Shown piece after piece: positions 1 through 64,000 of a stretch of DNA of 64,000 bases. Source of the DNA: Luteimonas mephitis DSM 12574 (GTDB taxonomy: Bacteria; Pseudomonadota; Gammaproteobacteria; Xanthomonadales; Xanthomonadaceae); assembly GCF_000422305.1 (NCBI RefSeq), contig NZ_AULN01000012.1, forward strand, positions 393,001-457,000, in the 5' to 3' direction. The notes below the pieces were generated by a model that was not told the origin of the DNA, ran no database searches, and saw nothing but the letters and a program-made list of their open reading frames with translations. How positions within the stretch are numbered: position 1 is the first letter of the stretch; each line of letters begins with the position of its first letter. A program made the position numbers and the translations under genes.

Positions 1-587
<587 letters not shown>

Positions 588-589
588 GC

Positions 590-910
590 ATGCAGCCCGC
601 CGGCCGGCCATCGGGAATCCCGCTGCGGCGCAAGCTGCTGTTCGGCGCGCTCGCGCTGCTGGTCCTGTACTCGGGCTATGCGTGGCATGCGGGCCTGGCG
701 TTCACCTCGGGCATCGCCACGCAGGACATGGACTGGAACGGCGATGGCAAGGTGTCCACGCGCGAAGCCATGCAGTCGTGGTACGCGGTGACCGTGCGCA
801 GCACGCGCGAGGGCAAGCGCGAATGCCACAGTTTCTTCTGGCGCGGCCAAGAAGATGGCCAGCCGATCCGGGTGGACTGCCGGACGACGTTTTCCGGGCA
901 GGAAGACTGA
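590..910 (+). CDS. Small membrane-anchored single EF-hand protein, function unknown
   Basis: A 106-residue protein that begins two bases after the murA stop and is probably co-transcribed with it. Residues 16-32 form one hydrophobic segment after a basic N-terminus (signal anchor or uncleaved signal), so the rest should face the periplasm. Residues 48-59, DWNGDGKVSTRE, fit the 12-residue EF-hand loop exactly (D1, N3, D5, G6, V8, E12), which suggests calcium binding. Two cysteines (in KRECHSF and VDCRTTF) could pair. I do not recognise a named family beyond the EF-hand loop. No clear Shine-Dalgarno sequence is seen; translation may be coupled to murA. Confidence 0.72.
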   Translation: MQPAGRPSGIPLRRKLLFGALALLVLYSGYAWHAGLAFTSGIATQDMDWNGDGKVSTREAMQSWYAVTVRSTREGKRECHSFFWRGQEDGQPIRVDCRTTFSGQED

Positions 911-956
911 CGCGGGATCCATGCGTCATGGGTAGCCGGCAATAGCCGTTCCATTG

Positions 957-1068
957 CCCCAGCCCCCAGCCCCCAGCCCCCAGCTCCCAGCTCCCAGCTC
1001 CCAGCCCCCAGCTCCCAGCTCCCAGCCCCCAGCTCCCAGCCCCCAGCCCCCAGCCCCCAGCCCCCAGC
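957..1068. repeat. Heptamer tandem array, 16 units of (C/T)CCCAGC
   Basis: Sixteen perfect 7-bp units fill 112 bp with no interruption. Only the first base varies; read left to right the units start C C C C T T T C T T C T C C C C. On the minus strand each unit is GCTGGGG or GCTGGGA, so G-runs recur every 7 bp and could form G-quadruplexes. The array lies between two convergent transcription units. The rest of the gene-free stretch 911-1392 holds the palindromes at 1117-1168 and 1360-1387 and otherwise nothing I can name. Confidence 0.95.
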
Positions 1069-1116
1069 TTTTGCTTTGCCCTTGCTCTTTCCCGCAAATG
1101 AATTCACACCGCATTC

Positions 1117-1168
1117 CCGCAGACCCGAAGGGCGCCGCACACGACGTGCGGCGCCTCCGGGTCTGCGG
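1117..1168. repeat. Long intergenic palindrome (52 bp)
   Basis: CCGCAGACCCG (1117-1127) pairs with CGGGTCTGCGG (1158-1168), and inside it GGCGCCGCAC (1131-1140) pairs perfectly with GTGCGGCGCC (1146-1155) around a 5-nt loop; a short 3/2-nt internal bulge separates the two stems. There is no T-run, so it is not a classical terminator in either direction. Position between convergent genes suggests a transcription barrier or a REP-like element. Confidence 0.8.
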
Positions 1169-1359
1169 AGCTGCGGCGTAGATTTGTTTGCGGAAAAGCA
1201 AGAAAAGCCAAGTCCCAAGGTCTGAGGATGACCCGACGGCTGCCGTCAAATTGGAAGGCGAGGGGCAGGGGCTTTGGCAAGTGATGCCGGAGGCGCTGGA
1301 CGAGCAGGCGTTCCCCTGCTGGAAACCCGTCTTCGAAGAGGACGGATCAGACCGCACGA

Positions 1360-1387
1360 TTCCCGGAACGGCACTGCGATCCGGGAA
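1360..1387 (-). terminator. Hairpin just downstream of the DUF3108 operon
   Basis: TTCCCGGA (1360-1367) and TCCGGGAA (1380-1387) are perfect inverted repeats around a 12-nt loop, 5 nt beyond the stop codon of the leftward DUF3108 gene. No U-run follows, so this is a stabilising or weak termination hairpin at best. Confidence 0.4.
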
Positions 1388-1392
1388 CGGCT

Positions 1393-2085
1393 CTACTGCA
1401 CCGACTGGATCCGCAGGTCGATCTCGTCCTTGCCGTCCTTGCGCTGCAGGATGCGCGCCGGCACCGGCAGGCCTTCGACGACCCACGCGACGGTTTCCTT
1501 GTTGCCGCTGGCGTACGAGACCTTGGTCGCGGGGCGTGGCTTGCCGCCGACGGTGATGGTGTCCTTGCCGACGACCTTGTAGGTCAGCTTCTTGACCCGG
1601 CCGTCCTCGACCATCCGGTACGAAAGCGGCTTGCCCGCGGGAACGTCGCGGGCGAGTTCGAGGTTGAGCAGCAGCGCATCGACGTCGCCGGCCTGCAGCT
1701 TCACCGGGCCGGCGCGCTCGGCCTTGACGTCGCCGCTCCATGTGGCAACGCCCTTGCCCCAGTCGTAGGTCGCCTGCTTGTCGGTCTTCTTGATCAGCAG
1801 CAGTGACGAGTCGGTTCCCGAGAGCGGGCGCCACTTGCCGTCGTGGTCTTCGAACACGGTGCTCTGGTCGAGCTTGATGCCGCCGCTGCCGATGCTGAGC
1901 GTGTACTTCCAGCGATCGTTGCCTTGCGGCTCCAGGGTCATCCGGCCGTTGCCCTGCAGGCCCATGTAGCTGGCCTGGTAGATGGCGGTGAACGGCTCGA
2001 TCGCCAGCGCCGGCATGCTGGCGAGAAGCAGCAGCGCGGCGGCGGAAAGGATGGACTTCCTGTTCTTGCGGAGGATCTTCATCAT
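1393..2085 (-). CDS. DUF3108 domain exported protein (second of a pair)
   Basis: A 230-residue protein with an N-terminal signal peptide (basic MMKILRKNRKS, hydrophobic AAALLLLASMPALA, cleavage near ALA-I). The mature part matches the DUF3108 pattern: EPFTAIYQASYMGLQGNGRM near the N-terminus, STVFEDHDGKWRPL in the middle, and the end motif WVVEGLPVPARILQRKDG. Such proteins are expected in the periplasm or envelope; their biochemical role is not established. Its ATG overlaps the stop of the upstream DUF3108 gene as ATGA, so the two are translationally coupled paralogues. An alternative start one codon downstream (second Met) is possible. Confidence 0.85.
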   Translation of the reverse strand: MMKILRKNRKSILSAAALLLLASMPALAIEPFTAIYQASYMGLQGNGRMTLEPQGNDRWKYTLSIGSGGIKLDQSTVFEDHDGKWRPLSGTDSSLLLIKKTDKQATYDWGKGVATWSGDVKAERAGPVKLQAGDVDALLLNLELARDVPAGKPLSYRMVEDGRVKKLTYKVVGKDTITVGGKPRPATKVSYASGNKETVAWVVEGLPVPARILQRKDGKDEIDLRIQSVQ

Positions 2086-2852
2086 TGGATTCCCTGGTAT
2101 TCGATCAGGCGCAGGTCGATGCCGTCACGGCCATCTTCCCGCTGCAGCATGCGGACCGGCGTCGGCACGCCGTTGACGACCCAGAAGATGGTCTCATCGT
2201 TGCCGCCGTTGACGCGTGAAACCCGCATCGCGTCGTAGCTCAGCTCGCCGACCTTGATCGTTTCGGTCTGGTCGGCCACCTGGTAGACGTGGTCGCGGAC
2301 GCGGCCGCCGTCGACGAACCTGTACTGCAGGCGCGCGCCGGGGCGTGCGTCGCGGATCACCGCAAGGTTGATCAGCAGGCCGCTCATGTCGCCGTCGTGC
2401 AGTGCGATCGGCTTGCTGCGCTCGTCCTTGATGCTGCCCTGCCAGCGGGCGCTGCGGGTGCTCCAGTCATAGACGCCGTTGATCTTCTTGCCCAGGAACA
2501 GGCCCTTGCGGATCGTGCTCTGGGTCAGCGGGCGGAACTGGCCGTCGATGTCGTCGAACACCGTGCTCTGCTGGATGTTGAGCCCGAGGATGCCGGCGAA
2601 ACCGCGGTTGCCCTTGATACCCAGGTCCACGCGCCACTGGGTGCCTTCGTTGTGCACGACCTGCATGGTCGCGCTGCCGGCCAGGTCGCCCTTGTTGAAG
2701 GCCTCGTAGGTGGCGACGAACGGCTCCAGCGGGCGAGGCTGTGCCTGTTCGGCCTCGACGGCGACGGAGGCCGGTGGCGCGGTGGTGTCCTGGGCGCGTG
2801 CAGGCAGGCAGGCCAGCAGCGCCAGCAGGGCAAGTGCGGGGAAGGGCTTCAT
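2082..2852 (-). CDS. DUF3108 domain exported protein (first of a pair)
   Basis: Start at ATG 2852 gives 256 residues with a clear signal peptide (MKPFPALALLALLACLPARA, cleavage after ARA). The mature protein repeats the architecture of its downstream neighbour: FVATYEAFNKGDLAGSATM, QSTVFDDIDGQFRPL, and WVVNGVPTPVRMLQREDG near the end, so the pair arose by tandem duplication. The purN stop lies 10 bp upstream, suggesting an operon purM-purN-DUF3108-DUF3108, an order I believe is common in this family but did not check. Function unknown; an envelope location is inferred from the signal peptide. Confidence 0.86.
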   Translation of the reverse strand: MKPFPALALLALLACLPARAQDTTAPPASVAVEAEQAQPRPLEPFVATYEAFNKGDLAGSATMQVVHNEGTQWRVDLGIKGNRGFAGILGLNIQQSTVFDDIDGQFRPLTQSTIRKGLFLGKKINGVYDWSTRSARWQGSIKDERSKPIALHDGDMSGLLINLAVIRDARPGARLQYRFVDGGRVRDHVYQVADQTETIKVGELSYDAMRVSRVNGGNDETIFWVVNGVPTPVRMLQREDGRDGIDLRLIEYQGIQ

Positions 2853-2862
2853 GGGGTCGACA

Positions 2863-3570
2863 TCATGCAAAGCGCAGGTTGGCTGCCAGCTGAAGCGGGA
2901 CGCTTGCGCGGCCGTCGACATGAACGCCGTCTTCAGCCAGCCGGATGCGGCCCGCCGCGAACCAGCGCAGGGTCTCCACCAGCAGCGGATGCTCGCGTTC
3001 GAGCACGCGTGCGGCCAGCGCGTCGGCATCGTCGCCGGGATGCACCGGCACCCGCGCCTGCGCGATCACCGGGCCGCCGTCGAGGTCGGGAGTGACGAAG
3101 TGGATGCTCGCGCCGTGCTCGGTCGCCGCCGCGTCCAGCGCCTGCTGGTGCGTGTGCAGGCCCTTGAAGGCCGGCAGCAGGGACGGGTGGATGTTGATCA
3201 CGCGGCCGCGGCGGGCGTCGACGACGGCGCCGTCGATCAGGCGCATGTAGCCGGCGCAGACGATCAGGTCCGGCCGGACCTCGTCCACGGCCGCGAACAG
3301 GGCGGCGTCGAAGTCGACGCGGCTGGCGAATGCTTTGGGGCTCAGCGCCCGCGCGGGGATCCCGACGTCACGCGCGCGCTGCAAGGCCACGGCTGCGGGC
3401 TTGTCGGAAAACACCCCCACGATCCGCGCCGGCAGGCTGCCATCGGCAATCGCATCGAGCAGCGCCTGCAGGTTGCTGCCGCGCCCGGAGGCGAGGACGG
3501 CGATGCGATAAGACCGGGATTCGGGATTCGGGATTCGGGATTCGGGCGCGCTGTCAGCCGATGTGGACAC
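2863..3570 (-). CDS. purN: Phosphoribosylglycinamide formyltransferase PurN
   Basis: PurN uses 10-formyl-THF to formylate GAR in de novo purine synthesis. The core begins [20 protein letters not shown], continues with [21 protein letters not shown] (catalytic Asn and His) and [15 protein letters not shown] (catalytic Asp). The start is a problem: no ATG, GTG or TTG occurs where homologues start. The nearest in-frame starts are GTG codons at 3570, 3576 and 3579, all inside the 3' end of purM. Using 3570 gives 235 residues, of which about 20 N-terminal residues are extra and include the peptide [10 protein letters not shown] encoded by the GGGATTC heptamer repeat. The overlap with purM implies coupled translation. 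Identity is certain; the start is not. Confidence 0.9.
3516..3546. repeat. GGGATTC heptamer repeat at the purM-purN junction
   Basis: Four perfect GGGATTC units (3516-3543) followed by a fifth GGG. The G-rich strand is the plus strand, the template strand for purM-purN, so mRNA carries GAATCCC units. The five G-runs with 4-nt spacers could fold into a G-quadruplex. The array lies between the purM stop and the conserved PurN core, inside the predicted purN reading frame. Confidence 0.93.
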
Positions 3571-4582
3571 GTTCACCACCGCCGTTGGCCGTGACGACTT
3601 CACCGATCCGGCGGTGCGACAGCGCGAGGCGGTCGAGTTCGGATTCAACCGCGGCCACCGCCGATGCGGGGACCACCAGCACGAAGCCGATGCCGCAGTT
3701 GAACGTGCGCCACATTTCCGAGTCCGCCACCGCGCCTTCGCGCTGCAGCCAGTCGAACACCGGCGGCAGCACGATGGCCGACGCCTCGATGTCGAGGCCC
3801 AGGCCATCGGGCACGACGCGGATGATGTTCTCGGTCAGCCCGCCGCCGGTGATGTGGGCCATGGCGTGGATCGAGGCGCCGTTGTCGCCGCGCAGCAGTT
3901 CCAGGATGGGTTTGACGTACAGCGCGGTCGGCGCCATCAGCGCGTCTTCGAGGCGAATGCCGCCCAGGTCGAGGTCGCCGGGACGGCCGGCGCGGTCGAA
4001 GATGCGCCGGACCAGCGAATAGCCGTTCGAATGCGGCCCGCTGGAGGCGATGCCGAGCAGCACGTCGCCGGCTTCGACGCGGCCGCCGTCGCGCAGTTCG
4101 GATTTTTCCACCGCGCCGACGGTGAAGCCCGCGAGATCGTATTCGCCCGGCGCGTACATGTCGGGCATCTCGGCGGTCTCGCCGCCGATCAGCGCGCAGC
4201 CGGCCATCTCGCAGCCCTTCGCGATGCCGCCGACCACCGCCACCGTGGTATCGATGTCGAGCTTGCCGGTGGCGAAGTAGTCGAGGAAGAACAGCGGCTC
4301 GGCGCCCTGCACCAGCACGTCGTTGACGCACATGCCGACCAGGTCGATGCCGATGGTGTCGTGGCGCCCGAGCTGCTGGGCGAGTTTGAGCTTGGTGCCG
4401 ACGCCGTCGGTACCGGACACCAGCACCGGTTCGCGGTACTTGCCCGACAGGTCGAACAGCGCGCCGAAGCCGCCCAGCCCGCCCATCACCTCGGGTCGGA
4501 AGCTGCGCCTGACCAGCGGCTTGATGCGTTCGACGACCTGGTTGCCGGCATCGATGTCGACGCCGGCCTCGCGGTAGGTCAT
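3554..4582 (-). CDS. purM: Phosphoribosylformylglycinamidine cyclo-ligase PurM
   Basis: PurM (AIR synthetase) closes the imidazole ring of FGAM with ATP. Start at ATG 4582 gives 342 residues, the usual length. Visible signatures are [17 protein letters not shown] in the N-terminal half, [21 protein letters not shown] at the centre and [15 protein letters not shown] in the C-terminal half. It is the first gene of the leftward purM-purN unit. A minus-strand TAAAAT (4644-4649) upstream could be the -10 element, although I see no convincing -35. Upstream in-frame codons extend further but lack family similarity. Confidence 0.97.
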
Positions 4583-4797
4583 CGGGGTGGGTGCTGGGGG
4601 ATTGGTGCCGGTCACGATGGCTCGCTGGGCTGGGAAAGCGCCAATTTTAGCAGCCGGGGCGGCCTGGGCCGCGCCTGGCAGGCAGCCGGACGGTTCAGGT
4701 GCGGCTTGCCGGGTGACGCGGTCCCGCCGGGCGTTCACGGAATCGCAGGGGCGCCTTTGTGGCACCATTTCGACTGGCGTGCAGGCAGGAAGGAACG

Positions 4798-5907
4798 ATG
4801 CAGGGATCAATCCGAACCCGGTGGGCGTGGGCGACCGCGCTGTTGCTGGCCACGATGCTGGCCGCCACCGGCGCCCGCGCGCAGCGCGTCGAGGGCGACC
4901 GCGCCATCGCGCAGGGGCTCTATGCCGCCGAGGTACCGGTCAACAGCCAGGGCGAGGCCGAACGCAACGCCGGTTTCTCGCGCGCGCTGGCCGAGGTGCT
5001 GGCGAAACTGTCGGGCGATCGCAGTGCGGCGTCCAGGCCGGGCGTCGGCCGCGAGCTGCGCCGCGCCGGGGATTACGTGGACGGCTACGACTATCGCCAG
5101 GACGAAGGCGTTTCGGCCAGCGGCGCGCCCAGCTTCAGCACCAAGCTGGTGGTGCGCTTCCGCCAGGACGATATCGATGGCCTCGCCTCCGCGCTGGGGC
5201 TGCCGGTGTGGCCGGCGCCGCGGCCCAAGCCGGTGCTGTGGCTGGCGATCGATGACGGTTCCGGGCCGCGCCTGGTGGCGCTGGCGCAGAACAACGTGGC
5301 CCGTTCGGTGCTGCAGCGGGCCAAGGCACGCGGTTTCAGCCTCGGGTTGCCTTCGGGCAGCGCCGCGGAGCAGGCCGCGGTGGGTGCGATCTGGCGCGGC
5401 GACACCGCGGCCATCGCTCGACTGTCCTCGCGCTACAGCCCGCCGATGCAACTGGTCGGGAAGCTCTATCGCAGCAAGGGCGGCTGGACCGCGGACTGGA
5501 CCTTCATCGACAACGGCCGCGTGTTGTCGAGCTGGAGCAACAGCGAGGGCGACGCGCGCCGGGCGATGGCCGGCGGCGCCGACGGGGCCGCGGATGCGCT
5601 GACCAAGCGGTATGCCAAGCACAGCCCGGCCGGGCCCGCGGGCAAGTATCGCGTCACCTTCACCGGGATCGACGACGGCGCCGACTATGTGCGCCTGTCC
5701 GCGCTGTTGCAGGGCATGTCGGTGGTGCGCGGCATGACGCCGCTGCGGGCGACGCCGGAGGGGCTCGAGGTCGACCTCGACCTGCTCACCGGCCTGCCGG
5801 GCTTTCGCCGCATGGTCGACGACAAGGTGCTGATGGAAGTCGGCGCTGTCGGTGAAGGATCCACGCCGGGCGAAGTGGTCGCCCCCGCAGTCTTCCGCCT
5901 GCTCTGA
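4798..5907 (+). CDS. DUF2066 domain exported protein
   Basis: Start at ATG 4798, preceded by GGAAGGAAC, gives 369 residues. Residues 1-30 are a signal peptide ending AATGARAQ. The mature protein has the DUF2066 layout: an early block [56 protein letters not shown], and [11 protein letters not shown]. It is divergent from purM and lies 11 bp before the AI-2E permease gene. The order purM / DUF2066 - permease - hda resembles arrangements in other gammaproteobacteria, but the role of DUF2066 proteins is not known. A start 13 codons upstream exists but would put the signal peptide in the wrong place. Confidence 0.88.
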
Positions 5908-5918
5908 GAACGCTGCCG

Positions 5919-7106
5919 ATGGACGACACCGCCGCGAGCGACATCGCCCGCTTCCTCAAGCGCCTGCAGTGGGCGCTGGTCGCGCTGGCCGCGGGCTGGC
6001 TGGTGTGGCTGCTTGGGCCGATCCTGACGCCGTTCGTGGTCGCCGCGCTGCTGGGCTGGCTGGGCGACCCGATGGTCGATCGGCTGGAACGGGCCGGGCG
6101 TTCGCGCAACACCGCGGTGATCCTGGTGTTCGCGCTGATGGCGCTGCTGCTGGCGCTGGCGCTGCTGATCCTGGTGCCGACGCTGCAGCGCCAGGTCGTC
6201 ACCCTGGTCGAATCGCTGCCGCACTACCGCGAGTGGTTCGCCGGCACCGCGATCCCGTGGCTGGAGCAGCGCACGCGCCTGCAGCTCTCGACCTGGCTGG
6301 ACCCGGAATACCTGATCGAACAATTGCGCGTGCACTGGGACCGCGCCGGCGGCATCGCCACCACCGCGCTGGGCTACCTGTCGCGCTCGGGCTTCGCGGT
6401 GTTCGCGATGGTGGCCAACGTGGTGCTGATCCCGGTGCTGACGTTCTTCTTCCTGCGCGACTGGGACGTGTTCATCGAACGCGCCGCTTCGCTGGTGCCG
6501 CGCGACCACCTGCGCGTCGTGTCGCAGCTGGCGGCGGAGTCCAGCGACATGCTCGGCGGCTTCCTGCGCGGGCAGTTCACGGTGATGCTGATCCTGGGCG
6601 CGATGTACGGCATCGGCCTGTGGGCGATCGGCCTGGACCTGGGCCTGCTGATCGGCATCGTCGCCGGCCTGTTGACCTTCGTGCCCTACCTCGGCCCCAC
6701 CAGTGGCCTGGTGTTCGGCGTGCTCGCCGCGCTGGTGCAGCACGGCGACTGGAAGCACGTGGCCGGGGTGCTGGCGGTGTTCGGCGTCGGCCAGGTGATC
6801 GAGAGCTACTGGCTGACGCCGAAACTGGTCGGCGACCGCATCGGCCTGCATCCGGTGGCGGTGATCTTCGCCGTGCTGGCCGGCGGGCAGCTGTTCGGCT
6901 TCCTCGGCATGCTGTTGGCGCTGCCGGTGGCGGCGGTGGCCAACGTGCTGCTGCGCTACGCGCACGTGCGCTACACCCAGAGCCGGCTGTACGCAGGGCA
7001 GGCCCCGGCCATCGTCGTCCCGGCCGAGCGCGCCAGCGGCGGGAGCATCATCGTTCCCGGTGGCGGCGCGGGCGATACGGGCGTCGAAGGCGAAGGCAAG
7101 GCGTGA
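5919..7106 (+). CDS. AI-2E family transporter (PerM-like permease)
   Basis: A 395-residue integral membrane protein with the AI-2E/PerM pattern: two N-terminal helices (WALVALAAGWLVWLLGPI and FVVAALLGWLGDP), a third (AVILVFALMALLLALALLIL), a long polar loop around residues 90-145, then a C-terminal bundle with TFFFLRDWD, GLLTFVPYLGPTSGLVFG and VIESYWLTPKLVGDRIGLHP, the most conserved family stretch. Family members export or import small molecules; the substrate cannot be read from sequence and the AI-2 label should not be taken literally. The stop overlaps the hda start (GTGA). Confidence 0.92.
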   Translation: MDDTAASDIARFLKRLQWALVALAAGWLVWLLGPILTPFVVAALLGWLGDPMVDRLERAGRSRNTAVILVFALMALLLALALLILVPTLQRQVVTLVESLPHYREWFAGTAIPWLEQRTRLQLSTWLDPEYLIEQLRVHWDRAGGIATTALGYLSRSGFAVFAMVANVVLIPVLTFFFLRDWDVFIERAASLVPRDHLRVVSQLAAESSDMLGGFLRGQFTVMLILGAMYGIGLWAIGLDLGLLIGIVAGLLTFVPYLGPTSGLVFGVLAALVQHGDWKHVAGVLAVFGVGQVIESYWLTPKLVGDRIGLHPVAVIFAVLAGGQLFGFLGMLLALPVAAVANVLLRYAHVRYTQSRLYAGQAPAIVVPAERASGGSIIVPGGGAGDTGVEGEGKA

Positions 7107-7834
7107 GCCGCCCGGATGCCCCGGCGGCCGCGCAGCTGCCGCTGGCGCTGCGCTATCCGCCGGACCAGCGGTTCGACGGCTTCGTCGCCGCGCCGGCCGG
7201 GGCGCTGGCGCAGATCGAGGCGCTGGCCCTCGGACATTCCGCGGATTGGCTGTACCTAGTGGGCGCGCCGGGCTCCGGCAAGACCCATCTCGCGCTGTCT
7301 GCCTGCGCCGCGTCGCAGGCTGCCACGCGCCGCAGCGCGTACCTGCCGCTCGCGGCCGCCGCAGGGCGGATGCGCGAAGCGCTCGACGCGCTGCACGACA
7401 CGCCGTTCATCGCGCTCGACGGCCTCGACCTGGTGGCGGGCCGGCGCGAGGACGAAGTCGCGCTGTTCGACTTCCACAACCGCGCCCGCGACGCCGGCAT
7501 CGCCGTGCTCTACACCGCGCGAGCCGCACCCGATGCGCTGCCGCTGGTGCTGCCCGACCTGCGCTCGCGGCTGTCGCAGTGCCCGCGCATCGCACTTGCG
7601 CCGCTGGATGACGGCGGCCGCCGCCAGGTGCTGCGGCTGCGTGCGAAACGGCGCGGGTTGGCGATCGACGAGGCCGCGATCGACTGGCTGCTGCGCCGCG
7701 TCGACCGCGACCTGTCGAGCCTGGCGCGGCTGCTCGACCGGCTTGACCGCGCCTCGCTCGCCGAGCAGCGACGGATCACGGTGCCGTTCCTGCGCCAGGT
7801 GCTGGGCGGCGAGACGGGGCAGGGAACGCAATAG
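7103..7834 (+). CDS. hda: DnaA regulatory inactivator Hda
   Basis: Hda binds the DNA-loaded beta clamp and stimulates ATP hydrolysis on DnaA, limiting re-initiation. The GTG start at 7103 overlaps the permease stop. The N-terminus carries the clamp-binding hexapeptide QLPLAL (residues 11-16), then YPPDQRFDGFV, a Walker A LVGAPGSGKTHLALS, a Walker B-like FIALDGLDLV and the AAA+ lid region; 243 residues is normal. It is similar to the DnaA AAA+ domain but has no DNA-binding domain IV, which separates it from DnaA. No ATG in frame fits the family start better. Confidence 0.93.
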   Translation: MSRPDAPAAAQLPLALRYPPDQRFDGFVAAPAGALAQIEALALGHSADWLYLVGAPGSGKTHLALSACAASQAATRRSAYLPLAAAAGRMREALDALHDTPFIALDGLDLVAGRREDEVALFDFHNRARDAGIAVLYTARAAPDALPLVLPDLRSRLSQCPRIALAPLDDGGRRQVLRLRAKRRGLAIDEAAIDWLLRRVDRDLSSLARLLDRLDRASLAEQRRITVPFLRQVLGGETGQGTQ

Positions 7835-7935
7835 CGCAGTCGCGGCTCGTGGTGCCTCGCGCCGGCATGCCCGCGTGGGCGAGGGCAGGCCGATGCATTC
7901 CCGGGAGGCGGGTACCCCGGCAGCGCGACGGCCGC

Positions 7936-8724
7936 TCAGGGCTCGGGCGTTGCCTCGGGATCAGGCGTGGCTTCTTCCGTTGCCGGCACGTTCTCGAGTT
8001 CGCCGACATCGACCTGTCCATGCCTGGTTGAGCCCCATTCGGCATCCTGGGCCACGAAGTACGCCTGCGGATCCCAGAACTCGGCCGCGTAGTACTTCTC
8101 CGGCGCTATCGTCATGCCGGTGCCGGCCAGCGGCCCGGTCATCGGCGTGATCCGCAGGCCGCCGCCGACGAAGCCGGCGTGGCTGCCGGTGGTTTCCCGC
8201 TTCGCCTGCCGCATGACCTTCGCCAATCGCGGCTTGGCGGCGTCATCGCCGTACTCGGCCAGCAGCTGCTGGCCGCGCTCGATCGCGTCGCGGCGCTGGT
8301 CGGCGTCGAGAAGTGCCCAGTAGCGTTCGCGCTTGATCACGAAGTTGGGATACATGCGCTCGGCCGCCAGATCCATCCAGGCGTAAGCCAGCTCGCGGTC
8401 CTGCGGCACGCCCAGGCCTTTCCAGTACATCTCGGCGATCATCGCCTGCGAGGGCTTGTCGGCGTAGCGCGCGGCGCGCGTGAACTGGTCCAGTGCCAGC
8501 TCGTACTCCTTGCGGTTGTAGGAATACGCGCCTTCGCGCCGCCAGCGGATGTCGGGATGCGCGGTAAGGAAGCCCGAGGTGAGCATTTCCGGCGGAATGC
8601 CAGGTTCGCCGAGGTAGTTGCCGTACACCGCGCGCTCGGGCGGCGGCTGCGCCGTCAGCACGCGCGCGTTTGCCGGCGCCTGCGCCGTGGCCGCGAACGA
8701 AAGGCAGAGCAGGAACGACGACAT
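7936..8724 (-). CDS. Sel1-like repeat exported protein C (last gene of the ECF operon)
   Basis: Start at ATG 8724 gives 262 residues with a short signal peptide ending FAATAQA. An upstream RHRALAAW would make a better n-region but has no start codon. A conserved head (ARVLTAQPPPERAVYGNYLGE), then about one and a half Sel1/TPR-like repeats: YELALDQFTRAARYADKPSQ, AEMYWKGLGVPQDRELAYAW, and YPNFVIKRERYWALLDADQ. Near the C-terminus is the aromatic motif YYAAEFWDP shared with the two neighbours. It is very close to paralogue A at 9653-10489. Sel1 repeats normally mediate protein-protein contacts; an envelope scaffold or adaptor is an inference. The final 20 residues are acidic and Pro-rich. Confidence 0.75.
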   Translation of the reverse strand: MSSFLLCLSFAATAQAPANARVLTAQPPPERAVYGNYLGEPGIPPEMLTSGFLTAHPDIRWRREGAYSYNRKEYELALDQFTRAARYADKPSQAMIAEMYWKGLGVPQDRELAYAWMDLAAERMYPNFVIKRERYWALLDADQRRDAIERGQQLLAEYGDDAAKPRLAKVMRQAKRETTGSHAGFVGGGLRITPMTGPLAGTGMTIAPEKYYAAEFWDPQAYFVAQDAEWGSTRHGQVDVGELENVPATEEATPDPEATPEP

Positions 8725-8830
8725 CCATGCGGCTAGCGCACGATGGCGCGGGCTGGCCGAGGTGGCGGGGCGGGCAGGAAGCCCAGCACCACCGTGGTGG
8801 ACTGGACCGATGTCTTCACGAAAATGAAGT

Positions 8831-9583
8831 TCATTGCCCACTGTTCTTTCCCTTGGAGGTGCCGGCCGGCGGGGGTGGCGCCTGGTTGGCCGCGGACTGC
8901 GGGCTGCGCCAGTACTTTTTATCGTAGTACTCCGGCCCGGACAGCGAAGTGCCGGAAGTATCGCTGCTGCCATTGGTCGTGGTGACTTCCAGCGCGCCCG
9001 CGTAGCCGAGCCGGCTGCCGGTTGCCTGGTGGCGCGCCGTGCGGATGCTCCGTCGCAGCCTGGGGACGGCCTGTGCGTCGCCGTACTCGGCCTGCAGTGC
9101 CTGCACATGGGCCTCGCCCTTCGTGCGCTGCGCCGCATCGAGCTGCCGCCAATAGCGGTCGCGGAGCTGGACGTAGGTGCCGTCGCCGCGCTCGGCCGCA
9201 ATCGCCATCCATGCGAACGCTAGCGCAGGGTCGCGCACGGCGCCGGAGCCATCGTGGTGCATGCGCGCGAGGATCGACTGGGCCTGCTTGTCGCCATAGC
9301 GGGCTGCTCGCTGGAAGCGCAGGTAGGCTTCCTCGTCGCGGCCTTCGGACCGGGCCTGTTCGCCCGCGATGCGCCAGCGGATGTCAGGCCGTGCCGTGAG
9401 CAGCGCCTGGGTCTGGGTGGCGAGCGCGTCGCCGGTCGACTCGCGCAGCACCATCCGCCCGGTCACCGGCGTGTCCGGCGTGCTGAACGATGCCGTCGGC
9501 GTTCGCTTCGTCGTCTCCTGGGGCGCCGCGCTGGCGAGCGATGGCAACGAGGCGAGGACGATCAGGGCGATTGCCGTTTTCAT
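8831..9583 (-). CDS. Sel1-like repeat exported protein B
   Basis: Start at ATG 9583, preceded by AAGGAG, gives 250 residues. Residues 1-19 (MKTAIALIVLASLPSLASA) are a signal peptide. The body has EEAYLRFQRAARYGDKQAQ followed by ARMHHDGSGAVRDPALAFAW and AAERGDGTYVQLRDRYWRQL, the same Sel1-like succession as paralogues A and C but more diverged. It lacks their GNYxGEPGI head. The aromatic motif is EYYDKKYW, and the C-terminus ends in a Pro/Lys/Gly tail. Middle gene of three tandem paralogues. Function unknown. Confidence 0.75.
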   Translation of the reverse strand: MKTAIALIVLASLPSLASAAPQETTKRTPTASFSTPDTPVTGRMVLRESTGDALATQTQALLTARPDIRWRIAGEQARSEGRDEEAYLRFQRAARYGDKQAQSILARMHHDGSGAVRDPALAFAWMAIAAERGDGTYVQLRDRYWRQLDAAQRTKGEAHVQALQAEYGDAQAVPRLRRSIRTARHQATGSRLGYAGALEVTTTNGSSDTSGTSLSGPEYYDKKYWRSPQSAANQAPPPPAGTSKGKNSGQ

Positions 9584-9652
9584 GCGTGTGCTCCTTCGCA
9601 GGGGTTTCGGTGTTCGGCCCGGCATGCCGGGACGCCGGTAAGGACACGTGCG

Positions 9653-10489
9653 CTACCCGGCAGGCTCCGGCGGATGGCTGCGGGATGGACGGTCGGGCTT
9701 GGCGTCGTCATGGACGGGCTGCAGGTCGCCGACGTCCACGTGCCCCGTCCGGGCCGGCGCATGCCACATTTCGTCCTGCCACTCGAAGTACTTGTTGGTC
9801 CGCCAGTACTCGGGTTTGTAAAACGTTTCACCGGCAAGGGACACGCCGCTCAGGGGACCGGTCACGGGGATGACCGAAAGCCCAGGGTTGACGAAACCAA
9901 GGCGGCTGCCGGTGACCTGCCGGTTCGCCAGCCGCAGCTGTCGCTCCATCCGCGGCTTCGCCGCATCGTCACCATATTCGGCAAGCAGCGCCTGGCCGCG
10001 TTCGATCGCGTCGCGGCGCTGGCGCGCGCCCAGCTTCTGCCAGTAGCGCTCGCGCAGGATGACGAAGTTGGGATACATCCGCTCCGCCGCCAGGTCCATC
10101 CACGCGTAACCCAGCTCGCGATCGCGCGGCACGCCGATGCCCTCCCAGTACATCTCCGCGAGCATTGCCTGCGACGGCTTGTCGGCATGGCGCGCCGCGC
10201 GCAGGAACTGCGCCACCGCGATGTCGTATTCCTTGCGGTTGTAGGAGTACAGGCCCTCGCGCCGCCAGCGGATGTCGGGGTGCGAGGACAGGAACCCCTC
10301 GGTCAGGATGCCCGGATCGATGCCGGGCTCACCCATGTAATTGCCGCGCACTTCGCGTTCGACCGGGGGCTGCAGGGTCAAGACGCGCGGTGCCCGGCCG
10401 TCGTCGCGCGCCAGTGCGTAGCCGGAAGGAAGCAGCGACAGCGCGAGTGCCAACCCGAGCCCGGATGCAATGGCTGGCGGTCCCGACAT
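9653..10489 (-). CDS. Sel1-like repeat exported protein A
   Basis: Start at ATG 10489, preceded by GGGAGATG, gives 278 residues. A signal peptide covers about residues 1-26 (SGLGLALALSLLPSGYALA). The mature part starts PRVLTLQPPVEREVRGNYMG and holds YDIAVAQFLRAARHADKPSQ, AEMYWEGIGVPRDRELGYAW and YPNFVILRERYWQKLGARQ, which are Sel1/TPR-like helices, and then GPLSGVSLAGETFYKPEYW, the shared aromatic motif. It is nearly collinear with paralogue C. It follows the PDZ gene by 49 bp in the ECF sigma operon. No enzymatic motif is visible; a binding role is inferred from the repeat type. Confidence 0.76.
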   Translation of the reverse strand: MSGPPAIASGLGLALALSLLPSGYALARDDGRAPRVLTLQPPVEREVRGNYMGEPGIDPGILTEGFLSSHPDIRWRREGLYSYNRKEYDIAVAQFLRAARHADKPSQAMLAEMYWEGIGVPRDRELGYAWMDLAAERMYPNFVILRERYWQKLGARQRRDAIERGQALLAEYGDDAAKPRMERQLRLANRQVTGSRLGFVNPGLSVIPVTGPLSGVSLAGETFYKPEYWRTNKYFEWQDEMWHAPARTGHVDVGDLQPVHDDAKPDRPSRSHPPEPAG

Positions 10490-10538
10490 GTTGCATCTCC
10501 CTTGGTCTGCAGATTTCCCTTGAGCGACTGGTGGCGGA

Positions 10539-11420
10539 TCACCGGCACTTGGCGGCCCGCTGCTCCCACACCACCGGTTCCCAGTACTCGTTGGCGCGGA
10601 TGCTGTCACGGTCCAACCGCTCCTTGCGCAGGCGCGCGCCGATCCGGTAGTCGGTGTCCGGCTTGATGTCCACGACCAACGGCTTGTAGGCGCGCGCCAT
10701 GGATTGCCGCTGCATCAACGAACGCTGCATGTTCTGGGAGGGGAGCAGCCGATGCTCGGGAATCAGCTCCTGCACCGTCAGGACGTGGCGCCCGGCGTCC
10801 ACGCGCAGGCGATTGACGAGTCCGGGCGGCGTGCTGCGGCCGTCGATGGTGCTGATGAACGCCTCGAACAGGCCCTTGCTGCGCGGCGGCAACGCGGAAT
10901 AGGTCACATAGCCGCAGCCGGTTGCGTGGTTCGCGGTGGCTTCGCCGATGGTGAGCCGGTAGGCGGGGACGGCTGCGGCATCGGCACTGCCGGCGAGTTC
11001 GACGCGCGTCTTGCCGCGAGCTGCCAGCAGCCGCACGCTGCCGTTGCTTGCCGCCATCGCGTCACGCAGCAAAGTTGCGGGCGTGGCCTGGCCGTCGAGG
11101 CGGCGGCCGTTGATCGCAACCAGCCGGTCGCCGGTTTTCAGGCCCATGCGCGCTGCGGCGCCATCGGGTGTGATCGCGAGCACTTCCAGCCCCTGCGGAT
11201 CGGGCTTGCGCACGTCCACCACCGCGCCCAGTTCATAGCGCACCTGTGCCGGGCGGGCGATGACGAGCGGCTGGTCGAAATTGCCCAGCGCGCCGCGCTC
11301 TGCCAGGTGCAGGAGGGTGGCGTCCATTTCCGCCTCGACCTGCTTGCCGTTGTCAGCGGCAAGCAGCAGGCCGGGGACGACGAGGCAGACGAGGAGCGTG
11401 AAGCCGCGGATGACGGACAT
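10539..11420 (-). CDS. Exported PDZ-domain protein
   Basis: A 293-residue protein with a signal peptide (FTLLVCLVVPGLLLAADN, cleavage near residue 22). Residues about 65-140 form a PDZ domain: LEVLAITPDGAAARMGLKTG then DRLVAINGRRLDG is the classical carboxylate-loop and beta-strand pattern. There is no trypsin-like protease or C-terminal processing-protease triad, so this is a stand-alone PDZ adaptor. The C-terminal third ends with RANEYWEPVVWEQRA, an aromatic motif that resembles the YxxxYW motif in the three Sel1 paralogues downstream. It follows the putative anti-sigma gene by 15 bp. A periplasmic location and a scaffold role are inferred. Confidence 0.78.
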   Translation of the reverse strand: MSVIRGFTLLVCLVVPGLLLAADNGKQVEAEMDATLLHLAERGALGNFDQPLVIARPAQVRYELGAVVDVRKPDPQGLEVLAITPDGAAARMGLKTGDRLVAINGRRLDGQATPATLLRDAMAASNGSVRLLAARGKTRVELAGSADAAAVPAYRLTIGEATANHATGCGYVTYSALPPRSKGLFEAFISTIDGRSTPPGLVNRLRVDAGRHVLTVQELIPEHRLLPSQNMQRSLMQRQSMARAYKPLVVDIKPDTDYRIGARLRKERLDRDSIRANEYWEPVVWEQRAAKCR

Positions 11421-11435
11421 GGGGAAATCCTCGGG

Positions 11436-11858
11436 TCAGATGCGCAGGCTGCGGGGCAGCGGGGAGTTGGTGGTGGCGTTGTTGCCGGCGAGCAGCTGCC
11501 GGCGCTGCGCCCAGAGAGGTTCGAGTTCGGCGTCGCTGGCATTGCGGGCGTAACCGGCCTGCAGGGCGCGATCGAGCGCGCGCAGTTCGGCGTCCACGTC
11601 GTCGGGACCCGCTTTGCGGGGCGCGTGAGCGGCCGCTGCCACGGTGGATGCAGGTTGCGCGTTTTCCGGCGCGGACGGCTGCATCAGAGGCGAAAAGGCG
11701 ATGACCGCGGCCACCGCCAGCGTGGTGGCCGCAACGGCGAGCCGTCGCTGGCGGCCGCGCCGGCGTGCGCCGTTGACGCGCGACCAGAGGTTGTCCGGCA
11801 GCGGTGCTTCCGGCAGCTGCCGCAGGTGCTCCTGCAGGATGTCGTCATTCGTTGTCAT
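11436..11858 (-). CDS. Probable membrane anti-sigma factor
   Basis: A 140-residue protein: a cytoplasmic N-terminus (about 38 residues, ILQEHLRQLPEAPLPDNLWS), a basic stretch (ARRRGRQRRL), one membrane helix (about residues 39-58) and a charged periplasmic domain (DDVDAELRALDRALQAGYAR). The gene begins inside the 3' end of the ECF sigma gene (14-bp overlap). Gene order, coupling and topology fit an anti-sigma factor. It lacks the HxxxCxxC zinc motif of ZAS proteins, so the call rests on context rather than on a recognised anti-sigma domain. A periplasmic sensor role for the C-terminal part would be typical but is inferred. Confidence 0.65.
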   Translation of the reverse strand: MTTNDDILQEHLRQLPEAPLPDNLWSRVNGARRRGRQRRLAVAATTLAVAAVIAFSPLMQPSAPENAQPASTVAAAAHAPRKAGPDDVDAELRALDRALQAGYARNASDAELEPLWAQRRQLLAGNNATTNSPLPRSLRI

Positions 11859-12393
11859 GGGGGTGTGCTTCGTCCAGTTCCAGCCGCAGCCGTGCCAGGG
11901 TTCGCGAGACGATCGACTTCGACCAGCTCTCGCTGCGTCCGAAGCGCCGGCCCAGCTCCGGATGCGACCAGCCTTCCATTGCGTGCAGCCATACGACGGT
12001 ACGTTCGGTGGGGCTCAACCGTCGCAGCAGGCCGAGGGATTCGGCGTGGAGCAGTGGATCGGGCCCGTTCGCGGGCTGTGCGTCGTCGTCCTCGATGGCG
12101 AGCAGGCGCCGGTCGCGGCGGATGCGGTCGATCGCCGCGTTGGCCGCCACCCGCTTCAGCCACGGCCGCAGCGGCGTGCCGTCGCGCAGGCCGCCGAGGA
12201 ACTGCAGCATCTTCAGGAAGCATTCCTGGGTGATGTCTTCGGCGGTCGCGTGGTTGCCGGTCAGGCGCAGCGCGAGCGAGTGGATCGCGCGCGCATGGCG
12301 GCGATAGATCTCGGCGAACGCGGCTTCCTGCCCCCGGCGTGCGCGGCGGACCAGTTGCGTTTCGTCATCCTTGGCATCAGAGGGATCGGACAT
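11845..12393 (-). CDS. ECF-type RNA polymerase sigma factor
   Basis: A 182-residue sigma-70 family protein with only regions 2 and 4. Region 2 holds AFAEIYRRHARAIHSLALRL, then the core-binding and -10 part DITQECFLKMLQFLGGLRDG and NAAIDRIRRDRR. Region 4 holds LRRLSPTERTVVWLHAMEGW and the helix-turn-helix SHPELGRRFGRSESWSKSIV. It is the first gene of a leftward operon with the anti-sigma, PDZ and three Sel1 genes, so it probably controls that operon. I could not find a convincing ECF promoter (GGAAC-like -35) in the 69 bp before it. Confidence 0.92.
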   Translation of the reverse strand: MSDPSDAKDDETQLVRRARRGQEAAFAEIYRRHARAIHSLALRLTGNHATAEDITQECFLKMLQFLGGLRDGTPLRPWLKRVAANAAIDRIRRDRRLLAIEDDDAQPANGPDPLLHAESLGLLRRLSPTERTVVWLHAMEGWSHPELGRRFGRSESWSKSIVSRTLARLRLELDEAHPHDNE

Positions 12394-12462
12394 TGCATCA
12401 AGGTACGCGCGGAGGCACGCAATCGTCGCAGCGTGCGTATGCCGGGAGCGCCGCGTCGCGGC

Positions 12463-13239
<777 letters not shown>

Positions 13240-13358
13240 TCAGGGGAGAGCGTTTCACGCGTCGGGGGCGTGGCTGGCGTGGGCATCCGGACTCCGGGCA
13301 ACGGAAGCATTCGGGGCACAGGGTAAACTCCCGGCGCCTTCCCCGACGAGCATCGCCG

Positions 13359-14795
13359 ATGTCCGACCAAGCCACGCGCCTGCAACCGGTCCTGCTTTCT
13401 GGCGGCTCCGGGACGCGCCTGTGGCCGCTCTCGCGCGAGGCCTATCCCAAGCAGTTCCTGGCGCTGGCCGGTGAACTCACCATGCTGCAGGACACCTGGC
13501 AGCGGGTTGCGCCGCTGGCCGCCGGCGCGGCGCCAATCGTGGTCGCCAACGAGGAGCACCGCTTCCTCGCCGCCGAACAGCTGCGCCAGGTGGGCATCGA
13601 ACACGCCGCGATCCTGCTCGAACCAGTGGGCCGCAACACCGCGCCGGCGATCGCCGCTGCCGCGTTGCTGGCTGTCGCCGGCGGCGAAGACCCGCTGCTG
13701 CTCGTGCTGCCGTCCGACCACGTCGTGCGCGACGTGCCGGCATTCCAGGCCGCCGTGCGCGCGGCCATGCCGGCAGCGGCGCAGGGCGCGCTGGTCACGT
13801 TCGGCATCGTGCCGGAGTCGGCGGAAACGGGGTTTGGCTACATTCAAGCCGACGCCGGCCGAGTCGACAGCGGCGACCAAGGCGTGCGCCGCGTGCTGCG
13901 CTTCGTCGAGAAGCCCGATGCCGCGACCGCGCGGCAATACCTCGACGCCGGCGGTTACTACTGGAACAGCGGCATGTTCCTGTTCCGCGCCTCGCGCTAC
14001 CTGGCCGAACTGGAGCGCTTCCGTCCCGACATCCTCGCCGCCGTGCGCGCCGCGTTCGAAACCGCGCAGCGCGACGGCGACTTCATCCGCCTCGACAAGG
14101 ACGCGTTCGCCGCCAGCCCCTCCGATTCGATCGACTACGCGGTCATGGAGAAGACCGACCGCGCGATGGTGCTGCCGGTCGACATCGGCTGGAACGATGT
14201 CGGCTCGTGGTCGGCGCTGTGGGACGTCAGCGAGCAGGACGCGGACGGCAACGCCCGCCACGGCGACGTGATCGCGGTCGACAGCCACGACAGCTATGCC
14301 TATGCGCGGCGCCTGGTGGCGCTGGTTGGCGTGGACAACCTGGTCGTGGTCGAGACCGACGACGCGGTGCTGGTGGCGCACAAGGACAAGGTGCAGCAGG
14401 TCAAGGACGTGGTCGCCCGGCTCAAGGCCGGGCACCGCAGCCACGCGATCCTGCATCGCGAGGTACACCGGCCGTGGGGCAGCTATGACTCCGTCGACCA
14501 GGACGACGGTTTCCAGGTCAAGCGGATCAAGGTCAAGCCCGGCGCCCGGCTGTCGCTGCAGTCGCACAGGCACCGCGCCGAGCACTGGATCGTGGTCCGC
14601 GGCACCGCGCGCGTGACCCGCGACAACGACGTGTTCGAACTGCACGCCAACCAGTCGACCTACATCCCGCTGGGCGCGAAGCACCGGCTGGAGAATCCTG
14701 GCAAGGAGATGCTGGAGCTGATCGAAGTGCAGTCGGGCGACTACCTGGGCGAGGACGACATCGTCCGCTACGAGGACGTTTACGGGCGCTCGTAG
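13359..14795 (+). CDS. xanB: Bifunctional mannose-1-phosphate guanylyltransferase / mannose-6-phosphate isomerase
   Basis: Start at ATG 13359 gives 478 residues, the usual size for XanB/ManC/AlgA type II enzymes. The N-terminal pyrophosphorylase has the signature LLSGGSGTRLWPLSREAYPK, then EPVGRNTAPAIAAAAL, and FVEKPDAATARQYL. The C-terminal cupin-type isomerase has RPWGSYDSVDQDDGFQVKRI and the metal-ligand stretch LSLQSHRHRAEHW. The two activities supply GDP-mannose for exopolysaccharide and LPS. The gene diverges from murU across 188 bp. The reading frame is open further upstream but only the sequence from MSDQATRLQPV matches the family. Confidence 0.96.
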   Translation: MSDQATRLQPVLLSGGSGTRLWPLSREAYPKQFLALAGELTMLQDTWQRVAPLAAGAAPIVVANEEHRFLAAEQLRQVGIEHAAILLEPVGRNTAPAIAAAALLAVAGGEDPLLLVLPSDHVVRDVPAFQAAVRAAMPAAAQGALVTFGIVPESAETGFGYIQADAGRVDSGDQGVRRVLRFVEKPDAATARQYLDAGGYYWNSGMFLFRASRYLAELERFRPDILAAVRAAFETAQRDGDFIRLDKDAFAASPSDSIDYAVMEKTDRAMVLPVDIGWNDVGSWSALWDVSEQDADGNARHGDVIAVDSHDSYAYARRLVALVGVDNLVVVETDDAVLVAHKDKVQQVKDVVARLKAGHRSHAILHREVHRPWGSYDSVDQDDGFQVKRIKVKPGARLSLQSHRHRAEHWIVVRGTARVTRDNDVFELHANQSTYIPLGAKHRLENPGKEMLELIEVQSGDYLGEDDIVRYEDVYGRS

Positions 14796-14841
14796 GTTCG
14801 CCAGACCCGCAGCAATTACTCCAGTGGCTTGATGAAGAACC

Positions 14842-14871
14842 GGAAGAGCCGGGCATTCATCCGGCCCTTCC
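14842..14871. terminator. Hairpin between convergent xanB and glsB-type gene
   Basis: GGAAGAGCCGG (14842-14852) pairs with CCGGCCCTTCC (14861-14871) with one mismatch around an 8-nt loop. It sits 46 bp past the xanB stop and 15 bp past the stop of the leftward gene, so it may stop transcription from both sides; neither side has a long U-run. Confidence 0.5.
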
Positions 14872-14886
14872 TTGCCGCCCGCGCGC

Positions 14887-15174
14887 TCAGCGTGGAGGCA
14901 AGGTGGTGCGCTTGCGCCGGAACAGGCCCACGACGACCAGGATCACGATCGCGCCGGCCAGCGCGGCGATGAACCCCGCCGGCTCGCCCGACTGGTAGTA
15001 GCCGGTCGCCTGTCCGATCCAGCCTGCCAGCAGCGCGCCGGCGATGCCCAGCAGGGTCGTCAGGATGATGCCCATGCCGTCCTTGCCGGGCTTGAGCAAG
15101 CGTGCCAGGACGCCGACGATGAATCCGATCAGGATGATGTAGAGCCAGTTGCTGCTGCCGAACAGACCTTCCAT
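14887..15174 (-). CDS. GlsB/YeaQ/YmgE family membrane protein
   Basis: A 95-residue, very hydrophobic protein with three predicted helices: WLYIILIGFIVGVLARLLK, IILTTLLGIAGALLAGWIG and FIAALAGAIVILVVVGLF, and a basic C-terminus (RRKRTTLPPR). The helix spacing, the GxLARLLxPG turn and the GxxGAxxGGxxG-like middle helix fit the transglycosylase-associated YeaQ/YmgE family of inner-membrane, stress-induced proteins; the biochemical role is unknown. It is a single gene, convergent with xanB. Confidence 0.88.
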   Translation of the reverse strand: MEGLFGSSNWLYIILIGFIVGVLARLLKPGKDGMGIILTTLLGIAGALLAGWIGQATGYYQSGEPAGFIAALAGAIVILVVVGLFRRKRTTLPPR

Positions 15175-15245
15175 TCCAAACCCCTTCGTGGTGGAGGACC
15201 GGGCCGAAGCTTAACAGCCCGCGGCCCGGCCACCAGTGTCGATCG

Positions 15246-16739
15246 TCAGCAGCAGCCGTGGTCGCCGTGCCGCGATCCGCTGTCGGCGGCGACCGCCGCG
15301 CCCGTGGTTTCGCCGCGCAGGCTGGCGGCGTGGTGCTCGGCGATCACCCGCGCCACAGAGGCGGTGACCTTCTTGCCCATCGGGATGTGCAGGAACTCGT
15401 TGGGGCCGTGCGCGTTGGAATGCGGGCCGAGCACGCCGGTGATCATGAACTGGGCGCCGGGGAACTTCTCGCCGAGCATGCCCATGAACGGGATCGAGCC
15501 GCCTTCGCCCATGTACATCGCCGGCTGGCTGTAGAACTCCTGGCTGGCGTCGTCGATCGCCTTTTCCAGCCACGACGACATCGCCGGCGCGTTCCAGCCG
15601 GTGGAGGCCTTTTCGAGTTCGAGGGTGACGTGGGCGCCGTTGGGCGGGTCGCGCAGCAGCGCGTCCTTGAGCAGGTCGCCGGCGACCTTGCCATCCAGGG
15701 TGGGCGGCAGCCGCAGCGACAGCTTCACCGCGGTCTGCGGCCGCAGCACGTTGCCGGCCGAGGCCAGCGGCGGCATGCCGTCGACGCCGGTCACCGACAG
15801 CGCCGGGCGCCAGGTGCGGTTGAGCACCAGTTCGGTGAGGTCCTCGGCCATCGGCGTCATGCCCGGCAGGAACGGGAACTTGTCGAACACGGCGGTGCCC
15901 AGCACCTCCGCGCATTTGTTCGCCTGCGCCAGCCGGTCGGCGGGGACTTCCGCATGCAGGCCTTCAAGCAGGATGCGGCCCGTGTCGGCGTCCTCGATCC
16001 GCGAAAGCAGCTGCCGCAGCAGGCGGAAGCTCGACGGCACCACGCCGGACGCGTCGCCCGAATGCACGCCCTCTTCCAGCACCTTGACGGTGAAGTTGCC
16101 GCCGGCCAGGCCGCGCAGCGAGGTGGTGCACCACAGCTGCTCGTAGTTGCCGCAGCCCGAATCCAGGCACACCACCAGCGACGGCTTGCCGATGCGGTCG
16201 GCGAGGTGGTCGACGTAGGCGGGCAGGTCGTAGCTGCCCGATTCCTCGCAGGCCTCGATCAGCACCACGCAGCGCGCGTGCGGCGCGCCCTGGTCCTGCA
16301 GCGCCTGGATCGCGGCCAGCGAGCCGAAGATCGCATAGCCGTCGTCGGCGCCACCGCGCCCGTACAGCTTGTCGCCGCGCAGCACCGGCTTCCACGGACC
16401 GAGGTCGTCGTCCCAGCCGGTCATCTCGGGCTGCTTGTCGAGGTGGCCGTAGAGCAGCACGCAGTCATCGCCGGTTTCCGGTCCCGATGCCGGGATGTCG
16501 ATGAAGATCAGCGGCGTACGGCCTTCCAGGCGCACCACCTCCAGCTGCATGCCGGGGATCGGCTGCGCGCGCGCCCAGGCCTCCATCAGCTTGACCGCGT
16601 CGTCCATGTAGCCGTTCTTCACCCAGTCGGTGTCGAACATCGGCGACTTGTTTGGAATGCGGATGTATTCGACGAGCTGCGGGACGATCTCGTCGTCCCA
16701 CTTCGCGCCGACGAAGCTTTCGATCTTGCTGGCATCCAT
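15246..16739 (-). CDS. M20 family dipeptidase
   Basis: Start at ATG 16739 gives 497 residues. Metal-dependent M20 signatures are visible: LLYGHLDKQPEMTGW (His ligand and following Asp), YGRGGADDGYAIFGSLAAIQ (bridging Asp), IEACEESGSYDL (Glu pair, general base and ligand), CLDSGCGNYEQLW and near the end TGVLGPHSNAHGPNEFL (His ligand). It resembles the carnosinase-like dipeptidase branch and probably hydrolyses dipeptides in the cytoplasm; no signal peptide is seen. An odd C-terminal tail, about 20 residues after AEHHAASLRGE, ends HGDHGCC, rich in possible metal ligands. It is monocistronic; the upstream 200 bp contain the divergent HhH gene. Confidence 0.9.
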   Translation of the reverse strand: MDASKIESFVGAKWDDEIVPQLVEYIRIPNKSPMFDTDWVKNGYMDDAVKLMEAWARAQPIPGMQLEVVRLEGRTPLIFIDIPASGPETGDDCVLLYGHLDKQPEMTGWDDDLGPWKPVLRGDKLYGRGGADDGYAIFGSLAAIQALQDQGAPHARCVVLIEACEESGSYDLPAYVDHLADRIGKPSLVVCLDSGCGNYEQLWCTTSLRGLAGGNFTVKVLEEGVHSGDASGVVPSSFRLLRQLLSRIEDADTGRILLEGLHAEVPADRLAQANKCAEVLGTAVFDKFPFLPGMTPMAEDLTELVLNRTWRPALSVTGVDGMPPLASAGNVLRPQTAVKLSLRLPPTLDGKVAGDLLKDALLRDPPNGAHVTLELEKASTGWNAPAMSSWLEKAIDDASQEFYSQPAMYMGEGGSIPFMGMLGEKFPGAQFMITGVLGPHSNAHGPNEFLHIPMGKKVTASVARVIAEHHAASLRGETTGAAVAADSGSRHGDHGCC

Positions 16740-16940
16740 GGAAGGGCCTCGCTGATTTGAATGCCCTGATTCTACGCCTCGCAGCCGGGTAGGAATTTTC
16801 CTACGGCCGGACGCGGCAAAGCCTTGCGCCACGCGACGGCTTGCGGCGATAGGCGCGGCCGATGCGCTGGCGGAGACTGTCCCCACCGGCGCAATCGGTC
16901 GCCGGGGAACGGAATCCACCTCTACAAGGGAGTTCAAGCC

Positions 16941-17273
16941 ATGACATCCATCAGGACCATCTTCGCTTCGCTGCTGCTGTCGCTGCTGCTGGCCGGAGGC
17001 GCGCTCGCCGGCGAGCGCATCAACATCAATACCGCCGACGTGGCCACCATCGACCGGGTGCTGGTCAACGTCGGGCCGTCCAAGGCCGAGGCCATCGTCG
17101 CCTACCGCAAGGAGCACGGCGCGTTCAAGAGCGTCGAGCAGCTGGCAATGGTCAAGGGCATCGGCCTGAAGACGGTCGAGAAAAACCGTGACCGCATCTC
17201 GTTCGGCACGGCGAGGAAGGCCACGCCGGTCAGGTCAGCGGCAGGGGCGAACATGGGCGCCGCCAACCGCTGA
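16941..17273 (+). CDS. Exported ComEA-like helix-hairpin-helix protein
   Basis: Start at ATG 16941, preceded by AAGGGAG, gives 110 residues. A signal peptide covers about residues 1-23 (TIFASLLLSLLLAGGALA). The mature part is a ComEA-type double HhH domain: ERININTADVATIDRVL, VGPSKAEAIVAYRKEHGAFK and SVEQLAMVKGIGLKTVEKNR. Small ComEA-like proteins bind DNA in the periplasm during natural transformation; many are annotated by homology only and a competence role here is an inference. A 17-residue basic tail (TARKATPVRSAAGAN) follows the domain. Confidence 0.87.
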   Translation: MTSIRTIFASLLLSLLLAGGALAGERININTADVATIDRVLVNVGPSKAEAIVAYRKEHGAFKSVEQLAMVKGIGLKTVEKNRDRISFGTARKATPVRSAAGANMGAANR

Positions 17274-17604
17274 TGCGTTGATCGTCACCGGGGCCCGCCA
17301 GGGAAGGTGGGGCCGGCGGTCGGGAGCCGGAGGCTCCGCTGGAACGGGCATGACGCCCTACAGGGACGTTTGCCACCCGCGCCGTACGGGAATTCGTACG
17401 GCACGGGTGGCTTTTTTTCTTCGCCGGACTCCGGGAAAGGTTCGTGCCTGGTCCCGGCCACGTGCCGTACGCCATCCCGCGAACGCAGCGATTCTCCCCC
17501 TCGGTCACGAGCAGCATCTTTTCCGCGCGTAGCCGGACGCGCGTCCAATGAGGCCCGCGCCGGCGCGGTTCCGGACGGCGCATCCCGCCCGCTACACTCG
17601 CGGC
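17274..17604 (+). other. Gene-free stretch with orphan terminator
   Basis: 331 bp between the ComEA-like gene and hutD. It holds a short hairpin around 17329-17341 (GAGCC-GGA-GGCTC), the strong terminator at 17372-17418 and little else. Just before hutD, TACACT (17593-17598) may be a -10 element; only 6 nt separate it from the ATG, so a hutD transcript from it would be almost leaderless. I see no protein-coding signal on either strand. Confidence 0.4.
17372..17418 (+). terminator. Strong rho-independent terminator
   Basis: GCCACCCGCGCCGTACG (17372-17388) pairs with CGTACGGCACGGGTGGC (17395-17411) with one mismatch, loop GGAATT, and is followed directly by seven T (17412-17418). Direction is rightward. 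It lies 98 bp beyond the stop of the ComEA-like gene, which is the only rightward gene it could serve unless a small RNA ends here. Confidence 0.9.
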
Positions 17605-18210
17605 ATGTCCTCTACGCAGCAGTCGCGGGTGATTCCCGCCAACGAGTATCGCCGCGAACGCTGGCGCAACGGCTTCGGCTGGACCCGCGAGATCCACGCG
17701 CAGCGACCCGACCAGGGCGGCGACTGGAGCTGGCGGCTGTCGATCGCCGAAATCGAACGGGATGCGCCGTTCTCGGCGTTCCCCGGCGTCGACCGCGAGC
17801 TGGTGCTGCTGCGGGGCAACGGCCTGCGATTGCGCTTCGACGACGGCGAGGCGCACCTGCTCGAACCACCGCACGGCCGGCTGCGCTTCGCCGGCGAACG
17901 GGCGCTGACCGGCGAACTGGTCGACGGCCCCACGCACGATTTCAACCTGATGTGGCGACGCGACGCGATGGCAGCCGAACTGCTGCACCGGCCCCTGGTC
18001 GGGCCGATGGTGTTCTTTGCCGAACCGGGCACCATGTGGGCGCTGCACCTGCTGGCAGGCGAGGCGCGGTTCGGTGCAGGGTCCGGGTTGGCGCCGCTGC
18101 AGGCAGGCGATACGGCGCTGCTCGAGGAGCCGCAGCGGACGCGCTTCCTGCTGGATGGCGGCGGCGAACTGCTGGTGATCCGGCTGGCAGAGACCGCCGC
18201 GAACCCGTAG
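17605..18210 (+). CDS. hutD: HutD family protein
   Basis: Start at ATG 17605 gives 201 residues. The HutD (cupin-like) pattern is visible: RWRNGFGWTREIHAQ, WSWRLSIAEIERDAPFSAFP, DRELVLLRGNGLRLRF, THDFNLMWRRDA and a C-terminal GGELLVIRLA. HutD is linked to histidine utilisation in other bacteria and is proposed to bind a pathway intermediate, but no hut gene is nearby here, so the role in this organism is open. The stop codon TAG forms part of the GTAG foot of a REP palindrome. Confidence 0.87.
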   Translation: MSSTQQSRVIPANEYRRERWRNGFGWTREIHAQRPDQGGDWSWRLSIAEIERDAPFSAFPGVDRELVLLRGNGLRLRFDDGEAHLLEPPHGRLRFAGERALTGELVDGPTHDFNLMWRRDAMAAELLHRPLVGPMVFFAEPGTMWALHLLAGEARFGAGSGLAPLQAGDTALLEEPQRTRFLLDGGGELLVIRLAETAANP

Positions 18211-18274
18211 GAGCGCCCCACGGGCGCGATGCGCATTCCAGGCGGGCCAGACCGCGCCCGTGAGACGCTCCTGC
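18207..18274. repeat. GTAG-type REP palindrome
   Basis: Left arm GTAGGAGCGCCCCACGGGCG (from 18207) and right arm CGCGCCCGTGAGACGCTCCT (from 18253) pair imperfectly around a 24-nt spacer. The GTAG foot with GGAGCG matches the REP class typical of Stenotrophomonas and Xanthomonas relatives. A second copy lies at 26811-26877. The hutD TAG stop is inside the foot, and the flavoprotein gene ends 14 bp to the right. Confidence 0.85.
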
Positions 18275-18287
18275 CCGGCGGATCGAA

Positions 18288-19943
18288 TCAGTACACGTCG
18301 CGGCGGTAGCGCCCATCGCGCAGCAACTGCTCGACGAGCGCATCGCCCAGCACCTCGCGCAGTACGGCGTCCACGCCGGGGGCCATGCCCTGCAGGCTGC
18401 CGCAGACGTAGATGGCGGCGACGTCGTCGACCCACGTGCGCAGGGTGTCGGCGGCGTCGCGCAGGACGTGCTGGACGTAGCGGCGTTGGGCGTCGTCGCG
18501 CGAGAACGCGAGGTCGACGCGCTCGACCAGGCCGTCGGCCTGCCAGCGTTCGATGTCGTCGTGGCAGAGGAAATCATGGCCGCGGTTGCGTTCGCCGAAC
18601 AGCAGCCAGTTGCGCCGTGCCCCGGCTTCGGCGCGCGCGGCCAGGTGTGCGCGCAGGCCGGCGATGCCGGTGCCGTTGCCGATCAGGATCATCGGCCGCT
18701 GCGGCGCAGGCGGGTGGAAGTTGGGGTTGCCGCGGATGCGCAGGTCGATGGTCGCGCCCGGCTGTGCGTATTCGCACAGCCAGCCGCTGCCCAGGCCGCT
18801 GCGGCCGTCGGGGCGACGCATGTGCCGGACCAGCAGCTGCAGGTTGCCTTCCGAAGGCTGCGAGGCGATCGAGTATTCGCGGTGCGGCAGTGGCTTGAGG
18901 GTGTCGGCCAGGGCCTGCGCCTCCAGGCCGGCGACGGCGGCGGATTCCGGCAGGTGCGCGCGCGACAGCGCGTCGCCGAGCGCAAGCTGGCGGTCTCCGA
19001 AGCGGACTTGCGCAGCCGCTGGAAGCTGGAGCGCCGCGAGCAGCGACTCGACGGCGTCAGCCGCGTTGCGCGGGCCGATCTCGGCGATGTCGCCGGCCTG
19101 CCATGTCGGCTGCATGCCGGCGGGCGGCGAGAGGGCGAGGCGAAATACCGGACCGCCCACGCTGCCGGGATTGAGCTCGACGCGCTCGCGCAGCCGCCAC
19201 GGCTCATAGGTGACCGGCGACCAGTCCGACAGTTCCGGCTGCTGCGCGAGCAGGCCGAGGTGGTGCTGCCAGTGGCGCAGCGCGCCGGCGTCGCCGTTGT
19301 CGACTTCGACCAGGTCGAACAGCGGCGTCGCGCCTGCCTTGCGAAGCCACTGGTCGAGGCGATGGCCGAAGCCGCAGAAGTGCTCGTACTCGCGATCGCC
19401 CAGCGCCAGCACCGCGAACTGCAGCGACGGCAGCGTGGCCGGCGCGGCAAGCACGTCGCGGACGAAGGCCAGCGCCGGGTCGGGTGGATCACCCTCGCCG
19501 GTGGTGCTGGCCACGAACAGCGCGCGCGATGCCGTGGCCAGCGTGGCCGCGTCGACCTGCGCCAATGCGCGCAGCTGCACGTCCATGCCCGCGTCGGCGA
19601 GGGTGGCGGCAGTGCGCTCGGCAAGCTGCTGCGCGAACCCGGTCTGGCTGGCCCACGCGACCAGCACCTGATCGCCGCTCGTCGCCGCATCGCGCGCGCG
19701 GCGCGGACGCGAACGCGAACGCCACAGCAGTCGGCCGCTGATGGCGGCATACAACGTCATCGCGACCGCCGCCCAGATCCAGCGCATTCGCTGCGGCGAA
19801 GCCGGCCACCATGCGTCGTCATGCAGCGGGACGAAGGCAATGGCAAGTGCGAGCAAGCCAAGCAGTGCGAACCCGTTGCCGATCGCGGCGTACGGCACGC
19901 GACGCACGCCGGGAGTGCCCGTACTCGCGATGTTCGCGCTCAC
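18288..19943 (-). CDS. Membrane-anchored flavodoxin/ferredoxin-NADP-reductase type flavoprotein
   Basis: A 551-residue protein with two N-terminal membrane helices (about residues 22-42 and 54-70) and then a diflavin reductase: FMN flavodoxin domain from LVAWASQTGFAQQLAERTAA to DREYEHFCGFGHRLDQWL, FAD domain with HREYSIASQPSEGNLQLLVR (RxYS), and NADPH domain with PMILIGNGTGIAGLRAHLAA and VCGSLQGMAPGVDAVL. It resembles the sulfite reductase alpha-subunit/PepSY-linked reductases found with TonB receptors; here the PepSY module is a separate gene. A role in reducing ferric iron or siderophore at the inner membrane is inferred from context. Its ATG overlaps the apbE stop (ATGA). Confidence 0.88.
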   Translation of the reverse strand: MSANIASTGTPGVRRVPYAAIGNGFALLGLLALAIAFVPLHDDAWWPASPQRMRWIWAAVAMTLYAAISGRLLWRSRSRPRRARDAATSGDQVLVAWASQTGFAQQLAERTAATLADAGMDVQLRALAQVDAATLATASRALFVASTTGEGDPPDPALAFVRDVLAAPATLPSLQFAVLALGDREYEHFCGFGHRLDQWLRKAGATPLFDLVEVDNGDAGALRHWQHHLGLLAQQPELSDWSPVTYEPWRLRERVELNPGSVGGPVFRLALSPPAGMQPTWQAGDIAEIGPRNAADAVESLLAALQLPAAAQVRFGDRQLALGDALSRAHLPESAAVAGLEAQALADTLKPLPHREYSIASQPSEGNLQLLVRHMRRPDGRSGLGSGWLCEYAQPGATIDLRIRGNPNFHPPAPQRPMILIGNGTGIAGLRAHLAARAEAGARRNWLLFGERNRGHDFLCHDDIERWQADGLVERVDLAFSRDDAQRRYVQHVLRDAADTLRTWVDDVAAIYVCGSLQGMAPGVDAVLREVLGDALVEQLLRDGRYRRDVY

Positions 19944-20914
19944 GATGCGAGCAGCCGGGCAGTGAAAGCGGCGGTCATCCGGATGCCATCATCGCCGGCA
20001 TCGGCGGCGACCAAGCGCGCGGCAAGGCCGTTCGTCCGGGCAAATGCAAAGCCCTCGTCGAACCCCATCACGGTGAGCGCGGTGGCCCAGGCGTCGGCGC
20101 GCATCGCATCGTCGGCAATCACCGTCACCGCCGCAGGCGCGCGTTCGACCGGCGCACCCGTGCGCGGATCGAGCGTGTGCGCGAAGGTCCGGCCATCGTG
20201 TTCGAAGTGGTGCCAATGGACGCCGGACGTGGCCACGGCGAAATCCTCAAGCGCGAGCACGCAGGGCGTCGCGTCATCGGCATCGGGCGCGGCTTCGACC
20301 AGCACCCGCCACGGCGTGCCGTCCGGCTTGCGGCCGCAGCCGAACAGTTCGCCGCCGATGTCGACCAGCGCGTCGGCGATGCCGCGTTCGCGCAGGCAGG
20401 CCACCACCGCGTCCACGGCGTACCCCTTGGCGATCGCGGACAGGTCGAGCGCGATGCCGCCCGGCTGCAGCACCGCGGGCGGGTCGTCGCGCAGCGCGAT
20501 CCGCTGCCAGCCGATGCGCGCGCTGGCGGCGGCGACTTCGGCGGCATCCGCGACGCGCGGGTCGCGACCGCCGGCGCCGAATCCCCACAGGTCCACCAAC
20601 GGGCCGACCGTGGGGTCGTAGGCACCGTTGCTGGCCCGCGCGACGTCCAGCGCGCAGCGCAGCACCGCTTCGAACGGCTGCGGCAGCGCCTGCCAGCTGC
20701 CGGCCGCGGCGCGGTTGTAGCGGCTGATGTCCGACGCAGGCTCCCAGGTACTCATCTGCGCGACGATGCGGTCGAGCGTTGCCTGCACCGCGTCATGCAG
20801 CGGTGGCAGCGCCAGGCGCGCGTCGGCGGCCACGCACACGCGCCAGCGCGTGCCCATGGTGTCGCCATGGAGCACGTGCACGACGCGCGCGCCGGAAGTG
20901 GTGGTGTGGTTCAA
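19940..20914 (-). CDS. apbE: FAD:protein FMN transferase
   Basis: A 324-residue ApbE-family enzyme that moves FMN from FAD onto a Ser/Thr of a target protein. Family marks are MGTRWRVCVAADARL, ASNGAYDPTVGPLVDLWGFG, LDLSAIAKGYAVDAVVACLR, LVDIGGELFGCGRKPDGTPW, VATSGVHWHHFEHDG and DPRTGAPVERAP, then ADAWATALTVMG. No signal peptide or lipobox is seen at the given start, although many ApbE proteins are exported. The flavinylation target, expected to carry a DGxTGAT-like motif, was not found among the neighbours. It lies in the iron cluster between the DUF4198 and flavoprotein genes. Confidence 0.92.
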   Translation of the reverse strand: MNHTTTSGARVVHVLHGDTMGTRWRVCVAADARLALPPLHDAVQATLDRIVAQMSTWEPASDISRYNRAAAGSWQALPQPFEAVLRCALDVARASNGAYDPTVGPLVDLWGFGAGGRDPRVADAAEVAAASARIGWQRIALRDDPPAVLQPGGIALDLSAIAKGYAVDAVVACLRERGIADALVDIGGELFGCGRKPDGTPWRVLVEAAPDADDATPCVLALEDFAVATSGVHWHHFEHDGRTFAHTLDPRTGAPVERAPAAVTVIADDAMRADAWATALTVMGFDEGFAFARTNGLAARLVAADAGDDGIRMTAAFTARLLAS

Positions 20915-20967
20915 GGGCGAAGTCGCTGGCCGGGCGCCGTCGCCGCGGTGGCGCGACGGCGCATGGC

Positions 20968-21786
20968 TTACTGCGGCAGCACTTCCAGCGTGGCCACGTA
21001 GCCGAGCCGGCGCTGCTTTGCCTGCGGCATCGAGACCTTGTCGTCCAGCGCCGAGGCATCGAGCCAGTACATGCCGGCTTCCGGCCAGGTGACGCTGAAC
21101 TCGCCATTGGCGTCGGTGGTGGCCTTGATCTCGTCCTGCGCGTTGCGGTAGCGGGTGCCGCCGCGGACGATCTCGATGTCCAGGCCCGCCGCCGGCTTGC
21201 CGTCGATCTGGAAGCGGAACGTGGCCTGTTCGCCCGCGAACAGGTCATTGGGATGCGTCACCGGCACCAGTTCAAGGCCAATGCCATCGGGCTTGAGCGC
21301 GGTGTCGTTGGGCGAGCCGCTGGTGACGAAGGTCTCGACGCGGCTGATCGACTCGCCGACCTCCAGGTTCTTCGCGTCCTTCGGTACCTCGCTGGCGAAC
21401 GTTGCCGCGGTGCCGCGCCAGCGCCTGGGCTTGCCGTCCTGCTCCCAGCGGCCGGTGAGGTTGTGGCTGGTGATGCCGATCCTGTACGTGCCGGGCTGGG
21501 TGAGTTCGAGATCGAACACGCTGCGGTACTTGCCGGTGGCGGCGTTCTGCGTTTCCACCTTGCTGCCGTCGGGCGCGACGACCGCGACGTTGTCCAGCCG
21601 CAGCGGCACGTGGTTGAAGTAGAACAGGTCGTTGGACACCGCGGCATCGACCGTGATCCACGGGTTCTCACCGGCGATGACGGTCTGCGACGGCATCAGC
21701 CAGGCCTTGTGCGCGGATGCGGTGATCGGCAGCGCGGCGGCCAGGGCGAGTGCAAGTGCGACTGCTGGGGCGAGGGAATGCTTCAT
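20968..21786 (-). CDS. DUF4198 domain exported protein
   Basis: A 272-residue protein with a signal peptide ([19 protein letters not shown], cleavage before HKAWLMPS). DUF4198/NikM-like features: the mature N-terminus starts with His, [13 protein letters not shown], then [20 protein letters not shown], and a C-terminal [20 protein letters not shown], a beta-sandwich pattern. An N-terminal His in the mature protein is typical for metal binding in this family. Placed in the iron-uptake operon, a periplasmic metal-binding helper is likely; the metal is not known. Confidence 0.83.
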
Positions 21787-21826
21787 GGCGTGCTCCGGAA
21801 TTCGGACGGGATGGGAGAAGGCGCGA

Positions 21827-22342
21827 TCAGGGCTTGATCGCCAGCGCGACCGCGCCGAGTTCGGTCTTGCCCTGCGCCTTGCCGGACTGCGGCGCGGTCG
21901 CCGGCCAGGTGAAGGGGATCTTCAGCAGTTCGCGGCCGCCGACTTCGCGGACCGCCTCGACCACCAGCGTGTAGCTGCCGGGCGCGAGCTTCGCCAGCCG
22001 CGGGTCGGTGGAGTCGAAGCCCAGCGCGTGCTTGCCGGCCGGGCGCGTCGGCCCGGTGACGCCGTCCACCGGCAGGTCGAGCGTGCGCCCGGAGCGTCGC
22101 CACCACTGGCGAAGGTCGGGCAGCCACTTGGTGCCGTGGCCCTCCTTGGTGTCCTTGTCCTGGTACCAGACGGCGAGGTCGGCGACGGCCTTGCTGTCGG
22201 CGCCCTCGATCCAGACCGCCACGTAGGGTCGGTGGTACTCGGCGACCTTGAGCTGCGGGATCTGGACGTCGACGTCGAACTGCGCGGCGTACGCCGGCAT
22301 GGCAAGCAGGCCGCTGAGGGCGATGGTGAGCGTGACGCGCAT
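21827..22342 (-). CDS. DUF2271 domain exported protein
   Basis: A 171-residue protein with a signal peptide ([19 protein letters not shown]). The mature part has [40 protein letters not shown] and [20 protein letters not shown], then a C-terminal beta-rich half ([20 protein letters not shown]), which fits DUF2271. DUF2271 genes commonly sit beside PepSY and ApbE genes in iron-uptake loci, as here (31 bp from the PepSY gene, 40 bp from DUF4198). It probably acts in the periplasm with the PepSY protein; the mechanism is unknown. Confidence 0.82.
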
Positions 22343-22373
22343 GGAAACCTCGTCGATCGGAATCAGGGGAAAG

Positions 22374-23060
22374 TCAGTGGATGAACAGCAGCGCGAGCAG
22401 CACCGGTACCAGCAGGCCGAGGCCGACGTACGGCCAGGTCATGCGGCGCTGGCGCGCATGCATCTGCAGCAGGAACAGCCCGGTCACGGTGAACACCACG
22501 CAGGCGATCGCGAACACGTCGATGAACCAGCCCCACGCGGGGCCGGCATTGCGGCCCTTGTGCAGGTCGTTGAGGTACGAGATCCAGCCGCGTGCGGTGC
22601 GTTCGTACTCGACCGCGCCGTCGCCGCGCTGGATGCTCAGCCACGCATCCGCGCCGGGACCGGGCATCGACAGGTAGATCTCGTCCTGCGACCACTCGGC
22701 ATCGCGCGTGCCGATCGACGTGCCGAGCGTGTCATCGAGCCATTCGGCCACCGCGCCCGGCAGCGGCGCGTTGCCTTCCTCGCGCGTGCCGAGCGCCTGC
22801 AGCAGCGGCGCGGGCAGGGTGGCGGCCTGGTTGGCGACCTGCGGATCGCCCTCGATCTTCGCCGCGTGGTTGAGGGTGATGCCGGTGACCGCGAACAGCA
22901 GCATGCCGACCAGGCAGACCGCCGAACTGATCCAGTGCCACTGGTGCAGGGTGCGCAGCCAGAAGCCGCGGCGTTGTTGCGCGGGTACGGGGTCGCTTGA
23001 AGAAAAGGAAGGCGGTGGCAAGGCGGGAGATTCGGCGCGGAAAGGCACAGTATAGAGCAT
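22374..23060 (-). CDS. PepSY-associated transmembrane protein
   Basis: Up to 228 residues with one N-terminal helix ([20 protein letters not shown]), a periplasmic PepSY-like segment, and two C-terminal helices ([20 protein letters not shown] and [19 protein letters not shown]). The lead-in [12 protein letters not shown] with paired His and Trp is typical for PepSY_TM proteins, which are thought to move electrons in siderophore or ferric iron reduction. The start is uncertain: ATG 23060 lies between the Fur site and a TATACT box (23049-23054), so a promoter would start transcription inside the reading frame. In-frame alternatives are GTG 23048 and TTG 23021. Confidence 0.85.
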
Positions 23061-23080
23061 GGATGAGAATCATTCTCACG
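23049..23080 (-). promoter_or_regulatory. Fur box with overlapping promoter, PepSY gene
   Basis: TGAGAATCATTCTCA (23064-23078) is a perfect 15-bp palindrome with the Fur consensus core. Leftward of it, a minus-strand TATACT (23049-23054) is a strong -10 candidate, so a bound Fur would cover the -35 region. It probably controls PepSY-DUF2271-DUF4198-apbE-flavoprotein separately from the TonB receptor gene. Confidence 0.85.
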
Positions 23081-23136
23081 TCTGGCGCCAGTAATCGCTC
23101 GTGTCGTGCGGTTGCCCTGGCCGTCGGTTCTTGCTC

Positions 23137-23826
23137 TCAGGTCTCCGCCCAGCGCCGCAGCAGGTTGTGGTACACGCCGGTCAGCTGCAGCAGCGCGGCG
23201 CGGTCGGCGCCGGATCGGGTCAGGCTCTGGATCGACGCGTCGAGCTCGAACAGTAGCCGCCGCTGGCCGTCGTCGCGAACCAGGCTTTGCACCCAGAAGA
23301 ACGACGCCAGCCGCGCGCCCCGCGTGACCGGTTCGACCCGGTGCAGACTGCTCGACGGATAGATGATCAGGTCGCCGGCCGGCAGTTTGACCTCGTGCTC
23401 GCCGTAGGTGTCGTGGACGACCAGTTCGCCGCCGTCGTACTCGTCCGGTTCGCACAGGAACAGCGTGCACGAGATGTCCGTGCGCAATGCCCCGATGGGC
23501 TGGCCGGGCATGGCCACGTGCATCACCGAGCCGTCGACGTGCAGTCCGTACTGGCCGCCGCCGTGGTAGCGGTTGAAGCGCGGCGGCAGCGTGCGCAGCG
23601 GCAGCACCGCGGCGTGGTACAGCGGGCTGGCCGCGAGTGCCGCGAGCACCGCCGCGCCGAGTTCGCGCGCCAGCGGCGAGCCGTCGGCCAGCTGCTGGTT
23701 GCGCTTGACCTGCGCGCCCTGCGCGCCGACCGTCGCCTTGCCGTCGATCCATTCGCCGCCGTCGAGCGCCTTGCGGAAATGCGCCACCTGCGCAGCATCG
23801 AGGATCGCGGGGACGTGCAGCAGCAT
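23137..23826 (-). CDS. PiuC-like Fe(II)/2-oxoglutarate PKHD hydroxylase
   Basis: A 229-residue PKHD-type dioxygenase. The iron triad is visible as H96-x-D98 in [11 protein letters not shown] and H162 in [10 protein letters not shown], with R172 for 2-oxoglutarate in [14 protein letters not shown]. The N-terminal part ([20 protein letters not shown]) is a usual PiuC/YbiX start. PiuC genes sit next to catecholate receptor genes (PiuA/Fiu) and are iron-repressed; the in vivo substrate is unknown. It lies 36 bp after the TonB receptor gene, so the two form an operon. Cytoplasmic. Confidence 0.92.
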
Positions 23827-23862
23827 GGTGGAGTTTCCTCGAGGCCCTGGCAGCGATGCGGG

Positions 23863-26205
23863 TCAGAAGCGGATGTCGGCGCTGAGCACGAAGGTGCGCG
23901 GCGCGCCCGGAGTGTAGCGGTAGCCACTCTTGTTGATGGCGGCGACGTACTGCTTGTCGAACAGGTTGTAACCGTTCAGGCGCAGGCTGACGTTGTCGCT
24001 GATCGCGTACGAGACCATCGCGTCGTACACCGTCCATGACTTGGTGTATTCCGGCGTGCCGACCGCGCCGTCGCTGCCCCTGTGCAGGCCGCCGGTGTAG
24101 CGGATGCCGCCGCCGACGGTCAGCCCGGACGGGAACTGGTAGGTCGTCCAGCTGGTGATCGCTTCGTCCGGCGTGTAGGTCAGGTGGTTGCTGCCGTCCT
24201 CGCTCACGGCGGCGCCCTCCCTGACACTGGCGTCCTGGTGCAGGTAGCCCAGCGAGATGTTCCAGTTGTCGGTGATGTTGCCGACCGCGGACACCTCGAC
24301 GCCCTGCACGCGCTTCTCGCCGGTCTGCGAATAGCCGCCCGGCACGGTGTCGTCGGCGGTGATCTCGTTGGTCACGGTGGTCTGGAACAGCGCCAGGTTC
24401 AGCGCCAGGCCGCTGCCGGGCGCCACCCACTTGGCGCCGACCTCGTAGGTCCGCGCCTTCTGCGGGTCGTTGTTGACGTTGTCGGCGCTGTTGGCGGCGG
24501 TGCTCAGGCTGAAGTTGGCGCCGCCCGGCGGCTGCTGCGACAGCGCGGCGTTGGCATACAGGCTCAGCACCTCGACCGGCTTGTACACCGCACCGAGCTT
24601 GTAGTTGAGCAGGGTGTCGGAGGACTTCAGGTCGGCGATGGAAATGATGCTGCCGTCGGCGACGCCGCTCGGGCAGGCGATGCCGCGCCGCGGCAGCGGA
24701 ACCACCGTGGTGCAGATGCCGGTGGCGTCGTAACGGGTGGTGTAGCGGTCGGCGCGGACGCCGGCGGTGAGCAGGAAGCGCTCGCCGAATTTAAGCGTGT
24801 CGAACGCGTACAGCGCCGCGGTGTCGGTCCTGCCGTTGGCCACCGTGCCGTTGCGGCCGTAGGCCAGCGTGCCGGTGCCGCGCCAGTCCGGGTTGTACAG
24901 GCTGGCCGGGTCGAGCGCGCTGTCGATGGCGATGCCGTGGGCGGTTTGTTCCTCGCGGGTCAGTTCCAGTCCCGCGCTGAGGAAATGATCGACCGCGCCG
25001 GTGGCGAAATCCGCGCGCAGGTTCAGCTGGTCGGTGAGGATCGTGTTCTGCTGGTCGCGGCTGCTGAAGGTGCCGCGCGCCAGGGTGTAGGTGGACAGGT
25101 CGTCCTTGTCCGTCCAGTGGATGTTGCCGGCCTGCTCGTCGCCGGGTGTGCCGCCGGTGCCCATGAAGGCGGTGATGAGGTAGTCCTGCCTGGTCTTTCC
25201 CCAGCGCAGCGTGTTGCTCAGTTTCAGCGTGTCGGAGAAGTCGTGCTCGAACCGGAGCGTGGCCATCTGCGAGGTCACGTCGTCATGGTCGAACTCGCTG
25301 CCGTAGAAGTTCTCCGGATCGACCGGATGCCCGGCCAGTTGCTCCAGGCCCGGCTGCGGCGCCCAACTGGGCAGGCCGATGGTCGGCACCAGGCCGTCCG
25401 GCACGTTGTCCTGCTTCACGTACAGCAGGTTGAGGAACACGCGCGTGTCGCTGCCCAGGCCGAAGCCCAGCGACGGCGCGATGCCCCAGCGCGAGTTGTT
25501 GACGTGGTCGCGGCCGGCCACGTCGCTGTCCTGCCACATTCCGCTCAGGCGCAGCGCGCCGGTTTCACCCAGCCGCGTGTTCCAGTCGGCGGTGGCGCGC
25601 TGCTGGCCGTCGTTCCCGGCAGAAATGCTGGCGGAGGCCGCTTCGCGCAGGCTGGCCTGCCTGGACACCATGTTGATCGCGCCGGTCGGCGCCGAGCGGC
25701 CGGTGTCGGTGCCGGCCGGGCCCTTCACCACTTCCACCTGGTCGATGTTGAACAGGTCGCGCGATACCGCGCCGAGGTCGCGCGCACCGTCGACGAAGAT
25801 GCTGCTGGAGGTGTCGAAGCCGCGCATGTAGAGCGCATCGCCGGTGGTGGTATTGCCGTTTTCACCGGCATAGAACGTGCCCACGCCGGGACTGTTGCGC
25901 AACGCTTCGGCCAGGGTGGTTGCGCCCTGCTGCTGGAGCAGTTCCTTGTCGAGCACCTCGATGGTCTGCGGGGTGTCCTGCAGGGTCTGGGTGAACTTGG
26001 GCGAGACCACGAAGCTGTTCAGCCCGTGCACTTCGACCGTTTCGAGCGTCTTGGCCTGCGGCTCCGGGCTGGGGCCCGAATCGACCTCCTGGGCCACGGC
26101 GCTGGCCGGCAGCCCCAGTGCGAGGCTGGTGAGCAGGGTGGCGGCGGTGAGGGACTGGGGCGACTTGGCCGGAACGGCGTGCTTGCGACTCTTGATGTGG
26201 ACCAT
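23863..26205 (-). CDS. TonB-dependent siderophore receptor (Fiu/PiuA-like)
   Basis: Start at ATG 26205, preceded by GAAGG, gives 780 residues with a signal peptide (residues 1-38, LTSLALGLPASAVAQ). The plug domain runs from KTLETVEVHGLNSFVVSPKF through TPQTIEVLDKELLQQQGATT and LAEALRNSPGVGTFYAGENG to VEVVKGPAGTDTGRSAPTGA; the rest is a 22-strand barrel ending in TFVLSADIRF with the C-terminal Phe needed for assembly. It transports a ferric siderophore, probably a catecholate, across the outer membrane. Gene context with piuC and a Fur box supports that. A longer frame reaching 26397 would start before the promoter and is not used. Confidence 0.94.
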   Translation of the reverse strand: MVHIKSRKHAVPAKSPQSLTAATLLTSLALGLPASAVAQEVDSGPSPEPQAKTLETVEVHGLNSFVVSPKFTQTLQDTPQTIEVLDKELLQQQGATTLAEALRNSPGVGTFYAGENGNTTTGDALYMRGFDTSSSIFVDGARDLGAVSRDLFNIDQVEVVKGPAGTDTGRSAPTGAINMVSRQASLREAASASISAGNDGQQRATADWNTRLGETGALRLSGMWQDSDVAGRDHVNNSRWGIAPSLGFGLGSDTRVFLNLLYVKQDNVPDGLVPTIGLPSWAPQPGLEQLAGHPVDPENFYGSEFDHDDVTSQMATLRFEHDFSDTLKLSNTLRWGKTRQDYLITAFMGTGGTPGDEQAGNIHWTDKDDLSTYTLARGTFSSRDQQNTILTDQLNLRADFATGAVDHFLSAGLELTREEQTAHGIAIDSALDPASLYNPDWRGTGTLAYGRNGTVANGRTDTAALYAFDTLKFGERFLLTAGVRADRYTTRYDATGICTTVVPLPRRGIACPSGVADGSIISIADLKSSDTLLNYKLGAVYKPVEVLSLYANAALSQQPPGGANFSLSTAANSADNVNNDPQKARTYEVGAKWVAPGSGLALNLALFQTTVTNEITADDTVPGGYSQTGEKRVQGVEVSAVGNITDNWNISLGYLHQDASVREGAAVSEDGSNHLTYTPDEAITSWTTYQFPSGLTVGGGIRYTGGLHRGSDGAVGTPEYTKSWTVYDAMVSYAISDNVSLRLNGYNLFDKQYVAAINKSGYRYTPGAPRTFVLSADIRF

Positions 26206-26385
26206 GTTGCCTTCGTTGCGGTATGGGTGGCGCCCGGCCGGCCAGACGCGCACACGGGCGGGAGGCGGCGGACATCCGGAACCTCGTAGCGGGCCTGTGG
26301 GCGGGCTGGGGGCGGTTTGGATTCGACGCGGTCTTTCGGGGCCAGGGCCTGGGTCTGGCGCCGGAGAGGGCGGCGGAGTGCGCGT

Positions 26386-26418
26386 ATTCAACCGCAAACG
26401 ATAATGATTCGCAATACT
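26386..26418 (-). promoter_or_regulatory. Fur box and promoter of the TonB receptor gene
   Basis: Minus-strand AGTATTGCGAATCATTATC (26418 down to 26400) matches the 19-bp Fur consensus at 14 positions, with the right half AATCATTATC perfect. Over it lies a promoter: TTGCGA (26414-26409), 17-bp spacer and TTGAAT (26391-26386). Fur binding would block it. It leaves a leader of about 170 nt before the ATG, in which I see nothing further. Confidence 0.8.
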
Positions 26419-26461
26419 TTTCGCATTGGCGGTGCAGCGCGGTCCGGGAGCGGGGCGATTC

Positions 26462-26782
26462 CTACCGGTCGTCGCGCGTCCAGACCGCGCCGTCCTCGAC
26501 CTTCACCGGGAACTTCGCCACCGGCGCATAAGCCGGCGCGCACAGCGCCCGGCCGTCGCGGACGTCGAACCGGGCGCCGTGCAGGGTGCATTCGATCGTC
26601 CCGTCGCCGCCGTCGAAGGCGCCGGCCGACAGCTCGAAATCCTCGTGACTGCAGCGGTCTTCCAGGGCATAGAAGTCGCCGTCGACGTTGAACACGATGA
26701 TCGGCGTGTCGCCGTCCCAGGCCACCGCGGTTTCGCCGGGCAGCAGTTCGGAGGTGGCGCAGACGCGGATCCAGTCGGTCAT
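26462..26782 (-). CDS. Rieske [2Fe-2S] ferredoxin-like protein
   Basis: A 106-residue protein from ATG 26782 (a start 3 codons upstream is equally possible). Rieske motif: DRCSHEDFELSAGAF followed by ECTLHGARFDVRDG, that is CxH and CxxH 15-17 residues apart, plus the usual end APVAKFPVKVEDG. It belongs to the non-heme-oxygenase ferredoxin subunit/NirD-like group. It is the last gene leftward after the SUF operon and GNAT gene, separated by the REP palindrome; a link to Fe-S assembly is suggested by position only. Confidence 0.9.
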   Translation of the reverse strand: MTDWIRVCATSELLPGETAVAWDGDTPIIVFNVDGDFYALEDRCSHEDFELSAGAFDGGDGTIECTLHGARFDVRDGRALCAPAYAPVAKFPVKVEDGAVWTRDDR

Positions 26783-26810
26783 GGCAGGCACTCGTGTCGG
26801 ATGCGGTCAT

Positions 26811-26877
26811 TGTAGGAGCGCCCCGTGGGCGCGCTGGAACGCAACCGAAGGCATCGCGCCCTCGGGGCGCTCCTACA
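26811..26877. repeat. GTAG-type REP palindrome, near perfect
   Basis: TGTAGGAGCGCCCCGTGGGC (from 26811) and its counterpart ending GGGGCGCTCCTACA (26864-26877) pair over 23 bp with one mismatch around a 21-nt spacer. It is the same class as 18207-18274. The GNAT gene's TAG stop (26873-26875) lies in the GTAG foot, as with hutD. Confidence 0.93.
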
Positions 26878-27397
26878 GGGGTTTTTCGAGCACTTCGAAG
26901 CGCAGGTCGTCGCGCTTGGCGATGCCGAAACGCTCGTCGCCGTGCGGAAACGGCTTGTACACGCCGGTGCGGCGATAGCCGCGGCGCTCGTAGAAGGCGA
27001 TCAGTTCGTCGCGGATGTCGATCACGGTCATGCGCATGTCGGGCAGCCGCCAGTCGTCGCGCGCGATGCGCTCGCATTCGGCAAGCAGCGCCTTGCCGAT
27101 GCCGCCGCCCTGCAGGCCGGGCACCACCGAGAACATGCCGAAGTAGCCGTGGCCGTCTTCGTCGGCGACGTGGGCGCAGGCCTGCAGCGTGCCATCGCGC
27201 TCGGCGAGCACGACGCAGCTGCGCGCGCGCTCGATGTCAGCGCGCAGCACGCCGGGATCGATGCGGTTGCCGTCGAGGAAGTCGGCCTCGGTGGTCCAGC
27301 CGGCGCGGCTGGCGTCTCCGCGATAGGCGGAGGTGACGAGGGCGACGATGGCGTCGACATCGGAGGGCGTGGCACTGCGGAAGGTGAGGCTGGTCAT
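26873..27397 (-). CDS. GNAT family N-acetyltransferase
   Basis: From ATG 27397 the protein has 174 residues and starts like a typical GNAT enzyme (TSLTFRSATPSDVDAIVALV). The acetyl-CoA motif A is YFGMFSVVPGLQGGGIGKALLAECERIAR (Q/RxxGxG/A as LQGGGIGKA), followed by motif B IAFYERRGYRRTG. An upstream ATG at 27418 would add MEESSPP and has an AAGGG upstream; between the two ATGs lies an eight-base C tract (plus strand 27398-27405). Substrate unknown. Its stop is embedded in the REP. Confidence 0.87.
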   Translation of the reverse strand: MTSLTFRSATPSDVDAIVALVTSAYRGDASRAGWTTEADFLDGNRIDPGVLRADIERARSCVVLAERDGTLQACAHVADEDGHGYFGMFSVVPGLQGGGIGKALLAECERIARDDWRLPDMRMTVIDIRDELIAFYERRGYRRTGVYKPFPHGDERFGIAKRDDLRFEVLEKPL

Positions 27398-27546
27398 GGG
27401 GGGGGATGATTCTTCCATAGCCCTTGGAACTGTCTGCAGGAGCGGCGGAAGCCGCGAGCTTTTTGGGGGGCCGCGGTTGGCATCGCAAGATCAAGAGCAA
27501 ATCCCCCATACCCCCTTTTCCAAAGGGGGCAAAGGCAAGAGCCTTT

Positions 27547-27612
27547 CCCGAATCCCGAATCCCGAATCCCGAATCCCGAATCCCGAATCCCGAATCCCGA
27601 ATCCCGAATCCC
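27547..27612. repeat. CCCGAAT heptamer array, nine units
   Basis: Nine perfect CCCGAAT units (27547-27609) plus a closing CCC, ending 4 bp before the sufS stop. The minus strand, which is the suf transcript strand, reads GGGATTC repeatedly with ten G-runs, so a G-quadruplex in RNA and DNA is possible. Upstream on the plus strand, 27496-27530, a CCCCC...AAGGGGG inverted repeat, and 27438-27458 a REP-like GGAGCGGCGGAAGCC, complete the gene-free stretch. Confidence 0.95.
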
Positions 27613-27616
27613 GGCG

Positions 27617-28876
27617 TCAGCCCAGCAGCCCGCGCACCTTGCGCAGCGCGGCAACGAAGGCTTCGATCTCCTCGTGGGTGTTGTAGAACGCCAGCGACGC
27701 GCGGCAGGTGGCGCCGATGCCGAACCACTGCAGCAGCGGGTGTGCGCAGTGCTGGCCGGAGCGGATCGCCACGCCTTCGATGTCGAGCAGGGTGGCCAGG
27801 TCATGCGCGTGCGCGCCTTCGACGAGGAACGACACCACCGCGGCCTTGCCCGGCGCGGTGCCGTAGACGCGCAGGCCGTCGACCTTTGCCAGTTCCTCGT
27901 CCAGGTGCGCCAGCAGTTCCTGCTCGCGTGCCTCGACGTTCGCCATGCCCAGCGCATCGAGGTAGTCGACCGCCGCGCCCAGCCCGGCGAAGCCGGCGAT
28001 GTTCGGCGTGCCGGCCTCGAACTTGCGTGGCGCGTCGTTGAACACGGTGCCGTCGAAGCGCACTTCCCTGATCATCTCGCCGCCGCCGATGAACGGCGGC
28101 ATCGCGTCCAGGTGCTCGCGCCGCGCCCACAGCGCGCCGGTGCCGGTGGGGGCGCACATCTTGTGGCCGGTGAGGGCGTAGAAATCGCAGCCGATCGCGG
28201 CGACGTCGACCGGCCGGTGCGGCAGGGCCTGCGAGCCGTCGACCACGGTGACGACGCCGCGGCGGCGCGCCTCGTGGCAGATCTCGCGCACCGGGTTGAC
28301 CGTGCCCAGCACGTTGCTGACGTGGGCGATGGCGAGCAGCTTCACGTCCGCGGTCATCTTCGCGCGCAGCATGTCGAGGTCGAGCGCGCCGTCGGGCAGC
28401 AGTTCCACCACTTCGATGCGCGCGCCGGTGCGCTGCGCCACCAGCTGCCAGGGCACGATGTTGGCGTGGTGCTCCATGCGCGTGAGCAGGATCGCGTCGC
28501 CGGCCTTCAGCCGCGGCAGCGCCCACGAGTAGGCGACCAGGTTGATCGCGAACGTGGTGCCGCTGCACAGCACGAGTTCTTCCGGCCGCACGTTGATGAA
28601 GCGCGCCAGCTTGCGGCGCGCGTTCTCGTAAAGCTCGGTCGCCTCGCCCCCGAGGGTGTGCACGGCGCGGCTGACGTTGGCGTTGTGGCGGCGGTAGAAG
28701 TCGTCGACCGCCTCGATCACCGCCGCCGGCTTCTGCCCGGTGTTGGCCGAGTCGAAATAGACCAGCGGCTTGCCGTTGACCTCGCGCCGCAGCAGCGGGA
28801 AGTCGGCGCGCACGCTTGCCCAGTCGATCGGGTCGCCGGTCGCCGGGCGGGGTCCGGTGGCGGCGGCGGGCGTCAT
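27617..28876 (-). CDS. sufS: Cysteine desulfurase SufS
   Basis: SufS takes sulfur from cysteine through a PLP-bound enzyme persulfide for the SUF system. 419 residues, standard. The PLP-Lys motif is DFYALTGHKMCAPTGTGALW and the persulfide Cys loop is IRSGQHCAHPLLQWFG; NTGQKPAAVIEAVDDFYRRH and LCSGTTFAINLVAYSWALPR are family blocks near the N-terminus. The ATG overlaps the sufD stop by 4 bp. There is no sufE gene nearby in the window. The transcript continues into the heptamer array. Confidence 0.97.
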   Translation of the reverse strand: MTPAAATGPRPATGDPIDWASVRADFPLLRREVNGKPLVYFDSANTGQKPAAVIEAVDDFYRRHNANVSRAVHTLGGEATELYENARRKLARFINVRPEELVLCSGTTFAINLVAYSWALPRLKAGDAILLTRMEHHANIVPWQLVAQRTGARIEVVELLPDGALDLDMLRAKMTADVKLLAIAHVSNVLGTVNPVREICHEARRRGVVTVVDGSQALPHRPVDVAAIGCDFYALTGHKMCAPTGTGALWARREHLDAMPPFIGGGEMIREVRFDGTVFNDAPRKFEAGTPNIAGFAGLGAAVDYLDALGMANVEAREQELLAHLDEELAKVDGLRVYGTAPGKAAVVSFLVEGAHAHDLATLLDIEGVAIRSGQHCAHPLLQWFGIGATCRASLAFYNTHEEIEAFVAALRKVRGLLG

Positions 28877-30129
28877 GCGTCGCCTGCCAGCGATGCGAGC
28901 GCAGCGTCGAGCCGGGCTTCCAGCGCCGCGCGCAGCGTGTCGGAGGCGAGCACGCCCAGCGGTTCGCGCACGAAGGCCGTGGTCAGCAGGCGGCGCGCAT
29001 CGGCTTCCGGCAGGCCGCGCGAGCGCAGGTAGAACATCGCGGTGGGGTCGAGCTGGCCGACGGTGGCGCCGTGCGCGGCCTTGACCTCGTCGGCGTGGAT
29101 CACCAGCACCGGCTGGGTGTCGATTTCCGCGCCTTCGGACAGCAGCAGGTTCTTGTTCGACAGGTTGGCGTCGCTGCCGTCCGCGCCCTCGTGGATGGTG
29201 ATGCCGCCGTGGAACACCGCGCGGCCGCGACCGGCGCCGATGCCGCGCCAGGTCAGGTCGCAGGCGGTGTCGCGGGCGACGTGCTCGATGCTCAGGCGGG
29301 TGTCGAGGTGGCGCTTGCCGGTGGCCAGCAGCACGCCGTTGGCGACCACGCGTGCGCGGTCGCCGAGCAGGCGCACGTTGAGTTCGTGGCGCGAGAGCGC
29401 GGCGCCCAGCTCCAGGTCCAGGCGCCGGTACTCGGCGTCCTCGGCGAGCGCGGCGTCGGTGCGCAGGAAGGTGGTCGCACCGTCGGCGGCATCGTGGATC
29501 CGCGCGTGGCGAAGGCGCGAACGCGCGCCAAGCCGCAGCGAGAGCGTCGCGGTGTCGAGGTGGCGGTGCGCGCCCGCGGCCAGGTGGTGCTCGGCGAGCG
29601 CCACCGATGCGCCTTCGCCGACTTCGACGACGTGGCGCAGGTGCCAGGCGCGGTCGGCGTCGGAGGACGCGCCAATGAAGACCAGGTGCAGCGGCGTTTC
29701 GACCTGTGCGCCGGCCTCGACGCGGACGACCGCGCCGGTTGTCGCCAGCGCGGCGTTGAGATTGGCGAACACGTCGTCACCGCGGCCGCGCGCATCGGTG
29801 CCGTCTTCGGGCATCGATCCGCCGGCGCTGCCGGGCGCCAGGGTGACGCCGGACGGCAATGCGCCGAGGTCCGAGTGCGCGGGGTCGTGGACGCCGTTGA
29901 CGAACACCAGCCGCGGTGCCGGGATGTCCGCGAGCAGCGCAGGATCGAACGTCGCGACGGCGGCGTCGACCGGCGCAAAGGTGCGGCGTTCAAGCGCGCG
30001 CAGCGGGGTGTACTTCCACGCTTCGCTGCGCGGGCCGGGCAGGCCGTCGCGCACGATGGCGTCCAGCGTGGCCTTGCGGCTGCCGTCGCCGCTGGAATTG
30101 CCGGCGAGCGAGTCGAGGAGGGCGCTCAT
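28873..30129 (-). CDS. sufD: SUF scaffold protein SufD
   Basis: A 418-residue SufD: RDGLPGPRSEAWKYTPLRAL at the N-terminal end, a parallel beta-helix core with ALAEHHLAAGAHRHLDTATL, and the C-terminal SufBD end ATVGQLDPTAMFYLRSRGLP then LLTTAFVREPLGVL. SufD joins SufB and SufC in the SufBC2D scaffold. The conserved His (SufD H360 of E. coli) falls in the block KAAHGATVGQLD. It overlaps sufS by 4 bp and follows sufC by 55 bp. Confidence 0.95.
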   Translation of the reverse strand: MSALLDSLAGNSSGDGSRKATLDAIVRDGLPGPRSEAWKYTPLRALERRTFAPVDAAVATFDPALLADIPAPRLVFVNGVHDPAHSDLGALPSGVTLAPGSAGGSMPEDGTDARGRGDDVFANLNAALATTGAVVRVEAGAQVETPLHLVFIGASSDADRAWHLRHVVEVGEGASVALAEHHLAAGAHRHLDTATLSLRLGARSRLRHARIHDAADGATTFLRTDAALAEDAEYRRLDLELGAALSRHELNVRLLGDRARVVANGVLLATGKRHLDTRLSIEHVARDTACDLTWRGIGAGRGRAVFHGGITIHEGADGSDANLSNKNLLLSEGAEIDTQPVLVIHADEVKAAHGATVGQLDPTAMFYLRSRGLPEADARRLLTTAFVREPLGVLASDTLRAALEARLDAALASLAGDA

Positions 30130-30184
30130 CGGGCACCACCGTCGCAGACGCGGTCAAGGTCGGGGCGTGCGAGGCAGCCATCCA

Positions 30185-30949
<765 letters not shown>

Positions 30950-30974
30950 GTTGTCATCCGTTTCGTTTCTTGAG

Positions 30975-31082
30975 CCCCTCTACCGCGCAGCGGGAGAGGG
31001 GTTGGGGCGAGGGTGCGGCTTTTCGCCACGAGCGCCCTCATCCGTCGCTTCGCGCCACCTTCTCCCGCAAGCGGGAGAAGGG
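30975..31082. repeat. Two-hairpin dispersed repeat between sufB and sufC
   Basis: Left hairpin CCCCTCT...GAGAGGGG (30975-31001) and right hairpin CCTTCTCCCGC-AA-GCGGGAGAAGG (31058-31081), the second perfect with 11-bp arms. Between them lies GGGGCGAGGGTGCGGC... CCCTCATCCG, a sequence style I know from dispersed repeats in this family (many genomes read CCCTCATCCGCCCTTCGGGC near such hairpins). It interrupts the suf operon. Confidence 0.85.
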
Positions 31083-31089
31083 ATGACCA

Positions 31090-32532
<1,443 letters not shown>

Positions 32533-32549
32533 GTGGGGTTCTCTCTTTC

Positions 32550-33017
32550 TCAGCTGGCAGTCAGGCGCGCGGGGATCTCGCGGCTGCTCGACGGCTTGCC
32601 GGAAGTTGGAATGAAGTGCGGCGACAGCATCTGCGCCAGCGATACGCCGCGCAGCGCGTCGGCGACGACGTCGTTGATCCGGCGCCAGTTGGCGCGCACG
32701 CCGCAGGAATCCTCGATCCCGCAGCTGCCGGCGTGGACGCTGCATTCGGTCATGCCGAGCGGGCCTTCCATCGCCTCGACGATCTCGAACAGCGAAATGC
32801 CGTCGGCCGGGCGCGCCAGCCGGTAGCCGCCACTGGCGCCGCGGAAGGCCTCGACCAGGCCGGCCTGGGCCAGCGGCTTGAGCAGCTTGGCCACGGTGGG
32901 TGCTTCCAGCCCGGCGCGTTCGGCCAGCTCGGTGGTGCTGGAGACGACGTGGGGCGCGCTCGCCAGCACGGTGAGCACGACGGTCGCGTAGTCGGTGAGC
33001 TTGGTGACGCGGAGCAT
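32550..33017 (-). CDS. Rrf2 family [Fe-S] regulator of the SUF operon
   Basis: From ATG 33017 there are 155 residues. The Rrf2 winged helix is clear: [60 protein letters not shown]. Three cysteines in [16 protein letters not shown] (C-x6-C-x5-C) fit the [2Fe-2S]-binding arrangement of SUF-specific Rrf2 regulators. It heads the operon and probably represses it when clusters are plentiful. An open frame upstream to 33071 precedes no start of family type and would cross the promoter, so it is not used. Confidence 0.93.
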
Positions 33018-33069
33018 GGGCGGGTGGCTCGAACCCGGCCTCGGAGGACCGGTTCTGGCTGCGGGAATC

Positions 33070-33111
33070 AATCAGGACCGAAATTGTACTGATTTGGCCC
33101 GCAGCCGCCAA
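33070..33111 (-). promoter_or_regulatory. SUF operon promoter and palindromic operator
   Basis: Minus-strand promoter: TTGGCG (33111-33106), 17-bp spacer, TACAAT (33088-33083), transcription start expected near 33076. Around the -10 box lies an inverted repeat AATCAG...CTGATT (33070-33075 and 33089-33094, 13-nt gap). The site covers the -10, so it is a likely autoregulatory operator for the Rrf2 protein encoded first in the operon. Confidence 0.65.
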
Positions 33112-33138
33112 CCCATGCGCTGAACCCCGGGGTGCGCG

Positions 33139-33696
33139 TCAGCCGGCCGCCGGTGCGGCCGCGGCCGGTGCCGGGAGTAGGACCAGGTCGAAATAGGGTG
33201 GCGGCGGCTGCTTGTCAGGCGGCAGGTACGCCGGCGCGGGCGTTCCGGCCCCTCCCAGCGATTTGACGAAGTGGAACAGGGCCCGCCGGTCGCCTTCGCT
33301 CATCGCGCGCAGGGTGAAGTCCGGCATGATCGGGCGGGTGCGCAGCTTGGCGCTGTAGTCCAGCCACTGCGCCTCGTCCATGTCCGCCACCAGCAGTCGC
33401 AGGTTGGCGGCATAGGTGGTGCCCCAGGGGCCGCGGTAGCCCAGCGACGAGCCGGTCAGCCACTGCGCCTTGTCGACCTCGCCCTGCTGTTCGGCGTAGC
33501 CGGGGGTATGGCAGTCGTTGCAGCCGCCGATGCGGACCAGGTATTCGCCGCGCGCCAGCAGTGCGTCTGCGTCGGCGATCGTGGCGGGCGGATGGGGCGC
33601 GGCGGCGGCGCCGATCTCGCCGCCCCGGGACTGCGAGCAGCCGCCCGCGGCGGCGATGGACACGGTGAGCAGAAGCGGAAGCGGGTGCAGTCGCAT
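33139..33696 (-). CDS. Class I c-type cytochrome, probable lipoprotein
   Basis: A 185-residue protein. The N-terminus has a signal peptide ending SIAAAGGC, a lipobox-like sequence that could make it a lipoprotein. Heme-binding GGCNDCHTPGY is the CxxCH motif (about residue 62), and PIMPDFTLRAMSEGDRRALF later supplies candidate axial Met residues. The C-terminus is a low-complexity Pro/Ala tail (PAPAYLPPDKQPPPPYF and AAAAPAAG). A periplasmic electron carrier or oxidase partner is likely. It is a single gene between the SUF promoter and the SET gene. Confidence 0.87.
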   Translation of the reverse strand: MRLHPLPLLLTVSIAAAGGCSQSRGGEIGAAAAPHPPATIADADALLARGEYLVRIGGCNDCHTPGYAEQQGEVDKAQWLTGSSLGYRGPWGTTYAANLRLLVADMDEAQWLDYSAKLRTRPIMPDFTLRAMSEGDRRALFHFVKSLGGAGTPAPAYLPPDKQPPPPYFDLVLLPAPAAAAPAAG

Positions 33697-33825
33697 GGCG
33701 TGGTTCCGGCGGGAGACGCAGGATCAACGTGCGCCGGCGGCAGCGCCGGCCATCGAGTCTCCAATGCGCCCCGTCGCCGCGCGATTCGGGACACAATGGC
33801 GGTCCGCACACCATCCAACGGACCC

Positions 33826-34296
33826 ATGGCCAAGAAGAAGATCGCCGCCCGCCTCTCGCCCATCCACGGCAACGGCGTGTTCGCCACCGAGACCATCGAG
33901 AAGGGCGAACGCATCGTCCGCTACCGCGGCACGCTGCGCAGCCACGACGAGGTGGACGAGGAATACGGCGAACTCGAGGAAGACGGACATACCTTCCTGT
34001 TCACCCTCAACGACGACTACGTGGTCGATGCCAACGTCGGCGGCAACATCGCGCGCTGGATCAACCACAGCTGCAAGCCCAACTGCGAGGCGGTGATCGA
34101 GGAGAACCAGAAGGGCAAGCGCCACAAGGACAAGGTGTTCATCGAGGCGATCCGCAGGATCAAGCCGGGCGAGGAACTCACCTACAACTACGGCATCACC
34201 CTCGACGAGCCGCATACCGCCAAGCTCAAGAAATTGTGGGCCTGCAAGTGCGGGGCGAAGAACTGCACGGGGACGATGCTGCAGCCCAAGCGCTGA
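33826..34296 (+). CDS. SET domain protein-lysine methyltransferase
   Basis: From ATG 33826 the protein has 156 residues (an ATG at 33796 would add ten, but a CACAAT box at 33792-33797 argues for the later start). SET marks: IHGNGVFATETIEKGERIVR at the start, INHSCKPNCEAV (residues 79-90, NHS for cofactor) and EELTYNYGITLD (catalytic Tyr region, residues 117-127). A compact post-SET follows as WACKCGAKNCTGTMLQ with Cys 140, 142 and 147, of the zinc-binding kind (CxCxnC). Substrate unknown. This eukaryote-like domain is sporadic in bacteria. Confidence 0.92.
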   Translation: MAKKKIAARLSPIHGNGVFATETIEKGERIVRYRGTLRSHDEVDEEYGELEEDGHTFLFTLNDDYVVDANVGGNIARWINHSCKPNCEAVIEENQKGKRHKDKVFIEAIRRIKPGEELTYNYGITLDEPHTAKLKKLWACKCGAKNCTGTMLQPKR

Positions 34297-34336
34297 GGCG
34301 TTCCGGATCCGCGGAGCCTGTCACATTCATTGACCC

Positions 34337-34360
34337 GGAAGCCCGCCTCGGCGGGCTTCC
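34337..34360 (+). terminator. GC hairpin after the SET gene
   Basis: GGAAGCCCGC (34337-34346) pairs perfectly with GCGGGCTTCC (34351-34360), loop CTCG, 40 bp past the SET stop and 120 bp before the next gene. It lacks a T-run, so it is a terminator only by position. Confidence 0.45.
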
Positions 34361-34480
34361 GCACCGTGGATGCGGCAGATGGACAGAAGGTTTGCATGAC
34401 TTGTGCCAGTCGGTCGCGCGCCGGCACGCGGTTAAGTTGCACGCACCTTGGGGCGACGCCCCGCACGAGATGGAATTCCG

Positions 34481-36709
34481 ATGCGCGTTGCACGCCTTGC
34501 CCTTGCGCTGCTGCCGTTGCTGTCCGCGCCCGCGTCTGCCGTGGAAATCGATGGCCGCATCGATCCGGCCGAATGGCAGGGCGCGCGCCACGTCACCGAT
34601 TTCCGCAAGGTCCAGCCGCTGTCCGGCGAGCCGGCCTCGCTGCCCACCGAAGCCTGGATCCTGGCCACGCCCGAGGGCCTGGCGGTCGCGTTCCGCAACA
34701 CCCAGCCGGCGTCGGTGCCGCGCACCAGCCAGCGCGTGCAGCGCGACTTCGAGGAGCAGGTCGACCGCGTCAACCTGATGGTCGACTTCGACGGCGACGG
34801 CCGCACCGGCTACAACTTCACCGTGAGCTCCACCGACGGCGTGTTCGATGCCGTGGTCACCAACGAGACGCGGTTCAACAAGGACTGGGACGGCAACTGG
34901 AAGCACTCCGCCAGCAACGATGCCGAAGGCTGGTCGGCGGAGATGTTGATCCCCTGGTACATCGCGCCGATGCGCAAGGGCAGCGACGGCAGGCGCACGC
35001 TCAAGGTCTACGTCGACCGCGTCATCGGTTCGACCGGCGAGCGCGCGGCGTGGCCGGCGGTGAGTTTCATGCAGTCGCGCTTCCTGTCGGGCTTCGAACC
35101 GCTCGAGGTGCCGGTGTACAACCAGTCGCTGCTGGCGGTCACGCCGTACGTTTCCGGCCTGTACGACAACGTCGGCGGCGACAGCGACTTCGGCGGTGGC
35201 GCCGACATCTTCTGGAAGCCCAGCGGCCAGTTCCAGCTCACCGCCACGCTCAACCCGGACTTCGGCCAGGTCGAGAGCGACGACCTTGTGGTCAACTTCG
35301 ACGCGACCGAAACCTTCGTCAGCGACAAGCGCCCGTTCTTCACCGAGAACCAGGGCATCTTCGAGTACACCACGCCGTCGGACTACAGCCAGCTGCTGTA
35401 CACGCGCCGCGTCGGCGGCCCGGCCGACGATGGCGATGGCTCGGGTGACATCACCGCGGCGGTGAAGCTCAACGGCAGCCTCGGCGCGACCAAGTACGGC
35501 GTGTTCGCCGCCGACGAATCGGGCGCGGCGGGCCGCACGTTCGGCGCGCTGCGGCTGGTGCGCGATTTCGGCAGCCAGGACCTGGGCCTGATGCTGACCC
35601 GTGTCGACCGGCCGTACCTCGACCGCGAGGCGACCGTGCTGGGCGTCGACCACAACTGGCGCCCGAACCAGCGCTGGAACATCCGCAGCCGCCTGTTCGG
35701 CAGCCAGGTCCGGCAGCCGGGCCAGGACGCGGACGACCTCGGCGCCACGCTCTGGGCCGACTACGAGATGGACGGTGGCTGGCGCCAGCAGTGGATCGCG
35801 ATGCACTTCGGCGACGAACTGCAGGTCAACGACCTGGGCTACCTGTCGCGGAACAACCTCAACTACGGCCACTGGGAAGTGTCGCGCCGCTTCACCGGCC
35901 TGCCGGAGGCGTCGCGCTACGCCTCCAAGGACTGGCGCTGGCGCGTCAGCAGGGTGACCAACGACCACGGCCAGCTGCTCAATGACCAGTTCCGGATGAG
36001 CCGCCGCAGCGAGCTGCGCAACGGCAGCAGCGAGTACGCGCAGATCAACGTCAACAGTGCCGGCGTCGACGACCTGCTCACCCGCGGTCACGGCGTGGTG
36101 GAGCTGCCGGCGAACTTCAACGCCGGGTTCGAATACAACCGGCCGCGCAAGGGCAACTGGGCGTACGGCTTCGAGGTGGATGCGGTGAGCGGCGGCTTGG
36201 CGGGCAATGACAAGGTCGGCTATGCGTTCGAGTTCGAACCGACCTACTTCGTCAGTGACGCCTTCAGCATCAATGCCGGTTTTTATGCGGACCGGACGCC
36301 CGACTGGCTGGTGTGGCAGCACGACAACCTGATCGGCAGCTTCGAAGGCCGCGAGTGGCACTTCAACGCCGGCCTGGACTGGAGCATCGGCAGCCGCCAG
36401 GAACTGCGGGTGAAGCTGCAGGCGCTGGCGATCGATGCGCGCGCGCTGCAGGCATGGCGCGTGGACGGTTCGGGCAACGCCGTGCCCAGCGACGAGCCGA
36501 TCGAGGACTTCAGCGTGCGCAACCTCGGCTTCCAGATCCGCTACCGCTACGAGCTGGCGCCGCTGTCCTACCTGTACGTGGTCTATGGCCGCGGCGGTTA
36601 CCGCGAGGACCGGTTCCCGGAAGATCCCTTCGACGGCCTGCGCGACAGCTTCGACCTGCGCGACGACGAACAGTTGCTGGTGAAGCTGAGCTACCGCTTC
36701 GAAATCTGA
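34481..36709 (+). CDS. DUF5916 / CBM9-like outer-membrane beta-barrel protein
   Basis: Start at ATG 34481 gives 742 residues with a signal peptide (residues 1-19, ALALLPLLSAPASA). The N-terminal 200 residues resemble a CBM9-type sugar-binding sandwich: EIDGRIDPAEWQGARHVTDF, LMVDFDGDGRTGYNFTVSST, WSAEMLIPWYIAPM. Then the DUF5916 block: PYVSGLYDNVGGDSDFGGGA, DIFWKPSGQFQLTATLNPDF and QVESDDLVVNFDATETFVSD, PFFTENQGIFEY. The rest is a barrel with alternating strands ending LVKLSYRFEI. Homologues are outer-membrane proteins of unknown role. It is monocistronic with a promoter region of 120 bp upstream; the leader has no clear SD. Confidence 0.85.
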   Translation: MRVARLALALLPLLSAPASAVEIDGRIDPAEWQGARHVTDFRKVQPLSGEPASLPTEAWILATPEGLAVAFRNTQPASVPRTSQRVQRDFEEQVDRVNLMVDFDGDGRTGYNFTVSSTDGVFDAVVTNETRFNKDWDGNWKHSASNDAEGWSAEMLIPWYIAPMRKGSDGRRTLKVYVDRVIGSTGERAAWPAVSFMQSRFLSGFEPLEVPVYNQSLLAVTPYVSGLYDNVGGDSDFGGGADIFWKPSGQFQLTATLNPDFGQVESDDLVVNFDATETFVSDKRPFFTENQGIFEYTTPSDYSQLLYTRRVGGPADDGDGSGDITAAVKLNGSLGATKYGVFAADESGAAGRTFGALRLVRDFGSQDLGLMLTRVDRPYLDREATVLGVDHNWRPNQRWNIRSRLFGSQVRQPGQDADDLGATLWADYEMDGGWRQQWIAMHFGDELQVNDLGYLSRNNLNYGHWEVSRRFTGLPEASRYASKDWRWRVSRVTNDHGQLLNDQFRMSRRSELRNGSSEYAQINVNSAGVDDLLTRGHGVVELPANFNAGFEYNRPRKGNWAYGFEVDAVSGGLAGNDKVGYAFEFEPTYFVSDAFSINAGFYADRTPDWLVWQHDNLIGSFEGREWHFNAGLDWSIGSRQELRVKLQALAIDARALQAWRVDGSGNAVPSDEPIEDFSVRNLGFQIRYRYELAPLSYLYVVYGRGGYREDRFPEDPFDGLRDSFDLRDDEQLLVKLSYRFEI

Positions 36710-36737
36710 TCGACGACCATCGGCGCCGACGGCCGCC

Positions 36738-37448
36738 TTATTCCGCCGCCTTCACTTCGCGCAGGTCCGCCGACGCGATGCGCCATGCGCGCTGCTCGTC
36801 GGTGGCGCCGTCGACGACGGTGCGGTGCAGGGTGTAGGTGCCGGCGTAGCGATGCACGCTGCCGTCGGTGCGGGTCGCGGTCAGCGCCACGGGGACCTGG
36901 ATGTAGCGCTGTCCGGCGCCGGCATCGGAGTTGGTGGGTTCGCCGATCGTGGCGACCACGTGCGCGGTGCCGGCGAAACCATCGGCGAACTGCTGCGGCG
37001 TCTGCTTGCTGGCCCTGCCGCCATCCGACCACAGCGCGTAGGCGCGCGCATGGCTGCCGCCGTCGATCGCGGCGTAGTAGTCGCGGATCACCGCCACCGC
37101 GTCCTGCGGGGTGGGCTCGGCGGGCAGGCCAGTCGATGCGGCGTCCCCGGCCGGTTGCATCGCGGGGTCGGGAAGCAGGCCGGTCTCGGGATTGAGCAGG
37201 TCCACCTGGTCCGCCGGCTCGGCCGCTTCCGCAGGCTGTGGCGGCGTGCCGGACAGCGGTACCTCCCCCGGACCCGGGCGCGAAGACATGCCGGTCACCG
37301 AATCGCCCGGCTGGGCCGGAGCCGGCAGCGCATCGCCTTGGCCGGCTGCCAGTTGTGCGTCGCTTGCCGAATGGTCGTTGCATGCCGGCAGCGCGATGGC
37401 GCAGGCCAGCGCACAGGTGAGGGCGGAGAGCTTCTGAATCACGGACAT
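36738..37448 (-). CDS. Lipoprotein with NTF2-like C-terminal domain
   Basis: From ATG 37448 there are 236 residues. The N-terminus TCALACAIALPAC is a lipoprotein signal with a LPAC lipobox. About 90 residues of Pro/Ala/Gly-rich linker follow. The last 110 residues look NTF2-like (AVAVIRDYYAAIDGGSHARA, YALWSDGGRASKQTPQQFAD, YIQVPVALTATRTDGSVHRY, WRIASADLREVKAAE) and resemble the C-terminus of the protein at 38724-39284. It follows the DUF1439 gene by 13 bp, forming a two-gene unit. Function unknown; envelope-associated. Confidence 0.75.
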   Translation of the reverse strand: MSVIQKLSALTCALACAIALPACNDHSASDAQLAAGQGDALPAPAQPGDSVTGMSSRPGPGEVPLSGTPPQPAEAAEPADQVDLLNPETGLLPDPAMQPAGDAASTGLPAEPTPQDAVAVIRDYYAAIDGGSHARAYALWSDGGRASKQTPQQFADGFAGTAHVVATIGEPTNSDAGAGQRYIQVPVALTATRTDGSVHRYAGTYTLHRTVVDGATDEQRAWRIASADLREVKAAE

Positions 37449-37461
37449 GGATGACCTCGAC

Positions 37462-38025
37462 TCAACGATCCAGGTGGATGACGACGATCCCTTGTTCAAT
37501 GCCGACGTTGCCGATGCGCTTGCCTGCGGGCAGCCTGGAGAGCAGGTCGGGATCGAGGCGGTACACCGGTTCGCTGCGCGCGTATTCGGCGAGCAGGCTG
37601 TTGACCACGCCGCGCGCGCCACCCTTGAGCAGCGTGCCGGAGCCGGGCAGGTCGAACTGCTGCAGGTCCGGATCGACCAGGTGCAGGCCCTGCGTGGCCG
37701 GGTCGTACCGCAGGCCGCTGGCCAGCGCGAGGTGGCCGGTCGGCGCGCCTTCGCTGCCGAGCGCGCCCATGCCGACGTCGAACTCCAGCCGCAGCCGCGT
37801 CTCGCCCGGCGGGATCGACACGCGCGGGTTGGCCAGTGTCACCGCGACCAGTCCGCCGAGCTTGTCGAACGTGCGCGGGAAGCGCTTGTCCAGAGAGTGC
37901 TGCAGCTGCGTCGGCGTGAACACGACCTGGTCGTTGAGCCAGGCCGACATTGCGCCCATCGTCGCGCACGCGGCGAGCAGTGTGGCGGTGGTGGCGACGA
38001 GCAGGAGCCGTGCGGCCTTGTGCAT
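37462..38025 (-). CDS. DUF1439 (YceB-like) lipoprotein
   Basis: From ATG 38025 there are 187 residues with a lipoprotein signal (LLLVATTATLLAAC). The mature part follows the DUF1439 pattern: FTPTQLQHSLDKRFPRTFDK, LANPRVSIPPGETRLRLEFD, SGLRYDPATQGLHLVDPDLQ and the end IGNVGIEQGIVVIHLDR. E. coli YceB is an outer-membrane lipoprotein with lipid-binding fold similarity; the job here is unknown. It comes first in the pair with the NTF2-like lipoprotein. Confidence 0.84.
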   Translation of the reverse strand: MHKAARLLLVATTATLLAACATMGAMSAWLNDQVVFTPTQLQHSLDKRFPRTFDKLGGLVAVTLANPRVSIPPGETRLRLEFDVGMGALGSEGAPTGHLALASGLRYDPATQGLHLVDPDLQQFDLPGSGTLLKGGARGVVNSLLAEYARSEPVYRLDPDLLSRLPAGKRIGNVGIEQGIVVIHLDR

Positions 38026-38235
38026 GGGGAATCCGTGTTGCGAAGCGATGGCGCGCACCTTACGCGAAAGAAATGAACGCGGCATTAGGGTTCGCGGGCG
38101 CGTCCGGCCGATGCGCCGCCGGCATCAGTCGCCACCTCGTCCGCCTGGACAAGGATGGCCAGGCCGCGTCTTCCGGAAGAGGAAAGGCCGCGCCCGGAAA
38201 GGCGGCCGGCATCGTCTCCGACGCGACGCCACCGT

Positions 38236-38667
38236 TCACGGCAATTCTGCAAGCACCTTGCGCCGTGGCTGCAGCCAGGCGACGAGCAGGCCGAGCAGCA
38301 ACATGGTCGCCATGCCGAGCAGCAACTGCTTGATCACGAGTGCCGCAGGCAGGGGCTGCACCGCGTAGTAGATCAGGTAGCCGGGGACCGTCGAGAACAG
38401 CGCCATCGCCAGGCCGAAGCGCAGGCCCTGCATCGACGAGGAGCGGCCGCTGGAGAAACCCTGCACGTAGATCCAGGTCATCGCGAAACCGATCAGCACG
38501 TGCGCCAGCACCATCCAGTGCACGTAGTGACGGCTGTCGTCGTCGCTGCGGAACATGGCGCCAAGCGCGGCATAGTCCGGCGCCAGCAGCAGGCCGTGCA
38601 CGATGAAGCCCAGCAGCAACGCGGCGATCGACATGACCAGTCCGCAGACCCAGAACCGCTTGTCCAT
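38236..38667 (-). CDS. Four-helix membrane protein, unknown function
   Basis: From ATG 38667, preceded by AAGGGAG, there are 143 residues. Four hydrophobic segments are seen: FWVCGLVMSIAALLLGFIVH, HWMVLAHVLIGFAMTWIYVQ, LRFGLAMALFSTVPGYLIYY and ALVIKQLLLGMATMLLLGLL. I see no catalytic motif; the pattern HYVHWMVLAHVLIGF has His residues in a membrane helix. It lies alone between DUF1439 and the next gene (56 bp upstream) and might belong to the same leftward group. Confidence 0.65.
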   Translation of the reverse strand: MDKRFWVCGLVMSIAALLLGFIVHGLLLAPDYAALGAMFRSDDDSRHYVHWMVLAHVLIGFAMTWIYVQGFSSGRSSSMQGLRFGLAMALFSTVPGYLIYYAVQPLPAALVIKQLLLGMATMLLLGLLVAWLQPRRKVLAELP

Positions 38668-38723
38668 GGCGTGCTCCCTTGCAGGCAACGCATCGAGCGG
38701 GCTGCGTCGATGTCGCGGCGATG

Positions 38724-39284
38724 CTACTCCGCGCGCTTCACCGCGTCGATGGAGGCGGAACTGATCTCCCACCGGCCATCAGCGACCGCGCGGCGCAGGC
38801 GATACCAGCCGCGGTAGCGTCGCAGCGGGCTGCCTTCGACGCCAACACGCAATTCGACCGGAATTTCGAGCGCGGTCGGTACCGGGTCTGAATCCAGTGG
38901 CTTCGGCCTGCCATTTTCGATCCGAAGGCCACGCAGGTTCTTCAGTTCACGCAGGTCGGCTTCGTGCGAATCAATCGGCGGACGCTTGTCCACCCAGAAC
39001 GCGTCCGCCTTGGCGCGATCTCCGCCGCCAAGCGCCGCCAGATATTGCTGGAGCGCCGCGACTGCTGCATACAACGCATCGTCATGCTGCCTGATTCGCG
39101 CGCGCAACTTTGCTGCTTCGACGTCACTGGCAGCCTCCGGCGTCGGTGCGGTCGAGGTGGTGTCAGGAACAGGCGGAATGACTGCCGCAGCAATGACCGG
39201 ATCCTGTCGGCAACTGCGTAAACCCGCGATCGCGAACACCAGCAGCACGGTGGCCAGGAGCCCCCACAACAAACGACCTTGCAT
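38724..39284 (-). CDS. Membrane-anchored NTF2-like protein
   Basis: From ATG 39284 there are 186 residues with one N-terminal membrane helix (LLWGLLATVLLVFAIAGL). A polar linker (PPVPDTTSTAPTPEAASDVE) and a short coiled-coil-like segment precede an NTF2-like C-terminal domain (AALQQYLAALGGGDRAKADA ... WYRLRRAVADGRWEISSASI). The end resembles that of the lipoprotein at 36738-37448, though the rest has diverged. Function unknown; periplasmic side of the inner membrane. Confidence 0.7.
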   Translation of the reverse strand: MQGRLLWGLLATVLLVFAIAGLRSCRQDPVIAAAVIPPVPDTTSTAPTPEAASDVEAAKLRARIRQHDDALYAAVAALQQYLAALGGGDRAKADAFWVDKRPPIDSHEADLRELKNLRGLRIENGRPKPLDSDPVPTALEIPVELRVGVEGSPLRRYRGWYRLRRAVADGRWEISSASIDAVKRAE

Positions 39285-39420
39285 CGGTGACTCCCCTGGA
39301 GTCCTTGGGCTTGGGGCGATGCTAGCGCGTGTCCGGGCAGCTGTCCGCATCGGTGCGCCGCAACGGCCGTGGATCGCCCGCGTTTCGATTGCCATGGATG
39401 TCGAAATGCAGGTGCGCGGA

Positions 39421-39717
39421 TCAGTGGCCTTTCATGGCCGCGACATGCTGCTTGCGTACTTCGGTGTAATGCCACCACGGATGCGGCGGCGCGCCTTCCA
39501 TGAAGCGCACCGCGCTGATGAAGGTATCGATGACGCAGGGATCGTGGCGCACGCCGGTGACCGCGCACAGGCGCTCGTACAGCACGTAGGGATCTTTGCC
39601 GGCCAGCTGCGCGGGACGCTCGATGCCGAGGTTGCGGAAATCCTCGACCATCGCCGGGCCGATGTTGGGGATGTCGGCCAGTTGCCGGGCTTCGCCCGCA
39701 TTGCGTGCCTTGGCCAT
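39421..39717 (-). CDS. Helix-hairpin-helix protein (Cdd1-like)
   Basis: A 98-residue protein with one HhH domain at the N-terminus (LADIPNIGPAMVEDFRNLGI) followed by PAQLAGKDPYVLYERLCAVT and the conserved end of the Cdd1 family (DPCVIDTFISAVRFMEGAPP then WWHYTEVRKQ). Family members are small DNA-interacting proteins of unknown role. The gene starts 1 bp after the LysE gene stop, so they are coupled. Confidence 0.88.
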   Translation of the reverse strand: MAKARNAGEARQLADIPNIGPAMVEDFRNLGIERPAQLAGKDPYVLYERLCAVTGVRHDPCVIDTFISAVRFMEGAPPHPWWHYTEVRKQHVAAMKGH

Positions 39718-39718
39718 G

Positions 39719-40354
39719 TCAGCCTCGCGGTTGCAGCGCGAGCCGCACGCCGATGCCGAGGAAGATGGTGCCGATCGCCCGTTGCCGCCAGCGTGCCAGG
39801 CGCGGACTGGCCGACAGCCGCCGGCCGAACCGGCCGATCACGAAGGCCAGGGTCGCGCTGTTGGCGAAGCCGATCGTCGACAGCAGCGCACCCAGCACCA
39901 GGAACTGCAGCCAGGCCATGCCGCGTTCGGGATGCACGAACTGCGGGAGGAAGGCCAGGAAGAACAGCGCGACCTTCGGGTTGAGCACGCCGGTGAGCAC
40001 CGAGCGGCGATAGACGTGTGCCTTCGCCGGCGGCGCGGCGACCGCTGCCGGCACTTCGGCCTTGTCGCGCCAGGCCATGATGCCGAGCCACATCAGATAG
40101 GCGGCGCCAGCGTACTTGAGCAGTTCGAACGCCAGCGCGGAAGTGGCCAGCAGCGCCGACAGCCCGAACCCGGCCGCGGTGGCATGGATCAGGGTTGCGG
40201 TTTCGAGCCCCAGCCCCGCCTGCAATCCGCGGCGCGTCCCGCCCGCGACCGTTTGCGCGACGATCCAGGCTGTGCCCGGCCCGGGGATCAGCACCAGCAC
40301 CGTTGCGGCGGCGAGATAGGCAAGCAGGGTCGTTGCATCGAACAGTGACGTCAC
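39719..40354 (-). CDS. LysE family translocator
   Basis: A 211-residue membrane protein with six helices typical of RhtB/LysE exporters: the signature VLIPGPGTAWIVAQTVAGGT (PGP motif) near the N-terminus, GLGLETATLIHATAAGFGLS, AYLMWLGIMAWRD and GVLNPKVALFFLAFLPQFV. The family exports amino acids or similar metabolites; the substrate cannot be assigned. First gene of a two-gene unit with the HhH protein. Confidence 0.94.
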   Translation of the reverse strand: MTSLFDATTLLAYLAAATVLVLIPGPGTAWIVAQTVAGGTRRGLQAGLGLETATLIHATAAGFGLSALLATSALAFELLKYAGAAYLMWLGIMAWRDKAEVPAAVAAPPAKAHVYRRSVLTGVLNPKVALFFLAFLPQFVHPERGMAWLQFLVLGALLSTIGFANSATLAFVIGRFGRRLSASPRLARWRQRAIGTIFLGIGVRLALQPRG

Positions 40355-40536
40355 GGTATTGCTCCATGGACAGGATGCGGGCCAGGCCGGCGATGCACAG
40401 CGGGCCTGCGCGCCAGTCTCCGCCAGCCTGGCTTGGGGGAAAAACGGAGTCTATGCCCGCACCGTCCGCCGTGGACGGGGATGCGCAGACGCTGCGTTCC
40501 ATGGGCGGACGAGGGGACACAAAGACGAGGGGAAAC

Positions 40537-40576
40537 AAAAAGGCCGGAGCATTTCCCGAAGGAAAGGCATCCGGCC
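40537..40576 (-). terminator. Rho-independent terminator of the HU gene
   Basis: On the minus strand GGCCGGAT... pairs with ...TCCGGCC (40576-40570 with 40548-40542), extended inside by TTTCC/GGAAA around a TTCG tetraloop, and is followed by five T (40541-40537). It is 52 bp beyond the HU stop codon. Confidence 0.82.
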
Positions 40577-40627
40577 CGGATTGCAGGCGGAGCGGCGAGC
40601 CGCTCCACCGTCACGCGCTTGCCTGGA

Positions 40628-41017
40628 TCAGGCGGCCGCGTCCTTGAGCTTCTTCAGCGGGCGCACCTTGACCTTGACCGAGGCGGGCTTGGCGGCGAAC
40701 CACTGCTCTTCCTTGGTGAAGGGGTTGATGCCCTTGCGCTTCGGCTTGGCCGGCACGCTCACGGCGGTGATCTTCAGCAGGCCCGGCAGGGTGAACGAAC
40801 CGGCGCCCTTCTTGCTGACCGAGCCGTGCACGGCGCCTTCGAGCGCGGCCATCACGGCGCGCACGTCCTTGGCGGCAACGCCGGTGGCGTTGGCGATGTG
40901 GGCGACCAGGCCCGACTTGCTCAGGGCTTCCTTGATCGGCTTCGGCGCGGCCGGCTTGGCAGCAGCGGCCTTCTTCGGTGCAGCCTTCTTGACTGCCTTT
41001 TTCGCTTTCTTCGCCAT
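40628..41017 (-). CDS. HU family protein with lysine/alanine-rich N-terminal tail
   Basis: A 129-residue protein. Residues 1-30 (AKKAKKAVKKAAPKK ... AAAAKPAAPKPIK) form a histone-H1-like basic, Ala/Pro-rich tail. Residues about 30-129 are an HU/IHF fold: EALSKSGLVAHIANATGVAA, KDVRAVMAALEGAVHGSV, LPGLLKITAVSVPAKPKRK and INPFTKEEQWFAAKPASVKV, with the NPFT motif in place of the canonical NPxT arm. It probably compacts DNA. Promoter at 41075-41103 and terminator at 40537-40576 make it a single-gene unit. Confidence 0.92.
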   Translation of the reverse strand: MAKKAKKAVKKAAPKKAAAAKPAAPKPIKEALSKSGLVAHIANATGVAAKDVRAVMAALEGAVHGSVSKKGAGSFTLPGLLKITAVSVPAKPKRKGINPFTKEEQWFAAKPASVKVKVRPLKKLKDAAA

Positions 41018-41074
41018 GTGTGTGTGATTCCGTATTCGTTGGTTGATTGATGGGCCGAACCCGTCGGCAAGCGC

Positions 41075-41103
41075 AATGTAGGACAAGAAACCGGCCGCGC
41101 CAA
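41075..41103 (-). promoter_or_regulatory. Promoter of the HU gene
   Basis: Minus-strand TTGGCG (41103-41098), a 17-bp spacer and TACATT (41080-41075). The start would be near 41068, giving a leader of about 50 nt. It has the same -35 hexamer as the SUF operon promoter. Confidence 0.65.
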
Positions 41104-41557
41104 GTGTTTTCTGAAGAAAAACCCCATGTTTACCGGCTTCATGCCGACCCGCCGCCAGGCCCGGGAAGCGGCGCCCAAGGCATCGACGCGACCATGTTGT
41201 CCGAGGTCGCGGACGAGTCCCGGGCTGGCTGCGCGGGAGCGCTTGGCGTGTTGCTCCCGGATGCATGGGGAAGGCCTGCCGGACTCGGATCGGGAACGGC
41301 ACGTGCCGTAACGTGGGCGACTCGATCCGCGCACGGCATGCGCGGGCCGGAACGTGTCCACGTCCGGGCAAACACCGCCGGCCTGGGCATGTGATCGACA
41401 TCGGTTGCGAGTGAGAATTCCGGATGGGATGCAAGGCGAGAGCGCGACGATGCAAATCATTGCCACGGCATCCAGAAAGGATTGGCGCGAAAATTGCCCG
41501 GGCATGCACTTGTGACGAAAAGTGCAGCCGCGGGAGTTTCATGAGAATAATTCCGAG

Positions 41558-41645
41558 TGATGGTGCGCACAGAATCCAAACTTTCCGAAAAACGCGGTTT
41601 TTTCGCTGGAATTACATGATGTGGCGCACAGCATCCGGTCACTTT
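41558..41645 (+). repeat. Pair of direct repeats with AT-rich palindrome between
   Basis: TGATGGTGCGCACAGAATCC (from 41558) and TGATGTGGCGCACAGCATCC (from 41617) are near-identical 20-bp direct repeats 59 bp apart, each followed at short distance by ACTTT. Between them CGAAAAACGCGGTTTTTTCG is an AT-rich inverted repeat (around 41586-41605). The set ends about 54 bp before the beta-helix gene, as expected for an activator or repressor site. Confidence 0.6.
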
Positions 41646-41698
41646 GGTTGATATTAGTCGGAAGCCGGTATTAACGCCGGCATGGCAAGGAGTGCAGT

Positions 41699-42598
41699 AT
41701 GAGTACCGGAATTTATTGCAGGGGATTCGCGACAGTCGGTGTGCTCGCCATCGCGGGATGGATGCAGCCCTCTGCCGCGGAAACGATTGAATGCAACGAG
41801 ATCGACTCGATCCCTGCCGTCATCAGTACACAGGGGGTTTACTGTCTCAAGCACCACGTCAGCGGGAGTCTGGCATCTGGCAACGCGATCACGATCAACA
41901 CCAACAACGTGACCATCGATTGCAACGAGTTCAAGATCGGCAACCTCGCTGCGGGGCCCGGCACGCAGGCGACCGGCATCAGTGCCGTCGAAAAAATCAA
42001 CGTAACGGTGCGCAATTGCGGCATCCGTGGGTTCCAGACCGGCGTTTCCCTGCTCAACGGCGAGGCCCGGGTCGAAGACAACCGGTTCGACGGCAACACG
42101 CGGACCGCCATTCTCGTCACCGGAAGCGGATCGGCGATCCGCAGGAACGAGGTCATCGACACCGGCGGCGGCACGGCGTCAGGGGTCACCCAGATCGAAG
42201 GAATCCGGGCATCCGGCGGCATGGACGTCATCGACAACACCATCAGCGGCGTGGTGGCCACCAGCGGCAGCACCGGGAATGTCTACGGCATCCTGTTGCA
42301 GAACATGGATGCGGGCACGGTGAAGGGCAACCGGGTGCGCGAACTGGTTCCGGCCGGGTCCGGATTCCGCCGCGGCATCTGGGTGGACAGCGGCAACCGG
42401 GTCAGCGTGAAGTCCAACACGGTGGTCCTCAATGGCGGCCTGCTGACGCTGGATGCCGGTATCCGCTGCGGTGAGGCCCTGGTGCTCAATGGCGTCGCGC
42501 AGGACAACACGGTGCTGGGCACTGGCGCACTGTCCTTGGCGCTCGGGCTGGTCAACTGCAACAGCCTGGGCGGGTCGAACTACGTCAATCCACTCTGA
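41699..42598 (+). CDS. Exported right-handed beta-helix protein
   Basis: A 299-residue protein with a signal peptide (GFATVGVLAIAGWMQPSAA). The body is a series of short beta-helix coils with Asn/Asp turns: NAITINTNNVTIDCNEFKIG, KINVTVRNCGIRGFQTGV, ARVEDNRFDGNTRTAILVTG, SAIRRNEVIDTGGG, MDVIDNTISGVVA, GTVKGNRVREL and VSVKSNTVVLNGG. This is the NosD/pectate-lyase-like fold; no catalytic residues can be assigned, so a polysaccharide-binding or -cleaving role is only a possibility. Five or six cysteines may form disulfides. It is monocistronic, with an AGGAGTGC stretch ten bases before the ATG. Confidence 0.85.
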   Translation: MSTGIYCRGFATVGVLAIAGWMQPSAAETIECNEIDSIPAVISTQGVYCLKHHVSGSLASGNAITINTNNVTIDCNEFKIGNLAAGPGTQATGISAVEKINVTVRNCGIRGFQTGVSLLNGEARVEDNRFDGNTRTAILVTGSGSAIRRNEVIDTGGGTASGVTQIEGIRASGGMDVIDNTISGVVATSGSTGNVYGILLQNMDAGTVKGNRVRELVPAGSGFRRGIWVDSGNRVSVKSNTVVLNGGLLTLDAGIRCGEALVLNGVAQDNTVLGTGALSLALGLVNCNSLGGSNYVNPL

Positions 42599-42621
42599 CG
42601 GGTCACCGCAAGATGAGCACT

Positions 42622-42652
42622 GCCGCGGCCTGGACTGCCAGGTCGCGGCGGT
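42622..42652 (+). terminator. Hairpin after the beta-helix gene
   Basis: GCCGCGGCCTGG (42622-42633) pairs with CCAGGTCGCGGC (42638-42649) with one G-T pair, loop ACTG, followed by GGTTTCG. It is 24 bp past the stop codon; the short T-run makes it a moderate terminator. Confidence 0.55.
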
Positions 42653-42753
42653 TTCGTGCGAACCCCCGGAGCCACGTGGAGCGCGTCGCCTGCACCACCC
42701 CGCCAGCGTAGCCGGGGATGAGCGCGCGGGCGGCCAGCGGTGCCGCGGGTGGC

Positions 42754-44829
42754 CTACTCGTCCTCGTGCTTCGGCTTCCACGCCTCCACGAGCTTCTGCT
42801 GCACCGGCGCGGGCACCGGTTCGTAGTGGCTGAAGTCGAGCGAGTAGCGGCCGCGGCCGGCGGTGACCGACTTCAGTTCCGCGGCGTAGCCCTCCAGTTC
42901 CGACAGCGGCACCTGCGCCTTGACCACGATCTCGCCGCGCACCGAATCGGTGCCGTTGATCCGCGCGCGCTTGCCGGCCAGGCCGCCGCTGATGTCGCCC
43001 ATGTGCTGCTCCGGCGCGTTCACGTCGAGGTCGACGATCGGTTCGAGCACCTGCGGGCGCGCCTTGGCGATGGCGTCGAGGAAGGCCTTCCTGCCCGCGG
43101 CGACGAAGGCGACTTCCTTGCTGTCCACCGGGTGGTGCTTGCCGTCGTAGACGATCACGCGCACGTCCTGCATCGGGTAGCCGGCGATCGCGCCGCCGCT
43201 CAGGACCTGGCGCACGCCTTTTTCCACCGCGGGCAGGAACTGGCCAGGGATCGTGCCGCCCTTGACCTCGTCGACGAACTCGAAGCCCGCGCCGCGCGGC
43301 AGCGGTTCGATGCGCAGGAACACCTCGCCGAACTGGCCGGCGCCGCCGGTCTGCTTCTTGTGGCGATGATGTCCTTCGGCCTTGCCCGACACTGTTTCGC
43401 GATAGGCGATGCGCGGCGGTCGCGTGCTCACGTCGACGCCGTGGCGGGCCTTCAGCCGGTCGAGGTGGATGCGCAGGTGCAGGTCGGACAGGCCGCGGAT
43501 CACGGTCTCGTTGGTGTCCGGCAGGTGTTCGACCTGGAAGCAGGGATCTTCCTCCGCCAGCTTGTGCAGCGCGGCGGCGAGCTTCTGCTCCTGGCCCTTG
43601 CTCCCGGCCTGGATGGCGAGGCCGAACATCGGCTTCGGGAAATCCAGGGGTGCCAGGTGGAGGTGGTCGTCGGCGTGCGAGTCGTGCAGCACCGCATCGA
43701 AGTGCAGGTCGTCCACCTTGGCCACCGCGGCGATGTCGCCGGGGATCGCCTGGGTGATCTCGACATGGTCCTTGCCCTGCAGGCGGAACAGGTGCGCGAC
43801 CTTGAACGGCTTCTTGCCATCGTCGACGAACAGCTGCGAATCCCGGCGCACCGTGCCCTGGTAGACGCGGAACACGCCCAGCTTGCCGACGAACGGGTCG
43901 TTGACGATGCGGAACACGTCGGCGATCACGTGCGCATCCGGATCCGGGCGCGCCTCGATAGGCACGGCATCCGCCCCGGCGCCCTTGGCGAACGGCGGCG
44001 GATTGGCCTCGCCCGGGTGCGGGAACAGGCGCCCGGCGATATCGAGCAGTTCCTCCACGCCAACGCCGGTCCTTGCCGAAACGAAGCACACCGGCACCAG
44101 GTGGCCTTCGCGCAGGCACTGTTCGAACGCGTCGTGCAGCTCGTCGCCGGCAAGCCCCTTTTCGCCCAGGTCGAGGAAATGGTCCATCACCGTTTCGTTC
44201 ACCTCGACCACCTGGTCGATGATCTTCTGGTGCCAGTCGGCAACGGGGCCGAGGTCGCTGCTTCCATCAAGCGCGCCGCCGGGCGATTGCCCGAAACAGT
44301 CCACCACCGCCTTGCCGCCGTCGGCCGGCAGGTTCAGCGGCAGCACCTCGGCGCCGAACTCGCCGCGCAGTTCGTCGAGTACGCGCGCGCAATCGGCCGC
44401 GTCGTGGTCGATCTTGTTGACCACCACCACGCGGCACAGCCCGCGCTGCCGGGCGCGCGCCATCATCCGGCGGGTGCCGTACTCGACGCCCTTGTCGGCG
44501 TCGACCACGATCGCCACCGTTTCCACCGCCGCCAGCGCCGACAGGGTGGGGCCGCGGAAATCCGGGTAGCCGGGGGTGTCGATCAGGTTGAAGTGGATCG
44601 CCCGTCCCGGGGCCGGCGCGTGGTCGATGCTGGCGATGGTGGCGTCGATGGAGTGGCCGCGCTCCCTCTCCATCGGGTCGAAATCGGACACGGTGTTGCC
44701 GCGTTCGATCGTGCCTGCCGCCTGGATGGCGCCGCCGGCATGCAGCAGGGCTTCGAACAGCGTGGTCTTGCCGGCGCCAGGGTGGCCCGCGAGGGCAACG
44801 TTGCGGATGTCCGGAGTCGAATACGGCAT
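42754..44829 (-). CDS. Elongation factor G paralogue
   Basis: From ATG 44829 there are 691 residues. The GTPase motifs are G1 AGHPGAGKTTLFEALL, G3 FNLIDTPGYPDFRGP and G4 VVVNKIDHDAA; the switch and G2 region (TIERGNTVSDFDPMERERGH) resembles EF-G. Domain II, III, IV and V blocks follow (DPFVGKLGVFRVYQG, YRETVSGKAEGHHRHKKQTG, GQFGEVFLRIEPL, YPMQDVRVIVYDGKHHPVDS). Its divergence from housekeeping EF-G and the solitary position suggest the EF-G-like 'type II' group, whose role in translation, ribosome recycling or tolerance varies. It is divergent from osmC. Confidence 0.87.
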   Translation of the reverse strand: MPYSTPDIRNVALAGHPGAGKTTLFEALLHAGGAIQAAGTIERGNTVSDFDPMERERGHSIDATIASIDHAPAPGRAIHFNLIDTPGYPDFRGPTLSALAAVETVAIVVDADKGVEYGTRRMMARARQRGLCRVVVVNKIDHDAADCARVLDELRGEFGAEVLPLNLPADGGKAVVDCFGQSPGGALDGSSDLGPVADWHQKIIDQVVEVNETVMDHFLDLGEKGLAGDELHDAFEQCLREGHLVPVCFVSARTGVGVEELLDIAGRLFPHPGEANPPPFAKGAGADAVPIEARPDPDAHVIADVFRIVNDPFVGKLGVFRVYQGTVRRDSQLFVDDGKKPFKVAHLFRLQGKDHVEITQAIPGDIAAVAKVDDLHFDAVLHDSHADDHLHLAPLDFPKPMFGLAIQAGSKGQEQKLAAALHKLAEEDPCFQVEHLPDTNETVIRGLSDLHLRIHLDRLKARHGVDVSTRPPRIAYRETVSGKAEGHHRHKKQTGGAGQFGEVFLRIEPLPRGAGFEFVDEVKGGTIPGQFLPAVEKGVRQVLSGGAIAGYPMQDVRVIVYDGKHHPVDSKEVAFVAAGRKAFLDAIAKARPQVLEPIVDLDVNAPEQHMGDISGGLAGKRARINGTDSVRGEIVVKAQVPLSELEGYAAELKSVTAGRGRYSLDFSHYEPVPAPVQQKLVEAWKPKHEDE

Positions 44830-45133
44830 GGCCAGTTCCTCCCGTCGTGGTGCAGGGAGAGTCCGGCCAGCGGGCCGGGCTCCCGTGGACGGATCGGGCT
44901 GCGAGGCCGGCCGTGGAAGGCCGGGTGGCGCGACGGATCCGCACGCGACGTCATGGCTGTCCGCTGGGGAAGCGCGTCGACCGAGCGGCGTGCTCGGCGG
45001 GCGGTCATGGCGGGAACGGGACGATAGCGCGGCGGCAAACGCAGCGTCCCGTTGCAACGCAGCATGGCGAACGCGGGCGTAACGCGGCCGTGGCTAACCT
45101 GCCGTTCCCCACGACAGCATCGGAGCAACACCC
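44830..45133. other. Divergent intergenic region
   Basis: 304 bp between the leftward EF-G-like gene and the rightward osmC. It is GC-rich and contains short palindromes (for example CCGGCC...GGCCGG around 44865-44925). I could not define promoters for either gene with confidence. Confidence 0.35.
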
Positions 45134-45568
45134 ATGGCCACCACCCGCCACGCCACCGCCCACTGGTCCGGCGACCTCAAGACCGGGGGCGGCACGATCA
45201 GCACGCCGCAAAGCGGGCTGATGGCCGAGACCGCCTACGGTTTCAACACCCGCTTCGGCGACAAGCGGGGCACCAACCCCGAGGAGTTGATCGCCGCGGC
45301 GCATGCCTCGTGCTTCACCATGGCGCTGTCGAACGCGCTGGCGCAGGCCGGACACGCGCCCGAGTCGGTCGACACCCGCGCCGAGGTCGACCTGACGCTG
45401 GACGGCGGCCCGACCATCAGCGCGATCCGCCTGGAGACCAGGGCGAAGGTGCCGGGCATCGAAGAATCGCGGTTCCGCGCGATCGCCGACGACGCCAAGC
45501 AGAACTGCCCGGTTTCCAAGGCGCTCTCGGCGGTGCCGATCACGCTGAAGGCGGAATTGCTTGGCTGA
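45134..45568 (+). CDS. osmC: OsmC family peroxiredoxin
   Basis: A 144-residue protein with the OsmC/Ohr fold; the two catalytic cysteines are C60 in EELIAAAHASCFTMALSNAL and C125 in AKQNCPVSKALSAVP. It reduces organic hydroperoxides in the cytoplasm. The start fits the family (TTRHATAHWSGDLKTGGGT). The downstream hydrolase gene begins inside its 3' end (8-bp overlap). Confidence 0.95.
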   Translation: MATTRHATAHWSGDLKTGGGTISTPQSGLMAETAYGFNTRFGDKRGTNPEELIAAAHASCFTMALSNALAQAGHAPESVDTRAEVDLTLDGGPTISAIRLETRAKVPGIEESRFRAIADDAKQNCPVSKALSAVPITLKAELLG

Positions 45569-46247
45569 TGCATTCGCGTCCGCGCTGCTGGTCCACGGCG
45601 CGGGTGCGGGCGGCTGGGAATGGAATGCTTGGCGCGGCGTGTTCGGTGCTGCGGGCATGCGGGTCGAAGCGCCCGACCTGGCACCGTCCGCCGCGGGGCT
45701 CGAACACACCGGCCTCGGGGACTACCTGCAGCAGGTGCGCGATGCGTTGCGCGGCCTGCGGCGTCCGCGCGCGCTGGCAGGCGCCAGCCTCGGCGGCCTG
45801 CTGGCCGCGATGGCGGCGGACGACGCCGATGCGCTGGTGCTGGTCAACCCGCTGCCACCGGCGCCGTGGCATGCGCAGCTGCCGCCGCGCGAATGGCCGG
45901 GCATCGTTCCGTGGCGGCGCGATGCGCGACTTGCGTCGACCCGCCGCGCGGTGCCCGATGCAGACGATGCCAGCGCGCTGTTCGCATTCCGCCACTGGCG
46001 CGACGAAAGCGGTGCGGTGATGCGCGCAGCGTATGCGGGCGTGGACATCGAGCCCCCCGCGTGCCCGGTGCTGTGCATCGCCTCGCAGCTCGACGAAGAC
46101 GTGCCGCCAGCGCTGTCCGCCGCCCTCGCGCTGGCCTGGAACGCGGATTTGCTCCGCGTCGATGCGCTCAGCCACGCCGGCCCGCTGCTCGGGCGCGATG
46201 CGGCGAAGGCCGCGGCGCAGGCGCTGGCGTGGCTGTCGGCGCGCTAA
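45561..46247 (+). CDS. Alpha/beta hydrolase
   Basis: A 228-residue protein from TTG 45561, coupled to osmC. The fold starts with SALLVHGAGAGGWEWNAWRG (oxyanion hole) and has the nucleophile elbow ALAGASLGGLLAAMA (Ser76), then the acid-side region VLCIASQLDEDVPPAL (Asp candidates) and the His in DALSHAGPLLGRDA. It is probably a cytoplasmic esterase or a related hydrolase; the substrate is unknown. The TTG start has no better alternative in frame. Confidence 0.83.
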   Translation: MADAFASALLVHGAGAGGWEWNAWRGVFGAAGMRVEAPDLAPSAAGLEHTGLGDYLQQVRDALRGLRRPRALAGASLGGLLAAMAADDADALVLVNPLPPAPWHAQLPPREWPGIVPWRRDARLASTRRAVPDADDASALFAFRHWRDESGAVMRAAYAGVDIEPPACPVLCIASQLDEDVPPALSAALALAWNADLLRVDALSHAGPLLGRDAAKAAAQALAWLSAR

Positions 46248-46352
46248 ACACGGGCGAGGGCAAGGCGGGCCGGTGCGTTTGATTCAGGCATGCGTTATCG
46301 CACAGGCGCTAGCGTGTCTCCCGCGCCCGACCCGGGTGCCAGGGAGCCTGCC

Positions 46353-47111
46353 ATGCACCGTTTCGCCGCTTCGCTGCTGGTCCTCGGACTGGCGGCTGCC
46401 ACCGGCAGCGCCTTCGCGCAGTCCGGCTATCCGACGAATGCCTATCCACCTGTTCGCGATGACGCGTACGGGAGTTCCACCGACGTGCGCTACGACCAGG
46501 CGCGCGTGGTCCGCGTCGATCCGGTGATCGTGTCCGGCTACGGGCAGGGCGGTGACGGCTGGCAGGGGCAGCGCTGCCATTCGCAGCGCAATGACGGCTA
46601 CGTCGGCAACGATGGCTATCGCGATCCGTATGGCAACGGTCGTTATCCGGGTGACGGCTATCGCGACGACGGCTATGGCAACGATGGCTACCGCGATGAT
46701 GGCTATCGCGACGGCGGCTATCGCGACGGCGGTTATCGCAACACCGGCAGCAACACCGGCAGCGACGCCGGGCGCAATGTCGCCACGGTGATCGGTGGCG
46801 TGGTCGGGGCGGTGCTCGGCAGCAAGGTCGGCGGAGGCTCGGCGCGCTATGCCACCGCGGCGGTCGGTTCGATGGTCGGCGGCATGGCCGGCCGCCAGGT
46901 CTACGAGAGCAGCCATCGTCCGCAGCGCGACCGGGTGGTCACGGTTTGCGACCCCGTGCCGGCGAATGGCAACGGCTACACGGTCGACGACAGCCGCGTG
47001 GGCGCCTACGACGTGACCTACGAATACGCGGGGCGCACCTACACCACCCGCACCGACCACCACCCCGGCGACACGATCCGCGTGCGCGTCGACGTGCAGG
47101 CGGCGGAATAG
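46353..47111 (+). CDS. Exported glycine-zipper 2TM protein with Tyr-rich repeats
   Basis: From ATG 46353 there are 252 residues, with a signal peptide (residues 1-23). Residues about 85-130 consist of imperfect 5-residue repeats built on DGYRD (for example DGYRDDGYGNDGYRDDGYRD). A Rick_17kDa/glycine-zipper domain follows: NVATVIGGVVGAVLGSKVGG and TAAVGSMVGGMAGRQVYESS. The end resembles family members with a CDPVP cysteine (VVTVCDPVPANGNGYTVDDS) and a beta-rich tail. It is likely an outer-membrane-associated or periplasmic protein; function unknown. Confidence 0.87.
   Translation: MHRFAASLLVLGLAAATGSAFAQSGYPTNAYPPVRDDAYGSSTDVRYDQARVVRVDPVIVSGYGQGGDGWQGQRCHSQRNDGYVGNDGYRDPYGNGRYPGDGYRDDGYGNDGYRDDGYRDGGYRDGGYRNTGSNTGSDAGRNVATVIGGVVGAVLGSKVGGGSARYATAAVGSMVGGMAGRQVYESSHRPQRDRVVTVCDPVPANGNGYTVDDSRVGAYDVTYEYAGRTYTTRTDHHPGDTIRVRVDVQAAE
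46590..46745 (+). repeat. 15-bp degenerate tandem repeat inside the glycine-zipper gene
   Basis: Units of about 15 bp, GACGGCTATCGCGACG and variants, recur through this stretch and encode the DGYRD repeats. The third base varies more than the rest. Copy number could change by recombination without loss of frame, since the unit length is a multiple of three. Confidence 0.7.
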
Positions 47112-47268
47112 GCGTTCTGGCCGCGGGGTCGCGCGCCAGGCGCCCGCTTCCACGCAGTCAAAATGACTGCTCGCCGCTGAAGCCACTCGCCGGGCTTGGG
47201 CGCGCGCGTGCGTTGCCGTGGCCGGCGCGCGGCGTCATAGTGGCGCGATTCCACACGGAGTCGCCCGC

Positions 47269-48942
47269 ATGCGCCGCATCACCTGGTTCGCCGCGCTGGC
47301 CTGCCTTGCCGCCACCGCGCAGGCGGCCGATGTCCACCTGCTCACCGCCGCGCGCATCCACACCTCCGATCCCGCGCAACCGCAGGTCGAAGCGATGGCC
47401 TGGGACGGTTCGGGGCGCGTGCTCGCCGTGGGCGATGCCAAGGCGTTGCTGGCCCGCTACCCGGATGCCGAACGCGTCGATGCCGGCGCCGCGACCGTGG
47501 TCCCCGGCCTGATCGATGCGCACGGGCACCTGATGGGCCTGGGCTACGCGCTGATGCAGGCCGACCTGGTCGGCACTCGCGACAGGGGCGACGTCGTCGC
47601 GCGGCTCAAGGCCTTCGCGGAGAAGGAAGCGCTGCCCGAAGGCGCTTGGCTGGTCGGCAACGGCTGGGACCAGAACGACTGGCCGGAGAAGGCATTTCCG
47701 ACCGCTGCCGACCTCGACGCCGCGTTCCCGGATCGCCCGGTGTGGCTGGAGCGCGTGGACGGACACGCCGGCTGGGCCAACAGCGCGGCGATGCAGCTTG
47801 TCGAACAGGCCAATCCCGAACAACCGCTGGCCGGCGACTGGCAACCCGACGGCGGCCGCATCCTGCGCGCCGACGGCAAGGCGACCGGCGTGTTCGTCGA
47901 CGAGGCCATGGGCCTGGTGCGGGCGCAGATGCCGGAGCCCGACGAGGCCTGGCTTACGGAGGCACTCGAGCGCGCGCTCGTCGCCGCCGCGCGCGACGGC
48001 CTGACCGGCGTGCACGACATGGGCGTGTCCAGCCAGACGCTGGCGCTGTACAAGCGCTTCGCCGATGCCGGCAAGCTGACGCTGCGCATCGACGCCTACG
48101 CCGACGGCGACGGCCAGGCGCTGGCCGACCTGTGCGAACACGGCGCCTACCATCATCTGGAAGGGCGCCTGCAGATGCGCGGGGTGAAGCTGTTCATCGA
48201 CGGTGCGCTCGGCAGCCGCGGAGCCGCGCTGCTGGCCGACTACAGCGACGAGCCCGGCAACCGCGGCCTGCTGGTCACCGATCCCGCGACCTACGAGGGG
48301 ATCGTGCGCAAGGCCAAGGGCTGCGGCGTGCAGGTGGCGACGCACGCCATCGGCGATCGCGGCAACCGCATCGTCATCGACACCTACGAACGCGTGCTCG
48401 GCGACGATGCGAAAAGCGACCATCGCTGGCGCGTCGAACACGCGCAGATCGTGTCACCGGAGGACATCCCGCGCTTCGCGCCGCTGGGCGTGATCGCCTC
48501 GATGCAGCCGACCCACGCCACGTCCGACATGCCGTGGGCAGAGGATCGCCTGGGCAAGGATCGCCTGTTCGGCGCCTACGCCTGGCAGAGGTTCCTGCAC
48601 AGCGGCGCGCGGCTGGCGCTGGGCTCCGACTTCCCGGTCGAATCGCCCGACCCGCGCCTGGGCCTGTATGCGGCGGTGACGCGCCAGGATCGCGACGGCC
48701 AGCCGCCCGGCGGCTGGTTGCCCGACCAGCGCCTGAGCGCGGGCGAGGCGCTGCGCGGATTCACTTCGGATGCCGCATATGCGGGCTTCGACGAGAAGCA
48801 AGTCGGCAAGCTGGCGCCCGGGATGCGCGCGGACTTCGTGGTCCTCGCCGAAGATCCCCTGCAAGCGCCGGCGTCGCAGCTCGACGACCTGCAGATCGAA
48901 TCGACCTGGGTCGACGGCAAGCCGGTCTACGAAGCGAAGTAG
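47269..48942 (+). CDS. Exported amidohydrolase (YtcJ-like)
   Basis: From ATG 47269 there are 557 residues with a signal peptide (RRITWFAALACLAATAQA). The metal-dependent hydrolase family 3 pattern is visible: GLIDAHGHLMGLGYALMQAD (HxH), GVKLFIDGALGSRGAALLAD (conserved Lys/Asp region), VATHAIGDRGNRIVIDTYER and RWRVEHAQIVSPEDIPRFAP (His ligands), ending GSDFPVESPDPRLGLYAAVT (catalytic Asp). It probably hydrolyses an amide or ester in the periplasm; substrate unknown. It is a single rightward gene. Confidence 0.91.
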   Translation: MRRITWFAALACLAATAQAADVHLLTAARIHTSDPAQPQVEAMAWDGSGRVLAVGDAKALLARYPDAERVDAGAATVVPGLIDAHGHLMGLGYALMQADLVGTRDRGDVVARLKAFAEKEALPEGAWLVGNGWDQNDWPEKAFPTAADLDAAFPDRPVWLERVDGHAGWANSAAMQLVEQANPEQPLAGDWQPDGGRILRADGKATGVFVDEAMGLVRAQMPEPDEAWLTEALERALVAAARDGLTGVHDMGVSSQTLALYKRFADAGKLTLRIDAYADGDGQALADLCEHGAYHHLEGRLQMRGVKLFIDGALGSRGAALLADYSDEPGNRGLLVTDPATYEGIVRKAKGCGVQVATHAIGDRGNRIVIDTYERVLGDDAKSDHRWRVEHAQIVSPEDIPRFAPLGVIASMQPTHATSDMPWAEDRLGKDRLFGAYAWQRFLHSGARLALGSDFPVESPDPRLGLYAAVTRQDRDGQPPGGWLPDQRLSAGEALRGFTSDAAYAGFDEKQVGKLAPGMRADFVVLAEDPLQAPASQLDDLQIESTWVDGKPVYEAK

Positions 48943-49036
48943 GGGCCGGCCCGCTTCACCGCCGCTTCATGCCGGCGCCTTCGTGCGCTCACCGGTGCCG
49001 CCCAGGCTACAGCCCATCCAGAACGGAGGCCCGGCA

Positions 49037-49360
49037 ATGGCAGCGGACATCGGCACCAATACCGGCAACCGCGACGGGCGCGGCGTGAAGCGCTGGCGGA
49101 TCGTGATCTGGGGCGCCGCCGCGGCGCTGTGGCTGCTGCCGCTGGTGGCGATGCGATTCGACAGCGGCGTGAACTGGAGTGCCGGCGACTTCGTCGTCTT
49201 CGGCGTGCTGCTGCTGGCGACCTGCTCGGCGCTTGAACTGGCGAGAGCGCTCTTCCGGTCGCGCCGGGCGCAATTGGGGGCCGGCATCGCCGTCGTGCTC
49301 GGCTTCCTGTGGGTGTGGGCGGAGCTCGCGGTCGGCGTCTTCACCAACTGGGGCAGCTGA
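49037..49360 (+). CDS. Small membrane protein, two to three helices
   Basis: From ATG 49037, preceded by GGAGG, there are 107 residues with helices around IVIWGAAAALWLLPLVAM, GDFVVFGVLLLATCSALELA and LGAGIAVVLGFLWVWAELAV. The pattern resembles short uncharacterised membrane proteins found across proteobacteria; no function is assigned. Convergent with phzF. Confidence 0.75.
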   Translation: MAADIGTNTGNRDGRGVKRWRIVIWGAAAALWLLPLVAMRFDSGVNWSAGDFVVFGVLLLATCSALELARALFRSRRAQLGAGIAVVLGFLWVWAELAVGVFTNWGS

Positions 49361-49381
49361 GCCCCGCCGCGGCCGGCGGCC

Positions 49382-50257
49382 TTACCAGTCGATCTCGCCC
49401 CGCACCACCGTCTGCACGCGCCCGCCGGACCAGACCTCGCCGGCGGCGTCGACGAACAGTTCGATGATCGCGTCGTGGCCGACCTCGCGACCCTGGCTGA
49501 CGCGGTAGTGGCCGTCGCGGCTTGGCAGGGCATCCTGCGAGGCGAGCCAGGCAGCGAGCGTCGCGTTCGCCGCGCCCGAGGCGGCGTCCTCGAACCGCGC
49601 CGGCGCGCCGACGAAGGCGCGCACCGCGAGGTAGTAGACCGGGTCTTCGCTGCGCGCGAACACGCACAGGCCCATGCTGCCGGTGGCATGCGCGAGTTTT
49701 CCGATCGCATCCCAGTCGGGCTCGGCCGTACGCAGCGCGGCTTCGTCGCGCAGCTCCGCCAGCCACCAGCGGCGGCCGCCGTCCATCAGCGCCGGCGGCA
49801 GCGTGCCTGGCGCCAGGCCGGACAGCGCGTCGCGTAGGCGCGGGTCGGTCGCGGTGGCGATTTCCAGCAGCCGCGCGCGCGGCGTGCGCACCGCGATCGT
49901 GCGCGCATCGCCGCGACCCGCGACCCGCAGCGGCAGGACGCCGGCGATGCCTTCCTGCACCAGCAGGCCGTCGGGTGCCGCGACCAGCCCGGCTTCCAGC
50001 ACCGCGTGCGCGGTGCCCACGCTGGGGTGCCCGGCGAACGGCACCTCGTGCCGCGGGCTGAAGATGCGCAGCCGGTAGTCGGCGTCGGGCGTGGTGGCGG
50101 GAAAGACGAAGGTGGTCTCGGGCAGGCGCGTCCAGCGCGCGATGGCCTGCATGGCGTCGTCGTCCAGGCCCTGCGCGTCGAGCACCACCGCAAGCGGGTT
50201 GCCGGCGCCCGGGCGATCGGCAAAGACGTCGAGCTGGAGGTAGGGACGGCTGGACAT
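49382..50257 (-). CDS. PhzF family isomerase-like protein
   Basis: From ATG 50257 there are 291 residues with the PhzF pattern: QLDVFADRPGAGNPLAVVLD at the N-terminus, ARWTRLPETTFVFPA (conserved Glu), FSPRHEVPFAGHPSVGTAHA with the GHP motif, and RFEDAASGAANATLAAWLAS in the C-terminal half. PhzF proteins isomerise small metabolites; no phenazine genes are nearby, so this is one of the many non-phenazine members. Single gene, convergent with the small membrane protein. Confidence 0.94.
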   Translation of the reverse strand: MSSRPYLQLDVFADRPGAGNPLAVVLDAQGLDDDAMQAIARWTRLPETTFVFPATTPDADYRLRIFSPRHEVPFAGHPSVGTAHAVLEAGLVAAPDGLLVQEGIAGVLPLRVAGRGDARTIAVRTPRARLLEIATATDPRLRDALSGLAPGTLPPALMDGGRRWWLAELRDEAALRTAEPDWDAIGKLAHATGSMGLCVFARSEDPVYYLAVRAFVGAPARFEDAASGAANATLAAWLASQDALPSRDGHYRVSQGREVGHDAIIELFVDAAGEVWSGGRVQTVVRGEIDW

Positions 50258-50503
50258 GGACGATCCTTGCGGCGGGGGAGGACGTGGGGTGGGCAGTGTA
50301 GGCGGCCATCGTCGCGCGATGGCATGAACCGTTGGCGGGAACCGCAGCAGCGGCGAGTGTTGCGCGGGCGGGAACGCGACGATCAAGGATTCGCGCCTGG
50401 AGTCGCCGTTGCGGTTTTCCCGGCTCGGGCAGGGTGGGCGCGGGCGACGGCAAGCCCTAGAATCGCGTGTTCATGCCCGGCTCGCGGGCGCGCCGTGACT
50501 TCA

Positions 50504-53098
50504 ATGCCCATCAATTCCCCTTCCCATCCCTGGATCGTGCTCAAGTTCGGCGGCACCTCGGTGTCGCGCCGCCACCGCTGGGAGACCATCGGCCGGCTGG
50601 CGGAACAGCGTGCCGATGACAACCGCTCGCGCGTGCTGGTGGTGGTGTCGGCGCTGTCGGGCGTCACTAACGAGCTGCAGGCGATCGCCGAAGGCGCGCC
50701 GGACCGCGATGCCCGGATCGCCGCGCTGGTCGAGCGCCACGAAGCCTTCGCGCGCGAGCTTGACCTCGACCCGGACCGGGTGATCGGCGAGCGCCTGGCC
50801 GCGCTGCGCGTGCTGGGCATCGACCCGCGCGCCGCCGGATGCGCGCTGGACTGGCAGGCCGACGTACTCGGGCAAGGCGAGTTGCTGTCTTCCGCACTCG
50901 GCGCTGCCTACCTGCGCGCGCAGGGCCTGGACTTCGGCTGGTGCGACGCGCGCGACTGGCTCGACGCGATCGCGCTGCCGAACCAGAACGCCTGGTCGAC
51001 GCGGCTGTCGGTGTCGTGCCGGCGCGAGCCCGCGGATGGTTTCCACGAGCGCTTCGGCGCGCAGCCGGCGCGGATGCTGCTCACCCAGGGCTTCATCGCC
51101 CGCCACGCCGACGGCGGCACCGCGATCCTCGGGCGCGGCGGCTCCGATACGTCTGCCGCGTACTTCGGTGCGTTGCTCGGCGCACGCCGGGTCGAGATCT
51201 GGACCGACGTGCCAGGCCTGTTCAGCGCCAACCCCCGGGTGGTGCCCGACGCGCGCCTGCTGACCCGGCTGGACTACGCCGAGGCGCAGGAAATCGCCAC
51301 CACAGGCGCCAAGGTGCTGCATCCGCGTTCGATCAAGCCCTGCCGCGACGCCGGCGTGGCGATGGCAATCCTCGACACCGAGCGGCCCGACCTCCCGGGC
51401 ACCAGCATCGACGGCAACGGCACCACCGTGCCCGGCGTCAAGGCGGTCAGCCGCCGCAACGGCATCGTGCTGGTCTCGATGGAAAGCGCCGGCATGTGGC
51501 AGCAGGTCGGCTTCCTTGCCGACGTCTTCGACCTGTTCAAGCTGCACGGACTGTCGGTCGACCTGATCGGCTCGTCGGAAACCAACGTCACCGTGTCGCT
51601 CGACCCTAGCGAGAACCTGGTCACCACCGACGTGCTGGCCGAGCTGTCCGCGGACCTGGCCAAGGTCTGCCGGGTCAAGGTGATCGCGCCGTGCGCCGCG
51701 ATCACCTTGGTCGGGCGCGGCATGCGCTCGTTGCTGCACAAGCTGTCGGACGTGTGGGCCACGTTCGGCCGCGAGCGCGTGCACCTGATCTCGCAGTCGT
51801 CCAACGACCTCAACCTGACCTTCGTGATCGACGAGGCCGACGCCGACGGCCTGCTGCCGGTGCTGCACGCCGAGCTGATCGAAAGCGAGGCGATGCCGGT
51901 GCGCGACGCGAGCGTGTTCGGCCCGAGCTGGCACGAAATCGAGCACGGCCGGCCGCCGCGCGTCGCGCCGTGGTGGCAGGGCGAGCGCGAGCGCCTGCTC
52001 GAACGCGCCGCCGAAGGCACGCCGGCGTACGTCTACCACCTGCCGACCCTGCGCGAACGCGCGCGATCGCTGCTCGACGTCGAGGCGATCGACCGCCGCT
52101 ACTTCGCGATCAAGGCCAACCCGCATCCGGGATTGCTGCGGGCGCTGGTGGCCGAGGGCTTCGGCCTGGAATGCGTGTCGCTGGGCGAACTGGAGCACGT
52201 GTTCGCGACCCTGCCCGAACTCGATCCGGCGCGGGTGCTGTTCACCCCGAGCTTCGCACCGCGCACCGAGTACGAGGCTGCGTTCGCGCTCGGGGTGACG
52301 GTGACGCTGGACAACGTCGAGGCGCTGCACAACTGGCCGGAGGTTTTCCGCGGCCGCACGCTGTGGCTGCGCATCGACCTGGGCCGCGGCGACGGCCACC
52401 ATGCCAAGGTGGTCACCGGCGGCGCGGCGTCGAAGTTCGGGCTGCCGCTGGCGGCCTTCGATGCCTTCGTGGCCGAAGCACGGCGGCTCGGCGCGCGCAT
52501 CGGCGGCATCCATGCGCACCTGGGCAGCGGCATCGTGACCCCGGCGCACTGGCGCGAGGTCTATGCGGAACTGGCCGGCTTCGCCGACAGCGTCGGCACG
52601 GTCGACACCATCGACATCGGCGGCGGCCTGCCGATCCCGTACAAGCCCGACGCGCATCCGTTCGACATCGCGGCCTGGGCGACCGGGCTTGCCGAGATCA
52701 AGGCGGCATACCCGCGCTACGCGCTGGCGGTGGAGCCGGGGCGTTACCTGGTCGCCGAATGCGGCGTATTGCTGGCGCACGTGACCCAGGTGGTGGAGAA
52801 GCAGGGCATCCGTCGTGTCGGCGTCGACGCGGGCATGAACGCGCTGATGCGCCCGGCGCTGTACGAGGCGTACCACGGCATCCACAACCTTTCGCGGCTG
52901 GACGAAGGAAACGAGGCCGTGTTCGACGTCGTCGGCCCGATCTGCGAATCGGGTGACGTGCTCGGCGCGCAGCGGATGCTGCCTGCGGCCACGCGCGAGG
53001 GCGACGTGGTGCTGGTCGCGGATGCCGGCGCCTACGGTTTCGTCATGGCCAACCGCTACAACCTGCGCGCGCTGCCGCGCGAGGACGTGCTCGAATGA
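50504..53098 (+). CDS. lysAC: Bifunctional aspartate kinase / diaminopimelate decarboxylase
   Basis: From ATG 50504 there are 864 residues. The N-terminal aspartate kinase runs from VLKFGGTSVSRRHRWETIGR through RGGSDTSAAYFGALLGARRV to two ACT-like segments (SVDLIGSSETNVTVSLDPSE and VHLISQSSNDLNLTFV). The C-terminal PLP decarboxylase starts near residue 500 with PAYVYHLPTLRERARSLLDV; the PLP lysine K537 is in YFAIKANPHPGL, then GGIHAHLGSGIVTPAHWREV, TIDIGGGLPIPY and EPGRYLVAECGVL. The fusion joins the first and last steps of lysine and DAP supply. Known in xanthomonads. The membrane gene downstream overlaps it by 4 bp. Confidence 0.97.
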   Translation: MPINSPSHPWIVLKFGGTSVSRRHRWETIGRLAEQRADDNRSRVLVVVSALSGVTNELQAIAEGAPDRDARIAALVERHEAFARELDLDPDRVIGERLAALRVLGIDPRAAGCALDWQADVLGQGELLSSALGAAYLRAQGLDFGWCDARDWLDAIALPNQNAWSTRLSVSCRREPADGFHERFGAQPARMLLTQGFIARHADGGTAILGRGGSDTSAAYFGALLGARRVEIWTDVPGLFSANPRVVPDARLLTRLDYAEAQEIATTGAKVLHPRSIKPCRDAGVAMAILDTERPDLPGTSIDGNGTTVPGVKAVSRRNGIVLVSMESAGMWQQVGFLADVFDLFKLHGLSVDLIGSSETNVTVSLDPSENLVTTDVLAELSADLAKVCRVKVIAPCAAITLVGRGMRSLLHKLSDVWATFGRERVHLISQSSNDLNLTFVIDEADADGLLPVLHAELIESEAMPVRDASVFGPSWHEIEHGRPPRVAPWWQGERERLLERAAEGTPAYVYHLPTLRERARSLLDVEAIDRRYFAIKANPHPGLLRALVAEGFGLECVSLGELEHVFATLPELDPARVLFTPSFAPRTEYEAAFALGVTVTLDNVEALHNWPEVFRGRTLWLRIDLGRGDGHHAKVVTGGAASKFGLPLAAFDAFVAEARRLGARIGGIHAHLGSGIVTPAHWREVYAELAGFADSVGTVDTIDIGGGLPIPYKPDAHPFDIAAWATGLAEIKAAYPRYALAVEPGRYLVAECGVLLAHVTQVVEKQGIRRVGVDAGMNALMRPALYEAYHGIHNLSRLDEGNEAVFDVVGPICESGDVLGAQRMLPAATREGDVVLVADAGAYGFVMANRYNLRALPREDVLE

Positions 53099-53598
53099 CG
53101 CGCAAGCAGCTGGCATGGGCAAGCGCGGCGTCGGCGGCGGCGCTGGCGCTGTTCGCCTACATCGCCGTCGGCATGCTCAGCGGCGCCGGACTGGCGTCGT
53201 GGCACCAGAATGCCCGCGCCTCGCTGAGCGTGGCGCCGGCCGCGGCGATGGCGGCCGGACTGGCGTCGTGGTGGATCACCGCGTGGTGGCAGAACGTGGA
53301 TCGCGATGCGCGCAAGTGGACGGCGTTCGGGCTGGCGCTGCGCACGGTGGTGCTGGCGTTCCTGATGTTCGCGCCGCTGGCGACGCTGTGGATGGGGGCG
53401 ATGGAAAGCGCCAGCCACGTGCTTTCCGGCGCATCCGGCCGCCTCGGCGACGCGCTGGCCTGGGTGCCCGCGATCGCGGTGTACGCGGTGCTGTTCGGCT
53501 TGTTGCTGGGCGCGATGCCGGCGCTGTGCATCGAATATTTCCTGTGCCGCCGCTTCCTGCGGCAGGCACGCGGCCTGGATCTGAAGGGGGCACGATGA
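53095..53598 (+). CDS. Membrane protein between lysAC and murL
   Basis: A 167-residue membrane protein with about four helices: ASAASAAALALFAYIAVGML, APAAAMAAGLASWWITAWW, FGLALRTVVLAFLMFAPLAT and VPAIAVYAVLFGLLLGAMPA, and a short basic tail ([16 protein letters not shown]). The gene overlaps lysAC (ATGA) and murL (ATGA) by 4 bp on each side, so it is co-translated with both. I do not recognise the family. Co-location suggests a cell-envelope link. Confidence 0.78.
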   Translation: MTRKQLAWASAASAAALALFAYIAVGMLSGAGLASWHQNARASLSVAPAAAMAAGLASWWITAWWQNVDRDARKWTAFGLALRTVVLAFLMFAPLATLWMGAMESASHVLSGASGRLGDALAWVPAIAVYAVLFGLLLGAMPALCIEYFLCRRFLRQARGLDLKGAR

Positions 53599-55067
53599 CG
53601 CCGTTCGACCGGGAGGCGGTGCGCAGTTTCCGCTTCGTGCGCTGCCGGTTCGACGCCGGTACCGGCGTCGCGGAGCTGGTGTATGCCTTCGACGACGGCC
53701 CGGAGCTGATCGAGACGATCACCGTACCGGGCGCGCCGTTCGCGCTCGATGGCGCGCGTGCGCACGCCGCGGAGCAGGCGCTGCGGCTGCTGCACCTGAT
53801 TGCCGGCGTGAGCTACTACAAGGCGGCGGTGCCTGGGGACATCCGCATCGATTCATACGCGATCGACGCAGGGACGGCCCGGATGCTCGAAGGGATCTAC
53901 CTCAACGGGCTGGGCGAGTTCGCGTATCGCAACGGCCTGGACCTGCATGGAAAGATCAGGTTCCCCGCTACAAAGCCGCCCCCTGCAAAGGCGGGATCGG
54001 GTGGGAATGCGGTTCGTCCGCGCCCTGGCGGGACCCATCCCCATCCCAGTCCTGCCCTTGAAGGAGAAGGTGGGGAAGCCGGCACGCCCGGTGGAGCAAC
54101 GCTCGGCCTGCGACAGCATGCGCTGGTTGCCATCGGCGGCGGAAAGGATTCGCTGGTTTCCATCGAAGCCCTGCGCACTGCCGGCGTCGAGCAGACCGTG
54201 ACCTGGATCGGCGGCTCCCAGCTGATCCGGGCCTGCGCCGGGCGCACCGCGCTGCCCACGCTCAACATCGGCCGCCAGTTGGCCCCGGAACTGTTCGAAT
54301 ACAACCGCCAGGGCGCGTGGAACGGGCACATCCCGGTGACTGCGATCAACTCGGCGATCATGGTCTTCGCCGCGGTGCTGCTGGATGCCGACCAGGTGGT
54401 CTTTTCCAACGAGCGTTCGGCCAGCTACGGCAGCCTGATCGTGTCCGAGGACGGCAAGGACACCCGCGAGGTGAACCACCAGTGGTCGAAGGGCTGGGCG
54501 TTCGAGCGCGATTTCGGCGCCTGCATCCATCGCGAAGTGGCCGCCGACCTGCACTACTACTCGCTGCTGCGTCCCCTGAGCGAGCTGGCCGTGGCGCGGC
54601 AGTTCGCCAGGAGCGACCGCTACGACGCCTACTTCTCGAGCTGCAACCGCAACTTCCACCTGCTGGGCGAACGCCCGGTCGGGCGCTGGTGCGGGGTCTG
54701 CCCGAAGTGCCACTTCGTGTTCCTCGCGCTCGCGCCGTTCATGCCAAAACCGCGACTGGTGGCGATCTTCGGCCGCAACCTGCTTGACGACACGGAGCAG
54801 GTGCCCGGCTTCGATGCGCTGCTCGAATACCGGGACCACAAGCCGTTCGAGTGCGTCGGCGAGGGCCGCGAGTCGCGTGCGGCGATGGCGACCCTGGCGC
54901 AGCGCCCGGAGTGGCGCGAGGACGCGATCGTGAAGCGCTTCGCGCGCGAGATCCTGCCGCAGCTGGATGCATCGGAACTCGATATCGCGCCGCTGCTGGT
55001 GATCGACGACGAGCATCGAATCCCGCCCGCGCTCTGGGAGCAGCTGCGTGCGCATTTCGCAGCTTGA
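53595..55067 (+). CDS. murL: UDP-MurNAc-L-Ala-L-Glu epimerase MurL
   Basis: From ATG 53595 there are 490 residues. MurL epimerises the terminal L-Glu of UDP-MurNAc-L-Ala-L-Glu to D-Glu with ATP, giving AMP and PPi, and so replaces free D-Glu made by MurI. Visible features are a PP-loop-type nucleotide site [10 protein letters not shown] (residues 180-189), [23 protein letters not shown]-like [16 protein letters not shown], and a late cysteine cluster C366-C369-C372 in [13 protein letters not shown], likely a metal site. Residues 126-168 look like an insertion of repeat DNA (see 53970-54098). The gene overlaps murD2 by 20 bp. Assignment rests on the murL-murD2 pairing described in Xanthomonas. 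Confidence 0.9.
53970..54098. repeat. Repeat-like insertion inside murL
   Basis: This 129-bp stretch encodes a Pro/Gly-rich peptide ([20 protein letters not shown] then [20 protein letters not shown]) that breaks the otherwise conserved run from GKIRFPA to [11 protein letters not shown]. The DNA has CATCCCCATCCCAG... CCTTGAAGGAGAAGG, in the style of dispersed repeats of this family (compare the hairpins at 31058-31081). The length is a multiple of three, so the frame survives. Confidence 0.6.
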
Positions 55068-56463
55068 AGGCAAGCGCGTCGCGCTGTGGGGCTGGGGACG
55101 CGAGGGGCGCGCGGCATATGGCGCGCTGCGCGCGCGCGATTCGGGGTCCGGGATTCGGGGCCCGGAGGAGCGGGGCACGCTGCCGCTGACGCTGTTCTGC
55201 ACGGCGCACGAAGCAGGGCAGGTGCGCGCACTCGGTGATCGGGCGCTGCAGGTGGAAACAGAGGCCAGCGCGGCGCGGCTTTCCGCCTTCGACGTGGTGA
55301 TCAAGTCGCCGGGGATCAGCCCGTACCGACCTGAAGCGCTGACTGCGCGCGAGAGCGGCACGCTCTTCATCGGCGGGACCGCGCTGTGGTTCGCCGAACG
55401 GCCCGAGGCACGCACGGTGTGCGTCACCGGCACCAAGGGCAAGAGCACCACCACCGCGCTGCTGGCGCACCTGCTGCGCGCGGGCGGCCACCGCACCGCG
55501 CTGTGCGGCAACATCGGGCTGCCGCTGCTGGAATTGCTCGAGGGCGACGCCGAGCTCTGGGCGATCGAACTGTCGAGCTACCAGACGCGCGACGTCGCCG
55601 CCAGCGGCGTGCGCCCCGAGATCGCGGTGGTGACCAACATATTCCCCGAACACCTGGACTGGCACGGCAGCGAGCAGAGCTACGTCGAGGACAAGCTGGC
55701 GCTGCTGACCGAAGCACGGCCGCGCATCGCGGTGCTCAACGCCGGCGATCCGCGGCTGGCGGCGCTTCGCCTGCCGGACAGCGACGTGCGCTGGTTCGGC
55801 AGCGCGGACGGCTGGCACATGCGCGGCGACGCGCTGCATCGCGGCGATGATTTCGTCCTCGACACCCGCGACGTTCCGGTGCCGGGCCGCCACAACCGCG
55901 GCAACCTGTGCGCCGTGCTCACCGCGGTCGAGGCGCTCGGCTTCGACGGCGCGGCGCTGGCGCCGCATGCGGCTTCGTTCCGGCCGTTGCCGCATCGCCT
56001 GCAGACGCTTGGCGTGCGCAACGGCATCACTTATGTCAACGATTCGATCAGCACCACGCCGCACGCGAGCCTAGCCGCGCTCGACGTGTTCCGCGACCGC
56101 CGCGTCGCGCTGCTCGCCGGCGGACACGATCGCGGCCTGGACTGGTCCGGGTTCGCCGAGGCGATGAAGACGCACGCGCCGGCGGCGATCGTGACGATGG
56201 GGCAGAACGGCCCGCGGATCCACGACCTGCTTGCGCCGGTGGCAAGGGCGGCAGGCTTCGCCCTGTCGAGCGCGGACGACTTGGCCGAGGCGGTCGCCAC
56301 GGCACGCGACGCGCTTGCAGGCGAAGGCGTGGTACTGCTCTCGCCCGGTGCACCGAGTTTCGGGCCATATCGCGACTACACGCAGCGCGGGCGGCACTTC
56401 GCCGAACTGGCCGGGTTCGACCCGGGCGCGATCAGCGGGATTCCGGGGCTCGGCATCGCCTGA
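55048..56463 (+). CDS. murD2: UDP-N-acetylmuramoyl-L-alanine:L-glutamate ligase MurD2
   Basis: From ATG 55048 there are 471 residues. A Mur ligase with P-loop [54 protein letters not shown] (conserved Glu and His), [18 protein letters not shown] (C-terminal domain) and [19 protein letters not shown]. MurD2 adds L-Glu to UDP-MurNAc-L-Ala; MurL then inverts it. Partner and order match the murL-murD2 locus of Xanthomonas oryzae. Residues about 31-41 ([11 protein letters not shown]) come from an inserted heptamer repeat. N-terminal Rossmann part: [18 protein letters not shown]. Confidence 0.9.
55138..55165. repeat. Heptamer-type repeat inside murD2
   Basis: Four units, GATTCGG, GGTCCGG, GATTCGG, GGCCCGG, close to the GGGATTC family, with G-runs of 4, 3 and 4 on the coding strand. 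They encode DSGSGIRGP. The frame is kept because 28 bp plus one flanking change makes a multiple of three; other copy numbers would shift it. Confidence 0.8.
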
Positions 56464-56487
56464 GCGATGCGGGTGCCGAGTACCCTG

Positions 56488-56565
56488 GCAGGAGCGACTT
56501 CAGCCGCAAGCCTCGCCCACGAAAAGGACGGCGAGGCGGGAGCCCGCGGCCAGGCGCTCCGCCGC
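56488..56565. repeat. REP-like composite palindrome upstream of dienelactone hydrolase gene
   Basis: Outer GGAGCG (56491-56496) pairs with CGCTCC (56555-56560); inside it GCCTCGCC (56510-56517) pairs perfectly with GGCGAGGC (56530-56537). The GCAGGAGCGACTT start is the class-typical motif of dispersed palindromes in this family. It lies 24 bp past the murD2 stop. Confidence 0.7.
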
Positions 56566-56649
56566 AGGAGCGGTGGCATCGGCGCCCGTTCACCGGGCTT
56601 GAATGCCGCCCGCGTACGCTGGCCGGCACCGCCTCCGCTGGAGAGAGCC

Positions 56650-57453
56650 ATGCGATCGTCCCGCCGTATCCTGCGCCGCGCCGCGCTGCTGCTGGCACTG
56701 CTGCCGCTGTCCGCATCCGTGTTCGCCTCGATGCAGGCCAAACCCGTGGAATGGAAGGTCGGCAACCAGGCGTTCAGCGGCGTGCTGGTCTACGACGATG
56801 CCTCGTCCGCCAAGCGTCCCGGCCTGGTGATGGTGCCTGACTGGATGGGCGTGACCGACGCCGCGGTTGCGCAGGCAAGTGACGTGGCCGGCGATGACTA
56901 CGTCATCCTCGTCGCCGACATGTACGGCAAGAACGTGCGGCCGGAGAACAGCGAGCAGGCGCAGGCACAAGTGAAGACGCTCTACGCCGACGTGCCGGCC
57001 ATGCGCGCGCGCGTCGGAAAGGCGGTGGAGGTGCTGAAAGCGCAGGTGGGCAAGGCGCCGCTGGATGCAACGAGGATCGGCGCGTTCGGCTATTGCTTCG
57101 GAGGCTCGTCGGTGCTGGAGCTGGCGCGCAGCGGCGCGCAGCTGGCCGGCATCGTCACTTTCCATGGCGGCCTGTCGACGACGACGCAGGCCAGACCCGG
57201 TGCGGTGAAGACGCCGCTGCTTGTGCTCAACGGCGCGGACGACCGCGGAACCGCGCCGGACATCGACGGTTTCGAGAAGGAAATGAATGCCGCCGGTGCC
57301 GACTGGACGTTCGTCAACTTCAGCGGCGCGGTGCACTGCTTCGCACTGAAGGCTGCCAACCGGCCGCCGGGCTGCGTCTACAACCCGCGCGTGGCGAAGC
57401 GGGCCTACCGGATGATGGAAGACTTCTTCGACGAGCGTTTCGGCGAGGATTGA
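56650..57453 (+). CDS. Exported dienelactone hydrolase family protein
   Basis: From ATG 56650, preceded by GGAGAGAGC, there are 267 residues with a signal peptide (residues 1-27, AALLLALLPLSASVFAS). The triad is C149 in RIGAFGYCFGGSSVLELARS, an Asp in LLVLNGADDRGTAPD (D198 or D199), and H229 in GAVHCFALK. Dienelactone hydrolases open lactones; the exported form has an unknown substrate. Convergent with ispB. Confidence 0.91.
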   Translation: MRSSRRILRRAALLLALLPLSASVFASMQAKPVEWKVGNQAFSGVLVYDDASSAKRPGLVMVPDWMGVTDAAVAQASDVAGDDYVILVADMYGKNVRPENSEQAQAQVKTLYADVPAMRARVGKAVEVLKAQVGKAPLDATRIGAFGYCFGGSSVLELARSGAQLAGIVTFHGGLSTTTQARPGAVKTPLLVLNGADDRGTAPDIDGFEKEMNAAGADWTFVNFSGAVHCFALKAANRPPGCVYNPRVAKRAYRMMEDFFDERFGED

Positions 57454-57469
57454 CGGACGCTGTTTGCCG

Positions 57470-57613
57470 CGGATGAACGCGGAAGGCGCGGATAAAGCGT
57501 TTCGGGGATGGACTGCAGCGGGTTGTGCCTGGCCTGCAACCCAAGCATCAGCCACCTGCTGCATCGCTCCGCATCTTCATTTGCGCTGTCAGCGATCTTT
57601 CGGCGTTCATCCG
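57470..57613. repeat. Inverted 11-bp repeat pair between convergent genes
   Basis: CGGATGAACGC (57470-57480) and GCGTTCATCCG (57603-57613) are perfect inverted repeats 122 bp apart. The CGGATGAACGCGG form resembles a short dispersed repeat in related genomes. The stretch 57454-57641 holds nothing else I can name. Confidence 0.55.
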
Positions 57614-57641
57614 TGACCAACAGCTTCCGCCCCGCTGGCGC

Positions 57642-58637
57642 CTAGTGGTCGCGCTCGGTCGCGTAGCGCGCCAGGCCGCGCAGTGCGGCCACCGCTTCGT
57701 TGTCCTGCAGCCCGTCGAGCGCGCGTTCGGCCGCTTCGGCGTATTCCGCGGCGCGCGCACGGCTGTAGTCCAGGCTGCCCTGCGCGCGGATCGCGGCAAC
57801 GGCCTCGGGCAGCGCGTCGATGTCGCCCTGTTCGATGATGGCGCGCAGCCGATCGCGGGTAGCGGCATCCGAATGCGCCATCGCGTGGATCAGCGGCAGC
57901 GTAGCCTTGCCTTCGGCGAGATCGTCGCCCAAGTGCTTGCCCAGCGCCGCTTCGTCGGCGCTGTAGTCGAGCACGTCGTCGGCGATCTGGAAGGCGTGGC
58001 CCAGCGCCAGGCCGTAATCGTGGAGGCGCCGCCGGGTGGCCGCGTCGGCGCCGGCGAGCAGCGCGCCGAGCTGCGTGGCGGCGGCGAACAGCACCGCGGT
58101 CTTGCGCTCGATCACGCGCAGGTAGGCCGCTTCGTCAACGTCCGGGTTGTGCACGTGCAGCAGCTGCAGCACTTCGCCCTCTGCGATGCGGTTGGTGGTG
58201 TCGGCGAGGATCCGCTGCACGTCCATCGAGTCGAGTTCGACCATCAGCTGGAAGCTGCGCGAATACAGGAAGTCGCCGACCAGCACGCTTGCCGCGTTCC
58301 CCCACACCGCGTTGGCAGTCTGGCGGCCGCGGCGCAGGTCGGATTCGTCGACCACGTCGTCATGGAGCAGGGTGGAGGTGTGGATGAACTCGACCACGGC
58401 GGCAAGCTGGTGCGCGTCGGCGCCCTGGTGGCCCAGCGCGCGCGCGGCCAGCAGCAGCAGCATCGGCCGCAGGCGCTTGCCGCCGGCGGCGACAATGTGC
58501 TCGGCCACCTGGTTGATCAGCACCACGTCCGAGGCCAGGCGACGGCGGATCAACGCGTCGACGGCGGCCATGTCGGCGGCCGCGAAGGCCTGGATGGCGG
58601 GCAGGGCGGGGATTTGCAGGCTTGCGGGAGCAGACAT
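57642..58637 (-). CDS. ispB: Polyprenyl diphosphate synthase IspB
   Basis: From ATG 58637 there are 331 residues. Motifs: AAGGKRLRPMLLLLAARALG (substrate binding), the first aspartate-rich motif LLHDDVVDESDLRRGRQTAN (D93, D94, D97) and the second QIADDVLDYSADEAALGKHL (D220, D221, D224), with LAEGKATLPLIHAM at the end. It builds the all-trans polyprenyl tail, probably octaprenyl, for ubiquinone. Single leftward gene. Confidence 0.95.
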   Translation of the reverse strand: MSAPASLQIPALPAIQAFAAADMAAVDALIRRRLASDVVLINQVAEHIVAAGGKRLRPMLLLLAARALGHQGADAHQLAAVVEFIHTSTLLHDDVVDESDLRRGRQTANAVWGNAASVLVGDFLYSRSFQLMVELDSMDVQRILADTTNRIAEGEVLQLLHVHNPDVDEAAYLRVIERKTAVLFAAATQLGALLAGADAATRRRLHDYGLALGHAFQIADDVLDYSADEAALGKHLGDDLAEGKATLPLIHAMAHSDAATRDRLRAIIEQGDIDALPEAVAAIRAQGSLDYSRARAAEYAEAAERALDGLQDNEAVAALRGLARYATERDH

Positions 58638-58708
58638 GCCGGGTCCGGCGATGGGAAAGGCGCGATTATAGGGAGCAATGCCTGTATGCAGACGTCGCCG
58701 CCGGCGCG

Positions 58709-59293
58709 CTATTGGCCGGGGATGCCGGTAGCGCCACTGAGGTGTTCGTACAGGATCGCCAGCCCGATCAGGATCAGCAGCACGCCGCCGCCGATTTCCG
58801 CGTGCTTGCCCGCCAGGCGGCCCAGGCTGCGGCCGAGCATGATGCCCAGGGTGACCATCACCAGCGTGGTCAGGCCGATCACGATCGCGACGACCGCGAT
58901 CTGCGCATCCAGGAACGCCAGGCCCACGCCGATTGCCATCGCGTCGATGCTGGTGGCGAAGCCGGTGGTGGCCAGTGCCCAGAACCCATGGCGGCGCGGC
59001 ATGTCTTCGCTGTCGTCCGGCGGCTGCACCCCGGCGTGGATCATGTGCACGCCCAGCGCGGCCAGCAGCGCGAACGCGATCCAGTGGTCCCAGGCGGTGA
59101 TGTAGCGCGAGGCCGCGCTGCCCAATGCCCAGCCGATGACCGGGGTCAGGCCTTCGATGGTGCCGAAGATCAGCCCGGCGCGCAGCGCTTCGGGCAGGCG
59201 AGGATTGCGCATCGCCGCGCCCTTGCCGACGGCGGCTGCAAACGCGTCCGTCGACATCGCGATGCCGATCAGGAAAATCGAAACGGGGGACAT
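58709..59293 (-). CDS. mntP: Manganese efflux pump MntP
   Basis: From ATG 59293 there are 194 residues with six helices in the MntP pattern: [20 protein letters not shown] and [20 protein letters not shown] (first repeat), [20 protein letters not shown] and [20 protein letters not shown] (second repeat), each with a conserved Asp in the SxDA sequence. It exports Mn(II) from the cytoplasm. The gene is headed by a yybP-ykoY riboswitch (59359-59471), which fits Mn-dependent induction. Confidence 0.95.
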
Positions 59294-59358
59294 GCAGGTT
59301 GATCCGGGGTCGGGCTTGGCGACGACGGCACGCCGGCGCGCCCAACTTCCGTTGCGCC

Positions 59359-59471
59359 GGAGGCCGATGGTCTCGCCAACCTGGACTGGTTGCCCGCGCC
59401 ACGGCACGTTGCGATGCCGAGCATGTTGACGCGGGCGCTTCACGGCGTCGCCGGAGGCAGGCTACTCCCCA
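59359..59471 (-). promoter_or_regulatory. yybP-ykoY manganese riboswitch
   Basis: Read on the minus strand, the motif class is clear: GGGGAGTAGCC (59470-59460), GTCAACATGCTC (59430-59419) and GGCGAGACCATCGGCCTCC (59377-59359), the conserved stretches of the yybP-ykoY aptamer. A TATCCT (59488-59483) a few bases upstream could be the -10 of its promoter. The aptamer ends 65 nt before the mntP ATG, leaving room for an expression platform. Mn sensing is inferred from the family and the target gene. Confidence 0.9.
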
Positions 59472-59699
59472 AGGGGGCGGCGAGGATAACACGGTGCCCG
59501 GACGCGGCGATCGGAGTTCCCTGACCCAACTTTCAGGTTGCCGGTGCCCGGGTGGCGCCGTAGGGTGGTCCTGGCGCGGCAATCGGGCCAGCCCGGTATC
59601 ATGCACGGGCAACCATTCTGCGCTCGCCCGCAGGTCCCGCGCAGGGATGCAAGGCGGCGGCGCGCAAGCCACCAATACAGAATCCAGAAGAGGTCATCC

Positions 59700-60170
59700 A
59701 TGGCACGCGGCATCAACAAGGCCATCCTGGTCGGCAATCTCGGCAACGATCCGGAAATCAAGTACACCCAAGGCGGCATGGCCATCACCAAGGTCAGCCT
59801 GGCGACGACCAGCGTCCGCAAGGATCGCGACGGCAACCAGCAGGAAAGCACGCAGTGGCACCGGGTGACCTTCTTCGGCAAGCTCGGGGAGATCGCCGGT
59901 GAATACCTGCGCAAGGGCTCGCAGGTCTACGTCGAAGGCGAGATCCGCTACAGCGAACACACCGGCGACGACGGCCAGAAGCGCTATTACACCGACATCA
60001 TCGGCAACGAGATGCAGATGCTTGGCGGCCGCGCGGAAGGCGGTGGCGGTGGCGAGCGCATGTCGCGCCCGCGCCAGGAGTCGTCCGCCCCGCCGCAGCG
60101 GCAGGCGCCACAGCGCCAGTCGGCGCCACCTCCGGCGGATGATTTTTCGGATGACGACATTCCGTTCTAG
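59700..60170 (+). CDS. ssb: Single-stranded DNA-binding protein
   Basis: From ATG 59700, preceded by AAGAGGT, there are 156 residues. OB-fold marks: ARGINKAILVGNLGNDPEIK, WHRVTFFGKLGEIAGEYLRK, QVYVEGEIRYSEHTGDDGQK and YYTDIIGNEMQML. A Gln/Pro-rich linker leads to the acidic tip DDFSDDDIPF that binds partner proteins. It acts in replication, recombination and repair. A weak hairpin AAGGGC...GCCCTT (60201-60225) follows. Confidence 0.97.
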   Translation: MARGINKAILVGNLGNDPEIKYTQGGMAITKVSLATTSVRKDRDGNQQESTQWHRVTFFGKLGEIAGEYLRKGSQVYVEGEIRYSEHTGDDGQKRYYTDIIGNEMQMLGGRAEGGGGGERMSRPRQESSAPPQRQAPQRQSAPPPADDFSDDDIPF

Positions 60171-60603
60171 GGGCGACGCGTCGGCCAGAGCGTGGTTCGC
60201 AAGGGCCTGCTCCTGGCGAGCCCTTCCAATGTCCAGTTTCTGGCGAGCTGTTGCCCATGGTCGGCATTTTGCTGATGCCAATGTTCTGTATGACGGAAAC
60301 AGTGGCTTCGACTGACTTTCCGCAGGCCAGCGGTTCATCTGCACAGGCAGCTTGAGCAAGACACGATACGCAGAACGTCCAGCGCCACGAAAACACAAAA
60401 AATGGCAGGGATTGCCCGCTCAACACGATTACAACGGGCAGGTCTCCCCGCGGCGGTAGGGAAGGGCCCTGTCTTACAATCAGCGATGCGCTGCTACGGC
60501 CCCGGTCGCGCCTGCATCCGTTTGCAGCCGATCCCGGGATTTCGGACGCCGTGGTGGCTTGGTCTGATTCCCCAGTACAGTGAAAACACCAAGGAGTTCA
60601 AGC
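60171..60603 (+). other. Intergenic region before rmlB, with ops-like element
   Basis: 433 bp without a coding frame I can support. It holds GGCGGTAG (60452-60459), the core of the RfaH ops/JUMPstart element GGCGGTAGCGTG (the bases after it read GGA instead of CGT). An inverted repeat TGCCCG...CGGGCA (60413-60418 with 60435-60440) lies just before it, and a TACAAT (60475-60480) lies just after it. Near the gene, AAGGAG (60591-60596) is the rmlB ribosome site. Confidence 0.5.
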
Positions 60604-61659
60604 GTGACCACCTGGCTTGTAACCGGCGGAGCCGGCTTCATCGGCGGCAACTTCGTCCTGGAGGCGATTGCCGACGGGATTCGCGTGGTCAACCTGGACG
60701 TGCTGACCTACGCCGGCAACCTCGACACGCTGGCATCGCTGCAGGGCAACCCGGCCCATGTGTTCGTCGAGGGCGACATCGGCGACCGCGACCTGGTGGC
60801 CCGGCTGCTTGCCGAGCACAGGCCTGATGCCGTCATCAACTTCGCCGCCGAGAGCCACGTCGACCGTTCGATCGATGGCCCGGGTGCTTTCGTGCAGACC
60901 AATGTCGTCGGCACGCTGGTGCTGCTGGAGGCCGTGCGGGATTACTGGAAGTCGCTGGAGGGCGGTGCCAGGGATGCGTTCCGCTTCCTGCACGTGTCCA
61001 CGGACGAGGTCTACGGTTCGCTCGGCGACAGCGGCAAGTTTGTCGAAACCACGCCATACGCACCGAACTCTCCGTACTCCGCCTCGAAGGCCGCTTCCGA
61101 CCACCTGGTGCGCGCGTTCCACCACACCTACGGCCTGCCGGTGCTGACCACCAATTGCTCCAACAACTACGGGCCGTACCAGTTCCCGGAAAAGCTCATC
61201 CCGCTGGTGATCGCCAAAGCCATCGCCGGCGAGCCGCTGCCGATCTACGGCGACGGCATGAACGTGCGCGACTGGCTCTACGTCGGCGACCACTGTTCCG
61301 CGATCCGCGCCGTACTCGCCGGAGGCCGCGTCGGCGAGACCTACAACGTCGGCGGCAATGCCGAGCGTCCGAACATCGAAGTGGTGAATGTCATCTGCGC
61401 GCTGCTCGACGAGCGCCGCCCGCGCGAGGACGGCCAGCCGCGGAGTTCGCAGATCACCTATGTCAAGGACCGGCCCGGCCATGATCGCCGCTACGCGATC
61501 GACGCCTCGAAACTGGAATCGGAGCTGGGCTGGACGCCCGCGCACAGCTTCGAGCAGGGCATTGCCGACACGGTCGACTGGTACCTGGACAACCAGCCGT
61601 GGGTGCAGCGCGTGCTTGACGGCAGCTATCGGCTCGAGCGCATTGGCGCGACGGTTTGA
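60604..61659 (+). CDS. rmlB: dTDP-glucose 4,6-dehydratase RmlB
   Basis: From GTG 60604, preceded by AAGGAG eight bases upstream, there are 351 residues, the family length. Rossmann motif WLVTGGAGFIGGNFVLEA, STDEVYGSLGDSGKF (catalytic Asp-Glu with the Thr), NSPYSASKAASDHLVRAFHH (YxxxK) and NYGPYQFPEKLIPL. It converts dTDP-glucose to the 4-keto-6-deoxy sugar, the second step of dTDP-L-rhamnose synthesis. An in-frame GTG at 60580 exists but would put the ribosome site inside the gene. Confidence 0.97.
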   Translation: MTTWLVTGGAGFIGGNFVLEAIADGIRVVNLDVLTYAGNLDTLASLQGNPAHVFVEGDIGDRDLVARLLAEHRPDAVINFAAESHVDRSIDGPGAFVQTNVVGTLVLLEAVRDYWKSLEGGARDAFRFLHVSTDEVYGSLGDSGKFVETTPYAPNSPYSASKAASDHLVRAFHHTYGLPVLTTNCSNNYGPYQFPEKLIPLVIAKAIAGEPLPIYGDGMNVRDWLYVGDHCSAIRAVLAGGRVGETYNVGGNAERPNIEVVNVICALLDERRPREDGQPRSSQITYVKDRPGHDRRYAIDASKLESELGWTPAHSFEQGIADTVDWYLDNQPWVQRVLDGSYRLERIGATV

Positions 61660-61708
61660 CGCCACGAGAGTCAAAGGGTGCTTGCCACGGAGGACCACAC
61701 CGGTTTGC

Positions 61709-61740
61709 ACGAATCAAGCGTTACCCATGAATTGATTCGT
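61709..61740 (+). repeat. Hairpin between rmlB and rmlA
   Basis: ACGAATCAA (61709-61717) pairs perfectly with TTGATTCGT (61732-61740) around a 14-nt loop, in the 140-bp gap between rmlB and rmlA. It could slow transcription or protect the mRNA end. There is no T-run. Confidence 0.55.
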
Positions 61741-61799
61741 CCTGGTGCATGCTCATCCGTGTCCATCGATGGCAAGAGAAGTTCTTGCAGGGAATTGAA

Positions 61800-62687
61800 A
61801 TGACGAACAGACGCGGCATCATCCTGGCAGGCGGCTCCGGTACGCGCCTGTATCCGATCACGCAGGCGATCAGCAAACAGTTGCTGCCGGTCTACGACAA
61901 GCCGATGATCTATTACCCGCTCAGCGTGTTGATGCTGGCGGGGGTCCGCGAAGTGCTGATCATCAATACGCCGCACGAACAGGCGCTGTTCAAGACCCTG
62001 CTCGGCGATGGCTCGCAGTGGGGAATGCGGATCGAGTATGCGGTTCAGCCCAGCCCCGACGGGCTGGCGCAGGCCTACCTGATCGGCCGGGAGTTCGTCG
62101 GCGGCAAGCCCAGTTGCCTGGTGCTGGGCGACAACATCTTCCACGGCCCCGGCCTGACTGCGCTGCTCAAGCGCGCCGACGCGCGCGAGCATGGCGCGAC
62201 GGTGTTCGGCTACTGGGTTCGCGACCCGGAACGCTACGGCGTGGCCGAGTTCGGTGCCGATGGCAAGGTGGTCGGCCTCGAGGAAAAGCCGGAAAAGCCC
62301 CGTTCCAACTACGCGGTGACGGGACTGTATTTCTACGACGGGCGTGCCAGCGACTTTGCCGCCGCGCTCAAGCCCTCACCTCGCGGCGAACTCGAGATCA
62401 CCGATCTCAATCGCTGCTACCTTGAAGAAGACGACCTGCATCTCGAACAGCTCGGCCGTGGTTACGCCTGGCTCGACACCGGCACGCACGGTTCCCTGCT
62501 GGAAGCCTCGAACTACATCCAGACGATCGAGGCACGCCAGGGCCTGCGCGTGTGCTGTCCCGAAGAGATCGCCTTCCACAGCGGCTGGATCGATGCCGGG
62601 CAGCTCCGTGCCCTGGCGCAGCCACTGGTGAAGAACGGCTACGGGCGCTACCTGCTCGACCTGATCGAACGTGGATACGTCGCATGA
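61800..62687 (+). CDS. rmlA: Glucose-1-phosphate thymidylyltransferase RmlA
   Basis: From ATG 61800, preceded by CAGGGAA, there are 295 residues. The signature is [20 protein letters not shown], then [33 protein letters not shown] and [20 protein letters not shown], and [20 protein letters not shown]. It makes dTDP-glucose from glucose-1-phosphate and dTTP, the first step of the rhamnose pathway, and is feedback-inhibited by dTDP-rhamnose in the family. Confidence 0.97.
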
Positions 62688-63241
62688 AGCTGATTGAAAC
62701 CGGGCTTCCGGGCTGCGTGGTGATCGAGCCGCAGGTGTTCGGCGACGCCCGCGGCGAGTTCTTCGAGTCCTTCAACCGCGACAAGCTCGCCGCACATGGG
62801 CTTGAGCCGAATTTCGTGCAGGGCAACGTGTCCACCTCGACGCGTGGCGTGCTGCGCGGGCTGCACTACCAATGGCCCAAGCCGCAGGGCAAGTACGTGT
62901 CGGTGCTCGACGGCGAGGTCTGGGACGTCGCGGTCGACATCCGCCGCGGCTCGCCGACGTTCGGCAAGTGGGAGGCAGTGCTGCTCAGCGGTGAGAACAA
63001 GCGACATTTCTGGATTCCGGAAGGCTTCGCGCACGGTTTCGCCGTGCTCAGCGAGCGCGCGACATTCACCTATCTGTGCACGCAGACCTACGATCGCGAC
63101 GCCGATGCCGGCATTCGCTGGGACGACCCGGCGCTGGCAATCGACTGGCCGGTGGCCGAGCCGGTGTTGTCGGACAAGGACATGCGCGCGCCGCTGCTTG
63201 CGGATGTCGCACCGGATCGGCTGCCGGTGTACGTACCTTGA
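62684..63241 (+). CDS. rmlC: dTDP-4-dehydrorhamnose 3,5-epimerase RmlC
   Basis: A 185-residue cupin that starts inside the rmlA stop (ATGA overlap). Family blocks are [40 protein letters not shown] with the catalytic His, [20 protein letters not shown] and [20 protein letters not shown]. It epimerises C3 and C5 of the 4-keto sugar. Confidence 0.97.
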
Positions 63242-64000
63242 AAATCCTGCTGCTCGGCGGCAATGGCCAGCTTGGCACAGAGCTGCGGCGCAGCCTGCCA
63301 CCGCTCGGGAAAGTCGTGGTCGCAACGCGCAACGGCGTGCTCACGGACGGTTCGGCCTGCGAGGTCGCGGATCTTGACGATCCCCAAAGCCTGTCGGCGC
63401 TCATCGATCGCGTCGCGCCAAACCTGGTCGTCAATGCCGCGGCCCACACGGCCGTGGACCGCGCGGAAACGGAACCGGACGCGGCCATGCGTGCCAATGC
63501 CCTGGCGCCTGCGGCGATCGCGGCAGCCTGCGCGTCGCGCGATGCGTTGCTCGTCCATTACTCGACCGACTATGTCTTCGACGGCACCTCGGCGCGGCCG
63601 TACCGCGAGGACGATCCGACCGCGCCACTGGGCGTCTACGGAGCCAGCAAGCTGGCCGGCGAAATGGCCGTTCGCGACAGCGGCGCGCGCCACATGATCT
63701 TCCGTACGTCCTGGGTCTATGCCGCACACGGCCGCAACTTCCTGCTGACCATGCTGCGCCTGGCCGCCGAGCGCGACGAGCTGCGCGTGGTCGCCGACCA
63801 GGTCGGCAGTCCGACCTCCGCGGCGCACATCGCCGACACCACCGCGGCCATCCTCGCGCAGGGCGCACGCCAAAGCGGCCTGTGGCACCTGACCTGTACC
63901 GGGCAAACCAGCTGGCACGGCTTTGCCGATGCGATCATGGCGGGCGCGGTCGAGCGCGGGCTGCTCGACAAGGCGCCGGGGGTACTCCCGATTCCCACCA
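63238..64000 (+). CDS. rmlD: dTDP-4-dehydrorhamnose reductase RmlD (5' part)
   Basis: The gene starts at TTG 63238, overlapping the rmlC stop, and runs off the window after 254 codons of about 300. The protein begins [20 protein letters not shown] (Rossmann GxxGxxG), then NAAAHTAVDRAETEPDAAMR, LLVHYSTDYVFDGTSARPYR, YGASKLAGEMAVRDSGARHM and RTSWVYAAHGRNFLLTMLRL with the YGASK catalytic pair. It reduces the 4-keto group to give dTDP-L-rhamnose. No alternative ATG or GTG fits the family start. Confidence 0.95.
   Translation, partial: MKILLLGGNGQLGTELRRSLPPLGKVVVATRNGVLTDGSACEVADLDDPQSLSALIDRVAPNLVVNAAAHTAVDRAETEPDAAMRANALAPAAIAAACASRDALLVHYSTDYVFDGTSARPYREDDPTAPLGVYGASKLAGEMAVRDSGARHMIFRTSWVYAAHGRNFLLTMLRLAAERDELRVVADQVGSPTSAAHIADTTAAILAQGARQSGLWHLTCTGQTSWHGFADAIMAGAVERGLLDKAPGVLPIPT

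Follow-up and report, generated by a model that had tools for sequence, protein, structure and literature searches.

The window, a stretch of 64,000 nucleotides from Luteimonas mephitis DSM 12574, contains six minus-strand genes at positions 7936 to 12393. In an earlier note on this sequence they were described as one unit consisting of an ECF sigma factor, an overlapping single-helix anti-sigma candidate without a zinc motif, an exported PDZ protein and three exported Sel1-like proteins, of which A and C were considered to be duplicates and B a diverged copy. All six genes were found to be present, and the features of the locus are as follows:

12404..12430, minus strand: upstream promoter motif, TGCGACG-N16-CGTA, 10 nt 5' of the sigma ATG
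11845..12393, minus strand: ECF sigma factor, 182 aa, regions 2 and 4 only (Pfam, TIGR02937)
12000..12026, minus strand: intragenic copy of the promoter motif, within the sigma CDS, 141 bp 5' of the anti-sigma start
11436..11858, minus strand: anti-sigma candidate, 140 aa, single-pass, overlapping the sigma gene by 14 bp (alignment, AlphaFold model)
11439..11450, minus strand: codons for SLRI, a predicted PDZ ligand; I/L ends are common among the anti-sigma relatives
10539..11420, minus strand: exported PDZ protein, 293 aa, with no protease domain
9653..10489, minus strand: Sel1-like exported protein A, 278 aa (Pfam Sel1)
8831..9583, minus strand: Sel1-like exported protein B, 250 aa, strongly diverged (Sel1 score below the cut-off, long tree branch)
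7936..8724, minus strand: Sel1-like exported protein C, 262 aa from the ATG at 8724, or 301 aa if the GTG at 8841 is used

The sigma gene matched Sigma70_r2 (62.9 bits) and Sigma70_r4_2 (34.3 bits) in Pfam as well as TIGR02937 (69.1 bits, cut-off 42.9), the PDZ gene matched PDZ_6 (33.0 bits), and the overlapping anti-sigma candidate contained no cysteine. The Sel1 assignment was borne out for A (33.0 bits) and C (32.6 bits), which exceeded the Pfam cut-off of 30.7, but B fell just below it with 28.9 bits. The sequence identity was about 59% to 63% between A and C and 38% to 44% between B and A. In a Sel1 tree from which the duplicate loci L192, L212, L213, and L218 and rows shorter than 170 aa were omitted, A and C were sisters (96/95) and B was placed on a long branch. 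The ATG at 8724 is the more likely start of C, because a signal-peptide-like sequence begins there. Neither sigma-70-type promoters nor intrinsic terminators were detected between positions 7700 and 12600 (0 of each); this result gives no sign of a break in the operon and is neutral as to its continuity. The names murU, hda, perM, manC, pcrA, tdk, pdxJ, rdgC, AmgK, and NTF2-like are presumptive, and the signal peptides were likewise presumed from inspection of the sequences. The genes taken to be murU and hda lie on either side of the core in 17 of the 37 loci discussed below.

The idea of a module was sustained for the first three genes. The sigma gene was identified with tblastn in 35 of the 37 relative PDZ loci, and the other two loci end at contig edges. 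We counted the linkage with tblastn because the rule-based gene calls missed the sigma gene in L040, L052, and L070 and placed gene starts wrongly in L046, L048, L153, and L154; L074, a copy of the window, was left out. On sequence grounds, the conserved core is thus an ECF sigma factor, a predicted single-pass anti-sigma and an exported PDZ protein. As expected for an ECF factor, the sigma consists of regions 2 and 4 only, in about 180 aa, its start is preceded at 10 nt by a conserved motif that marks a predicted autoregulated promoter, and its conserved neighbor has one hydrophobic helix and is the predicted inhibitor. The Sel1 genes were found beside the core only in the window lineage and in 1 of the 37 loci (L073), and the six-gene unit is therefore not conserved elsewhere; a strictly conserved six-gene operon was ruled out on this count. 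The earlier note had held that the module would fail if PDZ and Sel1 homologs were usually found without the sigma gene, a test that the PDZ gene passes and that the Sel1 genes fail by linkage, although they are tied to the sigma through its promoter, as described below. No description of the system was found in the literature searched; the main ECF classification, which may list it, was outside that search.

The AlphaFold model of the anti-sigma candidate (pLDDT 81) showed an N-terminal part, a long helix (24-59) with a hydrophobic stretch, a periplasmic helical hairpin (85-130) and a free tail ending in SLRI. There was no Pfam match above the threshold, the best being SteA-like_C with an E-value of 0.08, and no match to the N- or C-terminal domains of RseA. 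The zinc-binding (ZAS) motif HxxxCxxC was absent from the 140 aa of the window protein, and the search against solved folds gave no hit under an E-value of 0.001 (best 0.9). The protein is a candidate anti-sigma, named from position and topology and not from a family match. Single cysteines, none of them in an HxxxCxxC context, were seen by eye in some of the relatives.

Among the 31 anti-sigma relatives, 21 have I or L as their last residue, and so do 46 of 51 homologs from a profile search, compared with 5.2% of 653 other genes; the 51 remained after the three weakest of 54 homologs had been dropped, and a few of them, including the window's own cluster, coincide with proteins of the 31 loci. 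A conserved hydrophobic end on a free tail is what a PDZ ligand would look like, although this end is absent in 10 of the 31 and 5 of the 51 proteins. The 10 losses were all located within a 22-gene clade, some of them in loci with an apparently intact PDZ loop (L042, L049, and L056), and the predicted binding of the tail is therefore not universal. When the phi-x-I/L tail was compared by eye with the PDZ protein's N-terminal helix, the two co-varied in 12/12 versus 0/15 readable cases, which represent only 2 to 3 independent pairs, too small a number for statistics, and a scripted proxy based on the length of the PDZ N-segment gave 8/12 versus 0/16, a contrast confounded by mis-called starts.

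The PDZ protein itself has a signal-peptide-like start, a helix (24-41), an HtrA-type PDZ domain (about 58-153) with an LGAV carboxylate loop and the HtrA2/DegS fold, and a C-terminal beta domain that holds Cys169, Cys292 and the string YWEPVVW (L072 was dropped from the alignment). The fold-search lists were filled by PDZ domains. Only PDZ-type domains scored above the cut-offs, with no MucB_RseB domain among them, and a trypsin-like protease domain ahead of the PDZ domain was found neither with Pfam nor in the structure model. Lone copies of the C-terminal domain also occur as separate genes, either beside a sigma gene or without one.

Alternatively, a tail-specific protease might use the C-terminal I/L as its signal. 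PDZ-bearing proteases typically take nonpolar C-termini as ligands, and the tail may accordingly be a degron for a general periplasmic protease of the Prc/CtpA type or be read by an RseP/DegS-like PDZ domain, with the co-encoded PDZ protein just a further output of the regulon that makes no contact with the anti-sigma; the lone copies of its C-terminal domain, with or without a neighboring sigma gene, would fit such an effector role. PDZ domains bind the last 3 to 4 residues (PMC8103513). We consider the degron reading unlikely, because the sigma gene and its anti-sigma accompany the PDZ-bearing form (35 of 37 loci), whereas the sigma gene was found in 0 of the 6 retrieved stretches that contain only PDZ-less copies (L064-L069). 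The PDZ domain thus follows the anti-sigma, and the phi-x-I/L tail tracks one form of the PDZ protein, if in few independent pairs. We favor the reading in which the co-encoded PDZ protein recognizes the anti-sigma tail.

The search for the sigma factor's own promoter and for its other targets, proposed along with the module, yielded a predicted promoter and candidate targets. The upstream site, TGCGACG-N16-CGTA, scored 30.4 with a position weight matrix and the intragenic site 30.7, the next best score in the window being 11.4; sites 5' of sigma genes served as the training set of the matrix, so that scores at such sites are circular. The motif was present 5' of the sigma gene in most relatives, and also in L149, L151, and L153-L156, which were not used for training. 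Scores of at least 19 no more than 70 nt from the called start were obtained for 21 of 31 sigma genes, mostly training sites, and no good upstream site was seen before the sigma gene in L041, L061, L062, and L073. Given the position of the motif, the sigma mRNA is possibly leaderless or nearly so.

In 23 sigma-bearing genomes, CTGCGACG-N16-CGTA occurred 22 times outside the sigma loci, and 17 of these sites were intergenic. Another 23 genomes were classed as being without the system because no PDZ-family match exceeded 100 bits, and not by a direct search for the sigma; there the motif was intergenic in 1 of 10 examined out of 15 matches. Among the 22 sites, several preceded unlinked genes for exported proteins: six were located 5' of Sel1 genes, four at one syntenic position 5' of small exported proteins (C5:365341 in the window genome among them), two 5' of DUF3016 proteins and two 5' of DUF6491 and DUF4136 proteins, while two lay beside a gene that we take to be rdgC. 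For the small proteins, the contrast by matrix score (3/13 versus 0/14, p 0.098) was not significant. In the window genome, the looser motif TGCGACG-N16-CGTM was not enriched over the reversed control (7 versus 32); the case for a regulon draws on where the sites lie and on the comparison between genomes rather than on how many there are. A so far uncharacterized sigma factor gains in this way a promoter motif and a predicted regulon of uncharacterized exported proteins (Sel1, DUF3016, DUF6491, DUF4136 and the small proteins).

The upstream motif was examined for 28 of the 41 non-window Sel1 matches. Among the 21 other sigma-bearing genomes, 10 have it in front of an unlinked Sel1 gene, whereas it precedes none of the 18 Sel1 genes from genomes that lack the system. 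Since the motif before unlinked Sel1 genes was seen only in sigma-bearing genomes, the comparison supports the assignment of Sel1 to the predicted regulon. It also makes it improbable that the Sel1 genes of the window are a chance insertion behind the PDZ gene, unrelated to the sigma. Such an insertion would explain why Sel1 adjoins the core only in the window lineage and L073 and why no motif was seen before a Sel1 gene in 11 of the 21 genomes, but L073 is a second case of the linkage, and G087, with no sigma in the locus, has a close Sel1 relative (L090) that lacks the motif. Elsewhere, Sel1 is a separate target located between genes that we take to be pcrA and tdk, and no Sel1 gene was found at this position in the window genome. 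A and C clustered inside a 16-row clade (96/89) that also holds most of the unlinked Sel1 genes preceded by the motif. As judged from these patterns, the Sel1 genes have probably moved into the operon and been duplicated in this Luteimonas-like lineage, in which case a family of target genes has been caught moving into the operon of its own regulator.

The intragenic motif has the same 16-nt spacing as the upstream promoter, and it was traced in a 22-gene clade of sigma genes. Residue 124 is encoded by CGA in 13 and by CAA in 6 of these genes, and residue 131 by CGT in 19 of the 22, so that the rare codons are retained in 19 of 22 genes. Across all loci, CGA accounts for 2.9% of Arg codons, CAA for 8.7% of Gln codons and CGT for 8.2% of Arg codons, and columns 124 and 131 rank first and third by rarity among 171 codon columns. 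The motif sits in the conserved stretch L-R/Q-R-L-x-P-x-x-R-T and might for that reason reflect a coding or translational constraint. This is highly improbable, as CGA, CAA, and CGT are maintained where CGC and CAG otherwise dominate, residue 124 swaps between R and Q while TGCRACG stays, and a nine-gene sister clade lacks the site even though L041 and L047 still encode R-T there. The synonymous-codon constraint instead supports a predicted feedback promoter within the sigma gene.

The strings YKPEYW (A), YDKKYW (B), YAAEFWDP (C), and RANEYWEPVVW (PDZ), which the earlier note had considered to be related and to suggest a common partner, are present, and they persist in relatives, with W280 and P282 invariant in the PDZ family and Y224 and W229 in the close Sel1 relatives. 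However, hhalign gave a probability of 0.6% for the two families and did not align the motifs, and their homology was rejected. A single envelope complex, with the PDZ and Sel1 proteins contacting one partner by way of a motif common to both, would suit the invariant residues and the supported co-regulation. It is nevertheless the least probable of the alternatives, because YWEPVVW belongs to a folded domain in the PDZ model, where it lies in the final beta-strand, and the Sel1 motif, which follows the repeat, occurs as well in the majority of Sel1 genes of sigma-less genomes.

Taken together, we interpret the locus as an autoregulated Lysobacteraceae ECF sigma system for exported envelope proteins, in which the PDZ protein would read the tail of the anti-sigma; we put the probability of this reading at about 0.65. 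The sigma would drive its own gene through TGCGACG-N16-CGTA as well as unlinked genes for exported proteins, including Sel1, and the anti-sigma would retain it at the inner membrane. The periplasmic -SLRI tail may be the ligand of the co-encoded PDZ protein, which by masking or presenting the tail could set the rate at which envelope proteases remove the anti-sigma. A protective, RseB/MucB-like action is the more likely direction, since the PDZ protein and the inhibitor are produced jointly, but no other step of the argument is as weak. With the sigma switched on, the intragenic promoter would supply extra anti-sigma and PDZ protein as a built-in shut-off. More tentatively, and with somewhat less than even confidence, we suggest that the PDZ protein, soluble in the periplasm and itself non-proteolytic, captures the tail, that its PDZ-fused beta domain could report the ligand or load of the free beta-domain copies to the anti-sigma, and that the intragenic promoter resets the switch. 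If true, this would be a new mode of ECF sigma control, and a dedicated PDZ protein that recognizes the anti-sigma tail would provide a testable molecular handle.

The Sel1-like proteins resemble exported Sel1-repeat proteins of the AlgK, MotX, and ExoR type, the models of which they matched weakly and under the curated cut-offs, but they differ from these in that a single repeat is recognized and the C-terminal tail is long and conserved. The PDZ domain shares its fold and carboxylate loop with those of DegS, AlgW, and HtrA2, whereas the window protein has no trypsin-like domain and is fused to a small beta domain in which two cysteines are invariant. PDZ interactions also link an anti-sigma to proteolysis in the mycobacterial system of Rip1 and the PDZ-interacting protease regulators (Ppr), in which the PDZ domain is carried by the site-2 protease. 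The promoter motif departs from the sigma-E consensus. The closest parallels are RpoE-RseA-RseB and AlgU-MucA-MucB with DegS/AlgW and RseP, which likewise combine an ECF sigma, a single-pass anti-sigma with a periplasmic C-terminus, a co-encoded exported protein, PDZ domains that read C-termini and an envelope output (in part, PMC8103513 and PMC8545111). Unlike those systems, the window locus has no RseA or RseB/MucB family match, the exported protein encoded with the sigma carries a PDZ domain with no protease attached, and the predicted ligand is the tail of the anti-sigma itself and not that of an outer-membrane protein.

The core of the six-gene stretch consists of the following features in the window:
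11845-12393, minus strand, gene for the ECF sigma factor
11436-11858, minus strand, gene for the single-pass anti-sigma candidate
10539-11420, minus strand, gene for the exported PDZ protein
12404..12430, putative sigma-type promoter before the sigma gene
12000..12026, second copy of this motif, inside the sigma gene

The PDZ protein was searched against 149 family genomes, 52 genus genomes and three genomes reached through loci, and the resulting loci were fetched. A sigma gene was identified by tblastn at 35 of the 37 loci with a PDZ-bearing homolog, with midpoints 0.9 to 2.9 kb apart where both were present, and the remaining 2 loci (L055 and L152) stop at contig edges. No sigma gene was found by tblastn in the fetched stretch of 6 loci carrying the C-terminal domain of the PDZ protein alone. 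The system may act through this domain as its effector; it was also observed that L062, L063 and L155 contain arrays of several PDZ-less copies of it next to sigma. The distribution is patchy, since the PDZ family was present in just 8 of the 52 genus genomes (E 1e-15). Genes that we take to be murU and hda flank the core in 17 of the 37 loci, as they do in the window, and elsewhere the core lies beside a presumed pdxJ or at further places. The presumed MurU-like gene of the window (12463-13170) adjoins the core, as in relatives, while the presumed AmgK-like gene that usually precedes it is not beside it in the window or in L057.

The sigma upstream regions have in common the motif TGCGACG-N16-CGTA (or CGTC), mostly 8 to 15 nt ahead of the start. 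With a matrix built from 16 of these sites, the 2 window copies scored 30.4 and 30.7, and the rest of the 64 kb no higher than 11.4. Among loci outside the training set, one of the 2 copies in L149 and the sigma genes of L151, L153, L154, L155 and L156 were preceded by sites scoring 19.7 to 27.8, and the matrix scan found no site before sigma in the later-fetched L150. In L149 (G150:C22) the core is present twice in tandem, one copy with a high-scoring upstream motif (27.8) and the other with an intragenic motif (16.0).

The intragenic copy in the window is located 141 bp upstream of the anti-sigma gene. In a supported clade of 22 sigma genes, 18 reached an intragenic score of 14; at residue 124, 13 have CGA and 6 have CAA, and at residue 131, 19 have CGT. 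Across all loci, CGA makes up 2.9% and CGT 8.2% of Arg codons, and CAA 8.7% of Gln codons. Of 171 columns, those of these 2 residues ranked first and third in codon rarity, the proteins having a median identity of 55%. The binomial figures for the codons take no account of kinship and are rough. The site was absent from a sister clade of 9 sigma genes. The evidence at the sequence level is strong for a conserved promoter inside the sigma gene, which would give feedback.

Genome-wide, CTGCGACG-N16-CGTA had 44 matches in 23 core-bearing genomes, where its reversed control had 29, and 15 matches in 23 genomes without the core, where the control had 35. The sigma locus accounted for 22 of the 44; the other 22 comprised 5 within genes and 17 in intergenic regions, whereas 9 of 10 examined matches in genomes without the core were within genes. 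A looser pattern was not enriched in the window genome alone (7 matches versus 32 for the control).

Intergenic matches outside the sigma locus in core-bearing genomes
6, before Sel1 genes
4, upstream of small exported proteins at a single syntenic place, contig C5 of the window genome included
2, before DUF3016
2, beside rdgC
2, upstream of proteins with DUF6491 and DUF4136
1, before a MerR regulator

The exact motif preceded 8 of 28 examined Sel1 genes in core-bearing genomes versus 0 of 18 without the core, and the counts at a matrix score of at least 14 were likewise 8/28 and 0/18 (Fisher 0.015). With G139 (matrix score 15.7) and the double-Sel1 gene of G018 (20.1) added, the motif was found before Sel1 in 10 of 21 other core-bearing genomes. 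For the small exported protein of the window genome, the exact motif was present in 5/13 with the core versus 0/14 without, and the difference at a score of at least 14 was not significant (3/13 versus 0/14, Fisher 0.098). A score of 14 was reached by 1% of random 310-nt windows, a control that contains loci with true sites. The window genome's protein at this place has 108 amino acids and a CLRQTGS motif (G000:C5:364964-365287, L198), matched no Pfam family, and has the motif 53 bp upstream; the motif also lies upstream of its relatives at the syntenic place. The DUF3016 proteins of L195 and L201, from 2 genomes, are preceded by the motif as well, a starting point for finding out what this family does.

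The earlier note had placed all 6 genes in one envelope module. Its common regulation is borne out, but the 3 Sel1-like proteins (A, B and C) are not constant neighbors: Sel1 genes lie next to the core in the window and, among the 37 PDZ loci, in L073 alone. The proposed link through an aromatic C-terminal motif in the PDZ and Sel1 proteins does not stand. A few close metagenomic relatives may share the window's arrangement, to judge solely by the lengths of contigs that recur across searches (12291, 15500, 3748 and 22917). Relatives of the Sel1 genes occur more widely than the PDZ family, in 89 of 149 family genomes (E 1e-15), and many sit between pcrA and tdk. No Sel1 gene was found in this interval in the window genome; where relatives have Sel1, it holds an ORF of 572 amino acids with a signal-peptide-like start (L258 3904-5622, G000:C3). 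Tree building placed A and C as sisters (support 96/95), and they group with weaker support (88/84) with L086 and L087, 2 unlinked Sel1 genes with weak motif copies (15.4 and 15.7), all within a 16-row clade (96/89) that contains most of the motif-bearing Sel1 genes. Because the pcrA-tdk place is empty of Sel1 and the tree groups A and C with motif-bearing unlinked genes, a transfer of Sel1 from there into the operon, with doubling, is probable.

Among 31 distinct anti-sigma proteins, 21 end in I or L, compared to 5.2% of 653 other genes, and 14 end in phi-x-I/L, compared to 1.1%. A profile search retrieved 54 homologs, 51 of them with E below 1e-9 and some from Rhodanobacteraceae; I or L is the last residue in 46 of the 51, a set that overlaps the loci set by a few identical proteins (endings SLRI, GLRI, VVRI, VTRI, VIEL, VISL), with variable preceding residues. 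Such conserved ends are the pattern expected of a PDZ ligand, and the neighboring PDZ gene would be the obvious reader. In the g20 group of loci, L051, L053, L055 and L060 have the carboxylate loop LDAV or LDVV, and the 3 readable anti-sigma tails among them end in SS. Against tail reading by PDZ, 10 of the 31 proteins have no I/L tail, few pairs are independent on the tree, and L056, also of g20, has the loop LGAV, yet its tail ends in SRG.

A motif suited to self-regulation, its intragenic copy, candidate regulon members and the conserved tail can be read from the sequences. The sigma factor would bind the upstream, intragenic and regulon sites and be inhibited by the anti-sigma protein, and binding of the PDZ protein to the anti-sigma tail would alter proteolysis. 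The signal may be envelope or peptidoglycan damage, given the murU neighbor and the exported targets; that the PDZ protein is protective is a guess based on co-expression. The system belongs to the ECF/anti-sigma kind as a variant with 2 unusual features: a non-protease PDZ protein putatively dedicated to reading the tail of the anti-sigma, and a conserved candidate feedback promoter inside the sigma gene.
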